Source: Prochlorococcus marinus (GTDB lineage Bacteria > Cyanobacteriota > Cyanobacteriia > PCC-6307 > Cyanobiaceae). From it: a DNA stretch of 64,000 nucleotides. The translations under genes were made by a program, and so were the position numbers. Positions 1-64,000 of the stretch are shown one piece after another (within the stretch, counting starts at the first letter, position 1; each line of letters opens with the position of its first letter). Under the pieces are notes generated by a model, which saw only the letters and a program-made list of their open reading frames with translations, was not told where the DNA came from and ran no database searches. The stretch covers positions 1-64,000 of the forward strand of contig NZ_CVSX01000023.1 of NCBI RefSeq assembly GCF_001180305.1, written 5' to 3'.

Positions 1-680
<680 letters not shown>

Positions 681-699
681 TTAAAAGAATTTTCTAAAC

Positions 700-1581
700 A
701 TGATTACAAGTAAGACATCTTTTATTGCATTAATCGGCAATCCAATTAGCCATTCTTTATCCCCAATAATACAAAATGCTGCCCTTAAATATTTAGGATT
801 AGATTTAATTTATATCGCAATACCTTGTAGAAATGAAGATTTAAAATTACTTCTAAATTCTTTGAAAACAATTAATTGCAAAGGATTAAACATAACAATT
901 CCTTTTAAGGAAAAAGTATTTGACCTTTGTAGTGAAATTTCACCTATTGCTAACCAGCTAAAAGCGATTAATACTCTGAAATTAAATTCTATGCGGGAAT
1001 GGAGTGCAACTAATACAGATGTAGAAGGATTTATTTATCCATTGAAAAACTTAAATTTAAAAAATAAACAATCGATTGTACTCGGCTCTGGTGGAGCGGC
1101 GAGATCAGTTATACAGGGATTAATAAATTTGAATTTTTCAACAATTTCAGTAGTATCACGAAACAAAAAATCATTAGATGGGTTAATAAATAATTTTGAA
1201 AATCAAATTAAAATTCAGGGTCTATTAAATAATGACGATCAGGCTCAGAATTTTATTAAGGAAGCAGATTTAATTGTTAATACCACACCAGTAGGAATGA
1301 AAAAAACTACAAGTGAAACAAATGAACTGCCATATGGAGAAATTTTTTGGAGATCCCTTAATGAGAAAACAATTGTTTATGATTTAATTTATAATCCTGC
1401 ACCAACTGATTTATTGAAATTCAGCGCTAATAAAGGTTGCATGACTATCGATGGTTTGCAAATGCTTATTGCTCAAGGAATGAAATCATTATCCTTTTGG
1501 ACTGATGGTTTAGAAGTACCTTTTCATATAATGGATGACGCTCTAAAAAATTATCTTAAAAAAAATGATGGTAATTTTTAA
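700..1581 (+). CDS. aroE: Shikimate 5-dehydrogenase
   Basis: NADPH-dependent reduction of 3-dehydroshikimate to shikimate in aromatic amino acid synthesis, cytosolic. The 293-residue length is normal. Visible motifs are the substrate-binding NPISHSLSP (about residues 14-22), the catalytic lysine in NITIPFKEK (K70), the aspartate in NTDVEGF (D107), the glycine-rich nucleotide loop GSGGAARSV (about 129-137) and NTTPVGM later in the Rossmann domain. It is divergent from dnaK across a 118-bp spacer and is followed by rpsF in the same direction. A hairpin spans its stop codon (1567-1594). Confidence 0.96.
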   Translation: MITSKTSFIALIGNPISHSLSPIIQNAALKYLGLDLIYIAIPCRNEDLKLLLNSLKTINCKGLNITIPFKEKVFDLCSEISPIANQLKAINTLKLNSMREWSATNTDVEGFIYPLKNLNLKNKQSIVLGSGGAARSVIQGLINLNFSTISVVSRNKKSLDGLINNFENQIKIQGLLNNDDQAQNFIKEADLIVNTTPVGMKKTTSETNELPYGEIFWRSLNEKTIVYDLIYNPAPTDLLKFSANKGCMTIDGLQMLIAQGMKSLSFWTDGLEVPFHIMDDALKNYLKKNDGNF

Positions 1582-1594
1582 GAAATTACCCATC
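1567..1594 (+). terminator. Hairpin across the aroE stop codon
   Basis: GATGGTAATTT pairs with AAATTACCCATC, with one bulged C, around a short loop that contains the stop codon. There is no clear U-tract after it, so it may be a weak terminator or only an RNA-stabilising stem. Confidence 0.35.
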
Positions 1595-1664
1595 ATAATG
1601 TATGGTGAATAATGAACAGACGCTCATCACTTAAATTCATGAGCCAAAGACCTTGTCTGAAACT

Positions 1665-2126
1665 ATGAACAATCAACAATCTTATTACGAAACTATGTAC
1701 ATCCTCCGCCCTGATATTGCGGAAGATGAAGTAACTAACCACATTAATAAATACAATAAACTTTTAGAAGAATTTGGCGGCACCATCTTAGATAGTCAAA
1801 TGAGGGGTAAAAGAAGACTAGCCTATCAAATAGCAAAGCATAGAGAAGGTGTTTACGTTCAATTGAGTCATCAAGGTGATGGTCAGCATATTTTTAAAAT
1901 TGAAAAAGCAATGAGACTTGGTGAAGATGTTATTAGATACATGACCGTCAAACAAGAAGGGCCTCTACCAACCCCAAAATCTTCGAACAAGAGTACTCCT
2001 CAACCAGAAAACAAAATTAATCCAGAGGTCAATGAGGAATCTAAAGAAAGTAAACCAGAAACAATTCCTGGAGATTCAACTTCAAAAAAAGAAGATACTG
2101 AAATCAAGAAAAGTTCAGAATCTTAA
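1665..2126 (+). CDS. rpsF: 30S ribosomal protein S6
   Basis: Binds S18 and 16S rRNA in the small-subunit platform. The S6 domain is clear: [15 protein letters not shown] at the start, then the [16 protein letters not shown] strand and [11 protein letters not shown] low-complexity tail rich in Lys, Glu, Ser and Pro (about residues 105-153) follows; extended tails are seen in other picocyanobacterial S6 proteins. I chose ATG 1665 because the S6 fold begins right after it; an in-frame TTG at 1653 would add MSET. No good Shine-Dalgarno precedes either start. Convergent with argG, with 3 bp between the stop codons. Confidence 0.93.
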
Positions 2127-2129
2127 TTT

Positions 2130-3344
2130 TTAATCAGTTTTTGTTGAATTTAACTCTGCCCATATTTTATTAGACATACCCCACATATAAATAAAACCCT
2201 TTGCTAAAGAATGATTAAAATCATCATTTTGACTGTAAGTTGCAAGATCTTCCCTATAAAGTGAATTACTTTCTGAGTTTCTTCCAATAATAATTGCGTT
2301 CCCCTTATGAAGTCTAATCTTTACTCTTCCACTAACTGAAGTTTGAGTCGAAGAAATAAAAGCATCTAAACTATCCTTAAGAGGACCAAACCAAAAACCT
2401 TGATAAATTAATTGAGCCCATTTTTTTTCTACTATCCCTTTAAAATCGTATACGTCTGGGTTTAATGTTATGCTCTCTAATTCTTTATGAGCTTTGATTA
2501 AAAGAAGTAGACCTGGAGTTTCGTATATCTCTCTACTTTTAATTCCTACTACTCGATCCTCTATCATATCTATTCGTCCAAAACCATGTTCCCCTGCAAG
2601 GTCATTAGTTTTTTGAATAATCTCCACTGGAGTTAAAAATTCATCATTTATTCCAATTGGAAACCCATTTTTAAAAACAATTTCTATGTCTTGAGGAGAA
2701 TCAGGTGAATTGTTAATAGACGATGTCATAGTAAAAATATCCTCAGGTGGTTCTTGCATTGGATCTTCTAATACACCCGCTTCAATACTTCTACCAAGAA
2801 GATTTACATCTATTGAATAAGGTGATTTTTTTGATACAGGTGCAGGAATACCAAATTTTTCTCCATATACTATCGCCTCTTCCCTACTCATATTCCACTC
2901 TCTTGCAGGAGTAATTATTGTTAAATCAGGGCCTAAAGCATTAATTGCCAAATCAAATCGAACTTGATCATTACCTTTACCAGTACATCCATGAGCTACT
3001 GCATCCGCTCCAATTTCTCGCGCAATATTTACAAGATTTTCTGCGATTAAAGGCCTAGCAAGAGCTGTAGATAAAGGATATTTATCTAGATATAATGCAT
3101 TTGCTCTAATAGCTGGAAAAGCAAATCTCTCAACAAAACTATTAACTAAATTACCTACGATTGATTTAGATGCACCAGAATTAAGGGATTTTTGGCGAAT
3201 AAATTCTAAATCCTCACCTTGTCCAAGATCTGCCACAAAAGTAACAACATCTGCAATACCATATTCATTTTTTAAATATGGAATACAAACGCTCGTATCA
3301 ACGCCACCAGAATAAGCTAGTACAACTTTTTTTACCTGCTGCAT
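2130..3344 (-). CDS. argG: Argininosuccinate synthase
   Basis: ATP-dependent condensation of citrulline and aspartate, the step before ArgH (encoded at 29.7 kb) in arginine synthesis. At 404 residues it is full length. The N-type ATP pyrophosphatase loop AYSGGVDTS lies at residues 10-18, followed by family blocks [21 protein letters not shown] and [16 protein letters not shown]. Nothing unusual in length or motifs. Convergent with rpsF; a small membrane-protein gene lies upstream on the same strand. Confidence 0.97.
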
Positions 3345-3379
3345 TTAAATTTGCTCCATAAATTTAAATTTTAACGTAG

Positions 3380-3592
3380 TTAAGAATTTGAAAACTTATT
3401 AAAAACTAATACTATTGTAACTATAAGAGCCGGGCCAAAAACTAGTAATAAGATAAGAAAGTTATTAATTAATAAAACATTGGGATTCAAATATCCAAGA
3501 AGTTTTAATAATCCAGACAGCAACAATGAAATTAGCCATATAAAAAAGTATTTTAGATTTCCTTTATCAAACAAAGTTTTCGTGTGCATCAT
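3380..3592 (-). CDS. Small hypothetical membrane protein
   Basis: 70 residues with two hydrophobic stretches, about residues 15-33 (FFIWLISLLLSGLLKLLGYL) and 40-64 (rich in Leu, Ile and Val), so probably two transmembrane helices with short polar ends. No recognisable family. It lies on the argG strand, 35 bp upstream of argG, and divergent from the DUF3134 gene. Coding status rests on its position in a compact genome and its membrane-like composition. Confidence 0.6.
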   Translation of the reverse strand: MMHTKTLFDKGNLKYFFIWLISLLLSGLLKLLGYLNPNVLLINNFLILLLVFGPALIVTIVLVFNKFSNS

Positions 3593-3626
3593 TATGTATT
3601 ATCTTATATATAGAACATAATCTTTA

Positions 3627-3905
3627 ATGGACTCAAATAAACTAAAACTTAGATTAGACGATATTTCTGAAGTTAACCCTGCTTTAACTTGCTACCACAG
3701 AGATGAACCAGCTCCTGTTTTACCCCTTAGAGATGAACCGGATTTATTATCTTGGCTTGAGAATACGGGAAGGCTTATTGCTGAGAAAGAGGGTGATTCT
3801 CAAGAGATCAGTACAATAGAAGAAGAAGAATTATCAGCACTTATGGGAGAAAAAGAAGATTATAAGACTGAAGAAGATTCTTCAGAAGATGATTGGGAAG
3901 ATTAA
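3627..3905 (+). CDS. DUF3134 family protein
   Basis: Short acidic cyanobacterial protein of unknown function. The core block NPALTCYHRDEPAPVLPL, followed by RDEPDLLSWLENTGRL, is the DUF3134 signature; the repeated RDEPxPVLPLRDEP pattern is distinctive. The C-terminal third is almost entirely acidic (EEEELSALMGEKEDYKTEED) and probably disordered. Its last 17 bases overlap the start of mraY, so the two are probably co-transcribed. Confidence 0.85.
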   Translation: MDSNKLKLRLDDISEVNPALTCYHRDEPAPVLPLRDEPDLLSWLENTGRLIAEKEGDSQEISTIEEEELSALMGEKEDYKTEEDSSEDDWED

Positions 3906-4965
3906 AAAATTTAATTTTAAATCATTATTAATACTAAATAGTTTTGCATTAGTTGTTACTTGCTATTTTTTTAATAATTTTATTTTTATAGGAGTTTACA
4001 CATTATTTTTTTTTGTTTCTTTGATCGCAACAAAGAATGGTATAAAAATAATCAAAAGATTAAATTTATTTCAAAACATTAGGAAGGACGGACCTTCTAA
4101 TCACTCTAAGAAAAGTGATACCCCAACAATGGGAGGGTTATTTATGATAATCCCTTTTTTAATTTTCCTTTTAATAATCAATATAAATTTAAATTCTCCT
4201 AGATTATTCTTGTTATTAATCGCCGTTTTTGGGTTTTTCATTATAGGGTTTTTAGATGACTATTTGGGCATTAAAAACAGAGAAAATACTGGCTTGAAAT
4301 CAAAAGAAAAATTTATTTTGCAAAGCATTATCTCAATAATTTTTATATTTTTAGCCTATAAAAATGATTTAATAAATCCATTAATTTCATTATCTGATTC
4401 GTGGAGTATAAATTTGAATATTTTCATATTGCCTATTTCTTTTTTATTATTAGTTGGCATGAGTAATTCAGTGAATTTGTCTGATGGATTAGATGGGTTA
4501 GCAACTGGATGTAGTGGAATTGTTTTTTATGGATTGGGAACAGAAATATTACTTAAAGAGCAACAGGATTTAATTATTTTTAGTATTTTATGTTATTCAA
4601 TGTCTGGAATATGTTTAGGATTTCTCAAATACAATAGTTATCCTGCAAAAATATTTATGGGTGATACAGGATCCTTAAGTATTGGTGCAATTCTGGGTTC
4701 TATTGCGTTATTAACCAATAGCGTTTTTACCTTAATTATTTTTTCAGGAATCTTCATTATTGAATCGTTATCAGTAATGATTCAAGTAGGGTTTTTTAAA
4801 ATTACAAAAAAATTATTTAACAATGGGAAACGAATATTTTTAATGGCACCTTTACATCACCATTTTGAACTTAAAGGAGTTAAAGAACAAAAAATAGTTG
4901 AAAATTTTTGGAAAATCAACATTTTACTAGTGATTTTAGGTATAGTTTTAAAAATCAATCTATAA
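3889..4965 (+). CDS. mraY: Phospho-N-acetylmuramoyl-pentapeptide transferase
   Basis: Integral membrane enzyme that makes lipid I from UDP-MurNAc-pentapeptide and undecaprenyl phosphate. At 358 residues it matches the family and has about ten hydrophobic segments. Diagnostic blocks: SKKSDTPTMGG, the catalytic DDYLGIKNREN, NSVNLSDGLDGLATG, KIFMGDTGSLS and APLHHHFE near the C terminus. The start used gives a 17-bp overlap with the DUF3134 gene, and the lysine-rich first residues are usual for MraY. Confidence 0.96.
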   Translation: MIGKIKKFNFKSLLILNSFALVVTCYFFNNFIFIGVYTLFFFVSLIATKNGIKIIKRLNLFQNIRKDGPSNHSKKSDTPTMGGLFMIIPFLIFLLIININLNSPRLFLLLIAVFGFFIIGFLDDYLGIKNRENTGLKSKEKFILQSIISIIFIFLAYKNDLINPLISLSDSWSINLNIFILPISFLLLVGMSNSVNLSDGLDGLATGCSGIVFYGLGTEILLKEQQDLIIFSILCYSMSGICLGFLKYNSYPAKIFMGDTGSLSIGAILGSIALLTNSVFTLIIFSGIFIIESLSVMIQVGFFKITKKLFNNGKRIFLMAPLHHHFELKGVKEQKIVENFWKINILLVILGIVLKINL

Positions 4966-4975
4966 AGAATTTGTT

Positions 4976-5263
4976 ATGAGTTTTTTTACATGGAAAGATA
5001 ATGGCCTAACAAGTGATTGCTCTAGTCTTGAAGCGATGGCCTCACGATTTGAAGAGACAGCTTCCCTTATGAAAAAGCTTTCTAAAAAAGGCTTCAGACT
5101 TAAGAAAACACATAACAATCAATTAATTATTCACACTGACCCTAAGGTATTTGATCAATGGGGTTTTATCAGTGAAGAACTTCCTTTTAAGCAACTCTGT
5201 TTAATACCAGATGAAGAATCACTATTTGACCTTAAAAACTCTTCTGTAAGTATTGATAAATAG
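4976..5263 (+). CDS. Hypothetical protein (95 aa)
   Basis: Unrecognised soluble protein starting MSFFTWKDNGLTSD, 10 bp behind mraY and in the same direction. No membrane segment or signal peptide. It looks like a small mixed alpha/beta domain (GFRLKKTHNNQLIIHTDPKV) with an acidic tail. Its last 109 bases run antisense through the 3' end of the sucrose-phosphate synthase-like gene, an unusually long convergent overlap. Confidence 0.7.
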   Translation: MSFFTWKDNGLTSDCSSLEAMASRFEETASLMKKLSKKGFRLKKTHNNQLIIHTDPKVFDQWGFISEELPFKQLCLIPDEESLFDLKNSSVSIDK

Positions 5264-6564
5264 TTGCGCACATGAGTATTCCAACTAAAGTGCCTATTAA
5301 CACCTTCTATTCCATTCCTACTCCATAGTTTCCACTGGTTAATATCAAAAACTCCTTTTTCAAGAATAACTTTTAACTCATTAAGGTCAGTAACATCAAC
5401 TAGAAGTCCATTTTCACATTTTGATTGAATTTCTTTTGGGCCTCCATCATTTGTTGATATTATTGGTAATCCACATGAAGACGCTTCAAGAAGAGTTAAA
5501 CCAAAAGGCTCGGTTAAAGCTGGATTTACAAATACACCCCCTCTACTAGCAGCCCACCTATATAAAGAAGGTATTTGACTTGGGAGGTGCTTTTTTGGAT
5601 AAGCCACCTTTCCATACAAATTATATTTATCAATGGTTTCAAAAATGTTTTGAAATACATCTTTTTGTTGTGGGTCAAGTTTAGAAGTACTATCTCGACA
5701 ACCCAAAATTAAAATTAAATTAGTTTTCCGTTTTAGCTTTTCAGATCTTCCATATGCCTCAATCAAAGAAGGAATATTTTTTCTTCTTACAGCTCTAGAA
5801 ATTGTCAATAATGGAGGTTTAGTAGAATCCTTTAAAAAAGGTTTCATCATATTGTCAATTTCGGCTGTCTCTGTTGTCGAGTGGATATGGTGAAACTTAT
5901 TATGATCAACACCTGGAGGAATAACTTTTGCTTTGTGAGGGGAAAAAGAAGAATATTGAGAATATTGATAAACCGACTCTTGTTTAGTGCTTGTAACAAC
6001 AATATCTGCTGACTTTAATGCTTTTTCTTCTGCTTCAATTCTTTTACTTATGAAGTAGAGCTTTTCTATTTGATTAGTTTTTAAACCAGTATCAAGCAAT
6101 TTTCTCAGTTTTTCTCTTCCTAAAGAATGACCAGTAAAGATAAGTGGAACGTTTAGTGCTTTACTTAATTTTACTCCTACATATCCAGCATCTGCATAAT
6201 GTGCATGAATAAAATTAGGCTTTTTATTTTTTTTATAGTAATGTATGAGATTTTTAGTTAAATGATCTAAATAAGGCCAAAGCAATTCCTTTCTTAAATA
6301 TTTATTAGGTCCAAATTTAAATCTTAAAATTCTAACTCCAGGTTCTACAAATTCCTCTTCTTGAGAATAGTCAGCATCCACTTTAGAATCGCTGATTAAA
6401 CGAGTAACTAAATCTACTTGGTCAACTTCTGAAGTATTAGCCAAACTTTTAACTAACTCTAAAACGTATTGTGTTTGCCCGCCAGTATCTGCATCCCTTC
6501 CTAATTCAAGATTTTTAGAGCGTATAAGACCATGTAAATGTAAATGTAAAAATTTAAACCTCAT
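5155..6564 (-). CDS. spsA: Sucrose-phosphate synthase-like glycosyltransferase (GT4)
   Basis: Probably forms sucrose-6-phosphate from a nucleotide-glucose and fructose-6-phosphate; sucrose is a minor compatible solute in Prochlorococcus. The N-terminal block GRDADTGGQTQYVLEL and HAHYADAGYVG are typical of plant and cyanobacterial SPS, as are FTGHSLGREK and the donor-binding EPFGLTLLEASSCGLP with STNDGGP. At 469 residues it has only the glycosyltransferase part and no fused sucrose-phosphatase domain. The last 35 or so residues, serine-rich and beyond the enzyme fold, are the part overlapping the opposite 95-aa gene. Sucrose synthase activity cannot be excluded from sequence alone. Confidence 0.85.
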   Translation of the reverse strand: MRFKFLHLHLHGLIRSKNLELGRDADTGGQTQYVLELVKSLANTSEVDQVDLVTRLISDSKVDADYSQEEEFVEPGVRILRFKFGPNKYLRKELLWPYLDHLTKNLIHYYKKNKKPNFIHAHYADAGYVGVKLSKALNVPLIFTGHSLGREKLRKLLDTGLKTNQIEKLYFISKRIEAEEKALKSADIVVTSTKQESVYQYSQYSSFSPHKAKVIPPGVDHNKFHHIHSTTETAEIDNMMKPFLKDSTKPPLLTISRAVRRKNIPSLIEAYGRSEKLKRKTNLILILGCRDSTSKLDPQQKDVFQNIFETIDKYNLYGKVAYPKKHLPSQIPSLYRWAASRGGVFVNPALTEPFGLTLLEASSCGLPIISTNDGGPKEIQSKCENGLLVDVTDLNELKVILEKGVFDINQWKLWSRNGIEGVNRHFSWNTHVRNYLSILTEEFLRSNSDSSSGIKQSCLKGSSSLIKPH

Positions 6565-6764
6565 TCAAGAGACCCTCCGGTCAACCGCCTTTAATACAAA
6601 TAAACTGAATTTCAAAAGGAAATATTAAGAAAGCATTATGATTTTTATATTTTTTTTAAAATATTTTGAAAAAAATCAGTTGTGAACTAATAAGTCGCCA
6701 CTCTAATTAAGACTTTCATTTTGCCCGAATAATTAAAAATACAAAGAAATACAACAAAGATTTT

Positions 6765-9668
6765 TTAATTAAGAACTTTTTTAAGATATTTTGCTGTATA
6801 GCTTGTGGGATGTTTCGCTACATCTTCGGGAATACCTTCTACAATAATTTCTCCTCCTTTATCTCCTCCATCAGGTCCTAAATCAATAATCCAATCAGAA
6901 CATCTTATTACATCTAAGTTATGTTCTATAACAATTACAGAATTGCCTTTATCTACTAAACGTTGTATAACATCCATTAATTTATGAACATCATAAAAAC
7001 TTAGACCTGTAGTTGGTTCATCAATCAAATATAAAGTTTTTCCAGTAGCCCTTTTAGATAATTCTGTGGCTAACTTAACTCTTTGAGCCTCTCCACCAGA
7101 TAATGTTGGGGCAGGTTGACCTAATTTGACATACCCTAAGCCAACATCTACTAATGTAGATAATCTATCAGCAGCTTGAGGTATTGCAGCAAAAATTTCT
7201 GCAGCTTGTTCAACAGTCATCTCTAAAACATCTGATATATTAAAACCTTTGTATTTAACTTGGAGCGTTTCCCTATTAAACCGAGCGCCTTTACATACTT
7301 CACATTGAACATATACATCAGGTAAAAAATTCATTTCAATTACATTAACTCCCTGTCCTTTACAAGCTTCACATCTTCCTCCTTTTACATTAAAACTAAA
7401 CTGGCCAGCTTGATAGCCCCTTGCTTTAGCTTCAACTGTAGCGGTAAAAATTTGTCTTATAGGATCAAAAGCACCTGTGTAAGTTGCAGGATTTGATCGT
7501 GGAGTCCTTCCTATTGGAGATTGATCAATAACGATAACTTTATCAATTGCCTTTATACCCTTTAACTCTTCAACGCCTTGCGGAAAAGGAACTTTTAGTC
7601 CTAGAGAGTGACACAAAGCAGGGTGTAGTAATTCGTTAATTAAAGTACTCTTCCCACTACCGCTAACACCTGTTACGGAAACTAATCTTCCTAAAGGAAA
7701 TTCTACAGAAACATTCTTTAAATTATTTTTAGAACAATTATTTAAAATTAAACTTTTTTTAACAGATGATCTACGTTCTTTTGGAGTGGGTATCGACATC
7801 CTTCCACTGAGGTAAGCCCCAGTTAATGACTTCTCTGATTTCAAAACATCTTGATATGAACCCTTCGCAATAATTTCGCCACCAAATACACCTGCACCTG
7901 GACCAATATCTACTAAATAATCTGCAGATTTCATAGTATCCTCGTCATGTTCAACAACAACTAAAGTATTTCCAAGGTCTCTCAAACTTTTTAATGTTTT
8001 TAATAATCTATCATTATCTCTCTGATGTAAACCGATACTTGGTTCATCTAATACATATAAAACGCCAGTAAGACCTGCACCTATTTGTGTCGCTAATCTA
8101 ATTCGCTGAGCTTCTCCACCAGACAAAGTCATAGCTGGTCTATCTAAAGTTAAATACTCTAAACCAACATTAATTAAAAACTTCAAACGCAAATGAATCT
8201 CTTTTAAAACCAATTCACCTATTTGCTTTTGTTTTTCTGATAAAGATATATTTTCTTTCTGAATATTACTTAATCCCATGATGCGCTCTATATGAAATAA
8301 GGTTTCAGAAACGCTTATAGAAGTTAAGTCAGTAATACTATAAGGGCCGAGTTTAACAGCCAAAGCCTCTGGTCTTAATCTTTTTCCAGAACAAGTCTTA
8401 CAAGGGACTAACTCTTGGTACTTTTCCAATTTTTGTTTAACTGATTCTCCATTAGCTTCATTCAATTGCCTTTCTAATATTGGTAAAATTCCCTCAAAAG
8501 GTCTTTCAAAACCACTAGATGTTTTAAAGCGACTATCCGCTTGAATTAATATTGGTTTATCTGATCCTAAAAGTAGAACATTTTTTTGCAAATCACTTAA
8601 ATCTTTCCAAGGAGTTTTTAATTCAAAACCATATGCTTGACCTACAGAATAAAGTAAAGAGAAATAATAAGTATTATCTTTTTCACTCCAAGGAGCTATT
8701 GCAGCATAAACAGGTAAGCTTTGATCTGGTATAACCCTATCAGCAGTAAATTTTTTTAAATAACCAATACCATGACAGTCTGGACATGCCCCATATGGGC
8801 TATTAAATGAAAAAAGTCTTGGAGAAAGTTCCTCAACAATAGAACCATGTACAGGACATGCATAATTTTCTGAGTAAAGTTTTTCTCTAACCAAATTAGT
8901 AGGTAAATTTTCCCCTTTTTTTGGCACAACCTCTACAATTGCTAAGCCATCACCTCTTTTAAGACAAGTTTGTAGAGAATCATTTAATCTTTCTTGTATT
9001 CCTTCTCTTGCAATTAATCTATCAACAACTACCTCAATATTATGAATTTGATTTTTATCTAATTCAATGCTATCAGCAAGTTCTCTTACCTCACCATTGA
9101 TTCTTACTCTAGCGAAACCCTCAGCAGCTAGTCCACCTATTAATTTTGTATGAGTTCCTTTCTTCCCTCTTACAACAGGAGCCAACAATTGATACCTTGT
9201 CCCTTCTGGCAAGAGAAGAATTTGATCAACCATTTCATCAATTGTTTGAGGCGCAATTGGAATCCCACAATGATGACAATGCGGTTCTCCAGCACGACCA
9301 AACAACAATCTTAAGTAATCTTGTATCTCTGTGACTGTTCCAACTGTTGATCGAGGATTATGACTAGTTGATTTTTGGTCAATTGAAATAGCAGGTGACA
9401 AGCCCTCAATATTGTCAACATCTGGTTTATCTACTTGTCCTAAAAATTGCCTCGCGTACGCTGAAAGACTCTCAACATATCTTCTTTGACCTTCAGCAAA
9501 AATCGTATCAAAGGCTAAAGAACTCTTACCACTTCCACTGACTCCTGTAAAAACAATAAATTTATTTCTAGGTAGAGAAAGATCAATATTTTTTAAATTA
9601 TGCTGACGAGCTCCTCTAATAATAATTGAATTATCTTCTTCAAAATTCTTATCAGTTTTTATAACCAT
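6765..9668 (-). CDS. uvrA: Excinuclease ABC subunit A
   Basis: DNA-damage sensor of nucleotide excision repair; a dimeric ABC-type ATPase that loads UvrB. 967 residues, normal. It has two Walker A loops (GVSGSGKS near the N terminus and again in the second half), two ABC signature regions (LSGGEAQRIRLATQIG and LSGGEAQRVKLATELS) and CxxC zinc modules (CHHCGIP, CPDCHG, CEACKGQG with CEVCKG). It lies upstream of spsA and directly downstream of recN on the same strand, 53 bp apart, making a DNA-repair pair. Confidence 0.98.
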   Translation of the reverse strand: MVIKTDKNFEEDNSIIIRGARQHNLKNIDLSLPRNKFIVFTGVSGSGKSSLAFDTIFAEGQRRYVESLSAYARQFLGQVDKPDVDNIEGLSPAISIDQKSTSHNPRSTVGTVTEIQDYLRLLFGRAGEPHCHHCGIPIAPQTIDEMVDQILLLPEGTRYQLLAPVVRGKKGTHTKLIGGLAAEGFARVRINGEVRELADSIELDKNQIHNIEVVVDRLIAREGIQERLNDSLQTCLKRGDGLAIVEVVPKKGENLPTNLVREKLYSENYACPVHGSIVEELSPRLFSFNSPYGACPDCHGIGYLKKFTADRVIPDQSLPVYAAIAPWSEKDNTYYFSLLYSVGQAYGFELKTPWKDLSDLQKNVLLLGSDKPILIQADSRFKTSSGFERPFEGILPILERQLNEANGESVKQKLEKYQELVPCKTCSGKRLRPEALAVKLGPYSITDLTSISVSETLFHIERIMGLSNIQKENISLSEKQKQIGELVLKEIHLRLKFLINVGLEYLTLDRPAMTLSGGEAQRIRLATQIGAGLTGVLYVLDEPSIGLHQRDNDRLLKTLKSLRDLGNTLVVVEHDEDTMKSADYLVDIGPGAGVFGGEIIAKGSYQDVLKSEKSLTGAYLSGRMSIPTPKERRSSVKKSLILNNCSKNNLKNVSVEFPLGRLVSVTGVSGSGKSTLINELLHPALCHSLGLKVPFPQGVEELKGIKAIDKVIVIDQSPIGRTPRSNPATYTGAFDPIRQIFTATVEAKARGYQAGQFSFNVKGGRCEACKGQGVNVIEMNFLPDVYVQCEVCKGARFNRETLQVKYKGFNISDVLEMTVEQAAEIFAAIPQAADRLSTLVDVGLGYVKLGQPAPTLSGGEAQRVKLATELSKRATGKTLYLIDEPTTGLSFYDVHKLMDVIQRLVDKGNSVIVIEHNLDVIRCSDWIIDLGPDGGDKGGEIIVEGIPEDVAKHPTSYTAKYLKKVLN

Positions 9669-9721
9669 TTTTAAATCTAATAATGATTTAAGAAAACTAT
9701 TATAGTGGAATTTTTTCTGTT

Positions 9722-11398
9722 TTATGCAGCAGCCTGATCAAGAAGTCTAGAAGCGTACTCATTTACTTCTGAAGAACCTCCAGCAATTAGTTCTATTAAT
9801 TCTTGTTTTCTTTGTTTTTTTGTAGTAAGTTTTGATATTGAAGTATAGGTTATGCCATCAATAACGTTTTTATTTACTTTAAAATGGGCTAATCCTCCAG
9901 CAGCTAAAAAAGGCTGATGTGTAATACATAAAACCTGCTGATCTTTAGAAATTGCTTTTATTAGATCAACCAAAGAAAGTAAAGATTTACCACTTAAACC
10001 GCTATCAATTTCATCTAAAAAGAAAGTATTTGGTTTTTTTGAAATACTAGATTTAATAGCTAATAAAAATCTTGACATTTCTCCACCTGAAATAACATTT
10101 GATAATGGAGCAAGCTTCTGATCAGGATTAGCAGAAAACAAAAAATTTATATTGTCAATTCCATCTGCAGAAGGCTTACATTCTGAAAATTGAATTGAAA
10201 AATTTGCATTTTCTAATCCTAAATTCCTCAAAATAGAGATTACTGAATCTTGTAACTTTTTAGCAATTTTTTTTCTTTCATTAGATTGAGTAAGAAATAA
10301 AGAATTTAAATAAGTTTCTAAGCTTTTAATTTGATCTTCTATATTTTGAATCTCATTATCTTTGTCGTTTTTTTGAAAATATATCCTTAATTGATCTCGC
10401 TTTTTAATTAATTGAGGCAAATCCAACGAAAAAGTTCTCTCCAAGTTTTTTAAAAAAAACAACCTTTTTTGTATTTCTGAAAGGTTAGATTCATGATTAT
10501 CTATGTCTTGTATATATGTGTTTAAAGCTAAAATTAAATCTTCAACGTAAGTTTGAATATCTAATAAATTTTCTCTATAGTTTTGAATTTTTATGTCAAA
10601 ATCTGCTACTCTGTTTAAATTTTTTATTGATTGATTTATCAAATAAGCTACTGATGGTTCATCATGACTGAAATTGTTCAAGTTTTTTAAGGATGATTGG
10701 ATTGAATTATTTATTTCGAGATTATTTACAAGTTTATTTTCTAATAGCTCTAATTCTAAGATTTCCTCACTAGACTCTAAATCAGCTTCATCTAAAGTTT
10801 TCAATATTTGTTTAGTTATTAAATTATTTTCTTCTTTCTTCTTGGAAGATTCTATTTTTTCATTCATTAATCTTTTTAAAACCTGACTTTCCTCCCATAT
10901 ATTTTTAATCTTTGCAGTTGTATCTCTTAATTCTTGCGAGCATAGATCATCAATAATTAATCTTCTTTTATCTTGAGAATCAAATATAAAAGTATCTGAT
11001 TGACCTGCAAAATCAATTAATAATTGTCCAAGTTCTTCTAATAATTTTTTATTAATTGATAAATTATTAAGGCTATATTTTGATAACACTTTATTATTTT
11101 TTTTAAAGGATATTCTTTTAATATTTAGAACTGAATTAATTTTTAAATCGTTTCTAATTAGCCAGTTATTTATATTAGTAGAAGATGAAAATTTTGCCTC
11201 GATGGTACAATAATCTTTTCCTGGACGTATTAAGTGCTTTAAAGGTATATTGGTTCCACCAAATAAAACATTTAAGGAATCTAAAATTAATGATTTTCCT
11301 GAACCAGAATCCCCAGTAATGATATTCAAACCTTTTTCGAAATTAATTTCTATAATCTCTATTAAGGCAATATTCTCTATCTTTAATTGTATTAGCAT
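9722..11398 (-). CDS. recN: DNA repair protein RecN
   Basis: SMC-like ATPase that acts in double-strand-break repair. Head pieces at both ends: Walker A GDSGSGKSLI with the start MLIQLKIENIALI, and a C-terminal VISGGEMSRFLLAIKS signature followed by FFLDEIDSGLSGKS (Walker B). The middle 250 or so residues are charged, Leu/Lys/Glu-rich coiled coil. 558 residues is close to the family norm. Very AT-rich coding, like its surroundings. Divergent from the ABC1 kinase gene. Confidence 0.95.
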   Translation of the reverse strand: MLIQLKIENIALIEIIEINFEKGLNIITGDSGSGKSLILDSLNVLFGGTNIPLKHLIRPGKDYCTIEAKFSSSTNINNWLIRNDLKINSVLNIKRISFKKNNKVLSKYSLNNLSINKKLLEELGQLLIDFAGQSDTFIFDSQDKRRLIIDDLCSQELRDTTAKIKNIWEESQVLKRLMNEKIESSKKKEENNLITKQILKTLDEADLESSEEILELELLENKLVNNLEINNSIQSSLKNLNNFSHDEPSVAYLINQSIKNLNRVADFDIKIQNYRENLLDIQTYVEDLILALNTYIQDIDNHESNLSEIQKRLFFLKNLERTFSLDLPQLIKKRDQLRIYFQKNDKDNEIQNIEDQIKSLETYLNSLFLTQSNERKKIAKKLQDSVISILRNLGLENANFSIQFSECKPSADGIDNINFLFSANPDQKLAPLSNVISGGEMSRFLLAIKSSISKKPNTFFLDEIDSGLSGKSLLSLVDLIKAISKDQQVLCITHQPFLAAGGLAHFKVNKNVIDGITYTSISKLTTKKQRKQELIELIAGGSSEVNEYASRLLDQAAA

Positions 11399-11466
11399 GA
11401 TAAATCTTCCATATAAAAAAATTAACTTCTTTTTTAAAAAAATAAAGGTTTTTAATATATAAAGTT

Positions 11467-13323
11467 ATGAAAGAAGATTTTACTGATTTTATAGAAGTAT
11501 CTGGATTATTAGACTATGATCCAAACACAATTTCTAGAATTTACAGAAAACATCCTAAAAGACTTTTAAGACGACTTTGGCAAACACTATTACCTATTTT
11601 TGCTTATATTTTTTCTGTTGGATGGGATAAATTAACTGGTAGATTAAAAAATGAATCTCAAGCAAGATATAGAGCAAAAGAGTTAACAAATCTTTTAGTA
11701 GAACTTGGGCCTGCATTTGTAAAAGCAGGTCAAGCCTTATCAACAAGACCAGATATTATACCAGGAATTTTATTAGAAGAATTATCTGAATTACAAGATC
11801 AACTACCGGGATTTGATGGAAATAAAGCTATGGAATTGATAGAAGAAGATTTAGGATCCAAAGTAGATGAAATTTTTTTAGAAATTGATAAAAAGCCAAT
11901 TTCTGCGGCTTCTTTGGGACAAGTGCACAAAGCCAAACTAAAAAACGAGGAAGTTGTTGCCGTTAAAGTCCAACGACCAGGTCTCAGAGAACAAATAACT
12001 TTAGATCTTTACATAGTAAGAAATATTGCTTACTGGCTAAAAAACAATATTGGATTGATTAGAAGTGATCTCGTAGCATTGATTGATGAATTAGGTAAAA
12101 GAGTTTTTGAAGAAATGGATTATTTAAATGAAGCTCAAAATGCTGAAAAATTTAGAAATATGCATAAACATAACCAAATGATTGCTGTACCAAAAATTTA
12201 TAAAGAAATAACTTCAAGACGGGTTTTAACTATGGAATGGATTGATGGTACAAAATTAACCAATCTAGAAGATGTAAAAAAATTAGGAATTGACCCAGAC
12301 AAAATGATTGATATAGGGGTGCAGTGCAGTTTAGAACAACTTTTAGAACATGGTTTTTTTCATGCTGACCCTCATCCTGGAAATTTATTAGCTCTGAAAG
12401 ATGGAAGGCTCTGTTATCTTGATTTTGGAATGATGAGTGAAGTTTCCAGAGATTCAAGGTCTGGATTAATACAAGCAGTTGTACATTTGGTAAACAAAAA
12501 TTTCGATAAACTTTCTAAAGATTTTGTAAAATTAGGATTTTTATCAGAGGAAGTAAACTTAGAACCCATAGTTCCAGCATTTCAAGATGTTTTTATTAAT
12601 GCAGTTGAACAAGGAGTCTCAAAGATGGATTTTAAAAGCGTCACTGACGATATGTCAGGTGTTATGTATAAATTCCCTTTCAAATTACCTCCATATTATG
12701 CACTTATAATTAGGTCGTTACTAACATTGGAGGGAATTGCTCTAAGTGTAGACCCAAACTTCAAAATATTAGGTGCTGCTTATCCATATTTTGCTAGAAG
12801 ATTAATGGAGGATCCTGATCCACAATTAAGAGAAAGTTTGAAAGAAATGCTTTTTGATGATAAACAGTTTAAATGGGACCGTTTAGAAGATCTTCTTTCT
12901 AACGCTGCAAAGCAAACAAACCTTGATTTAGAAAGACTTTTAGATGAAGTAATAAATCTTCTATTTTCCCAAAAAGGAGGTTTCCTTAGAGATGAAATAA
13001 TAGAAGGATTAACAAACCAAATAGATTTACTTAATTTAAAATTATTGAAAAATTTGAATAACTATCTTCCAAATCCATTTAAATTAAATGTGACTAATGA
13101 AAGTAATAACTTAAATGACCTTATAATGTATATAAAGCCATTCAATAATTTTTTGGAAATTTTACAAAAAATACCAAATTTTTCTATTGATATTTTTCTA
13201 AAAAGGGTTCCTCGTCTTATAAATGAGCCTTATGCAAAAGAAATGGGTATAAAAATCGCCCAAAAAGTAACTGAAAAAGGTGTGGTCAGACTTGTAAAAA
13301 TTGCTGCTGGTGCAAATATCTAA
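11467..13323 (+). CDS. ABC1/UbiB family atypical kinase
   Basis: AarF/UbiB-like protein kinase-like ATPase. In cyanobacteria and plastids such proteins are linked to prenylquinone metabolism; the substrate here is unknown. Visible: the alanine-rich nucleotide loop region SAASLGQVHKAKL, the invariant lysine in VAVKVQRPG, EEMDYLNEAQNAEKF, catalytic HADPHPGNLL and the metal-binding YLDFGMM. The 618-residue length fits the long cyanobacterial form with a C-terminal extension. Its stop codon abuts the next gene's start (13323/13324), so the two are likely co-transcribed. Confidence 0.92.
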   Translation: MKEDFTDFIEVSGLLDYDPNTISRIYRKHPKRLLRRLWQTLLPIFAYIFSVGWDKLTGRLKNESQARYRAKELTNLLVELGPAFVKAGQALSTRPDIIPGILLEELSELQDQLPGFDGNKAMELIEEDLGSKVDEIFLEIDKKPISAASLGQVHKAKLKNEEVVAVKVQRPGLREQITLDLYIVRNIAYWLKNNIGLIRSDLVALIDELGKRVFEEMDYLNEAQNAEKFRNMHKHNQMIAVPKIYKEITSRRVLTMEWIDGTKLTNLEDVKKLGIDPDKMIDIGVQCSLEQLLEHGFFHADPHPGNLLALKDGRLCYLDFGMMSEVSRDSRSGLIQAVVHLVNKNFDKLSKDFVKLGFLSEEVNLEPIVPAFQDVFINAVEQGVSKMDFKSVTDDMSGVMYKFPFKLPPYYALIIRSLLTLEGIALSVDPNFKILGAAYPYFARRLMEDPDPQLRESLKEMLFDDKQFKWDRLEDLLSNAAKQTNLDLERLLDEVINLLFSQKGGFLRDEIIEGLTNQIDLLNLKLLKNLNNYLPNPFKLNVTNESNNLNDLIMYIKPFNNFLEILQKIPNFSIDIFLKRVPRLINEPYAKEMGIKIAQKVTEKGVVRLVKIAAGANI

Positions 13324-13896
13324 ATGAAATTCAGTAAATTTTTAATATTAAAAATTTTCTTTATTTTAATAAGTTCTCTATTACTTTTTAATGTTTCAAA
13401 AGCTAGTGCTGCTGAAGACATTAAAATTATATACAGTATATTTTCTCGAACAATTAATGTTAATACACTCAAAACTTTTGCTGAAGAGGGATATTCAACA
13501 AAAAAATTAAAAAGAATTTTAAAAGCAACTGGGTCTCCGGATAATGAAATTAGAACCGTACTGAATAAAAATTTTGAAGTGCCCATAACAATTGCAAGCA
13601 AACTAATATATTCAGAAATAGGTAATGTTTTTCTAACAAGACTTTCATCCATTATCCACACTCCACTAGCAGATGATGAAAGAACAGGTATGCTTGCTCT
13701 TAGAGCAAGCGTAATTCAAGGGCTTTACAAAGGAAATGGGAAGATAAACCTTATAAGTTTTTTTGAAGAATATCCAACTAAAACTGTTATTTTAGATGTT
13801 AATGCTTTGAGCAAAGTTATGAATAAAGTAGAATCAATTTCAGAATTATTAGACTTTTTTACAAATTCTCCTTTAGAAAAAATTAAAACAAATTAA
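13324..13896 (+). CDS. DUF1400 domain protein with signal peptide
   Basis: 190 residues. A lysine start followed by a hydrophobic stretch (about residues 9-24) and SKASAAED give a probable Sec signal cleaved near residue 30. The mature part, with the pattern IIYSIFSRTINVNTLKTFAEEG, a bound-helix region and a closing YPTKTVILDVNALS, matches DUF1400, the N-terminal module of cyanobacterial alpha/beta hydrolases; the hydrolase domain itself is absent. Likely periplasmic or lumenal, function unknown. Directly downstream of the ABC1 kinase and 6 bp before thrC. Confidence 0.8.
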   Translation: MKFSKFLILKIFFILISSLLLFNVSKASAAEDIKIIYSIFSRTINVNTLKTFAEEGYSTKKLKRILKATGSPDNEIRTVLNKNFEVPITIASKLIYSEIGNVFLTRLSSIIHTPLADDERTGMLALRASVIQGLYKGNGKINLISFFEEYPTKTVILDVNALSKVMNKVESISELLDFFTNSPLEKIKTN

Positions 13897-13902
13897 AGAA
13901 CC

Positions 13903-15006
13903 ATGTTGTTATTAAATAAAATCAAAAATAAAATACGCATTAATTACACAAAAAAAAGATGGCCTGGTTTAATTCAAGCATACAAACAATACCTTCCAGT
14001 TACGAAAAAAACTCCTATCATTTCTTTAAATGAAGGAAATACACCACTAATTCTTAGTGAATCAATTAGCGATTTGGTTGGAAATGGAACAAAAGTTTTT
14101 TTGAAATATGATGGTCTAAATCCTACAGGATCATTTAAAGATCGTGGTATGACTATGGCAATTAGTAAAGCGAAAGAAGAGGGACGTGAAGCTGTAATTT
14201 GTGCTAGTACTGGCAACACTTCTGCTGCGGCTGCAGCATATGCTTCTCGAGGCGGTTTGAAACCTTATGTTTTAATTCCAGAAGGTTATGTTGCACAAGG
14301 AAAGCTTGCACAAGCTTTAATGTATGGAGCTGAAATAATATCTATTAATGGAAACTTTGATAAGGCTCTTGAAATTGTTAGAGATTTATCATCAGAACAT
14401 CCTATAGAACTTGTTAATTCTGTCAATCCATATCGAATACAAGGTCAAAAAACAGCAGCTTTTGAGATTGTTGATGACTTAGGTTTTGCGCCTGACTGGC
14501 TTTGTATACCAATGGGCAATGCAGGAAATATAACTGCTTATTGGATAGGATTTAAAGAATATTCAAAAATAAAAAGAGGTTTAAAATTGCCAACGATGAT
14601 GGGTTTTCAATCTGAAGGATCTGCTCCATTAGTACAAAATATTATAGTTGAAAATCCAGAAACAATTGCAACAGCAATAAGAATTGGAAATCCTGTAAAC
14701 AGAGAAAAAGCAAAGACGGTAAAAAAGGAAAGCAAAGGAGATTTTCAATCTGTAACGGATGAAGAAATAATTAATGCTTATAAGATCTTGGCCAAAGAAG
14801 GAGTTTTTTGTGAACCTGCTAGCGCAGCATCAGTTGCAGGACTTATTAAAAATAAAAATAGAATTCAAAAAGAATCAACTATTGTTTGTGTTCTTACTGG
14901 AAATGGATTAAAAGATCCCGATTGCGCTATTAAAAATAATGATGCTGTTTTTAGGAAAAATATTGAACCTTCATTAAAAAATATAACCAAAATCTTAGGA
15001 TATTAA
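13903..15006 (+). CDS. thrC: Threonine synthase
   Basis: PLP enzyme converting O-phosphohomoserine to threonine. The PLP lysine lies in [18 protein letters not shown], followed by [19 protein letters not shown] and the phosphate-binding [11 protein letters not shown]. 367 residues, which is the short, plant-like/bacterial type without the N-terminal extension. Last gene before the probable replication origin. Confidence 0.96.
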
Positions 15007-15341
15007 TATCCAAAAAAATTTGTGTCTGTGGAAATCTATTAAAAACAAATATATGTTGTTGAAAAAAATATAAAAAATTAATTCTTTTGTTGAATAAATT
15101 AAAAAAGTATAAATAAATTTAATATTTTCAACAAATTAAGTAATTTTTTCCACTAATGTCACTGTTCATAATATGAGTAAGAAACATATTAAAGTTAATA
15201 ATTCCACAGTTTCCACAGTAACTACTACTATTAATTATTTTGTTTTATTATTTATTTTTTATTAGAAGAAGAGTATAAAAACCTTATTGAATTTAATTTA
15301 CGAAAAAAGTATATTGTGTTTATTAAAAGTTCCAAATTCCA
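15007..15341. other. oriC: Probable replication origin (oriC) between thrC and dnaN
   Basis: A 335-bp gene-free stretch, long for this genome, and extremely AT-rich. It holds DnaA-box-like 9-mers: TGTGGAAAT at 15027-15035 (ATTTCCACA on the minus strand), TTTTCCACT at 15146-15154, and a directly adjacent pair AATTCCACA at 15200-15208 and GTTTCCACA at 15209-15217. An inverted repeat TTTGTTGAA (15086-15094) / TTCAACAAA (15127-15135) lies between, and a T-rich run at 15230-15262 could be the unwinding element. Placement next to dnaN agrees with the conventional origin of Prochlorococcus chromosomes. GC skew was not computed. Confidence 0.65.
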
Positions 15342-16499
15342 ATGGAGATTATTTGTAATCAAAATGAATTAAATAATGCTATACAACTAGTAAGCAAAGC
15401 TGTTGCTTCGAGGCCAACACATCCAATTCTCGCAAATATACTTTTAACAGCCGATCAAGGAACAAATAAAATTAGTTTGACAGGATTTGACCTTAATCTA
15501 GGCATTCAGACTTCTTTTGATGGAACTGTTAAAAATAGTGGAGCTATTACAATACCTTCAAAACTTTTATCAGAAATAGTCAATAAATTACCCAATGAAT
15601 CACCAGTCTGTTTAGAAGTTGATGAGAATTCAGATAATATTTTAATAAAAAGTGATAGAGGTGCTTTTAATCTTAAAGGCATACCGTCTGATGATTATCC
15701 AAATTTACCATTTGTTGAAAGTGGAACATCTTTAAATATTGATCCTAGTTCTTTCTTAAAAGCTTTAAAGTCTACAATATTTGCAAGTAGTAATGATGAT
15801 TCTAAGCAATTACTTACAGGGGTCAATTTTACTTTTAAACAAAATTATTTAGAGTCTGCTTCTACAGATGGCCATAGATTGGCAGTTGCATTAATTGGTA
15901 AGGAAGATCAGATCGAAAACAAGGACAATTCATCTTTAACTGAAGGTGATTTATCAGTAACTATTCCAACTAGATCATTAAGAGAAATTGAAAAATTAGT
16001 TTCTTTGAAAAGCTCAGAAAACTCAATAAAGCTTTTTTATGACAAAGGTCAGGTAGTGTTTATTTCTTCCAGTCAAATAATCACAACAAGAACTCTTGAA
16101 GGTAATTATCCTAATTATTCACAATTAATCCCAGATAATTTTTCTAAAATTTTTAATTTTAATACACAAACATTAATTGATGCTCTAGAAAGAATTGCTG
16201 TTTTAGCTGATCAGCAGAGCAGTGTTGTTAAGATTAAATTGGATAATACAGATTTAGCTTCTATAAGTGCAGATGCACAAGATATTGGTAACGCTAATGA
16301 ATCAATACCCGTTTCCTACACTGGAGAAAATTTTGATATTGCCTTTAATGTTAGATATCTTTTAGAGGGTTTAAAAGTTATTGCTTCTGAAAATGTACTT
16401 TTAAAATGTAATCTTGCAACTACTCCAGCTGTTTTTGTACCGGAAGATAATCTTAATTCTTTTACTTATCTAGTTATGCCTGTTCAGGTTCGTTCTTAA
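15342..16499 (+). CDS. dnaN: DNA polymerase III beta subunit (sliding clamp)
   Basis: Ring-shaped processivity clamp of the replicative polymerase. 385 residues in three tandem clamp domains; typical blocks are RPTHPILANILL, LTGFDLNLGI, FASSNDDSKQLLTGVNF, STDGHRLA, and a C terminus TYLVMPVQVRS that matches the usual MPMR-like end. First gene after the putative origin and head of the dnaN - PRC-barrel - purL - purF run. Confidence 0.97.
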   Translation: MEIICNQNELNNAIQLVSKAVASRPTHPILANILLTADQGTNKISLTGFDLNLGIQTSFDGTVKNSGAITIPSKLLSEIVNKLPNESPVCLEVDENSDNILIKSDRGAFNLKGIPSDDYPNLPFVESGTSLNIDPSSFLKALKSTIFASSNDDSKQLLTGVNFTFKQNYLESASTDGHRLAVALIGKEDQIENKDNSSLTEGDLSVTIPTRSLREIEKLVSLKSSENSIKLFYDKGQVVFISSSQIITTRTLEGNYPNYSQLIPDNFSKIFNFNTQTLIDALERIAVLADQQSSVVKIKLDNTDLASISADAQDIGNANESIPVSYTGENFDIAFNVRYLLEGLKVIASENVLLKCNLATTPAVFVPEDNLNSFTYLVMPVQVRS

Positions 16500-16500
16500 C

Positions 16501-17208
16501 TTGAAATTACCTAAAGAAATTTTATTAAGTGAACTTCTAAACTACAGTGTTAAGGGTAATATGGCTCTTAATTATGGACATGGTGAAAACGTTTGGATGC
16601 ATCCTCCAGTTCATCGAATTTTAGGATGGTACTCTCGTCCTTCAAATTTTGATTTAAAAAGAAATGTATGGCGATTAAATCAAATTAGCCAAATAATAGA
16701 TAATGAGATTTACGTAAAAGGTGATCCAGCAATTTCTGACTTGGTAACTTTAAATAGATTTCCAACTTTAATAGAAGCTAATTTGATCAATGTAAATGGC
16801 TCAAAAATAGGAGTTATTGCAGATTTTTTATTTGAAATAAAGACAGGAAAAATTAAATATTATTTGGTTTCTCGATCTAATCCTAAGATTCCTGGTTCTA
16901 GTAGATGGAAATTAAATATCGAAAATATTAATGATCAACAACCTGGTTTAGTATTCTGTGAAAGTAATACTTTAGATGATTTATCTTTAATAAAATCAAG
17001 TATAAAAAATGTATTTTTGGAAAAAGGTAAAAAAATTATCGATAGATTTGATGACATGAAAAACATAGCGTCTAATAGATTAGAGGATTGGCTTGAAGAA
17101 GATGAAGATATAAACCAAAACTTAGATTTTAAACAAAAAAGTTTTTATAATGAAGATACAACATCAAGATCTTTTAGTGATAAAAAAGAAGATGACCCTT
17201 GGATCTAA
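16501..17208 (+). CDS. PRC-barrel domain protein
   Basis: 235 residues. The central section (IEANLINVNGSKIGVIADFLFE, then GKIKYYLVSRSNPKIPGSSRW) has the beta pattern of a PRC barrel, a fold found in RimM and the photosynthetic reaction centre H subunit. The tail is acidic and likely disordered. Starts with TTG at 16501, one base after the dnaN stop; no nearby ATG preserves the conserved-looking LPKEILLSELLNYSV opening. Sits between dnaN and purL in picocyanobacteria; role unknown. Confidence 0.75.
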   Translation: MKLPKEILLSELLNYSVKGNMALNYGHGENVWMHPPVHRILGWYSRPSNFDLKRNVWRLNQISQIIDNEIYVKGDPAISDLVTLNRFPTLIEANLINVNGSKIGVIADFLFEIKTGKIKYYLVSRSNPKIPGSSRWKLNIENINDQQPGLVFCESNTLDDLSLIKSSIKNVFLEKGKKIIDRFDDMKNIASNRLEDWLEEDEDINQNLDFKQKSFYNEDTTSRSFSDKKEDDPWI

Positions 17209-17211
17209 ATA

Positions 17212-19551
17212 ATGATAAATCCAGAAAATAATGATCTATATGATCTTAATGAAGCACTTAAAGTAGAAAATTTAACAATTAACGATTACGAAGAAATTTG
17301 CAAAAGAATAAATAGAAAACCTAATAGGACTGAACTTGGAATGTTTGGTGTTATGTGGTCAGAACATTGTTGTTATAGAAATTCAAAACCTTTATTGTCT
17401 AAGTTTCCAACTAAAGGAAAACATGTTTTGGTTGGTCCTGGAGAAAATGCTGGTGTTATTGATGTTGGCAATAATCAAAAACTTGTTTTTAAAATAGAAA
17501 GTCATAATCATCCTTCTGCAATTGAACCTTTTCAGGGAGCAGCAACAGGAGTAGGAGGAATATTAAGAGATATTTTTACGATGGGAGCAAGGCCAATAGC
17601 AGTATTAAATTCATTAAGATTCGGAAACCTTGATAAACAATCAAATGTTGATTTACTTAGAGGAGTTGTATCAGGTATTGCACATTATGGAAATTGTGTG
17701 GGAGTGCCAACTGTAGGAGGAGAAATTGATTTTGATGATAGTTATTCTGGAAATCCCTTAGTGAACGTAATGGCTTTAGGGCTTTTAGAGACTGAAGAAA
17801 TCGTTTGTTCTGGAGCTAAAAATGTAGGATCTCCTGTGCTATATGTTGGTAACACTACTGGTAGAGATGGCGTAGGTGGAGCTAGTTTCGCAAGTTCAGA
17901 GCTAACTTCTAGTTCATTAGATGATAGACCTGCTGTACAAGTAGGTGATCCATTTATTGAGAAAAGTCTTATAGAAGCATGTTTAGATGCTTTTAAGACA
18001 GGAGATGTAATTGCTGCTCAAGATATGGGCGCAGCAGGTTTAACATGTAGTAGTGCAGAAATGGCTGCAAATGGAAATCTTGGTATATCTATTGATTTAG
18101 ATTTGGTTCCTTCTAGAGAAGATAATATGTCTTCATACCAATATTTACTATCTGAATCGCAAGAGAGAATGTTATTTGTCGTTAAGGAAGAAAAAATAAA
18201 AAACCTTGTTGAAAAATTTAATAAATGGGGATTATATGCCAAAGTTGTTGGACAAGTAATAGAGACGAAAGAGGTCATTATTTCTCATAAAAATAAAATT
18301 GTTGCTCAAATTCCAACTTCTGCTTTATCTGATGATACTCCTGTTAATATTCGTACTGTACTGAAAAATCCTCCTGATTTTTTGAAAAAGAAATGGGAAT
18401 GGAAAGATAATAATTTACCAGAAATTAATAATAAAAAAATATTTTCATTAAAGGAAAATAATACTTTTTCTTTTTCTCAAATAATTCTTAAACTTCTTTC
18501 TAATCCTTCAATATCTTCTAAAAGATGGATTTATAAACAATATGATTCTCAAGTGCAATCAAATACAGTTTTTAAACCTGGAGAAGCTGATGCAGCCTTA
18601 ATAAGGCTTAGAGAACAAAATGAAAAAAATAAAAATAAATTATTTTCAGGAGTTGCTGTTTCTGTTGACTGTAATAGTAGATGGGTGAATCTTGATCCTT
18701 TTAGAGGAGCTATCGCGGCAGTTGCAGAGTCCGCAAGAAACGTTAGTTGCGTTGGAGCTGAGCCACTAGCAATTACAAATAACTTGAATTTTTCTTCTCC
18801 AGAAAATGAAATAGGATATTGGCAACTTTCATCTTCTTGTGATGGAATTATTGAAGCTTGCAAAGCTTTAGAAACTCCTGTTACAGGAGGAAATGTTTCC
18901 TTGTATAACGAATCAAAAAATGAAGATAATGAAAAAACACCTATTAATCCTACTCCAGTTATTGGAATGGTTGGGAAGATAGATAATGTTGAAAAAGCTA
19001 TTAATACTAAATGGAAAAATATTGATGATCAAATCTGGTTAATTGGCTCTTATAAATCAGAAACAACAATTTCAGCTAGTTCTTATTTGGAATATTTTCA
19101 TGGAGAAATTGTAGGTCGTCCTCCAATTATAGATTTACAGGATGAAAAGTTTTGTCAGAGTTTTTTGAGAAATGCGATCTTAAACGACTTTGTAGTTTCT
19201 TCGCACGATATTAGTGATGGGGGCTTAGCTATAGCTTTAGCAGAGTGTTGTATTTTATCTGCAAAAGGAGTAACTATAGAATTAGATAAATATCTTGATA
19301 GAGAGGACCATTTATTGTTTGCAGAAGGAGGTTCTAGAATTATTTTTTCAATAGAAAAAGAAAAAGAAAAAGAGTGGCTTACTTATTTAAAAAATATTCA
19401 AATAAATTCACCTGAAAGTGTATACATTAAAAAAATTGGATATGTTTCGAATGAGATTTTTAATATAAAAATTCAAGATAGAGATTTATGCAATATTAGG
19501 GTTGAGGAATTAACCGAAAAATTTAATAATAGTATTTCAGATCACTTTTAA
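17212..19551 (+). CDS. purL: Phosphoribosylformylglycinamidine synthase subunit PurL
   Basis: ATP-dependent fourth step of purine synthesis; the small (779-residue) PurL that needs separate PurQ and PurS, which are not in this window. Seen: GMFGVMWSEHCCYRNSKPLL, KIESHNHPSAIEPFQGAATG, TMGARPIAVLNSLRFG, DMGAAGLTCSS and DISDGGLAIALAEC. The gene is intact. Its bases 17715-17777 recur in inverted orientation at 1-63 of this window. purF follows after 47 bp. Confidence 0.97.
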   Translation: MINPENNDLYDLNEALKVENLTINDYEEICKRINRKPNRTELGMFGVMWSEHCCYRNSKPLLSKFPTKGKHVLVGPGENAGVIDVGNNQKLVFKIESHNHPSAIEPFQGAATGVGGILRDIFTMGARPIAVLNSLRFGNLDKQSNVDLLRGVVSGIAHYGNCVGVPTVGGEIDFDDSYSGNPLVNVMALGLLETEEIVCSGAKNVGSPVLYVGNTTGRDGVGGASFASSELTSSSLDDRPAVQVGDPFIEKSLIEACLDAFKTGDVIAAQDMGAAGLTCSSAEMAANGNLGISIDLDLVPSREDNMSSYQYLLSESQERMLFVVKEEKIKNLVEKFNKWGLYAKVVGQVIETKEVIISHKNKIVAQIPTSALSDDTPVNIRTVLKNPPDFLKKKWEWKDNNLPEINNKKIFSLKENNTFSFSQIILKLLSNPSISSKRWIYKQYDSQVQSNTVFKPGEADAALIRLREQNEKNKNKLFSGVAVSVDCNSRWVNLDPFRGAIAAVAESARNVSCVGAEPLAITNNLNFSSPENEIGYWQLSSSCDGIIEACKALETPVTGGNVSLYNESKNEDNEKTPINPTPVIGMVGKIDNVEKAINTKWKNIDDQIWLIGSYKSETTISASSYLEYFHGEIVGRPPIIDLQDEKFCQSFLRNAILNDFVVSSHDISDGGLAIALAECCILSAKGVTIELDKYLDREDHLLFAEGGSRIIFSIEKEKEKEWLTYLKNIQINSPESVYIKKIGYVSNEIFNIKIQDRDLCNIRVEELTEKFNNSISDHF

Positions 19552-19598
19552 TATGAAAAATAATTTTTCAAATATCAAAATTTTTTAATAATTAAGTT

Positions 19599-21059
19599 AT
19601 GTGCGGAATAGTTGGAATCGTTTCTTCTGATGATGTAAATCAACAAATTTATGATAGTCTTTTGCTTCTACAACATAGGGGGCAAGATTCCACAGGTATA
19701 GCAACAATGGAAAATACTATTTTTCATATACATAAGTCTAAAGGTCAGGTTAATACTGCTTATAGAACTAGAGATATGAGAAATTTAATCGGAAAAATTG
19801 GATTGGGTCATGTTAGATATGCAACAAAAGGATCAGCAGAAAGTGTAGAGGAAGCCCAGCCTTTTTACGTTAATGCTCCTTATGGAATTGTATTGATACA
19901 TAATGGAAACTTGACAAATACCAGAGATTTAGAAAAACAATTATTTAATATTGATAAGCGGCATACAAATTCATCAAGCGATACTGAAATGCTATTAAAC
20001 GTTTTTGCAACAGAATTGCAAGAACAAATTCATAATCAAAAATTAGAACCTAATATTATTTTTGATGCTGTAAAGTCTTTACATAAAAGAATTCAGGGAT
20101 CATATGCTTCAATTGCATTAATTTCAGGACATGGTTTATTAGCATTTAGAGATCCTTTTGGTATTAGACCTTTAGTTATAGGAAAAAGATTTTCATCAAC
20201 TTCAAAAAAGGAAGAGTGGATGGTTGCTAGTGAATCTTTAGTTCTTGAGAATAATGATTATCAAGTAGTAAGAGATGTAGATCCAGGAGAGGCAATTTTT
20301 ATAAATCTTGATGGAGAATTATTTTCTAAGCAATGTTCTGAAAATCCAATATTATGTCCCTGCGCTTTTGAATATGTTTATTTAGCTAGGCCAGATTCAA
20401 TTATGAATGGAATTTCAGTTTATAAAGCTCGTTTAAAAATGGGAGATTATTTGTCTGAAACTATAAAAGAAAAAATTAATTCTGGTGATATTGATGTTGT
20501 AATGCCCATTCCTGACTCTTCTAGGCCTGCGGCTATGCAAGTTGCAAGACAGTTGGGTATTGAGTATAGAGAAGGGTTTTTTAAAAATAGATATGTTGGT
20601 AGAACATTCATAATGCCTGGTCAGCAGAAACGTAAAAAATCTGTTAGACAAAAATTAAATGCTATGAGTGCAGAGTTTAAAAATAAAAATGTATTAATTG
20701 TTGATGACTCGATCGTAAGAGGTACGACTTCAAAAGAAATTGTGCAAATGGCTAAAGATGCAGGTGCAAATAAAGTGTTTTTTACATCAGCAGCACCTCC
20801 CGTGCGTTTTCCTCATGTTTATGGAATTAATATGCCTAATAGAGATGAATTAATTGCTCACGATAGAACAATAATTGAAATCGCTGAACATCTTGAAATT
20901 GATAACCTCGTTTACCAGAGTGTTGAAAATTTACGCAAATCTATAATCGGTGATTCTTATATTGCAGATTTGGAAATGAGTTGCTTTACTGGTTCTTACG
21001 TTACAGGAACTGTGACTCAAGAGTATTTAAATTGGGTTGAAAATGAATATAAATCTTAG
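19599..21059 (+). CDS. purF: Amidophosphoribosyltransferase
   Basis: Committed step of purine synthesis: PRPP plus glutamine to phosphoribosylamine. The catalytic cysteine directly follows the initiator ([10 protein letters not shown]), so no long propeptide is present. Further blocks: [22 protein letters not shown], and the PRPP loop [18 protein letters not shown]. 486 residues. Its last 4 bases overlap the 3' end of the convergent gyrA-type gene. Confidence 0.97.
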
Positions 21060-23500
21060 TCTAGAAATTTTTCAAGTCGAAAACAATTAGCAATATGTTC
21101 ATCTTTGTCTAATCCTAAAAAGTCAATTAAAAAATTAGTTTTATTAGATTTGAAAGTTAATTGATTAAAGTTTAACCTAGCAGATTTATTTTTATTAGTT
21201 TCAATATCAAGGTAATGATTACATGGCAAAATTTTGATGAAGATATCATTTTTAAGTTGGGTTTTTTCATTCAAGTAACCTAAGCTAGATTCATTTGCGT
21301 AATAAATTTCATTACTTTTAATACAAAAGATTTTTCCTTGCTTAGAAAGTAAATAAATATTTTCTTCATTTTGATACGTACAGCAAGAAACAATCTTTTC
21401 ACTTGGCAAAAGTTTTGTAAGGATTAATCCTTGAGATTGTCTAGTGGTTGGAGCTAAAAATTTATTAGATAAATTAAATTTAAAAATTCTTCCAATTGAT
21501 GTAAGTATTGTTAAATTTTTTTCTTCATTAGAAATAAATGAGTCAATTGTTTTTATATTATTTTTTAATTTTGTTATTGTAAAAGATCTATTGGTTTTAA
21601 TCATATCCTCATCAAATAATACTTTTTTAAATCTTCCATCAGAATTTATAATACACAAATAATTTTTAGTTCCTTTTTTGATTGAATGAAAATTTATTAT
21701 TTCATTTGGATTAATGTTTACGAAGATTTTATTATCTAATTTATAGTCATTATTAATATTTGATTCCCAATCAATATGAAAAACTTTGCCAGTAGATGTA
21801 ATACCAATTATTTTTGTATCTTTTTCTATCTTGCATATGAATTTTTGGATATTTTTATTATCTATAATTTTGCTTGTATCTTCAAATGATTTCTTATAAT
21901 TATTTAAAATAATTTTCCTTAAGTAGAGTCTATTGTCAATAAATAATTTTGTTTTTTTATCAATAAGTTCTTTTAATATATTATTATTAAGTGTTTCTAA
22001 TTCTTCATTTTGATTTATATTTTTAAGTAGTTTTGTTTTTCTTTTAATATTATATTTTTTCTTTAATATTTGTAATTCTTCAATTAATAATTCAAGTAAT
22101 AACTTTCTTTCGTTTAATAATTTCTGGAAGTAATTTTTCTTTATTTGCAATTTTTCTATATCATCATTTATTTGATTTCTTTCTAGATTTGTTAGTTTTT
22201 TTAATGGCATATCTAAAATTGCATTTGCTTGTTTTTCACTTATCAAAAAATTTTCAATTAATGTTGATTTAGCTTCTATAGAATTTATTGAGTTTTCAAT
22301 AATCTCAATAACTTTTTTTATATCTTTTGTTGCCAAGGATAAACCTTCTAATATTTCCAGTTTTTCAAGCGTGTTCTTTAGAAAATATTTAGTTCTTTTT
22401 CTAATTGTTTCCTCTCTAAAATCAAGAAAGTAAGTTAGGTATTCCCTTAAGTTTAGCTGGACTGGTTTGCCTTTAATTAATGCTAAAAAAATAGCTCCAA
22501 AGTTGGTTTGTAGAGTTGTTTTTTTATATAAATTAGAAATTAAAAGTTCAATATTTGAGTCTTTTTTTAATTCTATTACAATTCTCATTCCATCTCTGTC
22601 GCTTTCATCTCTAATATCAGATATTCCATTAATTTTATTGGAATTAACAAGTTCTGCTAGTTTTTCAATCCAACCAGCTTTACTAACTTGATAAGGAAGT
22701 TCTGTAATGATTAAGGCATTTTTTTTATGTTTACCTTTGCCTAAGTTTATTTCTTCATTTTTTATAACACCTCTTATAGTTATTGAACCCTTTCCTGTTT
22801 CATATAGTTCTTTTATTGCTTGATTATGAATTAATTCTCCGCCTGTAGGAAAATCCGGTCCTTTAATAAGGTTAAAAAGTTTAGTATTGCTTATTTCTTT
22901 ATTTTCTATTAAGGCAATTAAACCATCTACTATTTCTCCAAGGTTATGAGGGGGAATATTTGTTGCCATTCCAACAGCAATTCCTGATGATCCGTTCAAT
23001 AATAAAAATGGAAGTTGTGCAGGAAGGACATTTGGTTCTTTTTGTGAGCCATCAAAGTTATTTGTAAAATTTACTGTTTCTGATCCAATCTCTTCAAGAA
23101 ATCCTTTGTGAGCTATGGGCGCTAATCTGGTTTCAGTATATCGCATCGCTGCTGGTGGATCATTATCTACTGACCCAAAATTTCCATGACCATCTAGAGC
23201 AGGATATTTAGTTGTAAAATCTTGTACTAGTCTTACTAATGCATCATATACTGCTTGATCTCCATGAGGATGGTATTTCCCAAGTACATCCCCAACAACT
23301 CTCGCACATTTTCTAAATGGTTTATCTGGTGTTAATCCTAATTCGTACATTGCAAAAAGTATTCTTCTCTGTACCGGTTTAAGTCCGTCTCTTGCATCCG
23401 GAAGAGCACGACCCACTATTACACTCATTGCATACTCTAAATAAGAACGTTGCATTTCTTCTTGAAGAGATATGGAAGTGAATTTTTTCTTATCCATCAC
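21056..23500 (-). CDS. gyrA: DNA gyrase / topoisomerase IV subunit A
   Basis: Breakage-reunion subunit of a type IIA topoisomerase. The winged-helix and tower parts are clear: [50 protein letters not shown] and [18 protein letters not shown], with the catalytic tyrosine in RYTE. The C-terminal beta-pinwheel repeats are weak and no clean GyrA box is seen, only [14 protein letters not shown], so a ParC-like role is possible; cyanobacteria often carry two such A subunits. 814 residues; the second half is unusually Lys/Asn/Ile-rich, as expected from AT pressure. Confidence 0.9.
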
Positions 23501-23575
23501 AGTGCAAAAATTAAATATTTATTAATTAACTAAATTAAGGCTAATGGGTAAACCAATATTTACCAGTTTTTAAAA

Positions 23576-24439
23576 TTAAGAAGATATATTTATTTTGGAT
23601 TTTGCTAATATTACATCTTTTTGAAGCTGTTCATTTTGTAAAAGAATTTCTGCTGATTTTTGTAATTTCTCACCCCATAACTGTTCTTTTCTATAATTAT
23701 AGTCAACGTATTTAGGATCTTTAGCCAAAGCTTTTCTTGCAAGTTCAAGAGCTAATTTAATATCTTTAATTCTTAAACAAGAGGCAAGTCCTAGTAATGG
23801 CTCCGCATTTTCCTCTATCAATATTGCTTCTTCAAAAAGCTGAATCGATTTCTTAATGTTGTCTTTTTCAAAATAAGCTAAACCTTGATTATTAATTGCT
23901 GGCCAAAAGTCAGTTTTAATTTCCACAGATTTTTCAAATAATTTTATTGCTCTTAAGTAGTTTTTTTCCATTAATAAAATATTTCCAAATTGAAAAAAAG
24001 CTTTATGGTTAGTTGGTTCAATCTTCAATCCTTTTTCTAAAGCAGTCTTTGCTTCTTTTAGTTGTTTATTCTTTAAATAAATCTTGCTTTTAGCAAAATA
24101 AATTTCGCTAATATTGGAATTAAGGTTTTCTGCGTTATTAAGAGAATTTAATGCTTGTTTGTATAAGTTATTAGCTATTTGTGCTTCAGCCAAAATTAAC
24201 CAAAGTTTTTCATCTTTTTTGTTTATTTTTACAGCTAATTTCGCTAAGTTTAGGCTTTCTTTATACTGTCCAAAATATAAAAGTTGATATGCATTTTGGC
24301 CAATTGATAAACTTTCCTTCTGTAAATTTTTAATTGATGGAAAATAATAATATGGAATTAATGATTGAACTTGTTCTATTCTCAAAAAGCAAAAACTAAT
24401 TAAAGAAACATTTATTATCTGTCTAAAAAAGTTTTTCAT
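23576..24439 (-). CDS. TPR-repeat protein with signal peptide or N-terminal anchor
   Basis: 287 residues. Hydrophobic N terminus (IINVSLISFCFLRIEQVQS) suggests export or a membrane anchor. From about residue 45 there are at least five tetratricopeptide repeats (for example LIIAEAQIANNLYKQALNSL-like units, KAFFQFGNILLMEKNYLRAI, AINNQGLAYFEKDNIKKSIQ). TPRs mediate protein-protein contact; the partner is not evident. 4 bp downstream of queG on the same strand. Confidence 0.85.
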   Translation of the reverse strand: MKNFFRQIINVSLISFCFLRIEQVQSLIPYYYFPSIKNLQKESLSIGQNAYQLLYFGQYKESLNLAKLAVKINKKDEKLWLILAEAQIANNLYKQALNSLNNAENLNSNISEIYFAKSKIYLKNKQLKEAKTALEKGLKIEPTNHKAFFQFGNILLMEKNYLRAIKLFEKSVEIKTDFWPAINNQGLAYFEKDNIKKSIQLFEEAILIEENAEPLLGLASCLRIKDIKLALELARKALAKDPKYVDYNYRKEQLWGEKLQKSAEILLQNEQLQKDVILAKSKINISS

Positions 24440-24443
24440 GTAT

Positions 24444-25388
24444 TTATTTATTCCTTAGGTTTGCTTTAATATTTCTTCTCCACATCCATGGTTTAATTCT
24501 TTTTAATGTAGATCCATTAAGATTTTTTTTCCAAGTTTCATCATCCCAATTCAACGAATCAATATTAAGATTTTTAATCCATTCTCTTGGAGTAGTTTCA
24601 AATGTATCGTTGAATTCCACTGATTTGTTCCAAGGGCATACATCTTGACAAATATCACATCCAGCAATCCATCCATTTAAATTTTCTTTTATTTTTTTTG
24701 GGATAGTTCTTTTTCTACTCTCGATCGTGTGGTATGCAATACATAGATTCGATTTAATTACAAAGGGTTCTACAATTGCATTTGTTGGACAAAGCTCAAT
24801 ACACTTTTCACATTTTCCGCAAAGTGATTGATGAGGTTTATCTGCAACCAATTCTTTTGTAAGTATTAAAAAACCTAAAGTAAACCAAGAGCCTTTGTAT
24901 TGGTTTATTAAATTACTATTTTTACCTATCCAACCAAGACCAGATTCTTCAGCCCATGCTTTTTCAAGCAGTGGTGAAGTGTCAACACATACTTTCCACT
25001 TGCAATCTGGAATTTCTAAATTAATCCAACGACCAATATTTTTTAATTTTTTTGTAATTACTTTATGGTAGTCATCTCCTTGACTAAATTTACCTACTTT
25101 TAAAAATTTGTTTTTTTCATTTTGCGAATTAATGTAAGTAAAGCCAACACTAAGAACACTTCTTGCTCCTTCTAGAAGTGAACCTATGTTTTTCCTTCTT
25201 TCTGCTTCCATCCATTTCATTTCTCCATGGTAGTTGTTTGAGAGCCATCTATCTAATGCATTAGTTCTTAATTTTAAGCGTGAACTTCCTGGTATTGAGG
25301 CAATTCCAGAGATTGCAAAACCTTCAATAATTGCTCTTTCTTTTAGTTGTTTACTTATTTTTTTTTGGTCTTCTAGAGTATTTACCAT
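24444..25388 (-). CDS. queG: tRNA epoxyqueuosine reductase
   Basis: Last step of queuosine synthesis in tRNA: reduces epoxyqueuosine, using cobalamin and two [4Fe-4S] clusters. Cluster ligands are in CGKCEKCIELCPTNAI and GCDICQDVCPWNKS; the substrate/cobalamin region includes DTSPLLEKAWAEESGLGWIGKNS. 314 residues, slightly shorter than the E. coli enzyme, lacking the C-terminal HEAT extension. The window also carries cbiD for corrinoid synthesis. Confidence 0.94.
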   Translation of the reverse strand: MVNTLEDQKKISKQLKERAIIEGFAISGIASIPGSSRLKLRTNALDRWLSNNYHGEMKWMEAERRKNIGSLLEGARSVLSVGFTYINSQNEKNKFLKVGKFSQGDDYHKVITKKLKNIGRWINLEIPDCKWKVCVDTSPLLEKAWAEESGLGWIGKNSNLINQYKGSWFTLGFLILTKELVADKPHQSLCGKCEKCIELCPTNAIVEPFVIKSNLCIAYHTIESRKRTIPKKIKENLNGWIAGCDICQDVCPWNKSVEFNDTFETTPREWIKNLNIDSLNWDDETWKKNLNGSTLKRIKPWMWRRNIKANLRNK

Positions 25389-25535
25389 TTCTCTATTATG
25401 TACCTCATTTTGTTAAAAATTGATTTATTGGAGAATAAACTAATAATTAATTTAAATTTATTAAAAAAAAATATATCCTTACTTACTAAAAACAGTTAAA
25501 TTGTTAGTAAAGTAATTTTAATTAGTAACGTTATT

Positions 25536-26270
25536 TTGGTTGATTCTAATCAAAATCAAGATTCAAACTTAGGATCTAGGCTGCAACAGGATCTAAAAAA
25601 TGACCTTATTGCTGGTTTGTTGGTAGTAATACCTCTAGCTACAACTATTTGGTTATCATCATTAGTAAGTAAATTTGTTTTAACATTAGTTACTTCTGTC
25701 CCTAAGCAATTAAATCCTTTTATTACCTTAAATCCTTTATTACAAGATTTAATCAATCTTACATTGGGTTTAACTGTTCCATTATTAGCTATTTTGCTTA
25801 TAGGCTTAATGGCAAGAAATTTTGTAGGAAGATGGTTATTAGAGTTTGGTGAAGGTACGCTTACAAAAATTCCTCTAGTAGGTGCTGTTTATAAAACTCT
25901 TAAACAACTTCTCGAAACTTTTTTAAGTAATAAATCTAATCGATTTAGAAGAGTTGTTTTAGTTGAATATCCTCGAGAGGGACTATATAGCGTAGGTTTT
26001 GTTACTGGTAATGTTGGGCCTACTCTGCAATCAGAATTGGAAGAGAGTTTGCTAAGTGTTTTTATTCCTACAGCACCAAATCCAACTACTGGTTGGTATA
26101 CCTTGGTTCCTGAGTCTTCTGTTAAAGATTTGAATATTTCTGTTGAAGATGCTTTTAAGACGATAATTTCGGCTGGGATAGTTAATCCAGATGAGAAAAA
26201 TAATACGACAAATCCAACATTTTCAAAATTATTCTCCCAATTACGTGCTTCCACTAAAACTTCTTCTTAA
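25536..26270 (+). CDS. DUF502 family membrane protein
   Basis: 244 residues with two hydrophobic helices (about residues 24-46, LIAGLLVVIPLATTIWLSSL, and 68-92, LTLGLTVPLLAILLIGLMAR) followed by a soluble domain with VVLVEYPREGLYSVGFVTG and FIPTAPNPTTGWYTLVP, the DUF502 signature. Function unknown in bacteria; the plant relatives are COV proteins. TTG start at 25536. The gene ends one base before nusB, suggesting one operon with nusB. Confidence 0.88.
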   Translation: MVDSNQNQDSNLGSRLQQDLKNDLIAGLLVVIPLATTIWLSSLVSKFVLTLVTSVPKQLNPFITLNPLLQDLINLTLGLTVPLLAILLIGLMARNFVGRWLLEFGEGTLTKIPLVGAVYKTLKQLLETFLSNKSNRFRRVVLVEYPREGLYSVGFVTGNVGPTLQSELEESLLSVFIPTAPNPTTGWYTLVPESSVKDLNISVEDAFKTIISAGIVNPDEKNNTTNPTFSKLFSQLRASTKTSS

Positions 26271-26894
26271 TTGATGCGTAATAATAGATCTCTATCTAGA
26301 GAATTGTCTTTGATATCTCTTGGATTAATAAAAGAGAAAGGCGATCTTAAATTAAATAAATATCAGATAGAAGAGATTTTTGAATCTGCTTTAGATTCTC
26401 TTATAGACCATTGCAGAGATGAATTAGATAATTGTGAATCTGAGTTAGAAAATGCATCACAAAAAATAGTAGAAAGTGAATTGCAAGAAGGAGTTGATCC
26501 TTCTTTTTCGAATGTTAGAGATGAGTTAAAGAAATCTTTAAAAAAAATTGAAACTGTAATGAATACACTTTCAGTATCTTTAGACTTTCCAAAATTAATA
26601 GTTTCTAGTGGACAAATTGATATTAGAGAGGATGTGAATCAGAGGATTAGTAAAGTTATTAACAATCTCCAAATAATTGATTCTGATATTGATCAAGTAA
26701 TGGTTGGTTGGAGATTAAAAAGGTTACCAAGAATCGACCGAGATATTTTGCGCTTAGCTTACTTGGATATAAATTTTCTTAATACACCTATTGCAGTTGC
26801 TTGTGATGAGGCAGTTAATTTAGCTAATAAATATAGTGATGATCAAGGAAAAAAATTTATTAATGGTGTTTTAAGGCGATTACAAACAGTATAA
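26271..26894 (+). CDS. nusB: Transcription antitermination protein NusB
   Basis: All-helical factor acting with NusE/S10 in rRNA antitermination. The C-terminal half has the family pattern MVGWRLKRLPRIDRDILRLA and NTPIAVACDEAVNLANKYSD with FINGVLRRL. 207 residues, longer than E. coli NusB because of an inserted charged segment at about 50-110, as in other cyanobacteria. Adjacent to the DUF502 gene and followed by ftsY. Confidence 0.93.
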   Translation: MMRNNRSLSRELSLISLGLIKEKGDLKLNKYQIEEIFESALDSLIDHCRDELDNCESELENASQKIVESELQEGVDPSFSNVRDELKKSLKKIETVMNTLSVSLDFPKLIVSSGQIDIREDVNQRISKVINNLQIIDSDIDQVMVGWRLKRLPRIDRDILRLAYLDINFLNTPIAVACDEAVNLANKYSDDQGKKFINGVLRRLQTV

Positions 26895-26961
26895 TTACAA
26901 TGGTTATTTGATATAAGTAAATTGTATTTTAAAATTTATTCAATCCGATCTATAAATATCA

Positions 26962-28191
26962 ATGTCAAATACCGATTCTGATAATTCACGAGAGTGGGCT
27001 GCACAAGCTTATGCACTGTTAAAAAAGCGACAGGAAGAGCAAAAACAAGAATTACAGAAAAAGGAAGAGCAAAAACAAGAATTACAGAAAAAGGAAGAGC
27101 AAAAACCAACTTTGAATGATATTCCTAGTAAAGAAAATCTTTATGTATCTTCTAACACTATTGCTGAAAGTGAATTAGGAAAATTTGATGATAATTTTAC
27201 TTGGTCTGCAATGGTATTGGCTGCTCAAGGAAAACAAATCAATGAAATATCGATAGATGAGATTGATTGGCTAACCAAATTAAGAAGAGGATTAGAAGAA
27301 ACGCGAAAAGGATTTGTAACTGAATTACTTGATAAATTGGGAGATGATCCTCTTACACCAGAATCTCTTGATGATTTAGAGACCTTATTAATAAGAGCTG
27401 ATGTTGGTATTGATTCTACTGATAAAGTAATAAGTGCCCTCAGAAAAAAATTAAATGAAGAAGTTTTAGGGGGAGAAGCTGGAATAAAATTCTTAAAGAA
27501 AGAATTAAAATTAATTATCGATAAACCAATAAAAAATTCAGGGACTGATCTTTTAGTGCCTCAAAGGGGTAAATTAAACGTTTGGCTACTAGTGGGAGTT
27601 AATGGTGTTGGTAAAACTACTACATTAGGAAAATTGGCATATTTATCTTCAAGGAGTAATTATAAAACTTTAATAGCAGCAGCTGATACCTTTAGAGCGG
27701 CTGCTGTAGAACAACTTCAAGTATGGGGTGAAAGGAGCAATGTTGATGTTATTTGTAATCAATCAAAAAATGCTGATCCAGCTGCGGTAGTTTTTGATGC
27801 AATCAATTCTGCAAAAAAAAGAAATGTCGACTTACTATTAGTTGATACAGCAGGTAGATTGCAAACAAAAAATAATTTAATGGATGAACTAGCAAAAATA
27901 AAAAAAATTATTGATAAAAAGGTTCCAGATGCAATTATTGAATCATTATTAGTTTTAGATGCTAGTCAGGGTCAGAATGGTTTAAAACAAGCGAAAAGCT
28001 TTGCTAAATCAGCAAATTTAAGTGGAGCAATTATTACTAAGCTAGATGGTACTTCAAGAGGAGGTGTTTCTTTAGCTGTTTCTGAAGAAGTTAATTTGCC
28101 AATTAGATTTATTGGTGCTGGAGAAGGTATAAAAGATCTGAGGCCATTTAATAGTTATGAATTTGTAGAGGCTTTACTTGCAGATAAATAA
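26962..28191 (+). CDS. ftsY: Signal recognition particle receptor FtsY
   Basis: SRP-type GTPase that docks ribosome-SRP complexes to the membrane. The NG domain has P-loop GVNGVGKTTTLGKLA, DTFRAAAVEQL, DTAGRLQTKNNLMDEL and TKLDGTSRGG. The acidic N-terminal A domain is short and contains a tandem repeat of a 10-residue unit (EEQKQELQKK) encoded by a 30-bp DNA repeat. 409 residues. Confidence 0.97.
   Translation: MSNTDSDNSREWAAQAYALLKKRQEEQKQELQKKEEQKQELQKKEEQKPTLNDIPSKENLYVSSNTIAESELGKFDDNFTWSAMVLAAQGKQINEISIDEIDWLTKLRRGLEETRKGFVTELLDKLGDDPLTPESLDDLETLLIRADVGIDSTDKVISALRKKLNEEVLGGEAGIKFLKKELKLIIDKPIKNSGTDLLVPQRGKLNVWLLVGVNGVGKTTTLGKLAYLSSRSNYKTLIAAADTFRAAAVEQLQVWGERSNVDVICNQSKNADPAAVVFDAINSAKKRNVDLLLVDTAGRLQTKNNLMDELAKIKKIIDKKVPDAIIESLLVLDASQGQNGLKQAKSFAKSANLSGAIITKLDGTSRGGVSLAVSEEVNLPIRFIGAGEGIKDLRPFNSYEFVEALLADK
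27033..27106 (+). repeat. 30-bp tandem repeat inside ftsY
   Basis: The unit beginning GGAAGAGCAAAAACAAGAAT occurs at 27033-27062 and 27063-27092 with no mismatch, followed by a partial third copy from 27093. It encodes repeated EEQKQELQKK in the flexible acidic linker, where copy-number change would stay in frame. Confidence 0.9.
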
Positions 28192-28259
28192 ATATTTGAT
28201 TAAATTTTTAAAAAATTTTAATTTTAATGTTAAAACATATTTATCTATAAAAAGTTGTT

Positions 28260-29603
28260 GTGGCAAATAATCAAAAAGAAAAATTATTTTCAAATAAATT
28301 TATTCAAAAATTTTTAGATAAAGAACCTAAATTATTTTTAAAAAATGAATATAAATTTGCTGAAATTACCTCTTCATTGGGATATTATTTAAAAACTTTC
28401 TCCAATATTAATAAATTTTTGGATTATATATGTTTAATTTATAAACATATTTTTAATGAAAAAATAATAATAATTATCCCTCTAAATGATGAGGGGGAAA
28501 TATGGTACGAAAACATAAAAATTTCTGCAAATAATGAATTCTTAAAAATTAAAACAGAAATTAACAGTTTTTTTAATCAATATAATTTTTCAAAAAATTT
28601 TAAAATCAAAGAAATTTCAACATTTGATAATTCTTTGAAAAATAAATTTAAGGATTACAAAATAGAAATAGAAAAAATATTATCAAGAGGTAAATGTAGA
28701 GGATTTATTTATATTTTCAGCAAAGAACTATCTAGTCAGGCGATTACTGAAGATAGATATTTTAATTTTCTTCTTAATTGTCTTGCTGTTGGTTTAGAAA
28801 ATTACTGTCTAATTAAAATAAAGAAAAGGCATGAGAATGTAGATAGAGAAATTTCTACTGGAGCTGAAATACAGTCTCAATTGCTTCCAGATTATTGTCC
28901 AACTATTTATGGAGTAGATCTTGCTGCACATTGTAGGCCAGCTCTTCAGCTAGGTGGAGATTACTATGATTTTATGTGTTTAAGGACGAATATTCCAGAA
29001 AAAAGAAAAGAAAAAGCAAGATGGGCACTCGTAATAGGTGATGTTATGGGTAAAGGGATTCCAGCAGGTCTTTTGATGACTATGCTTAGAGGAATGTTAC
29101 GAGCAGAGGTTCTTACAGGTTTACCTCCTGATAGAATTTTGCATGATTTGAATCAATTAGCAATTGATGATTTAGATCAATCGCATAGATTTGTGACATT
29201 ATTTTATTCAGACTATGATCCAAGAACAAGAAAATTGAGATTTGCTAATGCTGGACATAATCCTCCATTGCTTTGGGATAGTGCAGATCAGAAAATTATT
29301 AAATTAGATGCAGAAGGATTTGTGCTTGGATTACAAAAAGATGCTCAATATCACTGCGGTGAAATTAAGCTTAAAGAAAACGATTTAGTTCTTTATTACA
29401 CTGATGGAGTTATTGATACTTCTAACTCTTTAGGTGAAAGATTTGAAGAGGACAGACTAATTCATACCCTTACAAAATTATGCAAGCAATCATTAACATC
29501 TCAACAAATCTTAAATAAAATATTTAAAAAACTTGATGACTTTACAGGACAAAATAGACATTTAGAAGATGATGCTTCTATGGTTATTTTTCAATTGAAA
29601 TAG
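28260..29603 (+). CDS. PP2C-type (SpoIIE/RsbU) protein phosphatase
   Basis: 447 residues. From about residue 195 it is a PPM/SpoIIE phosphatase domain: EISTGAEIQSQLLPDYCP, metal-binding GGDYYDF, IGDVMGKGIPAGLLM, ANAGHNPPLLW, YYTDGVIDTSN and DDASMVIF. Such enzymes dephosphorylate anti-sigma-factor antagonists in stress signalling. The N-terminal 190 residues are Lys/Asn/Phe-rich, GAF-like in length but not recognisable by eye. GTG start at 28260. No partner-switch gene is visible next to it. Confidence 0.88.
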   Translation: MANNQKEKLFSNKFIQKFLDKEPKLFLKNEYKFAEITSSLGYYLKTFSNINKFLDYICLIYKHIFNEKIIIIIPLNDEGEIWYENIKISANNEFLKIKTEINSFFNQYNFSKNFKIKEISTFDNSLKNKFKDYKIEIEKILSRGKCRGFIYIFSKELSSQAITEDRYFNFLLNCLAVGLENYCLIKIKKRHENVDREISTGAEIQSQLLPDYCPTIYGVDLAAHCRPALQLGGDYYDFMCLRTNIPEKRKEKARWALVIGDVMGKGIPAGLLMTMLRGMLRAEVLTGLPPDRILHDLNQLAIDDLDQSHRFVTLFYSDYDPRTRKLRFANAGHNPPLLWDSADQKIIKLDAEGFVLGLQKDAQYHCGEIKLKENDLVLYYTDGVIDTSNSLGERFEEDRLIHTLTKLCKQSLTSQQILNKIFKKLDDFTGQNRHLEDDASMVIFQLK

Positions 29604-29664
29604 ATTTTTTGTCACTTATATAAAAAAATGCTTTATTAGAGATATCTAAAGTTACCAATTGGAT

Positions 29665-31044
29665 ATGGCAAAAGTTTGGAGTAAAAGATTTGATAATGCG
29701 CTTAATCCTTTTATTGAAAAATTTAATGCCTCAATTGGTTTTGATAGAAAGCTTATTTTAGAAGATTTAGAGTGCTCAATTGCTCATGCAAAAATGCTTG
29801 GCAAAACTCAAGTTTTATCTTCTTCTGAAACTTTGCAAATCATTGATGGATTAAAAAAAATAAAAGAGGAGTATTTAGAAGGCAAGTTTTTACCCAGTCC
29901 CCCTTCTGAAGATATTCATTATTGTATTGAAGAAAAACTCATTAGTTTAATAGGTGAGACAGGAAAAAAATTACATACAGGTAGAAGTAGGAATGATCAG
30001 GTTGGTACAGATATAAGATTGTGGCTTAGAAAAGAGATTGATAATGTTGAAATTTTAATAACTGATTTGCAAAAATCATTCTTAAATCTTGCGAAATCTA
30101 ATATTTATACTTTAATTCCTGGATATACGCATATGCAAAGAGCACAGCCATTATCTTTGGCTCATCATTTTTTGGCTTATTTAGAAATGTTTCAAAGAGA
30201 TCGTGAAAGGTTTAAAGAAGTTAGATCGAGAGTTAATACTTCTCCACTAGGAGCTGCAGCATTAGCCGGCACAAAAATAAAAATAGATAGGAAATTTACA
30301 GCTCAAGAATTGGGTTTTGAGAAGATTTATAAAAATAGTATTGATGCAGTAAGTGATAGAGATTTTTGTATAGAGTTTGTTTCTGCCTCTGCTTTATTAA
30401 TGTCTCATTTGAGTAAAATTTCAGAGGAAATAATTTTATGGGTAACTGATGAATTTTCTTTTGCGAAATTAACAGATAAATGTGCTACGGGAAGTAGTCT
30501 AATGCCACAGAAAAAAAATCCAGATGTTCCAGAATTGATAAGAGGAAAAACGGGAAGAGTGTATGGACATCTTCAAGCATTGTTGACGATGGTCAAAGGT
30601 TTACCACTTGCATATAATAAAGATTTTCAAGAAGATAAAGAACCATTATTTGATACTGCAGAGACCATATCTTCTTGTGTTAAAGCAATGACTATTTTAA
30701 TTAATGAGGGCTTAGAACTAAATATTGATAAATTATCAGATTCTGTTGAAAACGATTTTTCTAATGCTACTGATCTAGCAGATTACTTAGTTGATAAACA
30801 GGTTCCTTTCAGGACTGCTTATCAAGTGGTTGGTGAAATTGTTAAGTATTGTCTAGAGAGGAAAATGTTATTTAAAAGTTTAAAAATTGATGATTTTAAA
30901 AAATTTCATCCTAAATTTGATGAGGATGTTTTTTCGAATCTTGAACCTATTAATGTCGTAAAGTCAAGAATTAGTGAAGGTGGAACAGGGTTTCAACAGG
31001 TTGAAAAGGAAATAAATAATTGGCAGAAAAAATTGTTATTTTGA
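29665..31044 (+). CDS. argH: Argininosuccinate lyase
   Basis: Final step of arginine synthesis: argininosuccinate to arginine and fumarate. Fumarase/aspartase superfamily signature [20 protein letters not shown], with [17 protein letters not shown] and [11 protein letters not shown] upstream. I chose ATG 29665 ([10 protein letters not shown]); an in-frame TTG at 29659 would add two residues. 459 residues, normal. Confidence 0.97.
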
Positions 31045-31160
31045 ATCTAGATATTTTTTTACAACTGGGGTATGCTTTGAAGTAGAATACTTAGTGTAAA
31101 GATATAAAAGACTTCTTAATGTAGTTTTTTAATAGGAAAATTTTCTTTGTTGAGTTTAAA

Positions 31161-31766
31161 GTGAGTATTTTTGTTGGCAATTTGCCTTTCCGTGCAGAGC
31201 GTGAAGACGTCTTACAACTTTTTGCCCCTTTTGGTGAAGTTTTAAATTGTTCTCTTCCGCTTGAAAGAGATACTGGGAGAAAAAGGGGATTCGCATTTGT
31301 TGAAATGGGAGATGAAGCAATCGAATCAACAGCAATTGATGGTTTGCAAGGTGCAGAACTTATGGGTCGTCCATTAAGAATAAATAAAGCAGAGCCAAGA
31401 GGATCTGGTGGAAACCGTAGGGGAGGAAGAGGCGGCTACGGTGGCGGCTACGGTGGTAATAACGGTGGCGGCTATGGCGGCGGTTACAGTGGTAATAACG
31501 GTGGCGGCTACGGTGGTAATAACGGTGGCGGCTACGGTGGTAATAACGGTGGCGGCTACGGTGGTAATAACGGTGGCGGCTATGGCGGCGGTTACAGTGG
31601 TAATTCTGAAATTAATAGCTCCTACACAAATAAATCTTCTGGTGCAGAAGGTTGGGAAGATAGAAGTTATGGAAACTCTGATGAAAACTCTGCATATGAA
31701 AGTGGAAGAAGCAGGCGAAAAAGAGGAAACTCTAATGAAAATAATATTTCAAATGAACAAAATTAA
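31161..31766 (+). CDS. RRM RNA-binding protein with glycine-rich tail
   Basis: Cyanobacterial Rbp-type protein. Residues 1-80 are one RNA recognition motif: RNP2-like IFVGNLPF and RNP1-like RKRGFAFVEM. Residues about 85-150 are a glycine-rich tail of GYGGNNGG-type repeats, followed by a polar, charged end rich in Ser, Asn and Arg. GTG start at 31161. In cyanobacteria these proteins are linked to cold response and mRNA localisation; the target here is unknown. The last 4 bases overlap the convergent dusA. Confidence 0.92.
   Translation: MSIFVGNLPFRAEREDVLQLFAPFGEVLNCSLPLERDTGRKRGFAFVEMGDEAIESTAIDGLQGAELMGRPLRINKAEPRGSGGNRRGGRGGYGGGYGGNNGGGYGGGYSGNNGGGYGGNNGGGYGGNNGGGYGGNNGGGYGGGYSGNSEINSSYTNKSSGAEGWEDRSYGNSDENSAYESGRSRRKRGNSNENNISNEQN
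31440..31603 (+). repeat. GC-rich 24-bp tandem repeats in the RRM gene
   Basis: Unit GGCGGCTACGGTGGTAATAA plus CGGT repeats in near-identical copies (for example at 31503, 31527 and 31551), interrupted by two copies of a TATGGCGGCGGTTACAGT variant. Markedly GC-richer than the surrounding DNA and a likely site of copy-number variation. Confidence 0.9.
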
Positions 31767-32767
31767 TAACCCATTTCTTGAAGCATAGAGGTTGATTTAA
31801 GTAAATATTCAATATCTAATTCTTTTTTTATAGATTTAATTGAAATTTGATTTCTCCAAATTCTTGCTTTTGGAATGCCTTCTACCAAATTTATAAGATG
31901 TTTGCAAATATCCCAAGATTTTCCACCATTAGTTAAGTGATTATCTATATATGGTATTAATGAGATGATTATATCTGAAGCAGATTTGGTTTTTTTATTC
32001 AACCCATAAATCTTTTGATCAATTTCAGACCATCTTAAAGGATGCTTATATACGGATCTTCCAATCATTACACCATCAAAATGATTAAGTGCCTCTAAAG
32101 ATTCATCAATATTTTTGAAACCCCCATTGATCTCTATTAATAAATTAGGATTTAATTTTTTTAACTTTTTAACTACATCGTATTTTAGCGGAGGAATAGT
32201 TCTGTTTTGTTTTGGATTTAAACCTTTTAAGATGGCTTTCCTCGCGTGTACTGTAAATCTATCTGCACCAGCATTTGCAATATCTCTCACGAAATTATTC
32301 AAATTTATGAAACTATCCTCATTGTCTACACCTATTCTGTGTTTAATAGTCACTGGTAAACTGCAGTTCTTTTTTAGAGACTCTATACATTTTGCCACTT
32401 TTTCAGGCTCTTTCATAAGTGAAGCACCAAAATTGCCAGAACAGACTCTTGGACTTGGACAACCAACATTAAAGTTTATTTCGTCATAACCCCAATCCTG
32501 TGCCATTCTTGCGGCCTCTTTAAGGATTTCAGGATTGTCCCCACCAAATTGTATTGATAGAGGGCTTTCTTCTTTATTGAAATCTAAAAATTTTTCTTTT
32601 TTGTTCGTATAAATTAGACTTTGGGCCACAATCATTTCTGTATATAAAAGGGCTTCGGAGCTTATTTTTCTCATTATCATTCTAAAATGTCTATCAGTGC
32701 AATCCATCATTGGAGCAACACTTAATTTATGAATATTTTTAATAGAATTAAACCTAATAGATTTCAT
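31763..32767 (-). CDS. dusA: tRNA-dihydrouridine synthase A
   Basis: FMN enzyme reducing uridines in the tRNA D-loop. N-terminal SVAPMMDCTDRHFRMIMRK is DusA-like, and the catalytic cysteine lies in NVGCPSPRVCSGNFGASLMK. Later blocks: TVHARKAILKGLNPKQNR and EINGGFKN, then DGVMIGRSVYKHP. 334 residues. Convergent with the RRM gene and divergent from msrB, 22 bp apart. Confidence 0.95.
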   Translation of the reverse strand: MKSIRFNSIKNIHKLSVAPMMDCTDRHFRMIMRKISSEALLYTEMIVAQSLIYTNKKEKFLDFNKEESPLSIQFGGDNPEILKEAARMAQDWGYDEINFNVGCPSPRVCSGNFGASLMKEPEKVAKCIESLKKNCSLPVTIKHRIGVDNEDSFINLNNFVRDIANAGADRFTVHARKAILKGLNPKQNRTIPPLKYDVVKKLKKLNPNLLIEINGGFKNIDESLEALNHFDGVMIGRSVYKHPLRWSEIDQKIYGLNKKTKSASDIIISLIPYIDNHLTNGGKSWDICKHLINLVEGIPKARIWRNQISIKSIKKELDIEYLLKSTSMLQEMGY

Positions 32768-32789
32768 TACTTTTAGATAATTAAAATAT

Positions 32790-33284
32790 ATGAATCAATT
32801 TTTATCAAGAAGAACTTTTATTCTAATTCCTATTATGTCAATCTTAAAAATAATCTTTAAGCCCTTGAAAGTATTAGCGTCTTCACTGACTTCCAAAGAG
32901 GATTGGAATTTATCAAAAGACGAATGGAAATCTAAACTTAGTCCTGAATCTTATTTTATTTTAAGGGAGGAGGGGACTGAAAGAGCTTTCAGTAGCGAAT
33001 TAAATAACGAGAAAAGAAAAGGGGTTTTTCATTGTGCAGGATGTGATTTGCCTCTTTTTCTCTCAGACACAAAATATGATAGTGGAACAGGATGGCCAAG
33101 TTTCTGGGATCCAATTCAAGGATCAGTTGAAACAAAGGTTGATTTTAAGTTAATTGTCCCAAGAACCGAATATCATTGTTGTAGATGTGGGGGTCATCAA
33201 GGTCATGTTTTTAATGATGGGCCACCCCCCACAGGAAAAAGATACTGTAATAATGGTTTAGCTTTAAGATTCGTACCTGAGTAA
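32790..33284 (+). CDS. msrB: Peptide-methionine (R)-S-oxide reductase, probably exported
   Basis: Repairs methionine-R-sulfoxide. The catalytic domain has two structural CxxC pairs (CAGCDLPLF and CCRCGGHQGHVF), GTGWPSFWDP and the catalytic cysteine in RYCNNGLALRF. The first 35 residues are an extension with a twin-arginine pattern (SRRTFI) before a hydrophobic stretch (LIPIMSILKIIF) and LKVLASS, suggesting Tat export to the periplasm or thylakoid lumen. 164 residues. Confidence 0.93.
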   Translation: MNQFLSRRTFILIPIMSILKIIFKPLKVLASSLTSKEDWNLSKDEWKSKLSPESYFILREEGTERAFSSELNNEKRKGVFHCAGCDLPLFLSDTKYDSGTGWPSFWDPIQGSVETKVDFKLIVPRTEYHCCRCGGHQGHVFNDGPPPTGKRYCNNGLALRFVPE

Positions 33285-33285
33285 A

Positions 33286-33309
33286 AAGTTGTGCGGCCTT
33301 CCGCAACTT
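33286..33309 (+). terminator. Hairpin terminator after msrB
   Basis: AAGTTG and CGG pair with CCG and CAACTT around a CCTT loop, with a 2-nt bulge, starting right after the msrB stop and followed by GTTTTGTGTCTT. It is the best intrinsic-terminator-like structure in the window. Confidence 0.65.
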
Positions 33310-33359
33310 GTTTTGTGTCTTAATTTAATAGAGAATAGTTTTAATAAATTTATAGAAAA

Positions 33360-34079
33360 ATGATTGAAAATCAATCAGACAATATTGATATTACGGAAAA
33401 TGATGTTTCTAGTCAGGATAATCCTCCTGAAGATACTTCAACGTCAAAAGATCAAACCCTTGAAAATGACGAATTATCTCCTAAAAAATCTGAAAAAATA
33501 AATACTGAAGAATTAAAAAATACTATTTCTAATAATGATGCAAGGTTAGAACAGTTAGAAAAAGAGCATGAAACATTAAAAAATCAATATGTAAGAATTT
33601 CTGCTGATTTTGATAATTTCAGAAAAAGGCAATCTAGAGATCAAGATGATCTAAAAGCCCAACTTGTTTCTAAGTCTTTAACAGCGATACTCCCTATTGT
33701 TGATAATTTTGAAAGAGCAAGACAACAGCTTAAACCTGAAGGTGAAGAAGCTCAAGCTCTCCATAGGAGTTATCAAGGATTGTATAAACAATTAGTAGAA
33801 GTTTTAAAGCAACAAGGAGTTGCACCGATGAGAGTTGTTGGTCAGCCATTTGATCCAAATCTACATGAAGCCGTACTAAGAGAGCCTAGTGATGAGTATA
33901 AAGAAGATATTATTTTAGAAGAATTGCAACGAGGATATCACCTAGATGGCAAGGTTTTGAGACATGCTTTGGTTAAAGTTTCCATGGGACCTGGTAAACA
34001 AAATTCACAAGAGGAAGCAGAAAAAGATAAAGTTGAAGATAATATCGAATCAGAGGGAAATACTTCTGAAGATGTTTAA
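33360..34079 (+). CDS. grpE: GrpE nucleotide exchange factor
   Basis: Co-chaperone that releases ADP from DnaK. The first 70 residues are acidic and polar; then a long helix ([20 protein letters not shown]) and the beta domain with [20 protein letters not shown] and [10 protein letters not shown]. 239 residues, with a polar tail. Forms an operon with dnaJ, 29 bp downstream. Confidence 0.95.
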
Positions 34080-34108
34080 ATTCCAAATTTTTAGTTGAGC
34101 ATTATTTA

Positions 34109-35233
34109 ATGGCTGATTTTTATCAAATACTTGGAGTTTCAAGAGATGCTGATGCAGATACCTTAAAAAGGGCTTATAGAAAATTAGCAAGACAATATCA
34201 TCCAGATATTAATAAAGAGCCAGGTGCTGAGGATAAATTTAAAGAAATTGGCAAGGCTTATGAAGCGTTAGCTGATCCTGAAACTAGAGCTAGATATGAT
34301 CAATTTGGAGAGGCTGGCATAGGAGGTGCCGCTGGTATGCCTGATATGGGCGATATGGGTGGCTTTGCAGATTTATTTGAAACTTTTTTTAATGGTTTTG
34401 GAGGACAAAATCCACAGGGAGGAAGAACTCAAAGAAGGGGCCCGCAACAAGGTGACGACTTAAGATATGACCTTAGTGTTGATTTTAAAGATGCAGTATT
34501 TGGTCAACAAAGAGAAATAAAAATTCCTCATCTAGAGACATGTGATGTTTGTAGGGGAACAGGTGCAAAACAAGGAACCGGACCAAAAACTTGTTCAACA
34601 TGCGGAGGAAGTGGACAAGTTAGAAGAGCCACTAGAACACCATTTGGTAATTTCACACAAGTTGCTGAATGTCCTTCATGTAATGGAGTTGGTCAAATAA
34701 TCTCAGATCCATGTGCAAGTTGTGGCGGAAATGGAGTGAAGCAAGTAAGAAAAAAATTACGAATTAATATTCCTGCAGGAGTTGATACTGGTACTAAATT
34801 AAGAGTTTCTGGAGAGGGTAACGTTGGCTTAAGAGGTGGCCCACCTGGAGATTTATATGTTTTTATTAAGGTCAAAAATGATTCAAAATTAAAAAGAGAT
34901 GGTGTGACAATCTACTCAGAAATAGCTGTGAGTTATTTACAGGCTATTTTAGGAGATACTGTGGAAATTATTACAGTTGATGGAAATGTTAATTTAAAAA
35001 TTCCAAGTGGCACTCAGCCAAACACAACTCTTTCTCTTGAGAATAAAGGTGTACCTAGACTTGGAAATCCTGTTGCCAGAGGAAATCATGAAGTTTTAGT
35101 AAAGGTCAAATTACCAACGAAAATAACTGAAGAAGAGCGAAAGCTTTTAGAGGCCTTAGCTTCCCAATATTCAGATAAAAATATCAATTCTAATAGTGGG
35201 TTATTTAGTAAATTTTTTGGTAAAGAATCTTAA
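34109..35233 (+). CDS. dnaJ: Chaperone DnaJ (Hsp40, type I)
   Basis: Stimulates DnaK ATPase. J domain at residues 3-67 with the HPD motif (YHPDINKEP), a Gly/Phe-rich linker, and four zinc modules: [24 protein letters not shown] and CASCGGNG. The C-terminal substrate-binding domain is complete. 374 residues. The stop codon shares one base with the next ATG (TAATG). Confidence 0.97.
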
Positions 35234-35463
35234 TGAATTCTTTACGATATTTGGATCTTACATCCGTTCCATGCCCCTTAAATGTTGTCAAGATTAAATT
35301 AGCTTTGGAAAAGTTATCTAGTAATGAACAACTCATTATTGAAATAGATAAAGGCGAAACAGAAGAAATGGTATTAAATAATTTAAAAGAGATGGGATAT
35401 TCTTTTTCACAAATAAATGAATATGAAAACTGTTTAAAAATAAAAATTTTTAATGAAAACTAA
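35233..35463 (+). CDS. TusA-family sulfur-carrier-like protein
   Basis: 76 residues, SirA/TusA fold: LDLTSVPCPLNVVKIKLALE holds the conserved Cys-Pro at the start of the first helix, and the C-terminal half has the expected ELLKEMGYSF-like helix and strand. Usual TusA has CPxP; here it is CPLN. It may act in sulfur relay, for example in tRNA thiolation, but this is inferred. Coupled to dnaJ by a 1-bp overlap and to rsgA by an 11-bp overlap. Confidence 0.82.
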   Translation: MNSLRYLDLTSVPCPLNVVKIKLALEKLSSNEQLIIEIDKGETEEMVLNNLKEMGYSFSQINEYENCLKIKIFNEN

Positions 35464-36370
35464 AAGTAAATGTTTTGGATTAGTTACTAAAAAATATAAT
35501 GAATTTTTTTTAGTTGACTTAATAAATCAAGAAAATTATGAGAATCAAATTAGATTTTTATGTAAAGTTAAGAAGTCTATAAATTTCAAAGATCAATTAA
35601 TTTATGTTGGAGATGAAGTGGAAATTGATCATATTGATTTAAGAAGCAAACGCGCATTAATAACAAGTCTACTTAAAAGAAAAAATTTATTAATTAGACC
35701 ATCAGTTGCCAATATTTCTAACATATATATTATTTTTTCTGTAGAAGAGCCAGAATTAAATCTATCTCAAGTTAACAGGTTTCTTATATCAGCAGAATCG
35801 ATGGGAGTTGAAGTTTCATTAGTATTGACAAAGTGTGATTTAATTTCAGAAAAAAGAAGATTGTTTTTATTAGATAAATTTGCGCAGTGGGGTTACAAAG
35901 CAATTTCCTTAGATTTAAAGAATTCTAATAACTTTAATACTTTATTAGCTGAATTAAAGAAAAAAAAATGTTCAATATTTATGGGTCCATCTGGTGTCGG
36001 CAAAACTACTTTGCTTAATATGATAATTCCAGGTCTTCAAAATAGTACTGCTCCAGTTTCTAATAAAATTAAGAGAGGTAAAAACACTACTCGAAATGTT
36101 GAGTTATTTTCTATATTAAATCGCAGTTATATTGTGGACACTCCTGGTTTTAATATGCAACCTTTTGATGTTGATATTAGATTGTTACCAAATCTTTATT
36201 CGGAAATATTTAAACAAGTAACTGAGAAAGGAATTAAGTGTAAATTTCGCAATTGCTTACATTTAGATGATGAGGGTTGTAATTTAGATAAGTCCTTTGA
36301 AAGATATCCTTTTTATAAAGAAATGATCGAGTCTTCTAAGATTCACTATTATCAAAACCAGGAAGATTAA
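35453..36370 (+). CDS. rsgA: Ribosome small-subunit GTPase RsgA
   Basis: Circularly permuted GTPase in 30S maturation. An N-terminal OB fold is followed by permuted G motifs: TKCDL (G4) comes before [12 protein letters not shown] (G1) and DTPGF (G3). A C-terminal zinc motif is present in [14 protein letters not shown]. 305 residues. Its 3' end overlaps the convergent ybaB-type gene by 35 bp. Confidence 0.95.
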
Positions 36371-36686
36371 GATTTAAACCACCAGTCAAATCATTCATTC
36401 TTTCTTTCATAGTTGTAGTAGATAATTCATGAGCTTTTTGAATGGCTTGTAATATATTTTGCTCTATTTTTTCTTTACTTGAATCTAAAATATTTTCTTG
36501 CACTTCTACTTTTAAAGGAAGTTGATTACCACTTATCCATACTTTTACCATTTCATCATCACTTTTCCCTTCAATCTCCATATTTTCAAGTTCGTCTTGT
36601 AATTTTTGAGCATCTTGCTGAATTTGTTTAGCTTTTTTAAAAGCTTCTGTAAGTTGTCCAAAGTTAGGAAGTCCAAAACCCGCCAT
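36336..36686 (-). CDS. YbaB/EbfC family nucleoid-associated protein
   Basis: Small dimeric DNA-binding protein. It starts [20 protein letters not shown] and continues with [20 protein letters not shown] and [16 protein letters not shown], the family pattern. The ATG at 36686 is preferred over one 39 bp upstream because the family begins at MAGFG. The upstream start would overlap murB by 23 bp; this one leaves 16 bp. 116 residues. Confidence 0.92.
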
Positions 36687-36702
36687 TTTAAAAAAAGTTT
36701 CT

Positions 36703-37596
36703 TTAATTAGGATAGTCAAAACCAAGCATTCTTACTTCCGGTTGTAGATAAATACCTTTGTTTTGTTGTACTTTTTGTTGAATTACAGTTATTAATTCAT
36801 AAATATCTTTTGAGCTTGCTGCAGAACTATTAATTATAAAATTTGAATGCATTGTAGAAATTTCTGCTCCTCCAACTTTAAATCCTTTTAAACCCAAATC
36901 ATCAATTAATTTTGCCGCATAATTATTTTTAGGATTTTTAAATACACTACCAAAACTTGGCAAATGATATGGTTGTGTTTCTTTTTTTATTTTAAGATTA
37001 TTTTTGGTAGTTCGAATTAATGTTTCGAGATTTCCATTAGGCTCAAAATTTAGCTTTGCACTTATGATTACTAAATTATTACTTTGAAAAGAACTAGATC
37101 TATACTCAAAATTGAGATCTTTTCTTTCAATATCAAGTTTTTCATGAGTTTTATTATTAATAACTTGTACGGAAATCAGATTTTTTGATAAGGATAAATT
37201 ACCAGTGCCAGCATTCATATAAATTGCTCCCCCTAAAGTTCCCGGAATTCCGACAGCCCATTCTCCTCCTTGTAATCCATTTTTGGCTAAAGCATTCGAT
37301 AATGTTGGTAGCATTACGCCTGCTTCTGCTTCAACAATTCCTGAACATGGATCTATCTTAAGTGACTTCATTTTTTTTGTACAAATAACTAATCCTTTTA
37401 TAAAAATGTTATTTATTAAAAGATTTGAACCTGCCCCAATTATTTGGCATTTTCGTTTGTTTAAATTTGCCCATTTTATTAGATATGAAAACTCTGCAAT
37501 ATTTCTTGGTTCAGCAAAATATTCAGCAATTCCACCAACTTTTATTGTTGTATAACTACTTAAATTAAAGTTTTCAGAAAAAATTTTCTCTTTCAT
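36703..37596 (-). CDS. murB: UDP-N-acetylenolpyruvoylglucosamine reductase
   Basis: FAD enzyme producing UDP-MurNAc. Start region [16 protein letters not shown] loop [24 protein letters not shown], the YRSSSF region, and [11 protein letters not shown] followed by [10 protein letters not shown]. 297 residues, the short type II/III MurB. Directly downstream of murC on the same strand. Confidence 0.96.
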
Positions 37597-37612
37597 AAAT
37601 TAATTAAATATT

Positions 37613-39022
37613 TTAATTTTTTGCTTTATTTAAAATTGACCAAAATTCGTGACAATCACCAGCTCCCATATTCAAAATTAAATCCCCTTTTTGAGTTAAT
37701 TCGTAGAAATTTTTTGTAATTTCTTGATAATTTTTGATGTAAATAACATTTTTGTTTTTTTTATAAATAAGATCAGTGATAATAGTTGAATTTATTTTAG
37801 CTTCGTTTTCTTCTCCAGCACCATAAATACTAGTTACGTAAATCACATCTGCTTTTGACAATTCCTCAGCAAATTCTTTTGCAAATTGCTTAACTCTAGA
37901 ATATCTATGAGGTTGAAATATTGCTACTAATCTACTTTTTGGAGAGTTATTAGTACATTGCTGCTTAATAAATAATCTTCCTAATTTTATCGTTTCTTTT
38001 ATTTCGTTAGGATGATGTGCATAATCATCATATAAATTCCTTTCATTAATTTCACCTCTTAATTCAAATCTTTTATTTGGTAATTTAAGGTATTTAATAT
38101 TTTTCTTAATTTCTGTAAAAACTACTCCTGTCATTCTAGAAGCTGCTATTGCAGCAGTAATATTAGATAAGTTGTGTAATCCTGGAATAGGAATATATAA
38201 ATCACTAATAAAATTTCCATTTTCATAATATTTTCCAATTGAATGATTTGCATTAATCTCAGTTGGGATTATGGCATAAGCAACTTTGTTGGAGGTTTTA
38301 ATTGACCAATTAAAATCAGAATTAAAATTATTTCTCGTGGTTTTACAATCAAAATTAAGTAATAATTTTTTAGAATTTGAAGCGAAATCTCTAAATGAAG
38401 ATATAACTTGATCTAAATTAGAAAAATGATCGCAATGATCAAAATCAATGTTATTAATTATTCCTATATAAGATTTATATCTATTAATTGTCCCATCAGA
38501 TTCATCAACTTCAGCTACTAAGAATTTTGTATTTTCTACATAACAATTAGAGTTGTAGATAGGAATTATCCCTCCAGTTATTGAAGAAGAATTATGCGTA
38601 CATAATTCAAGAAGTGTTGAAAGAAAAGTACTAGTTGATGTTTTCCCATGACTTCCGGATACGGCTAATGCTGTATAAGTTTGCATTAACATTGCAAGTA
38701 TCTCTGAACGATGCTTTATTGTTAAATTTTTTTCTCTACAGTACGATAATTCTTCATTTTCTGACTTAATTGCTGAGCTTACAACAAAATTAATCAATTT
38801 GTTGTTAAATTTTGAAGTTACAAATTCAATATTTTGTCGAATTTGAGAAGTAAAGATTAATGCGCCCAATTCTTCTAATTTATTTGTTTCATTGTTTTTA
38901 ATTAAATCAGAGCCTGTAACTGAATAACCTTTTTTCAGTAAACCCATTGCGACTGCTGACATTCCAATACCTCCAATTCCAATAAAATGAAAATGACTTT
39001 TCAACATCAATTGATTATCCAA
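37613..39022 (-). CDS. murC: UDP-N-acetylmuramate--L-alanine ligase
   Basis: Adds the first residue of the peptidoglycan stem peptide. N-terminal FHFIGIGGIGMSAVAMGLL nucleotide-binding loop, central ATP loop VSGSHGKTSTSTFL, NNIDFDHCDHF, LYDDYAHHPNEIKETI and FQPHRYSRVK. 469 residues. Starts the murC-murB-ybaB run on the minus strand. Confidence 0.96.
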   Translation of the reverse strand: MDNQLMLKSHFHFIGIGGIGMSAVAMGLLKKGYSVTGSDLIKNNETNKLEELGALIFTSQIRQNIEFVTSKFNNKLINFVVSSAIKSENEELSYCREKNLTIKHRSEILAMLMQTYTALAVSGSHGKTSTSTFLSTLLELCTHNSSSITGGIIPIYNSNCYVENTKFLVAEVDESDGTINRYKSYIGIINNIDFDHCDHFSNLDQVISSFRDFASNSKKLLLNFDCKTTRNNFNSDFNWSIKTSNKVAYAIIPTEINANHSIGKYYENGNFISDLYIPIPGLHNLSNITAAIAASRMTGVVFTEIKKNIKYLKLPNKRFELRGEINERNLYDDYAHHPNEIKETIKLGRLFIKQQCTNNSPKSRLVAIFQPHRYSRVKQFAKEFAEELSKADVIYVTSIYGAGEENEAKINSTIITDLIYKKNKNVIYIKNYQEITKNFYELTQKGDLILNMGAGDCHEFWSILNKAKN

Positions 39023-39150
39023 TTTTTATCTTTTACTTAAATTAAAATAACTTCTTAATAAATTTTTGGTATTTTTTCTTAAAAAAAAATGTTTTTTCTC
39101 CTGGAATTAATACAAAAATAGACTTATTTGCTTAATAAATCAAAAAAACC

Positions 39151-39179
39151 TTACGTTATTGCACAAAATTCAGTATGAT
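39151..39179 (+). promoter_or_regulatory. Sigma70-like promoter for gap2
   Basis: TTACGT at 39151-39156, 17 bp, then TATGAT at 39174-39179, ending 35 bp before the gap2 ATG. Read by eye only; the 192-bp gap between divergent murC and gap2 leaves room for it. Confidence 0.4.
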
Positions 39180-39214
39180 CAGCAACTTAGGTTAATCATT
39201 TAGAAATTTTAGTT

Positions 39215-40237
39215 ATGACTTTGCGTGTTGCAATTAACGGCTTTGGCAGAATTGGTAGAAACTTTATGCGTTGTTGGCTTAGTAGAGGCGCTTATACCAA
39301 TATTGAAGTTGTTGGTATTAATGTTACTTCTGATCCTAAAACTAATGCTCATCTTCTGAAATACGATTCAGTACTTGGCCAATTAGATGGCGTTGATATT
39401 CAGTATACTGACGATACTTTTGTAATTAATAACAAAACAATTAAATGTTTTTCTGATAGAAATCCGATGAATCTCCCGTGGAAAGACTGGGGAGTAGATT
39501 TAGTGATTGAATCAACTGGAGTTTTTAATACAGACGTAGGAGCAAGTAAGCACTTAGAAGTAGGAGCAAAAAAAGTTATCTTAACTGCGCCAGGTAAAGG
39601 TGCTGGAGTAGGTACCTATGTAGTTGGAGTTAATGCTGATTCTTATAATCATAAAGATTATGATATTTTGAGTAATGCCAGTTGTACTACAAACTGTTTA
39701 GCTCCGGTAGTTAAAGTCTTAGATCAAACTTTTGGAATTAATAAAGGTTTGATGACTACAATTCATAGTTATACGGGCGATCAAAGAATTCTAGATAATA
39801 GTCATAGAGATTTGAGAAGGGCTAGAGCCGCTGCTACCAATATAGTGCCAACTTCTACAGGAGCTGCTAAAGCAGTAGCATTAGTTTATCCAGAAATGAA
39901 AGGCAAATTGACAGGAATTGCAATGAGGGTTCCTACTCCAAACGTTTCAGCAGTAGATTTTGTTTTTGAATCTTCTAAGTCTGTCACAAGCGAAGAGGTC
40001 AATAATGCACTTAAGGAAGCATCAATAGGTTCAATGAAGGGAATAATAAAGTATGGTGATGAACCATTGGTTTCCAGCGACTATGCAGGTACTAATGAAT
40101 CATCAATTGTAGATAGTGATCTTACAATGTGTATCGGTGATAACCTCGTTAAGGTTCTTGCATGGTACGACAATGAGTGGGGTTATAGCCAGAGGGTTGT
40201 AGATTTAGCAGAGATTGTTGCTAAAAATTGGGAGTAA
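39215..40237 (+). CDS. gap2: Glyceraldehyde-3-phosphate dehydrogenase, photosynthetic type
   Basis: Calvin-cycle and glycolytic enzyme. NAD(P) loop [10 protein letters not shown], catalytic cysteine in [12 protein letters not shown], and [19 protein letters not shown] followed by [15 protein letters not shown] and [12 protein letters not shown]. The DLRRARAAA block is typical of the plastid/cyanobacterial Gap2 rather than glycolytic Gap1. 340 residues. Convergent with thiL, with no spacer. Confidence 0.95.
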
Positions 40238-41221
40238 TTAAAAGTGCTTAAACGGTGTATTGTTCAATAACTTATTTTTCTTATTATCTTTAAATTCTAT
40301 TGAAGGTTCACCTTTGATAAAACAACCAATCTCGATAATGTTTTTATCTAGTTTGGATAAGTTCTTTGCCCATTTTTTGGGAAGTGAGAAGACTAATTCG
40401 TAATCTTCACCACCAAAGAAATAATATTCATCCCATTTATCTCCTTTTGGCCAATCTTTATCTTTCTTTATTTTCTCATAATTCAATATTGCTTTACAGT
40501 TGCTAGCGACTGCTAAATCTTGTACGGCTTGTATTAGACCATCACTGCTATCAGTACAACCAACTTTAGTTCTTTTATTGGAGCGGGATTTAAGGAGATT
40601 TGTTAGAAAATTTGGGTAAATTTTAGGGCGGCAAAAATGTTCAATGGAATTTTTGATTAATCTTTTCTTTAGAGAAACATCATTATCAAAATTAATTTGA
40701 TTTTGTATCATAAATCCTAGTTTGCTAAGACCATGAATTCCTGTGGTTAGGATGATTTCTCCTGGTTTACATGCGTTTCTCCGCAACATAAGTTCTCCTT
40801 GAATGCCAAGGGCTGTAATTGAGATGGTTTTTTGATTCCCTGCTGTACAATCTCCTCCAAGAATTATTCCACCATATTTTTTTAAAGCTTTATTTATGCC
40901 TTTATATAATTCTTCAACCCAAACCCACTCAGTTTTAGAAGGTAAAATTAGACTTATTGTAATCCCTATAGTTTTTTTGCTACCACTTGATAATAAGTCA
41001 GAGATATTGCTAACAACCGCTTTCCATCCAAGATCTTTAGGGCAAATATTAGTATCACTAAAATGAACATTTTCTACTAAACAATCATTATTAACTAGTA
41101 AGTTTTTATTTTTAGTTGTGATTAAAGCACAATCATCTGAAGCTTGATTCTTAGGCATAAATTTTCTAAGCCTATTTATTAATTCTTTTTCTCCGATATC
41201 TTCTAATAATTCTTTATGCAT
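40238..41221 (-). CDS. thiL: Thiamine-monophosphate kinase
   Basis: Phosphorylates thiamine monophosphate to the diphosphate. AIR-synthase-like fold with DDCALI near residue 30, LVNNDCLVENVHF, GWKAVVSNISDLLSSG, ILGGDCTAGNQ, TTGIHGLSKLG, CTDSSDGLIQ and FGGEDYELVFSLP. 327 residues. Its start overlaps the upstream cyclophilin gene by 8 bp. Confidence 0.93.
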   Translation of the reverse strand: MHKELLEDIGEKELINRLRKFMPKNQASDDCALITTKNKNLLVNNDCLVENVHFSDTNICPKDLGWKAVVSNISDLLSSGSKKTIGITISLILPSKTEWVWVEELYKGINKALKKYGGIILGGDCTAGNQKTISITALGIQGELMLRRNACKPGEIILTTGIHGLSKLGFMIQNQINFDNDVSLKKRLIKNSIEHFCRPKIYPNFLTNLLKSRSNKRTKVGCTDSSDGLIQAVQDLAVASNCKAILNYEKIKKDKDWPKGDKWDEYYFFGGEDYELVFSLPKKWAKNLSKLDKNIIEIGCFIKGEPSIEFKDNKKNKLLNNTPFKHF

Positions 41222-42305
41222 TTAATTTAAGGTTTTCAATACCTTCTAAAACATCAATCGAGATAATTGTGTCATCTTTGGTTAACTCTTCTAGTACATC
41301 AAAACCATCTATAACATAGCCAAAAGCAGCATTTCTACCATCTATTAAATTACGGCCTGCTGGATTAAGTTCTGCTTCATATAAAAAGAAGAAAAATTGA
41401 GATGAGCCATCATCAACTTCGGTATTCGAGTGGGACCAACCTAAAGTTCCAAGTGTTGCGAAAGGTAATGTTGGAGTCTCTGTGTAAAGGCCCAAATCTT
41501 CAAACGTTTGATTATAGAAAGTATCTTTTTCTTCAGGAATTCTTATTTCTAATGGAACATGACGTTCTTCATTGGTTTCAGGATCTATATAACCAATTGC
41601 TTCACCAATGGGATCACCTGTTTGCAGAACAAAAAATTCTTCTGCTCTATTAATAGGTAAATCTTTATAGAATTTCTTGGAAGACAAATCTATAAATGCG
41701 CCTGCAGTAAGCGGTGCGTTAAATCCATCTACAATTGCTTTCATGTCTCCTTTTGAAGTCTTTATATTTACTTTTGCTCTGCCCAGTAATCTTGGTAGAT
41801 TATCAAATTCTTCTGGAATATAGTATGGAAATTGATCTGGTAGAAAATATTCTTCTAATCCACCAATTTTATCTAAAGCTTCTTTTCGAGTTTCTATAAA
41901 TGAATACTTATCTTTTAATTTAGCGTGATCTTGAAGATTATCGAAATTATCTTTGAGCTCTGTAAATGTTTTTTCAGCAATTTTCTTTTTATCGTTAGGT
42001 AATTCTTGAATAATTCGACCTTGGTATTTTTTTAGTAAAGATTGACATTTTGTAACAGTTTTTGTTAAGGCGGGCCATCTTCCTCCTCTTACAAGGTCGC
42101 TAGTGTCTTCTAATTTGTGTTGAATTTCCTGCAACTCAACTTGCTTGATAGGGAGTGCGTTTCTGAGGATTGCAGTAGGGTCTTTCACTGCATTTCCAGT
42201 AGGTAAATCAGCTAGAACTTGCACTGGTTTAAAGAGAAAAACCTGTAAAATTATGATTAATAGGATTAAGAAAAGTTTGTTCTGATTTGATAAGAATTTT
42301 TGCAT
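41214..42305 (-). CDS. Cyclophilin-type peptidyl-prolyl isomerase, TLP40/CYP38-like
   Basis: 363 residues. Signal peptide (residues 1-32, a long hydrophobic run then VQVLADLP), then a helical domain of about 140 residues with leucine heptads, and a C-terminal cyclophilin domain ([46 protein letters not shown]). This layout matches thylakoid-lumen TLP40/CYP38 proteins involved in photosystem II assembly. The active-site residues are poorly conserved, as in that family, so isomerase activity is uncertain. Divergent from efp. Confidence 0.9.
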
Positions 42306-42348
42306 AGCACTCTTGCAGGTTTATGATCCTTGGGGATGTAATACAGGA

Positions 42349-42909
42349 ATGATTTCCAGTAACGATTTTCGCACAGGTACTACCATCGAATTAGATGGGC
42401 AAGTTTGGCGTGTTGTAGAATTTCTACATGTCAAGCCTGGTAAGGGTTCTGCTTTCGTGCGAACAAAATTAAAATCAGTTCAAACCGGCAATGTGGTTGA
42501 AAAAACTTTTCGAGCCGGAGAATCAGTACAACAGGCTATCCTTGAGAAGTCTAACCTGCAACACACTTATGTGGAGTCTGGAGATTATGTTTTTATGGAT
42601 ATGATAAGTTTTGAAGAGACAAGACTTACTTCTGAACAAATCGGTAAAGGCTCTAAATATCTGAAAGAAGGAATGGAGGTTAATGTAATTTTTTATAATG
42701 GTAAGGTTTTAGAAGTGGAACTTCCTATATCAATTACTTTAAAAGTGAAAGAAACTGATCCAGGAGTTAAAGGAGATACTGCTAGTGGTGGCACAAAACC
42801 AGCTATTCTAGAAACAGGTGCTCAAGTTATGGTTCCTTTATTTATTTCTGTGGGAGAAATGATTAAAATTGATACTCGTAACGACAGTTATCTTGGACGT
42901 GAAACTTAA
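42349..42909 (+). CDS. efp: Translation elongation factor P
   Basis: Relieves ribosome stalling on polyproline. The start [18 protein letters not shown] and loop [17 protein letters not shown] are canonical, with Lys at the modified-loop tip. I chose ATG 42349, giving 186 residues, the family length; an upstream TTG would add 12 residues with no homology. TAATG overlap (1 bp) with accB. Confidence 0.97.
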
Positions 42910-43415
42910 TGGCTATGAAATTAGATCATGAAGACCTAAATCGCTTAATAGAAAAAATTTCAACAAGCGATATTCAAGAATTCTCACTTGAAGGAGAAGA
43001 CTTTAAACTTGAAATTAAACGAAACTTATTTGACCAGAGCCAATTTGCTAATAATTTTGTTTCTAATAAAACTGTTGGTAAACAAGTAAACGATAGTCAA
43101 AAATCCATAAATGAAACAATTTCAATCTCTAGCGACCCTGAAGAGCCTCAGGTAGCTCCTCTAGGGCGTTCAGATCTCACTGAAATTACATCTCCTATGG
43201 TTGGAACCTTTTATAGAGCTGCTGCGCCAGGAGAGGACCCATTTGTTGAAGTAGGAAATAATGTAAAGATTGGTCAAACTATTTGCATATTGGAAGCAAT
43301 GAAATTAATGAATGAAATTGAATCTGAATTTAATGCTGAGATAGTAGAAATTCTTGTTGACAATGGAACGCCAGTCGAATTTGGTCAAGTTCTAATGCGC
43401 GTTAAGCAATCTTGA
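42909..43415 (+). CDS. accB: Biotin carboxyl carrier protein of acetyl-CoA carboxylase
   Basis: Carries biotin between AccC and AccAD in fatty-acid synthesis. The C-terminal biotinyl domain has the biotin lysine in ILEAMKLMNEIE, after ITSPMVGTFYRAAAPG. The N-terminal half is a helical and linker region. 168 residues. Translationally coupled to efp, an order common in cyanobacteria. Its last 24 bp overlap the convergent pdxA. Confidence 0.97.
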   Translation: MAMKLDHEDLNRLIEKISTSDIQEFSLEGEDFKLEIKRNLFDQSQFANNFVSNKTVGKQVNDSQKSINETISISSDPEEPQVAPLGRSDLTEITSPMVGTFYRAAAPGEDPFVEVGNNVKIGQTICILEAMKLMNEIESEFNAEIVEILVDNGTPVEFGQVLMRVKQS

Positions 43416-44423
43416 ATTTTTTGTCATTTCAATCGCCGTCTTTATAGCCTCAAGCATGCTTTGAGATTGAGCTATTCCTTTCCCAGCAATATCGAACCCT
43501 GTTCCATGATCTGGAGATGTTCTGACGAAAGGTAAACCTACAGTAGTGTTTACTGAGTAATTTAGAGCAATTATTTTCATTGGTATTAAGCCTTGATCGT
43601 GATACATGGCAAGAATCCCATCATGTATTTCTGAATTTTTACTTTTCCAAGAATTTAGGGAGGAATTCCAACAACTGTCTGGCGAAATTGGCCCTAATAA
43701 TTTAACGTCTTTATTTTTGGTATTCCAAGAAATTAATGCATCATTTAGCCAATCTATTTCTTCACAACCCAAAATACCCTCTTCACCAGCATGAGGGTTT
43801 AATCCTGCAACTTTAAAAGTAGGTTTTTTAGTATATTTATTACAAAAATCTTTTAAGAGATCTAACTTTACGTGGATCAATTCTTTATTTAGCTTTTTTG
43901 GAACTTCGCAAAGTGGAATATGAGTTGTAGCTAGCAAGGTGTTGAATCTCCACCCCGTTATTGGCGATTTAGCTGTGAATAGCATTCCAACTTTTTTGAC
44001 TCCGCATGATTTTGCTAATACTTCAGTTTGCCCAGAGAAGTTATGGCCTGCTAGAGACCAGGATTTCTTACAAATTGGTCCCGTCACAAGGGCTGAATTA
44101 GGGTGATTTTTTACAATTTCAATTGCTTTTGTTAAGTAATAAAAACTTGAATTACCATAACTTGATTTAGAATTCCCATATGAAGAAATTTCGAGGTCAT
44201 GAATATTGAAATTATTTGGATTTGCTAGGTTTTCTACACCTATAGATCTAAGTTGTTTATATGTTTTTTGTAAATTTTTTTTTGAACCAACTAAGATAAA
44301 ATCAACATTTTTTTGTATTTCATCAGAATTTAGAGCCTTTAAAGTTATTTCTGGTCCTATTCCAGATTCATCTCCAATGCTCAAGACTATTTTGACTGTT
44401 TTATCTTTATTTTTATAATTCAT
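43392..44423 (-). CDS. pdxA: 4-hydroxythreonine-4-phosphate dehydrogenase
   Basis: NAD-dependent step of pyridoxal phosphate synthesis. Blocks: SIGDESGIGPEITLKAL, the metal-site histidine in LAGHNFSGQTEVLAKSC, GLNPHAGEEGILG and AMYHDQGLIPMK, then RTSPDHGTGFDIAG. 343 residues. Confidence 0.95.
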   Translation of the reverse strand: MNYKNKDKTVKIVLSIGDESGIGPEITLKALNSDEIQKNVDFILVGSKKNLQKTYKQLRSIGVENLANPNNFNIHDLEISSYGNSKSSYGNSSFYYLTKAIEIVKNHPNSALVTGPICKKSWSLAGHNFSGQTEVLAKSCGVKKVGMLFTAKSPITGWRFNTLLATTHIPLCEVPKKLNKELIHVKLDLLKDFCNKYTKKPTFKVAGLNPHAGEEGILGCEEIDWLNDALISWNTKNKDVKLLGPISPDSCWNSSLNSWKSKNSEIHDGILAMYHDQGLIPMKIIALNYSVNTTVGLPFVRTSPDHGTGFDIAGKGIAQSQSMLEAIKTAIEMTKNSRLLNAH

Positions 44424-44446
44424 AAAAAATTTTAAATTTGATATTT

Positions 44447-45322
44447 TTAACTATTTAAAAAGCAATTTTTCAAACCTTCTTTATAGTTTTTATAAATTAG
44501 TTTATATCCAAGTGTTTCGCATAATAGTTTATTAGAAACTCTTCTATTCTCGATCCAAAAAGATTTGGCGATAGGAGATAATTCTTTTTGTGCATCTTCA
44601 AATAATATTGACTTAGGCATTTTTATGCCAAGTAGATCGCAACAATATTGAATAACTTCTATTTGCGAACAGGGTTCATCATCTGCGATATTTATAATTT
44701 GGTGAAATTTTAAATTATCTTTATTTTGTAATAGATAAATAATTGCATTTGTAATGTCAGCAACATGTATTCTTGAAAATACTTGATTTTTTTTAAAAAT
44801 AACGCGAATTTTTTTATTTTTAATTGCCTCAAAAGTGGATCTTCCAGGTCCATAAATACCTGGTAATCTAAAAATTTGCACAGGTAAACCAGAACTTATC
44901 CATTCTTTTTCACAATTTAATCTATTGAGGCTTCTTTGTTGCAAAGGGTTAGTCGGATCAATTTCAGATACCCAATCACCTTGAGTATTCCCATATACAC
45001 CTGTAGTAGATAAATATCCAATCCATTCAGGGGATAAGCTTTGGAGTTTACTTTTAAAATTCTCGATTACTGGATCTTTACCATATTTATCCGGAGGAAT
45101 GCAACTAAGAATATGCGTGACTCCACTAAAAATTTTTTCATCAGGAAGCAATTGTTTTTCACTGTTAAAAACAAAATTATTGGGATCCTTGTTCTCATTT
45201 CTAGAACTTGTTAGAGCTTCACAACCAAATTGCCTTATGGTCTTTGCAAAGAAATTTCCGCTAAAACCACAACCTAAGATTAAAAATTTTTTATTTTTCA
45301 GTGAACTTGCGAAATTCTTCAT
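44447..45322 (-). CDS. NAD(P)-binding epimerase-like (atypical SDR) protein
   Basis: 291 residues with an N-terminal Rossmann loop ILGCGFSGNFFAK and an extended SDR layout: YLSTTGVYGNTQGDWVSE, RLPGIYGPGRSTFEAI and VADITNAIIYLLQ. The Tyr-X3-Lys of typical SDRs is not evident, as in YeeZ-like atypical SDRs. Substrate unknown. Lies 23 bp from pdxA on the same strand. Confidence 0.85.
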   Translation of the reverse strand: MKNFASSLKNKKFLILGCGFSGNFFAKTIRQFGCEALTSSRNENKDPNNFVFNSEKQLLPDEKIFSGVTHILSCIPPDKYGKDPVIENFKSKLQSLSPEWIGYLSTTGVYGNTQGDWVSEIDPTNPLQQRSLNRLNCEKEWISSGLPVQIFRLPGIYGPGRSTFEAIKNKKIRVIFKKNQVFSRIHVADITNAIIYLLQNKDNLKFHQIINIADDEPCSQIEVIQYCCDLLGIKMPKSILFEDAQKELSPIAKSFWIENRRVSNKLLCETLGYKLIYKNYKEGLKNCFLNS

Positions 45323-45342
45323 ACTAAATTATAGTAGTACAT

Positions 45343-45597
45343 ATGTATTATTTTATGATGAAGACAGTTCTTAAGCCAAATTTCAAACCAATAACTTTTC
45401 ATATAAGCAAAAGTTACTTTTACGTGAACCCTAAAGAAAAAAATTTAGTTAATCATAAATCATACCAAAAATCTTACCAAAAATTATTTGTTATTCTCAT
45501 ATCATTGTCCACAATTTTAATATTCCAAGAATCACCAAGAGAATTGGAAAATATATGTGAAAGTTATAACTCTAAAGAAATGTGTAACGTTTGGTAG
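45343..45597 (+). CDS. Small hypothetical protein
   Basis: 84 residues. A basic N-terminal half, one hydrophobic segment at about residues 49-62 (LFVILISLSTILIF), then a short tail ENICESYNSKEMCNVW with two cysteines. Possible single-pass membrane protein. An alternative in-frame ATG lies at 45358. Stop codon ends directly before the convergent HNH gene. No family recognised. Confidence 0.55.
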   Translation: MYYFMMKTVLKPNFKPITFHISKSYFYVNPKEKNLVNHKSYQKSYQKLFVILISLSTILIFQESPRELENICESYNSKEMCNVW

Positions 45598-45999
45598 TTA
45601 AGCAGCTTCATATTTAGATTTATCTGTTTCAAAATTTTTATTTTTTACTTTGAAGTTGGGATTAGCCCATTGTAATAATCTTATAGCTAATCTTAAATCC
45701 CCTTCTAACCAAGCTCTGATAGCCATTGCTCTTCTTGGATCATAAAATTTTTGTCTTCTATACCAATACAAAGCATTTTCGTCTGATTTGTCCCCATTAC
45801 AAGAAAGACAAGCAGGCACGCAGTTTTCCGTAGTACTTAGACCACCTTGACTACGGGGCAAAACATGGTCAATTGATTCAGATGGTTTTCCGCAATATAT
45901 ACAACTTTTTCCTGTAAATTTATGAATCGACTTTCGCCATTGTCTAAATCTGAACTTAGGACATAAATCTTCTAGAAAGACCGCATCATTAATATGCAT
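45598..45999 (-). CDS. HNH endonuclease family protein
   Basis: 133 residues. CIYCGKPSESIDHVLPRSQG then TTENCVPACLSCNGDKSD has the two zinc CxxC pairs and the IDHVLPRSQGG/N core of the HNH fold. The remaining RRQKFYDPRRAMAIRAWL block is typical of the cyanobacterial stand-alone HNH proteins. Cellular role unknown; nothing marks it as mobile (no intron or intein nearby). Confidence 0.9.
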   Translation of the reverse strand: MHINDAVFLEDLCPKFRFRQWRKSIHKFTGKSCIYCGKPSESIDHVLPRSQGGLSTTENCVPACLSCNGDKSDENALYWYRRQKFYDPRRAMAIRAWLEGDLRLAIRLLQWANPNFKVKNKNFETDKSKYEAA

Positions 46000-46162
46000 T
46001 CAGAATATTTAATTAAATAAATAATGGCTTGTTTATATCAAAAGTCAATATTTTTTATCATTTTTTTAGTGAAAATAGGCCAGTAAAAATATAATTTAGT
46101 GTTAATAGTTACAAAACAAAATTAAAAAAAATAATTAGTAAATTTGAACAATAATCAAATAT

Positions 46163-46612
46163 TTAATAACTGTATCTTTCAATTATATCTTCTGAAAAAT
46201 CTTCATTAGTTTCTTCTAATTCTTTTTCTAGCCTTTTTCTCTTTTTTTCTTTCTCCCGAGCTTCTTTCACTTTCATTTCTTCTTGTTTTTCTAAATCTCT
46301 TATTAGTTGTCTATTTGGATGAAGTTGATCTAGATATTCAACACAATAGCTGAAGGTTTCCCTATCTCTTATTACGGATTCAGTAATTTGTGCGGCTGCT
46401 TGTTTAGGTGAGACTTTGAAAAATCCACCTTTTTGTTTTTTTATATATGTATATGCTGCGTCCCAACTGCTTTCATGATCATTTCCTCCATCTCTCATAG
46501 TACAGAATATTTCAGCTCCAAATGAGCCAGCAAAAACTTTGGATGTTTGAAGGGACAAAGGAGATATTAACCCAACTGTGATAAAAAATAATTTATTTTT
46601 TAATCCTTGCAT
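46163..46612 (-). CDS. Exported hypothetical protein with charged tail
   Basis: 149 residues. Sec-type signal (KNKLFFITVGLISPLSLQ, cleavage near AFAG at about residue 28), then a domain EIFCTMRDGGNDHESSWDAA with two cysteines and KGGFFKVSPKQAAAQITESV. The last 45 residues are a highly charged Lys/Glu helix. The domain looks like one shared by marine cyanobacteria, but I cannot assign a function. Confidence 0.75.
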   Translation of the reverse strand: MQGLKNKLFFITVGLISPLSLQTSKVFAGSFGAEIFCTMRDGGNDHESSWDAAYTYIKKQKGGFFKVSPKQAAAQITESVIRDRETFSYCVEYLDQLHPNRQLIRDLEKQEEMKVKEAREKEKKRKRLEKELEETNEDFSEDIIERYSY

Positions 46613-46668
46613 TGAATTTTTGATTACTATTTAAAAATATCTTTTATTGAAAATATGTCTAGAGATAT

Positions 46669-47181
46669 TTAAGATTTTATTAATCCAAATAAGTTCAAGC
46701 ATTTTACAACTAATGGAAGAATCAAGAGTACAGTAATCAACCTTACCGCATGCAAAGTTGCTACTGCAGCTCCTACTCCATATTCTGACCCTACTAGACT
46801 CATACCGCTGATACCACCAGGTGCAGCTCCTAAAATAGTTGTAATTACATCTATATTAAGTAATCTACTTGTCCATAACCCAATTGCTAATCCAGTAATA
46901 ACTAAAGTAAAAGTTATTAAAATCGCGGGCCTCCACAAGCTTTGAAGATCAACTAATGAGTTTTTAGTTAAAGATGTACCAATAACTGTTCCAATTCCAA
47001 TTTCTAATATTGTTCTTGTTCCATTTGGCCACTGTGCAACATCTACTTTGCCACTAATGCTTAGTATGCTTGCGCCTATTAAAGCGCCTGCAAGAGGAGC
47101 TGCAGGTATACCTGTTTTTAAAGCTAAAATGCCAAAAATTCCGCCTGCGACAAGATAATAGATAAGATTTATGTTTGTCAT
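46669..47181 (-). CDS. AbrB-type membrane protein (ammonia monooxygenase/AbrB duplication family)
   Basis: 170 residues with about five hydrophobic helices. Blocks LKTGIPAAPLAGALIGASI and GAAPGGISGMSLVGSEYG are characteristic of the membrane AbrB-duplication family, often misnamed as a transcription regulator. Only one half of the usual duplicated protein is present. Function unknown, probably transport-like. Confidence 0.82.
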   Translation of the reverse strand: MTNINLIYYLVAGGIFGILALKTGIPAAPLAGALIGASILSISGKVDVAQWPNGTRTILEIGIGTVIGTSLTKNSLVDLQSLWRPAILITFTLVITGLAIGLWTSRLLNIDVITTILGAAPGGISGMSLVGSEYGVGAAVATLHAVRLITVLLILPLVVKCLNLFGLIKS

Positions 47182-47312
47182 AAATTTGAAGGAAGTTTGG
47201 ATAATTTTAGAAAAATTTTTTTTAGCTTGAGTTTATATATAAATTTTATTTTTGTATTTCTCTCATAATGTCACCTTTTGTTGGCATAATATTACTTAAA
47301 GCATGAATATTT

Positions 47313-47510
47313 ATGTCTTCACAAATTTCATACAAAGCTGAAAAAAACCGTTTTAAGAAAAAATTATCTTTTTTTGAGGGTGGCCACCAGCTTGAAAAAT
47401 TAGAGTTTGCTCTAGCAATCGCTCAAACTAAGGGAGACGAAAAAAAATCAATAACTCTCAGAAAAAAGATTGTCGAATTAGGCGGAAATGTTGAAGAGCC
47501 AGGTACCTAA
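47313..47510 (+). CDS. Small hypothetical protein (65 aa)
   Basis: Basic, helical-looking 65-residue protein (KNRFKKKLSFFEGGHQLEKL, LRKKIVELGGN) with no membrane segment. Ends 2 bp before the convergent aminotransferase gene. Likely real given the compact surroundings; unrecognised. Confidence 0.6.
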   Translation: MSSQISYKAEKNRFKKKLSFFEGGHQLEKLEFALAIAQTKGDEKKSITLRKKIVELGGNVEEPGT

Positions 47511-47511
47511 C

Positions 47512-48675
47512 TCAATTTTTATCAAGACAATCAGATGTCACTTTTAAAGCTTCACCAGCTTCTTGAATTGTTATTTTGCCCATATCTAAAAGAACATTAC
47601 TGATAGCAGAAACCACTGTAATAATATCTCTGTCGTTTACATATCCTAAGTGACCAACTCTAAATATTTTCCCTTTTAAGTGATCTTGACCACCAGCAAG
47701 TAGGATATCAAACTTATCTTTTATGGTTTTTCTGAATTCTTCAGCATCCATTTCTTCAGTGTTGATTGCAGTAATTGAGGGACTTAAATATTTTTCATCA
47801 GCAAATAATTTTAGGTTTAAAGCTTTAATTGCATTACTCATTGCTATTTTATGTTTATTATGTCTGGAGAAAATGTTTTCTAAACCTTCTTCTCGCATCA
47901 TTTTTAAAGCTTCATCTAAAGCAAAAACTAAATTAACTGCTGGAGTATATGGATTACTGTTGTTTAAAAGACTCTTTCTATAAGCTTTCAAATTTAAATA
48001 AAATTTAGGTAAATTAGACTTTTCTGTTGCTTCCCATGCTTTTTGGCTCATCGTTATAAAACTAAGGCCAGGAGGTATCATGTACCCTTTTTGTGAACCA
48101 GAGGCAACGATATCCAGTTGCCATTCATCAACTGGTACATTGCAGGCTCCAAGACTAGTTACACAGTCCACAATAGATAATGCTGTGCTGTGTTCTCTAA
48201 TATATGAGCTTATAGTTTTAAGATCATTTATGACACCTGTTGAAGTTTCAGAATGAGTTAGGATTACTGCTTTTATTTTTTTTTGTTTGTCTTCTTCTAA
48301 AATTTTTTTGAATTCTTCAGGATTTAATGGAGTGCCCCATTCTGAATTAATTTTTATTACTTCTAACCCAAATTCCTTAGCAACTTTTACCCATCTTTCG
48401 CCAAATTTTCCATTTTCTCCACAAATTACCTTATCACCTTTACTCAAGGTATTGATGATTCCAGCTTCCATTGCTGCAGTTCCACTCCCAGTAATTGTTA
48501 GAACATCATTTTGAGTTTGATGAAGCCATTGTAAATTTTCAGTAGTACTTTCTACGAGCATTTGAAACTCTTTACTGCGATGACCTATTGGATGCTTACT
48601 TAATGCTTGTAAAACTTTTTCTGGAACAGGTGTGGGTCCTGGTATCATCAATGATAATTTTTGTTGTATGGCCAC
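47512..48675 (-). CDS. Class V aminotransferase (alanine--glyoxylate/serine-pyruvate family; 'soluble hydrogenase small subunit')
   Basis: 387 residues. PMIPGPTPVPEKVLQALSKH-type start and the PLP lysine in DIVASGSQKGYMIPPG identify the class V family close to serine--glyoxylate aminotransferases. Cyanobacterial orthologues are often labelled soluble hydrogenase 42 kDa subunit, but no metal cluster ligands are present, so transaminase in photorespiratory metabolism is more likely. Divergent from cbiD. Confidence 0.88.
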   Translation of the reverse strand: MAIQQKLSLMIPGPTPVPEKVLQALSKHPIGHRSKEFQMLVESTTENLQWLHQTQNDVLTITGSGTAAMEAGIINTLSKGDKVICGENGKFGERWVKVAKEFGLEVIKINSEWGTPLNPEEFKKILEEDKQKKIKAVILTHSETSTGVINDLKTISSYIREHSTALSIVDCVTSLGACNVPVDEWQLDIVASGSQKGYMIPPGLSFITMSQKAWEATEKSNLPKFYLNLKAYRKSLLNNSNPYTPAVNLVFALDEALKMMREEGLENIFSRHNKHKIAMSNAIKALNLKLFADEKYLSPSITAINTEEMDAEEFRKTIKDKFDILLAGGQDHLKGKIFRVGHLGYVNDRDIITVVSAISNVLLDMGKITIQEAGEALKVTSDCLDKN

Positions 48676-48735
48676 TTTTTATTAAATAGGTCATTCTTAG
48701 ATTAGTTCTCATTATATATTTTTCAATTACTTGAT

Positions 48736-49854
48736 TTGAAAAAAGGATTTTCTTTACCTCTATGGGTTGCTGGAGCTGCTAGGTCCGCATTAAAAAAAAT
48801 ATTAGGTTTCCCATTTAAAAATTATGAACTAATAAAAATTCCCAATCAAACAAAAGAAATAAAAATTGAGATTCATTCTGTTGGTTTACTAAACTCTAAC
48901 TTACATGCATTGGGAATTTCTTTTGCAAAGTCTGGCTTAGATCTTGACATAACCCAAAACTTAGAAATATGGACAATAGTTTCTTTAGAAAAAATTTCTT
49001 TTAAAGATTCTGAGCAAAAAAATCAACTAAATATTATTGCAGGTTCTGGTGTTGGGATCAATGAGAAGACATCCGAGATATGTATTTCTGATTTTGCGAA
49101 AGAAGTATTACATGAAAATTTATTGGATATCACCCCTGAGGGTAGCATCTTGAATTTAGAAATTATTTTTCCAAATGGAAAATTTTTAGCGGAAAGAACC
49201 AGTAATAAGTCATTTGGTATTGTTGATGGATTATCTATTATTGGAACTTCTGCCGAGACTTATTCGAGTGCTTCACCTGATCAATTAGAAAAAGCAAAAG
49301 CTAGTCTAGAAAATTCAATTAAAAGTGATTTCAAAGGTAAAGTTGTTTTTGTTATAGGTGAAAATGGTTTAAATTTGGCAAAAACTCTAAATCTTAAGTT
49401 GCCAATTATAAAAGTTGGTAATTGGATAGGACCATTAATAGTTGATGCTGCAATTAAAAATGTTAAAACGGTAATTCTTTTTGGTTATCATGGCAAATTA
49501 ATCAAATTAGCAGGTGGTATTTTTCATACACATAATCATTTGGCAGATGGAAGAATCGAAATTCTTGTTTATTTAGCCGTTAAAGAAAAGCTACCGCCTG
49601 AAATAATAGTCAAATTATCAAACATGAACTCTGTTGAAGATGGTTTATTACTTCTTGAAAAATTTAATAAATCAATGTCTGATAAATTATTTCAAACTTT
49701 ATCAAACACAATTGAAAAGCGCTCTTTTGAATATGTTAATAGGTATGTAAAAACTGATATAGAAATTGCAGCCATTATTTTTGATCGAAAAAGGAAAATA
49801 AGGTGGTCAGGAAATAAAGGTAATAATTATATTTCTTATTTTCAAGGCGATTAA
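48736..49854 (+). CDS. cbiD: Cobalt-precorrin-5B C1-methyltransferase
   Basis: Corrin-ring C1 methylation in the oxygen-independent (early cobalt insertion) B12 pathway. GFSLPLWVAGAARSALKKI start, GIVDGLSIIGTSAETYSS, VKVGNWIGPLIVDAA and GYHGKLIKLAGGIFHTHNHL are CbiD blocks. 372 residues, TTG start at 48736. Next to guaA as in other Prochlorococcus. Confidence 0.92.
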   Translation: MKKGFSLPLWVAGAARSALKKILGFPFKNYELIKIPNQTKEIKIEIHSVGLLNSNLHALGISFAKSGLDLDITQNLEIWTIVSLEKISFKDSEQKNQLNIIAGSGVGINEKTSEICISDFAKEVLHENLLDITPEGSILNLEIIFPNGKFLAERTSNKSFGIVDGLSIIGTSAETYSSASPDQLEKAKASLENSIKSDFKGKVVFVIGENGLNLAKTLNLKLPIIKVGNWIGPLIVDAAIKNVKTVILFGYHGKLIKLAGGIFHTHNHLADGRIEILVYLAVKEKLPPEIIVKLSNMNSVEDGLLLLEKFNKSMSDKLFQTLSNTIEKRSFEYVNRYVKTDIEIAAIIFDRKRKIRWSGNKGNNYISYFQGD

Positions 49855-49902
49855 TTTTTTTTTGATTATGCTTTTGTAAATAAATTGAGCTAACTTTTAT
49901 AT

Positions 49903-51489
49903 ATGAGTCAAAAATCTTTAAAAAAAGAAAGAGATCCTTCAATATTAATTTTAGATTTCGGATCTCAATATTCTGAATTGATTGCTAGAAGAATTAGAGA
50001 AACTAATGTTTTTTCTCTTGTAGTAAGTAATCTGATTTCAATTGAGGATATTCATGATATTAATCCTAAAGGCATAATTTTGAGTGGTGGCCCAAATTCT
50101 GTCTATGAAAAAAATGCTCCTAAATGTGATGAAAAAATTTTTGACTTGGGGATTCCTATTCTTGGTATATGCTATGGAATGCAATTAATGGTCAAAGAAC
50201 TTGGAGGAGTTGTTACCTCAGCAACTAAAAAAGCCGAGTATGGTAGAGCACCAATCAATACAGATTTAGAATCTGAACTTTTTGCTGATGTGGATGATAA
50301 ATCTATAATGTGGATGAGTCATGGAGATTCAATAACATCTTTGCCTAGTGGATTTAAAAAGATCGCGCATACGGAGAATACGGTTCATGCTGCAATAGCA
50401 AATGATTTAAAGAAATTATTTGGCGTACAATTTCATCCAGAAGTTATTCATTCAGAGTGTGGGATGACATTAATTAAAAATTTTGTTTATGGAATCTCAA
50501 ATTGTTCAGCTGATTGGACAACAGAAACTTTTTTAGAGGAAACAATCCCTAGAATTAAAGAGCAAGTCGATAATAAGAAAGTTTTACTTGCTTTATCAGG
50601 AGGAGTGGATTCCTCAACTCTTGCTTTTTTACTTAATAAAGCAATTGGGAATCAGCTTACATGTATGTTTATCGATCAAGGCTTCATGAGAAAAGGTGAA
50701 CCGGAATTTTTAATGAATTTTTTTGATAAGAAATTTCATATTAAAGTTGAATATATAAATGCTAGGGAAAGATTTATTGCAAAATTAAAAGGGGTAACTG
50801 ATCCAGAACAAAAAAGAAAAATTATTGGTGAAGAATTTATTAGGGTATTTGAAGAAGAAAGCAATAGACTAGGACCTTTTCAGTATCTAGCTCAAGGAAC
50901 TCTTTATCCAGATGTTATTGAAAGCGCAGGTACAAATATTGATCCTAAGACAGGAGAGAGAATAGCTGTAAAAATTAAGAGTCACCATAATGTGGGCGGA
51001 TTACCAAAGGATTTACAATTTAAACTAGTTGAGCCTTTAAGAAAACTGTTTAAGGATGAAGTTCGAAAACTTGGAGCTGCTTTAGGTTTGCCGGACGAAA
51101 TTATAAAAAGACATCCATTTCCAGGGCCAGGTTTGGCCATAAGAATTTTGGGTGAAGTCACTAATGAAAAACTAAATTGTTTGAGAGATGCAGACTGGAT
51201 AGTAAGAGATGAAATTAAAAAAGCAGGTCTTTATAATGATATTTGGCAAGCATTTGCAGTATTGTTGCCTGTTAAAACTGTAGGAGTTATGGGAGATAAA
51301 AGGACTTATTCGTGGCCAATTGTTTTACGTTGCGTTTCCAGTGAAGATGGGATGACAGCTGATTGGTCAAAAATTCCTTTTCAAATTTTAGAAAGAATTT
51401 CTAATAGAATAGTTAATGAAGTAGTTTCAGTTAATAGAGTTGTTTATGATATTACAAGTAAGCCTCCTGGAACTATTGAGTGGGAATGA
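49903..51489 (+). CDS. guaA: GMP synthase (glutamine-hydrolysing)
   Basis: XMP to GMP. Class I glutaminase domain with GICYGMQLM (nucleophile Cys) and [13 protein letters not shown], then PP-loop [15 protein letters not shown], and the dimerisation domain with [14 protein letters not shown] and the usual C terminus PPGTIEWE. 528 residues, complete. Its final 21 bases and following 150 bp recur in diverged form at 59794 onwards; the gene is intact but its 3' end is the probable integration site of the island that follows. Confidence 0.97.
51469..51489 (+). other. guaA 3'-end core, copy A (attL-like)
   Basis: GGAACTATTGAGTGGGAATGA, encoding GTIEWE and the stop. Copy B (59794-59814) matches at 17 of 21 positions and encodes the same six residues. 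Continuous identical core: GAGTGGGA. Taken as the left boundary of the inserted segment. Confidence 0.7.
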
Positions 51490-51528
51490 AAAGAAGGGTA
51501 TAAACCCAGTTATAGATTCAAAAACTTG

Positions 51529-51611
51529 GTTTCCCTCAGGTTTCCCTCAGAAATTAATAATCCTATTTGCAATGGTTTTAAGAATGTAGGTTTCCCTCAG
51601 GTTTCCCTCAG
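51529..51611 (+). repeat. Two tandem pairs of an 11-bp unit, left side (arm-site-like)
   Basis: GTTTCCCTCAG at 51529-51539 and 51540-51550, then again at 51590-51600 and 51601-51611, all four identical. The first pair begins 40 bp past the guaA stop. The same pair occurs once more at 59706-59727, before core copy B. Direct tandem 11-mers beside a core sequence resemble integrase arm-binding sites. Confidence 0.9.
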
Positions 51612-51624
51612 ACTAAAATTTTTG

Positions 51625-51660
51625 TCTCTATAGAGAAATCGTAGAGTTTTAAATTTCTCT
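51625..51660. terminator. Palindrome and hairpin downstream of guaA
   Basis: TCTCTATAGAGA (51625-51636) is a perfect palindrome; GAGAAAT just after it can also pair with ATTTCTC about 15 bp further. Related sequences occur after core copy B (59938-59976) and copy C (62484-62509). It may terminate guaA or be part of the attachment region. Confidence 0.5.
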
Positions 51661-51696
51661 ACACCTTGTATTTAAGATTTTAAATTTGTTTATGTG

Positions 51697-51825
51697 CTAG
51701 TAATGAGGTGGTTCTGATTCTTCAAGAGGAAAATAGGTATCCTCATCATTACCTTTTCTCTTCTTTCTGAAATACTCTTCGGATGGATCTAATCCATCAT
51801 TATCGTAATTGGGTTCCTTTTCCAT
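51697..51825 (-). CDS. Small acidic hypothetical protein (42 aa)
   Basis: ATG at 51823-51825, reading MEKEPNYDNDGLDPSEEYFR and ending EESEPPHY. Highly charged and proline-rich, no hydrophobic segment. 13 bp downstream of hsdR on the same strand. Unrecognised; might be an edge gene of the island or chance. Confidence 0.45.
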   Translation of the reverse strand: MEKEPNYDNDGLDPSEEYFRKKRKGNDEDTYFPLEESEPPHY

Positions 51826-51838
51826 TGATCAATAAAAA

Positions 51839-54800
51839 CTAACTCGCTACTAATTCCTCTCCAAGAGTCTCTGCTTGTTGAAGGACAGTTTCAACTGCAG
51901 TAATTTGTTCATCTGGAGGATACTTATATCTCTTCAAAAGGGTTTTGATTTTGAGTCTCAGTTTTGCTCTAACATTTTCCTTATATTGCCAGTCGATATT
52001 TGCATCTCTTCTCATAATCTCTGCAAGTTCTTTTGCCATATTTGCAAGAACCTCTTCCTTCATTAGTTCATGGGCAGATGGATTATCTGCAAGAGCATCA
52101 TAGAAAGATTGTTCTGCAGAAGATAAACCAAGTGATACGCCTTTTTCCAAATCTTCTCGAAATTTCTTTGCCATTGCTATGAGTTCTTCTATAACTTGTG
52201 CTGCTTCTATTGCTCTGTTTTTATATTTATTCAATGATGCTGAAAGCATTTCACTAAAGTTTTTTTGTTTGACTAGATTTGTTCTGAATTTACTTTTCAC
52301 TTCATCATTTATGAGTTTTTGAAGCAACTCAACTGCTAAATTTTTTTGAGGGATCTTACTAACTTCTGATAAAAATTCATCTGACATGATACTTATATCT
52401 GGATTCTTTAGACCAGCAACTTTGAAGACGTCAGTTATGCCATCAGAAACTAAAGACTCAGATAGAAGTTGTTGTAATTCAAATCCATAATCTTTAGGTG
52501 GACCCCCTGCAATATCTCCTTTTATAAGCATTGCTCTTATTGCTTGAAGGAATGCAATTTCGGGACTATGTTCGATTGCTTCATCAGTTGTTCCACATAG
52601 TGCAAATGCTTTTGTGATTTTGAGAACAGTATCGCAATATCTTTGTTTGCCATCATCTATTTCGAGAATATGATCAAGGCAATTTGGAATAATTTCTAAT
52701 GCTTTTCCTTTCTCTCTAAAGTGACTCCATTCAACTGGATGCAGTAGATCTTTTGCGATCTGTATTTGTTCGAGAAGTATACGAACTGCTTCACTTGTAT
52801 CAAGAGTTGGTTTTCCTGTTCCGTTTGCTGCTGTGTAAGTAGCGAGTGCATCTTTGAGTTGTGGAGCAATACCTATGTAATCAACAATCAATCCACCTGG
52901 TTTATCCTTGAAAACTCTATTGACTCTTGCAATTGCTTGAGCAAGATTTGCTCCCTTCATTGGTTTATCCACGTACATAGTTGCTAAACAAGGGGCATCA
53001 AAACCCGTCAACCACATATCTCTGACGAGAACAATTTTCAGTGGATCATTTGGATCTTTGAATCTGTTTTCTAAATCCTTTTTTTGTTGTTTGCTTGTGT
53101 GATGAGGTTGAAGAAGTTCCGACTCAGATGCAGATGCAGTCATCACAACTTTTATAGAACCTTTCATATGATCCGAATCATTCCATTCTGGTTTGAGATT
53201 GACTATTTCGTTGTAAAGACGCGCACAGATTTCTCTGCTCATTCCAACAATCAATGCTTTCCCCGGTTGTGTTTTAGATCTTTGTTCATAGTGGGCAATT
53301 AGATCTTTTGCTACTTGTTTCAGTCGAGGTTCTGCTCCAACTAATGCTTCTAATGCTGCCCATCTACTTTTCGCTTTTTCCGTAGAGGAAATATCATCTT
53401 CATCTTCAAAAATTTCATCAAACTTACTATCTAAAGTCGGAGTACTGCTTTCTTTGAGTTTTAGTTTTGCCAGTCTTGACTCGTAATAAATCGGAACTGT
53501 TGCTCCATCATCTACTGCTTGCTGAATGTCATAAACAGAAACGTAATGACCAAAGACTGCTTGGGTATCTCGATCATCTTGAGAAATTGGAGTTCCTGTA
53601 AATGCTAAGAAAGTTGCGTTTGGAAGAGCATCTCTTAGTCCTTTTGCTAATCCATATTTCACTTCTCCTGTCTTTGAATCAATTCTTCCTTTGAAACCAT
53701 ATTGAGTTCTATGTGCTTCATCACAAATCACCACAATATTTTTTCTATTAGTCAATGCAGGGAATTTTTCTTCATCCTTTTCTGTTGCAAATTTTTGAAT
53801 GGTTGTAAAAATAATTCCTCCACTAGGTCTGTTATCTAGTAATTCTCTTAGATCTTTTCTTGACTCTGCTTGCTTAGGTTTTTCTCCTAATAAATCTCCA
53901 GATCCAGTAAATACTCCAAATAACTGACCATCAAGATCTTGCCTGTCAGTAACCATAACTAGGGTTGGATTTTGAAGTCTTTTATCGGTTAGTAGTTTTC
54001 CTGCTAAACATGCCATCTCGATACTTTTTCCGGCACCTTGGGTATGCCAAACAACTCCACCTTTACGATCACCATCTGGTTTACTTGCTTCTACCACTCT
54101 TTCAACTGCTGTATTGACTGCGTGGAACTGATGATAAGCAGCAATCTTTTTGATAATTTCTTTTTCTTCTTCAAAGACACAGAATGAACGTATGAAATCT
54201 AATAATCTTTTTTTATCGAATAATCCTCTAACTAAAGTTTCTAATTGTTTGAACTTTCCAAGTGGATCTAAATCTTGTTCTTTTTCAATAACTCTCCATT
54301 GCTGGAATCTTTCTTCATTTGCAGAAATTGACCCTACTTTTGCATAAGTACCATCACTAATTACTAAAAGAACATTTGGAGTAAACAGATCAGGAATATC
54401 AACTTTATAAGTTTTTAGTTGATTGAAAGCATCCCAAATATCTGTTTTTTCATTTGCTGGATTTTTCAGTTCTATTACTGCTATTGGGAGACCATTTATA
54501 TAAACAACAACATCAGGTCTTCGATTATTTTTTGGACCACTAATTGCTAATTGATTTACGACTAACCAATCATTTTTATCAGGATTATCAAAATCAATTA
54601 TTTTTAGGCGGATTCCAATTTCTTGATTACCTTCCATGTAAGAGATAGGAAGTCCTTTGGTCATCCATATATGAAATTGACGATTCGAGGCAACTAATCC
54701 AGGAATATTTGGATTAGTAATTTGTAGAACTGCTGCATCAATAGTTTTACTAGGAACTTCAGGGTTCAACTTTATAAGTGCTGATCTCAAACGATCTTCC

Positions 54801-54940
54801 AGAATAACCTTTCTAAAATCATCTCTTTCTGGAGATTTTGAATCTGGAGCAATATCTGGACCATGAACAAATTTATATCCAAGATCTTCAAACCATTCAA
54901 TTGAAGTTTCTTCTATTAGATTTTCATCTATCAATGACAT
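51839..54940 (-). CDS. hsdR: Type I restriction enzyme HsdR (R subunit)
   Basis: 1033 residues. N-terminal PD-(D/E)xK nuclease (PD at 142-143, IELK ending at 159), then SF2 translocase motifs: Walker A QGAGKS (301-306), DEAH (407-410), FTGTPIS and QAIARVNRVFKDKPGG. C-terminal helical domain for contact with M2S. It cleaves DNA after ATP-driven translocation when the target site is unmethylated. Last gene of hsdM-hsdS-hsdS-hsdR; its ATG overlaps the preceding hsdS stop by one base. Appears intact. Confidence 0.96.
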   Translation of the reverse strand: MSLIDENLIEETSIEWFEDLGYKFVHGPDIAPDSKSPERDDFRKVILEDRLRSALIKLNPEVPSKTIDAAVLQITNPNIPGLVASNRQFHIWMTKGLPISYMEGNQEIGIRLKIIDFDNPDKNDWLVVNQLAISGPKNNRRPDVVVYINGLPIAVIELKNPANEKTDIWDAFNQLKTYKVDIPDLFTPNVLLVISDGTYAKVGSISANEERFQQWRVIEKEQDLDPLGKFKQLETLVRGLFDKKRLLDFIRSFCVFEEEKEIIKKIAAYHQFHAVNTAVERVVEASKPDGDRKGGVVWHTQGAGKSIEMACLAGKLLTDKRLQNPTLVMVTDRQDLDGQLFGVFTGSGDLLGEKPKQAESRKDLRELLDNRPSGGIIFTTIQKFATEKDEEKFPALTNRKNIVVICDEAHRTQYGFKGRIDSKTGEVKYGLAKGLRDALPNATFLAFTGTPISQDDRDTQAVFGHYVSVYDIQQAVDDGATVPIYYESRLAKLKLKESSTPTLDSKFDEIFEDEDDISSTEKAKSRWAALEALVGAEPRLKQVAKDLIAHYEQRSKTQPGKALIVGMSREICARLYNEIVNLKPEWNDSDHMKGSIKVVMTASASESELLQPHHTSKQQKKDLENRFKDPNDPLKIVLVRDMWLTGFDAPCLATMYVDKPMKGANLAQAIARVNRVFKDKPGGLIVDYIGIAPQLKDALATYTAANGTGKPTLDTSEAVRILLEQIQIAKDLLHPVEWSHFREKGKALEIIPNCLDHILEIDDGKQRYCDTVLKITKAFALCGTTDEAIEHSPEIAFLQAIRAMLIKGDIAGGPPKDYGFELQQLLSESLVSDGITDVFKVAGLKNPDISIMSDEFLSEVSKIPQKNLAVELLQKLINDEVKSKFRTNLVKQKNFSEMLSASLNKYKNRAIEAAQVIEELIAMAKKFREDLEKGVSLGLSSAEQSFYDALADNPSAHELMKEEVLANMAKELAEIMRRDANIDWQYKENVRAKLRLKIKTLLKRYKYPPDEQITAVETVLQQAETLGEELVAS

Positions 54941-56295
54941 TAGATTCCAACCTCGTCAATCATTTTTTCTGCATCAGTAATTCTAAGTTCTCCTGAGATG
55001 AGTTTTAGAAGAAGAAAATCTCTGATTTCTTCAAGTACTTTTGATTCGTTCAAACTTTGTTTTATTTTCTGAAATAATGGATTACATACATTGTCAAATG
55101 CTTGTTTACATTCAAAAAGAGGGTCAAGAATTTTCATCTCGCGAAGCATCTTTGAATTCACAGCAGTTGCAATTGATGAAGTACTTCCAAGGGATCTAAA
55201 ATCAAAATTAGAGAAGAGACAATAAGAATAAGAACTTGGGATTTGATTTTTGCTTGAAACAAAATGTGCAATCGCTTCATTTGTAAGCATTCTAGTAGGA
55301 GTTATTAGTACCCTGCCAACAGTCAATTTGAAACTTATGATTACTGTTTCTTCTGGGACAATCTTTATATTGAAATTATATACAGCATCTTTTGTAAGAA
55401 ACTCTGAAGTTTCTAAAGCATAAACTGAATTATTTCCCATATCTTTTATAGAAACCCAAGGAATATCATCTTTACTTTGACTAAACCAGCAAGACTCTTT
55501 TCTGGGAGGGGTTTTCCCAATAGAAATATCATACAGATCTGAAGATAAACAATATTCCCATCCCTTAGGGATCTTCCCAACATCAGAATCTTCAAAAGAA
55601 TCAGGAAATAAATCACTTATCTCATCAGGTAATCCAGTTGAACGACCTTCTGCTTTTGCTTTTACAGGATCAAAATCAATAAACCAAGATTTGAAAAGCG
55701 ATTGTGCTATTTCTTCAAGAGTTTCATTGTTATTCCTTATTAGTTCAATTTTTTCATCAAGAGTTCCAAGTATGTGAGAAATTCTGTTTTGTTCTTTTAT
55801 ATTTGGGGGATATAAAACCTCTAATCCTGAAAGCAAATTAGTATTCAATGAAGGCATTGTTGCTCCAACAGCAATAGATCTAATATGATTTTTTATCTTT
55901 GAATGACCCAGATAATAAGAAAGATAAGTAGGATCAATTTTTGATTTATCTGGTCTAACACGAAGACATCTTCCTGAAAATAACCATCCAGTTTCTGCAT
56001 CTCTTACAAGTGATCTTCGATCTACAGACCCAACTCTACTAAAAACTATATCTCCCTTTCTAAGAATAAATTTTGAAAGTCTTTCTTTATCGAAGTCTGA
56101 TACTTTTGGGGTATTCTTATGAGAAATTCTATTTGATAATAAATGTTCGACAGTAATAATTGGAGTTCCAATCTTGACATAATCAGATGAATGTAATTGA
56201 CTTCCAAAAGGACCTGTTTGTATTCCTTCTTTATTCACGCAAATCGCTCCAAGTGTTGAAGTTTTCCAATCTTTTGGGGAATTCTTGAAAAGCAT
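54940..56295 (-). CDS. hsdS: Type I specificity subunit HsdS, second copy
   Basis: 451 residues, two target recognition domains: TRD1 (about residues 8-170) and TRD2 (about 245-400), separated by conserved helical regions (EQNRISHILGTLDEKIELIR with [14 protein letters not shown], and a C-terminal LISGELRITDAEKM). The central segment including [18 protein letters not shown] is nearly identical to that of the other HsdS, but the TRDs differ, so the two recognise different DNA halves. 3 bp downstream of the first hsdS. Confidence 0.93.
   Translation of the reverse strand: MLFKNSPKDWKTSTLGAICVNKEGIQTGPFGSQLHSSDYVKIGTPIITVEHLLSNRISHKNTPKVSDFDKERLSKFILRKGDIVFSRVGSVDRRSLVRDAETGWLFSGRCLRVRPDKSKIDPTYLSYYLGHSKIKNHIRSIAVGATMPSLNTNLLSGLEVLYPPNIKEQNRISHILGTLDEKIELIRNNNETLEEIAQSLFKSWFIDFDPVKAKAEGRSTGLPDEISDLFPDSFEDSDVGKIPKGWEYCLSSDLYDISIGKTPPRKESCWFSQSKDDIPWVSIKDMGNNSVYALETSEFLTKDAVYNFNIKIVPEETVIISFKLTVGRVLITPTRMLTNEAIAHFVSSKNQIPSSYSYCLFSNFDFRSLGSTSSIATAVNSKMLREMKILDPLFECKQAFDNVCNPLFQKIKQSLNESKVLEEIRDFLLLKLISGELRITDAEKMIDEVGI
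55557..55730 (-). repeat. hsdS conserved-region repeat, copy 1
   Basis: About 174 bp encoding the central spacer; direct repeat of 56841-57014 with roughly 16 mismatches by hand alignment, almost none in the first 55 bp. Separated by 1284 bp, which is about one TRD plus spacer. Confidence 0.9.
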
Positions 56296-56298
56296 TTA

Positions 56299-57552
56299 TC
56301 AACTAATTTCTTCCATCATTTTTTCAGCATCAGGAATTCTAAGTTCGCCTGAAATAATTTTAGGCAAAAGAGAATCTCTAAGATTTTGAAGTAATGAACT
56401 TTCTGAATCACTAATTTTTTTTCGTAAAAACAACTTTCTAACTTGTTCTTCAAATAAAGAAATCACATCAGGAGATGGAATAACTTGCTGATTCATATAA
56501 GCAATATTTCTGTTCAAACCTGGTACTGCTGAATCTGCTGACAAATTAGACAATTTTTGATTCAATAAAACAAAGAAAAGGAAAGTCATTTCTGAAATTT
56601 CAGATTTTGGTTTTACATAAAACGTAGTATCAATTGGAAAAAAATTATCATCTGACCATTTCACTATCCCTGGATTTCCTTTTCTTCCGACAATAATCCC
56701 TGGTCCTTTGACCAAATAATCTTCATGAGTACCAACTTTTCCATTTGAACCAAATACTGCGAAAGCACCCTTTATTCGTTCTGATTCTTTCAAGGGTTTA
56801 CCATAAGCAAGTTCTATTATTTCTCCTAGTTTCTTTACTTCCCATCCCTTAGGGATCTTCCCAATATCAGAATCTTCAAAAGAATCAGGAAATAAATTAC
56901 TAATCTCATCAGGTAATCCATTTGAACAACCTTCTACTTTTGCTCTTACAGGATCAAAATCAATAAACCATGATTTGAATAGTGCTTTTGCGATGTCTTC
57001 AAGAGTTTCATTAGTCTTTTTATTGAGTGCAATTTTCTCATCAATATTCCTTAGAAAATTACTAATCTCTTTTTGTTTTTCAATTTTGGGAAATTTTACA
57101 GGAAAAGTTTTGAAATCTTTCAAAACTATTCTTGGTATAACACTACCCGTCATATATCCGCTCTTTGCAATGTGCTTAGTACTTGGGGTTTCAAAAAAAT
57201 ATTTCAAAAAATAAGGGTCAAGATCTTTATTAGTTCTAAATATTGCAATTGAGGATAAAAGGCAGACATCTCTTTCATCGTTGTGAACACATACAGTTTC
57301 TAATACGGATCCATCTTTTGCTATCAACACATCGCCTTTATTAGGGCAGCAACCTGATCTTTTCAGATTCTCATATTCTTCTTCAGAAATTTTTCTTGAT
57401 GATTCATAATCGATACCAAAATTAGTCATATCTTTTACTGATGCCATAGGTTTGCCAAATTCAGTACTTTTAGGAGACCTATGTGAACCATCAGTAATTA
57501 GCGAACAAAGTTCATCTAATTCTTTTACTTGCCATTCAAAACTCATATCCAA
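56299..57552 (-). CDS. hsdS: Type I specificity subunit HsdS, first copy
   Basis: 417 residues with two TRDs: the first begins [20 protein letters not shown], the second follows [20 protein letters not shown]. Conserved regions: [20 protein letters not shown] with [32 protein letters not shown], and [20 protein letters not shown] at the C terminus. Overlaps hsdM by 17 bp. Both S genes look complete, so neither is an obvious silent cassette. Confidence 0.93.
56841..57014 (-). repeat. hsdS conserved-region repeat, copy 2
   Basis: Partner of 55557-55730; same orientation. The 3' ends of the two hsdS genes (54955-55050 and 56310-56400) also resemble one another, giving a second pair of direct repeats. 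Confidence 0.9.
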
Positions 57553-59113
57553 TTTTCTTCAAATTATTAGCGATCTGCTGATCTAATTTTGCTCCTTCTT
57601 CTTGTTGCTCTTTCAGTAAAGAAGTAAGTCTCTTCATCTTCTCCTCAAAAGGTTCCCCATCATCTTCCTCTTCTGGAGCACCAACGTATCTACCTGGCGT
57701 AAGAACGAAATTATTCTTTTCAATTTCTTCAAACTTTGCTTTGTAGCAAAATCCTGCAACATCTTCATACGATTCTTTTTCTCTCCAAGATTGAACAGTC
57801 TCTGAAATTTTGGAAATATCATCATCTGTCAGAATTCTCTCCACACGATTTTTCATTGTTCCCATTTGACGAGCATCAATAAATAAAGTTTCTCCTCTTC
57901 GATCTCTTCCTCTTTGGGTTTTATCGTTAGTCAAAAACCATAAACATACAGGTATCGGTGTATTCAAAAATAATTGTCCAGGTAAAGCAACCATAATTTC
58001 AACTACATCTTTTCTAACCATTTCTTCTCTAATATTTCCTTCATTACTTGTATTGGAACTCATAGAACCATTTGCAAGAACAACTCCTGCTTGCCCACCT
58101 GGTCTCAACTTCCAAAGCATATGCTGCAACCATGCATAGTTGGCATTACCTGCAGGTGGTCTTCCATATTTCCAACGAACATCACTCTCATATTTTTCTC
58201 CACCCCAATCAGAGATATTGAATGGTGGATTTGCAAGTATGTAATCAAATTTTTGATCAGGATGTTGATCCCTTGCAAAAGTATCTGCGGGTTCTTGACC
58301 TAGATCACTAGCGAACCCACGAATTGCCAAGTTCATCGCCGCTAATCGCCAGGTAGTTGGATTGCTTTCTTGCCCATAAATTGAAATATCATCTTTTCTT
58401 CCACCTTGTTTTTCAATAAATCTTTCACTCTGCACAAACATTCCACCTGATCCACAACATGGGTCATAAACACGTCCTTTGTCTGGGGATAAAACAGCAA
58501 CGAGAGTTTTTACAACATGTGCAGGAGTATAGAATTGTCCCCCTTTTTTACCTTCAGCGCTTGCAAATTGACCTAAGAAGTACTCATATACTTCACCCAA
58601 TACGTCGCCTGCTTTTTCTCCTTCTCCAAAACCAATTGTTGAAATCAAATTTACCAATTCGCCCATTCGACCTGGTTCTAATTGAGCGGCACCAAATCGC
58701 TTATCTAATTTTCCTCTAAGAGTTGGGTTTTCATTTTCAATTGCAACCAACGCTTTATCAATAAGTTGTCCAATTTCAGGTTGTGGCGCTTTATCTCTAA
58801 GTGCTTCCCACCTTGCATCTGCAGGAACCCAGAAAACATTTGCTTGAGTGTAATAATCTCTATCTTCTAATGCTTCTTGATGATCTTTTGGATCATCTCC
58901 AAGGTAATAATCCGAATCAGGATTACTTACCATTGCTAAAACCTTTTTCTGCTGTTCTTCAAAAGTATCGGAAATATATTTCAGAAATATCATCCCTAGA
59001 ACAAGGTGCTTATATTCTGCAGCATCCATTTGAGCACGTAATTTATCTGCACTTGCCCAAAGAACTGCTTTGAAATCTTTTGGAGTATCTTCTTTCTTTT
59101 TAGGAATGACCAA
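57536..59113 (-). CDS. hsdM: Type I DNA methyltransferase HsdM (M subunit)
   Basis: 525 residues. HsdM_N helical domain ([20 protein letters not shown]), GQFYTP at 192-197, SAM-binding DPCCGSGG at 217-224 and adenine-N6 catalytic NPPF at 295-298. Methylates the site read by HsdS and, with HsdR, forms the restriction complex. First gene of the operon, transcribed away from the two small genes at 59220-59617 across a 106-bp spacer. Composition appears somewhat less AT-rich than the housekeeping genes, suggesting transfer. Confidence 0.96.
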
Positions 59114-59219
59114 TAAAAATAATTGATCTCATTTTATACCTAGTTTTTATTTTGTTTGATTCAATGCTGACTTTATGACATGAGATTTGTTATTTTTCTA
59201 ATTAAGAAAGAATTAAATC

Positions 59220-59414
59220 ATGATTACTAATAAGAGATACCAAACGTTATTAATGCTTGCGACTACAGGCAAACCTTTAAATAAAGATGCTACGGAAGAA
59301 GAAAAGAAATTTTACGAAGAATGCAAACATGACTATAAAGTCATGAAGGAAACCGCAAAAAAACATGGCATAAAGAATCCAGTTTTAGAAATACCAATGG
59401 AGGTAGATTTTTAA
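59220..59414 (+). CDS. Small hypothetical protein (64 aa)
   Basis: Charged, helical-looking protein starting MITNKRYQTLLMLATTGKPL and ending PVLEIPMEVDF. No signal, membrane segment or recognisable HTH. First of two equal-length genes 8 bp apart, divergent from hsdM; might regulate or protect against the restriction system, but nothing in the sequence shows it. Confidence 0.6.
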   Translation: MITNKRYQTLLMLATTGKPLNKDATEEEKKFYEECKHDYKVMKETAKKHGIKNPVLEIPMEVDF

Positions 59415-59422
59415 GAGGTATT

Positions 59423-59617
59423 ATGCAACCACCAAAGACTTCTGAAGAATTAGCAGAAATGTATCCTGATTTAGAACCTTGGAAAAGGGATGAACTAGAA
59501 GTTTGGCACAGAGGATGGATTACAAAAATAATGACAGGAGAAGCGACTTCTGCAGAATATAATGCCGCAATACCTCGTCATCCAGATCCTCATCATCCTG
59601 AAGATGATGAAGAATAA
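59423..59617 (+). CDS. Small hypothetical protein (64 aa)
   Basis: Begins MQPPKTSEELAEMYPDLEPW; tryptophan-rich centre (WKRDELEVWHRGWITKIM) and a His/Pro/Asp/Glu tail (PRHPDPHHPEDDEE). Soluble. Likely co-transcribed with the preceding gene. No family recognised. Last gene before the core repeat at 59.7-59.8 kb. Confidence 0.6.
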   Translation: MQPPKTSEELAEMYPDLEPWKRDELEVWHRGWITKIMTGEATSAEYNAAIPRHPDPHHPEDDEE

Positions 59618-59705
59618 GTTAGTAGATGATTTCAAAAATTTTTAATTTACTGTGACTGAGTAATTAATTTTGAGTTTTTGTTAAATACAACCTGCCTAAA
59701 AAGAG

Positions 59706-59727
59706 GTTTCCCTCAGGTTTCCCTCAG
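59706..59727 (+). repeat. Tandem pair of the 11-bp unit, right side
   Basis: GTTTCCCTCAG at 59706-59716 and 59717-59727, identical to the two pairs downstream of guaA. It lies 66 bp before core copy B. With the left pairs it brackets the segment 51490-59793. Confidence 0.9.
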
Positions 59728-59793
59728 GAAAATGTGTGTTATTATGGGTTCAAACATGTTGGTATCACTACGTTTATGACTGCCTTGTTTCTC

Positions 59794-59814
59794 GGTACTA
59801 TAGAGTGGGAGTAA
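59794..59814 (+). other. guaA 3'-end core, copy B (attR-like)
   Basis: GGTACTATAGAGTGGGAGTAA, 17/21 identical to the real guaA end and encoding the same GTIEWE-stop, with differences at synonymous positions. This is what remains when an element integrates into a gene's 3' end and supplies a replacement tail. Confidence 0.7.
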
Positions 59815-59853
59815 AGGAAAAGTAGTAAATTCAGTTATAGATTAAATAAGTAG

Positions 59854-59925
59854 GTTTCACGTAAGATCATCCAACCTATTTGTAATGCTTTTCGACTTTA
59901 GTATTTCACGTAGGTTACTCGTGAG
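59854..59925 (+). repeat. Diverged repeat units after core copy B
   Basis: GTTTCACGTAAG at 59854-59865, then ATTTCACGTAG (59903-59913) followed by GTTACTCGTGAG (59914-59925), in the places held by GTTTCCCTCAG pairs after guaA. The last two form an inverted repeat TCACG / CGTGA with 9 bp between. A different repeat version may mean a different recombinase specificity. Confidence 0.65.
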
Positions 59926-60068
59926 GGTAAACGGCATGTCTATCGAGAATTCGTATAAAAATAAATTTCTCTATACTTTCCACGTTTTTATGGTTTAATT
60001 TTCTGACTAATGGGTACTAAAAGATACAAACTACTTTTCTAAATGTTTAATTTATTTCAGAAGCGTTA

Positions 60069-62186
60069 TTAATTTTTACAAACCCAAAATTGATACATAG
60101 CGCTAAAAGTTAATGGATATTTAGTTTCGAATTCCGCCCAGTTTTCTAATTTTGTTTGTTGTTTATCTTTTGGAAAAGAATTCAAGTAAAGATTTTTCAA
60201 TTGTTGTGGTAGAAAAAATCCTAGAAAAGTAAGTTTATGATCGTTTAAGATTTCAATTAATTGGTTAATTGTGAATCTATGTTCTTTAGCATGAAAGCAT
60301 AGATCACGACATTGAGATAAAGAAAAAAAGTCTTCACTTATTTTTAACTTATTTAAATTATCTATCTCCCCTGAGAAAATTTTTTCCCTAAAAAAACGAA
60401 TATTGGATTCAGTTGGTTTTAATTTCATTTCCTTGATGTAATTCCTTGCTGTTACTATTTCTTTTCTTGCTAATTCGCTATATAGGCCTAATTTTAGAAA
60501 ACCATTCTTTTTTAGGACTCCTAGTAATAATTCTAATCCTTTAGATGGATTATCCATATGATGTAAGACTCCGCCACATTCAATAATGTCAAAACTTTTA
60601 CCTAAAAGACCAATCTCTAAGATATCCATTTGCACAAGTTCGACATTATTAATTCCAAGTTCATCTAATTTTCTTTTTGCATAGGCAAGACTAGATAAAC
60701 TTAAATCAATAGCAGTTATTACGGAATTTTCATATTTCAATGCTTGTAATATTTGTTTGCCAGTACCACAACCAGCGATAAGAACTTTTGGTTGTTTGTT
60801 AGTTACATTAATATTAATTCTATTTGGAGAGATTTCGTTATTAATTGCTTCTTTAATGGATATCTTATAGTCTCTAAAGAATCTTATAAATCTCCATCTT
60901 GGATATGGATTTTCTTCATATTGAGATTGAACTTTTTGAGTGATATCGTCTTTGAATGTTCCTAATTTTTTGATTTCTTTAGATAATTCATTTTCCCTTA
61001 AAGGTTCCTTAACTTGTAATTGCATTAATTGCGTATAAGTTTTAGAAGAAGAATGAAAAGATTGTAATAATGGCAAATCATTAATAAGTTTATAAAGAGG
61101 GAAATAGCAAGAAAGAATTGAAATATTTATCTCATTTATCTCTCCTTTTCTAAGTTTTTCAATAATATTTTGAAGATTTATATTTTCTTCTTTACTTACA
61201 GAATAAACATATTCGTTAATGAAACACTGTTTTCCTAATCCAATAATAAATTCTAATTCGTGTTCATTTATGTCATTTTCTTCTTTAGAAACTTTATTAC
61301 AGATCTCTTTTCTAAATGATTTTAGAACTTTTTCTAATTCAGGATCACAAAAAATTATTTTTTCCATGGCATTCATTATTGATTTGTTACTTGTAATTAA
61401 GTCTATTTTTGAGAAAGTACAACCAGACTTTTCTAGATTAGTAATTAAATAGTTTTTATATAAAAAATTAAATGCAGGGAATAAATCTTTATGCGAAAGA
61501 TCCTTTTTCTCTAGACAAAGATTTAATATTTTTTTTAATTTTTTTTTATCAAATTGAGAAGGATCGGAGTATCTTAATAGATCGGTGATTGCACTAAATG
61601 TATAAACGTATTTTGGATTGAGTTCAATTACTCTCAAATAAGAATCCAGTGAATCTTCTCTTTTACCAAGGTCTTTTCTTATATTGCCTAAGTTGAAATT
61701 TGCCATGGCAAAGTTCGGATCAATTTCTATTGCTTTACGCGTAAAAATTTCTGCTTTTTGTAATTCTCCGAGACTCTGAAATACGTTTCCTAAGTTGCAG
61801 TATGCCATGGCAAAGTTCGGATCAATTTCTATTGCTTTACGCGTAAAAATTTCTGCTTTTTGTAATTCTCCGAGACTCTGAAATATTTTTCCTAGGTTAG
61901 AGTATCCCATTGCATAGTTAGGATTTATTTCTATCGCTTTACGCGTAAAAATTTCTGCTTTTTGTAATTCTCCAAGATTAAGTAATATCATTCCATAATT
62001 GCTAAAAACTCTGTGATCTAAAAATCCTTTATTAATAAAATTTTCATAATACTTTCTTGCTTCTTGAATATTTCCTTGAGAATGTTGCTTGAATGCTCTA
62101 GTTATTATTTGATTTTTAATGGTTTGTTCATCACTATAAATTTTTTTCTTTTTAGAATTCTTATGCTTTTCACCAAAACCCTTCAT
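60069..62186 (-). CDS. TPR-repeat protein with C-terminal SAM methyltransferase domain
   Basis: 705 residues from ATG 62186 (MKGFGEKHKNSKKKK); an upstream ATG at 62291 would add 35 residues of unlike, hydrophobic sequence. TPR repeats fill the N-terminal region (unit GELQKAEIFTRKAIEIDPNF repeated). The C-terminal 240 residues are a class I methyltransferase: KVLIAGCGTGKQIL (motif I), AIDLSLSSLAYAKRKL, ECGGVLHHMDNPSKGL. Between them is a 300-residue helical region not recognised. Substrate unknown; such genes sit in Prochlorococcus islands and may modify cell-surface sugars. The N terminus resembles the sulfotransferase gene upstream. Confidence 0.85.
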   Translation of the reverse strand: MKGFGEKHKNSKKKKIYSDEQTIKNQIITRAFKQHSQGNIQEARKYYENFINKGFLDHRVFSNYGMILLNLGELQKAEIFTRKAIEINPNYAMGYSNLGKIFQSLGELQKAEIFTRKAIEIDPNFAMAYCNLGNVFQSLGELQKAEIFTRKAIEIDPNFAMANFNLGNIRKDLGKREDSLDSYLRVIELNPKYVYTFSAITDLLRYSDPSQFDKKKLKKILNLCLEKKDLSHKDLFPAFNFLYKNYLITNLEKSGCTFSKIDLITSNKSIMNAMEKIIFCDPELEKVLKSFRKEICNKVSKEENDINEHELEFIIGLGKQCFINEYVYSVSKEENINLQNIIEKLRKGEINEINISILSCYFPLYKLINDLPLLQSFHSSSKTYTQLMQLQVKEPLRENELSKEIKKLGTFKDDITQKVQSQYEENPYPRWRFIRFFRDYKISIKEAINNEISPNRININVTNKQPKVLIAGCGTGKQILQALKYENSVITAIDLSLSSLAYAKRKLDELGINNVELVQMDILEIGLLGKSFDIIECGGVLHHMDNPSKGLELLLGVLKKNGFLKLGLYSELARKEIVTARNYIKEMKLKPTESNIRFFREKIFSGEIDNLNKLKISEDFFSLSQCRDLCFHAKEHRFTINQLIEILNDHKLTFLGFFLPQQLKNLYLNSFPKDKQQTKLENWAEFETKYPLTFSAMYQFWVCKN
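61701..61980 (-). repeat. 102-bp tandem TPR-encoding DNA repeats
   Basis: 83 bp at 61701-61783 are identical to 61803-61885 (period 102 bp, one 34-residue TPR). A third copy to about 61980 keeps the GCTTTACGCGTAAAAATTTC block but has diverged. Recent expansion of the TPR array or gene conversion. Confidence 0.9.
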
Positions 62187-62572
62187 AATTTTATATCGAA
62201 GAAAAAGGTAAATTATTTGAATTCTACAACTCACGTATAATTTAATTATTAACGTTGTAAGATTTATTATTTTTCTACAAAAATGTATCAAACTTGAATA
62301 TCCTTCAGATTGCTTTCTATGAATGGGTTATAAGTGAAGAAACCTGTCTTATTCTTCCCTCAAATCAACTGATATGAATATGTTTCTGACAGTCCAATTT
62401 CCTCGTACTATCTAGTTGCAGTAGTTCACTAGGTATTGTGTTATTACTAGTTAGGGATTAGTGGTTTGTCACGGCACTTTGGTAATTTCTCTGCCGAGAA
62501 ATCATAGAGTAGCTTTTTTATCTACAAGATATTTTTCTAATTTTTGTTATAAATAAAATTTTTTGTAATTTA
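62187..62572. other. 386-bp gene-free stretch with weak core copy C
   Basis: Holds the probable upstream region of the TPR-methyltransferase gene (about 62187-62300) and a degenerate copy of the attachment layout: TGAC-rich lead-in, CGTACTATCTAGTTGCAGTAG (62404-62424, 15/21 with copy B) and AATTTCTCTGCCGAGAAATC plus ATAGAG (62484-62509), similar to the palindrome region after guaA. No ORF of note. Confidence 0.5.
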
Positions 62573-63949
62573 TCAATAATATAAGTTTTTATACTCATCA
62601 TCTTGAGCAAGAATTTCGAAAACAGGTTTAAGCATTTCTTTGTAATTTTTCCAACCTCCAATAGATTTTGAATTAATCCTAGAACGAACTTGGACATCAC
62701 TTGCTGTAATTACTAATCGTTGATTTAAATGAGGTTTAAGATATGATTTGTCCCACTTCCATCCCAACCATTTAATTAAAAGTTTTATTTCTTCTTCTGG
62801 ATTTTTAACTAACAAATCATAATCTAAGTCGTAAATATTTTCTCGATATCTTTTCTTGTATTCATTCATTACTCGCTTTTGATCAAGATATATTTGAGCA
62901 CAATCAACTAGGGAGGATGTATATTCATTACCCATAGGAAAGTTTGCTCTATAAATAGAAAGAATATTATCTAGTGGATTTCGGTAGCAGTGAATAATTT
63001 TTGAATTTGGTATTTGAGTTGAAATTATGCCTGCATATTGATAGTTATATAACCATTTGTTAGTTGTAATATCTGACTTTATTTTATTTATTTTATGCAA
63101 ATATAAATCAATCAGATCAACTTTTTTTTTATTTTTCTTCCATTCTTTAAAAGATCTCTCAAGAGAATTTATTTCACCTAAAGCGAAAACTTTAGAATTC
63201 ATGCTGATAATAGATTCAGTCAGAGTTGTTCCGCTTCTAGGCATACCTACAATAAAAATGTTTTGCGAATACTTTTTTTCTTTTTTGAAATTAAGATTTG
63301 CCTCACTTGATTCAATTAGTAATGACCTTGATTTTTTAATCAATGATGCAGAATTGGATGGGCGGATTAAGAGTTTTAATTGATTCGCTAATTCGAGGTA
63401 TTTAGCGCTTTCTTTATAATTTTTTCTCTTGTGGAGAATATTTGCTCTTGCGAAAAAAATAATAAATTGATCATTTTTTGATTTATTTTTTAGGAAACTT
63501 TCAGAGAAGAGATTTGGTTCCCAAATTTTATTTTCGTCTGTGGAGGTAAGAGTCGATAAATTATAGTATGGTTTTATGAAATCGGGATTAAATATAATCG
63601 CCCTGCAGAAGCATGATTCTGCTTCCTTAAGTTTATTTTTTGCTTTCAAAATATTTCCAAGATTATTATGCGCAATTGCGTAGTCTGGTTTGAGTAAAAT
63701 TGCTCTACGAATCCATATTTCTGCTTCTTCTAATTTGCCTAAATCTTTTAAGATTTCCCCAGAATTTAAAAAAACTCTATGATCTTTAAAACCTTGATTA
63801 ATAAAAAATTGATAGTATTTTGATGCTTCAGCAATATTACCCTGCAAATGATAATGAAATGCTTTGTTTATGATTTCATCTCTAGAAAGACTTGTTTGTA
63901 ATTTTTTTTCTATTTTCTTTGAGTTTTTCTTTTCATCAAATTCTTTCAT
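62573..63949 (-). CDS. TPR-repeat sulfotransferase
   Basis: 458 residues. Residues 20-125: TPR-like repeats starting DEIINKAFHYHLQGNIAEAS and including FINQGFKDHRVFLNSGEILK. From about 230: PAPS-dependent sulfotransferase domain with 5'-phosphosulfate loop VGMPRSGTTLTES (235-247), and IIHCYRNPLDNILSIYRANF as the 3'-phosphate site. Soluble; probably transfers sulfate to a glycan or protein. The head domain is shared with the neighbouring TPR-methyltransferase, which lies 386 bp downstream on the same strand across repeat copy C. Confidence 0.9.
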   Translation of the reverse strand: MKEFDEKKNSKKIEKKLQTSLSRDEIINKAFHYHLQGNIAEASKYYQFFINQGFKDHRVFLNSGEILKDLGKLEEAEIWIRRAILLKPDYAIAHNNLGNILKAKNKLKEAESCFCRAIIFNPDFIKPYYNLSTLTSTDENKIWEPNLFSESFLKNKSKNDQFIIFFARANILHKRKNYKESAKYLELANQLKLLIRPSNSASLIKKSRSLLIESSEANLNFKKEKKYSQNIFIVGMPRSGTTLTESIISMNSKVFALGEINSLERSFKEWKKNKKKVDLIDLYLHKINKIKSDITTNKWLYNYQYAGIISTQIPNSKIIHCYRNPLDNILSIYRANFPMGNEYTSSLVDCAQIYLDQKRVMNEYKKRYRENIYDLDYDLLVKNPEEEIKLLIKWLGWKWDKSYLKPHLNQRLVITASDVQVRSRINSKSIGGWKNYKEMLKPVFEILAQDDEYKNLYY

Positions 63950-64000
63950 TTTTTAAGTTGTGAATCTGATTATTAATGATTATATTATTTTTAAAATTAA

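What the first reader, a model, noticed from the sequence alone, without database searches (positions are those of the whole stretch)
59794..62510. Third, weaker copy suggests serial stacking at guaA
62404-62424 and 62484-62509 repeat the core and the GAGAAATC-ATAGAG block in the same order, delimiting a second module that holds only the TPR-methyltransferase. Divergence rises from A to B to C, as expected if newer elements enter next to guaA and push older ones outward.
Basis: partly seen in the sequence, partly recalled or inferred. Interest (0 to 1): 0.62.

Follow-up and report, generated by a model that had tools for sequence, protein, structure and literature searches.

The report
Stacked mobile gene modules at guaA
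In the ocean cyanobacterium Prochlorococcus, small gene packages insert one behind another at the end of the guaA gene, each leaving a copy of that gene's last bases, and the weak third copy flagged here is a real, decayed boundary in such a stack; this marks a hotspot where strains gain and lose genes such as restriction systems.

Summary
Copy C is the decayed distal end of a module inserted at guaA in a Prochlorococcus genome. Its left half (62323-62422) matches a model built without the window at E=2.5e-11; its right half matches an independent arm (0 of 200 shuffles as good). An orthologous module elsewhere (89% identical DNA) stops matching at window 62423, inside core C.

The locus is a stack. 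In 23 of 66 genomes a conserved nuclease gene (X) starts 62-97 bp after the start of the guaA core; in the rest 0.12-20 kb is inserted. All 188 arm hits share one orientation and none lies upstream of guaA. Here the stack runs past the window to X at contig position 71465.

Each module has paired "arm words" matching at its two ends and differing between neighbours (13.9 vs 8.8 nt, z about 14), as expected of integrase arm sites. A dedicated tyrosine recombinase clade sits directly after guaA in all 14 genomes found with it, but in only about 2% of Prochlorococcus genomes and not in this one, so the window's modules are non-autonomous.

"Newest next to guaA" fits this window but is only weakly supported across genomes. 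Tandem accretion is a known kind; the guaA site here, word diversity and swappable ends look new.

The parts
49903..51489 (+). guaA (GMP synthase), the host gene whose 3' end is the attachment site
   Evidence: Pfam GATase and GMP_synt_C; 88-94% identical to other Prochlorococcus GuaA
51469..51489 (+). core copy A: guaA 3' end, GGAACTATTGAGTGGGAATGA
51490..51694 (+). near arm of module 1; four GGTTTCCCTCAG-type words plus CTCTATAGAGAAATCGTAGAG block
   Evidence: near-arm profile 164.8 bits, E=1.6e-50; inner limit set by where homology to the tRNA-Ser-site copy of the cargo begins, 51695
51695..59638 (.). cargo of module 1: type I restriction-modification genes and two small ORFs
   Evidence: the same cargo is found at guaA in G170, at tRNA-Ser in G152 and beside tRNA-Asn in G261 and G155
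51839..54940 (-). hsdR-like restriction subunit
   Evidence: Pfam HSDR_N, SWI2_SNF2, T1RH-like_C; PADLOC REase_I, 1139 bits
54940..56295 (-). hsdS-like specificity subunit 1
   Evidence: Pfam Methylase_S
56299..57552 (-). hsdS-like specificity subunit 2
   Evidence: Pfam Methylase_S
57536..59113 (-). hsdM-like methyltransferase
   Evidence: Pfam N6_Mtase, HsdM_N
59220..59414 (+). small ORF (64 aa), no Pfam match
59423..59617 (+). small ORF (64 aa), no Pfam match
   Evidence: its DNA is conserved with the cargo at the tRNA-Ser site
59639..59793 (+). far arm of module 1, with GGTTTCCCTCAGGTTTCCCTCAG at 59705-59727 matching the near arm
   Evidence: far-arm profile 87.1 bits, E=1.5e-26; 24-nt word shared with the near arm
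59794..59814 (+). core copy B: GGTACTATAGAGTGGGAGTAA, boundary of modules 1 and 2
59815..60015 (+). near arm of module 2 (TTACACGTG type, partly decayed)
   Evidence: near-arm profile 103.8 bits, E=7.6e-32; Smith-Waterman 159 against null maximum 36
60069..62291 (-). TPR-methyltransferase, the only gene of module 2 (740 aa from a TTG; the true start may lie further in)
   Evidence: Pfam TPR and Methyltransf families; 91% identical to the gene of the orthologous module in L036
62323..62403 (+). far arm of module 2, with a decayed GTTACACGTGA-type word at about 62325-62339
   Evidence: far-arm profile E=2.5e-11
62404..62424 (+). core copy C: CGTACTATCTAGTTGCAGTAG, boundary of modules 2 and 3
   Evidence: homology to L036 module 3 ends at 62423
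62447..62537 (+). near arm of module 3 (one GGTTTGTCACGG word and the GAGAAATCATAGAG block)
   Evidence: Smith-Waterman 80 against null maximum 34, best match L082
62573..63949 (-). TPR-sulfotransferase, cargo of the third module (which runs past the window's end)
   Evidence: Pfam Sulfotransfer_3 and TPR

Best explanation
The region downstream of guaA is a tandem array of integrative modules. Shown: each module is bounded by a copy of the guaA 3' end (core), and carries a near arm on its guaA-proximal side (about 205 bp in module 1) and a far arm on its distal side (about 155 bp plus the core), both with paired 10-12-nt words that match within a module and differ between modules. Inferred: a guaA-specific tyrosine recombinase binds the words, recombines the core of a circular module with the core at the end of guaA, restores the gene's end, and so pushes earlier modules outward. 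The window's modules (type I RM; TPR-methyltransferase; a third with a TPR-sulfotransferase) carry no recombinase, so they moved in trans with an enzyme supplied by another element, or were autonomous once and lost it. Copy C is the distal end of module 2; its core and words have decayed, so module 2 is probably no longer mobile.
For: Copy C. Empty and filled sites: in 23 genomes X starts 62-97 bp after the start of the guaA core (22 of them 87-97), and in 26 filled genomes the last core starts 54-94 bp before X. Orientation: far arms 89:0, near arms 99:0, none in the up to 10 kb upstream of guaA. Matched words: mean longest common string 13.85 nt against permuted 8.84, sd 0.35, n=48. Same module, different neighbours: whole module 1 lies at guaA in G170, followed there by TTTTACGTG- and TTTGTCACG-type modules. 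Recombinase: a clade scoring above 530 bits (next best 143) lies directly after guaA in 5 of 5 Prochlorococcus and 9 other picocyanobacterial genomes, one of the nine a piece broken by a stop; its modules also carry a DUF5906 helicase-like gene and a resolvase. No recombinase of the types searched lies in this window or in the contig up to 80 kb.
Against: No excised circle or attP junction was seen; viral-contig scans for arm words and the integrase found nothing. No integrase found so far is paired with the TTTCCCTCAG words of module 1. Word binding by the integrase is inferred from position only. L120 and L126 carry an integrase but have unmatched words at their two ends.
Confidence: 0.85

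Rival explanations
1. The array is a relic: modules integrated long ago with their own recombinase, lost it, and now spread between strains only by homologous recombination through guaA, the conserved arms and gene X.
For: Module 2 is about as diverged from its L036 orthologue (89%) as guaA is (87%). Only 7 of 266 Prochlorococcus genomes carry the recombinase or a distant relative. Cores and words of distal modules are decayed. Cargo-less modules of 130-148 bp look like deletions between word pairs.
Against: Far arms of module 1 are 96-98% identical to those of L016 and L043 while guaA is 87-89% identical. Matching words at both ends are kept in many modules with different cargo. Intact recombinase copies exist at this very site.
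Confidence: 0.3
2. Modules are passengers or derivatives of a phage satellite or tycheposon: the full element (integrase, helicase-like DUF5906 protein, resolvase) is a satellite packaged by phage, and cargo-only modules ride with it.
For: Integrase-bearing modules share a weakly Rep-like gene, a DUF5906 protein and a resolvase. The same RM cargo sits beside tRNA-Ser and tRNA-Asn, the kind of site reported for tycheposons (PMC10872708).
Against: No capsid or terminase gene among the proteins scanned; no match of the recombinase in phage records or viral contigs.
Confidence: 0.3
3. The repeats are ordinary intergenic repeats or a conserved guaA terminator, and their order is coincidence.
For: The near arm contains short palindromic blocks such as CTCTATAGAG.
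Against: Empty sites lack the arms; all arms are in one orientation; none upstream; insertions fall at a fixed distance from X; words match within a module.
Confidence: 0.02

Closest known systems
Dehalococcoides ssrA-specific genomic islands (PMC3146451)
   Same: Tandem islands bounded by copies of a host gene's 3' end; many without an integration module; the island next to the gene is taken as most recent; accretion of cis-mobilizable elements proposed.
   Different: Site is ssrA (tmRNA) and the integrase is a CcrB-like serine recombinase; here the site is a protein gene, the recombinase is of the tyrosine type, and modules carry matched arm words of many types.
CIMEs and tandem accretion in Streptococcus (reviewed in PMC5704250)
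   Same: Elements with two att sites but no integrase or transfer genes, in tandem with related elements at one gene 3' end.
   Different: No conjugation genes were recognised in the full elements here; modules are 0.1-9.5 kb and widespread, while the full element is rare.
Tycheposons of Prochlorococcus (original paper not held; described in PMC10872708)
   Same: Same host genus; cargo-carrying elements using a tyrosine recombinase; the same RM cargo occurs at tRNA genes.
   Different: guaA rather than a tRNA gene. Whether the guaA recombinase is a relative of the tycheposon one was not tested.
guaA-integrating islands (GIsul2, ICERspD18B, IMEs; PMC9376610, PMC7775301, PMC5704250)
   Same: Integrase-encoding islands that use the 3' end of guaA.
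   Different: Larger elements that encode their integrase; here recombinase-less modules stack. Relation of the recombinases was not tested.
Additive flexible genomic islands, e.g. Methylophilaceae fGI-2 (PMC10872708)
   Same: Recurring copies of the last 20 bp of a host gene (tRNA-Lys) with variable cargo.
   Different: No arm-word structure or cognate recombinase clade is reported in the passages I read.

Membership tests
CIME / tandem accretion element | Flanked by two att sites derived from one host gene | tested here: met
   Cores A, B, C with arms
CIME / tandem accretion element | No integrase or transfer gene inside | tested here: met
   Recombinase searches find none in the window; Pfam of the cargo genes in the window
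CIME / tandem accretion element | In tandem with related elements at the same site | tested here: met
   15 arrays with two or more distal cores
CIME / tandem accretion element | Mobilised by the integrase of a neighbour | not testable with these tools
   Needs an excision or transfer experiment
Tycheposon | Integration at a tRNA gene | tested here: not met
   Site is guaA; no tRNA in the window. Related cargo does sit at tRNA genes elsewhere
Tycheposon | Hallmark tycheposon tyrosine recombinase | tested here: inconclusive
   No recombinase in the window's modules; kinship of the guaA recombinase to the tycheposon one was not tested, the original paper not being held
Tycheposon | Replication or packaging hallmark genes | tested here: inconclusive
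   DUF5906 and resolvase in integrase-bearing modules only; none in the window
guaA-specific tyrosine-recombinase island | Insertion at the guaA 3' end, gene end restored | tested here: met
   Empty and filled sites
guaA-specific tyrosine-recombinase island | Encodes its own tyrosine recombinase | tested here: not met
   Not in the window; met in 14 other genomes
Dehalococcoides ssrA-GI / SCC-like serine system | CcrB-like serine integrase | tested here: not met
   The site-linked enzyme is Phage_integrase PF00589; the serine resolvases in those modules are short
Integron cassette array | attC sites and IntI | not tested
   attC folds and IntI were not searched for; boundaries are copies of the guaA end

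The most novel reading that the evidence does not exclude
Picocyanobacteria have a multi-site cassette system: small cargo modules without enzymes are moved in trans by rare recombinases, each recombinase reading a particular pair of arm words, and the same cargo can change its end-pieces so as to use guaA in one strain and a tRNA gene in another. In this genome the RM cargo (51695-59638) has guaA ends of 205 and 176 bp; in G152 the same cargo has different ends with GTAGTGTGGGGT words at tRNA-Ser.
Probability: 0.35. Interest if true: 0.78.

Novelty: new variant of a known kind. Interest (0 to 1): 0.6.

Why it matters
How streamlined ocean bacteria such as Prochlorococcus acquire variable genes is an open question; tRNA-targeting tycheposons are one reported answer. 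This locus adds a protein-gene hotspot with clear empty sites, sharp module boundaries, a dedicated recombinase clade and swappable ends. It makes mobilisation in trans directly testable, and offers a simple genomic marker (the guaA-to-X interval) for tracking gain and loss of cargo, including restriction systems, across natural populations.

Tried and rejected
Searching for the recombinase in this genome: none of the guaA clade, only the widespread ~389-aa PF00589 protein on contig C40. Searching phages and viral contigs for the recombinase and for three arm words: no match. Rfam and tRNA scans of the window: nothing. Judging copy C by its 21-nt core alone: not strong enough, so arms and an orthologous module were used. 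Age gradient by core mismatches: trend in the right direction, not significant overall. Solved-structure relatives of the recombinase by sequence: none. No structure prediction was run, since PF00589 and position already identify the enzyme class.

Full report
Setting. The window lies in a 244-kb contig (C23) of a Prochlorococcus genome. guaA ends at 51489. Downstream are a type I RM system, a TPR-methyltransferase and a TPR-sulfotransferase. No tRNA or Rfam RNA was found in the window.

Copy C is real. The core CGTACTATCTAGTTGCAGTAG differs from the consensus at 6 of 21 positions and would be weak alone. Module 2 as a whole has an orthologue in L036, third in its array: one alignment of 2.76 kb at 89% that ends at window 62423 and L036 14680, within one base of the end of the core in both. 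The TPR-methyltransferases are 91% identical.

The site. Eighty guaA loci from other genomes were fetched. Gene X, a PD-(D/E)XK nuclease-like gene, starts 62-97 bp after the start of the guaA core in 23 genomes (22 of them 87-97): the empty site. In the other 43 loci with X in hand, 0.12-20 kb is inserted. In 26 of them a recognisable last core starts 54-94 bp before X, so the right flank of the empty site is preserved. In this genome X starts at C23:71465, so 19.9 kb is inserted and the stack continues past the window; its last end, near 71380, is the most decayed. Arm hits are 188 on the guaA strand, 0 on the other, and none upstream of guaA.

The modules. Each has a near arm and a far arm with paired words, e.g. 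GGTTTCCCTCAGGTTTCCCTCAG in module 1. Near and far arms of the same module share strings of 13.9 nt on average, against 8.8 (sd 0.35) when pairs are permuted. Words vary widely: TTTCCCTCAG, TTACACGTG, TTTGTCACG, TTTTACGTG, TTTGTTGCG, CTCACCC, ATCACACAC. Cargo varies too: RM, TPR-sulfo- and methyltransferases, an OTCase-like gene with an asparagine-synthase-like gene, a C5 methylase. Fourteen modules of 130-148 bp between two recognisable cores have no cargo, and a few more have a decayed second core.

The enzyme. A clade of ~455-490-aa tyrosine recombinases (PF00589) lies directly after guaA, mostly just beyond the near arm, in all five Prochlorococcus genomes that have a close copy and in nine genomes of other genera of the family, one of them interrupted by a stop. 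Close full-length members score above 530 bits; the next best score is 143. Their near arms have their own words, including ACTACCCC and TTTCACC in the other genera. In Prochlorococcus these modules also carry a weak Rep-like match, a DUF5906 protein and a small serine resolvase. The window genome has none of this clade.

Mechanism. Shown: discrete modules, one site, one orientation, matched ends, and a site-linked recombinase. Inferred: that the recombinase reads the words, that insertion occurs at the guaA core, and that enzyme-less modules move in trans. Module 1 occurs whole at guaA in another genome (G170), followed there by other module types, which supports independent movement. Its far arm is 96-98% identical to those of L016 and L043 though guaA is 87-89% identical and the 5 kb upstream 82-83%, which suggests recent exchange of at least the ends.

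Ends can be swapped. The RM cargo 51695-59638 is present in G152 beside tRNA-Ser with quite different ends (GTAGTGTGGGGT pairs, and an 11-nt copy of the tRNA 3' end), and most of it beside tRNA-Asn in G261 and G155. The same cargo therefore uses several attachment sites. How ends are swapped is unknown.

Order of entry. In this window decay rises with distance. Across genomes the trend is in the same direction but weak. The recombinase gene always being in the first module is the better argument, though it could also reflect selection for position.

Relation to known systems. This works like tandem accretion of cis-mobilizable elements, described at ssrA in Dehalococcoides (PMC3146451) and in streptococci (PMC5704250), and like additive islands (PMC10872708). 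guaA is a known target in other bacteria (PMC9376610, PMC7775301, PMC5704250). I found no paper in the library on guaA insertions in Prochlorococcus; the original tycheposon paper is not held, so prior description there cannot be excluded.

Caveats. Many genomes are single-cell drafts; word and core counts come from models trained on the same loci, except the window tests, where the window was left out. The permutation test assumes modules are independent, which related genomes are not entirely.

Noticed in passing
window 51695-59638; L170, L172, L174: The same type I RM cargo sits at guaA here and in G170 but beside tRNA-Ser or tRNA-Asn in other Prochlorococcus genomes, with different end sequences.
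   Followed up: partly
L172, just after the first module of the tRNA-Ser island (reverse-strand positions about 15295-15500): The tRNA-Ser site also looks like a stack: a second module with ATGTGTTGGTGG words follows an 11-nt copy of the tRNA end, the same architecture as at guaA.
   Followed up: no
L005, L010, L011, L025, L034, L050, L070, L073, L075, L079 and others: Cargo-less modules of about 139-140 bp (or 147-148 bp) recur between two guaA cores, with different words on a shared backbone; perhaps deletion scars between word pairs, perhaps minimal mobile units.
   Followed up: partly
C23:65718-66782 and 67463-68740 (L002, beyond the window): The distal part of the guaA insertion carries a second mreB-like gene (84% identical to the copy on contig C69) and an ORF that reads like murA.
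   Followed up: partly
window 55555-55806 and 56839-57090: The two hsdS genes share a 252-bp segment at 83% identity, which could allow specificity switching by recombination.
   Followed up: no
window 61684-61989: Three 102-bp tandem repeats (80-94% identical) encode TPR units in the methyltransferase gene.
   Followed up: no
C23:79423-79517 and C40:113564-113592: Weak arm-like (E=0.0037) and core-like (E=0.003) matches elsewhere in the genome; possibly chance.
   Followed up: no
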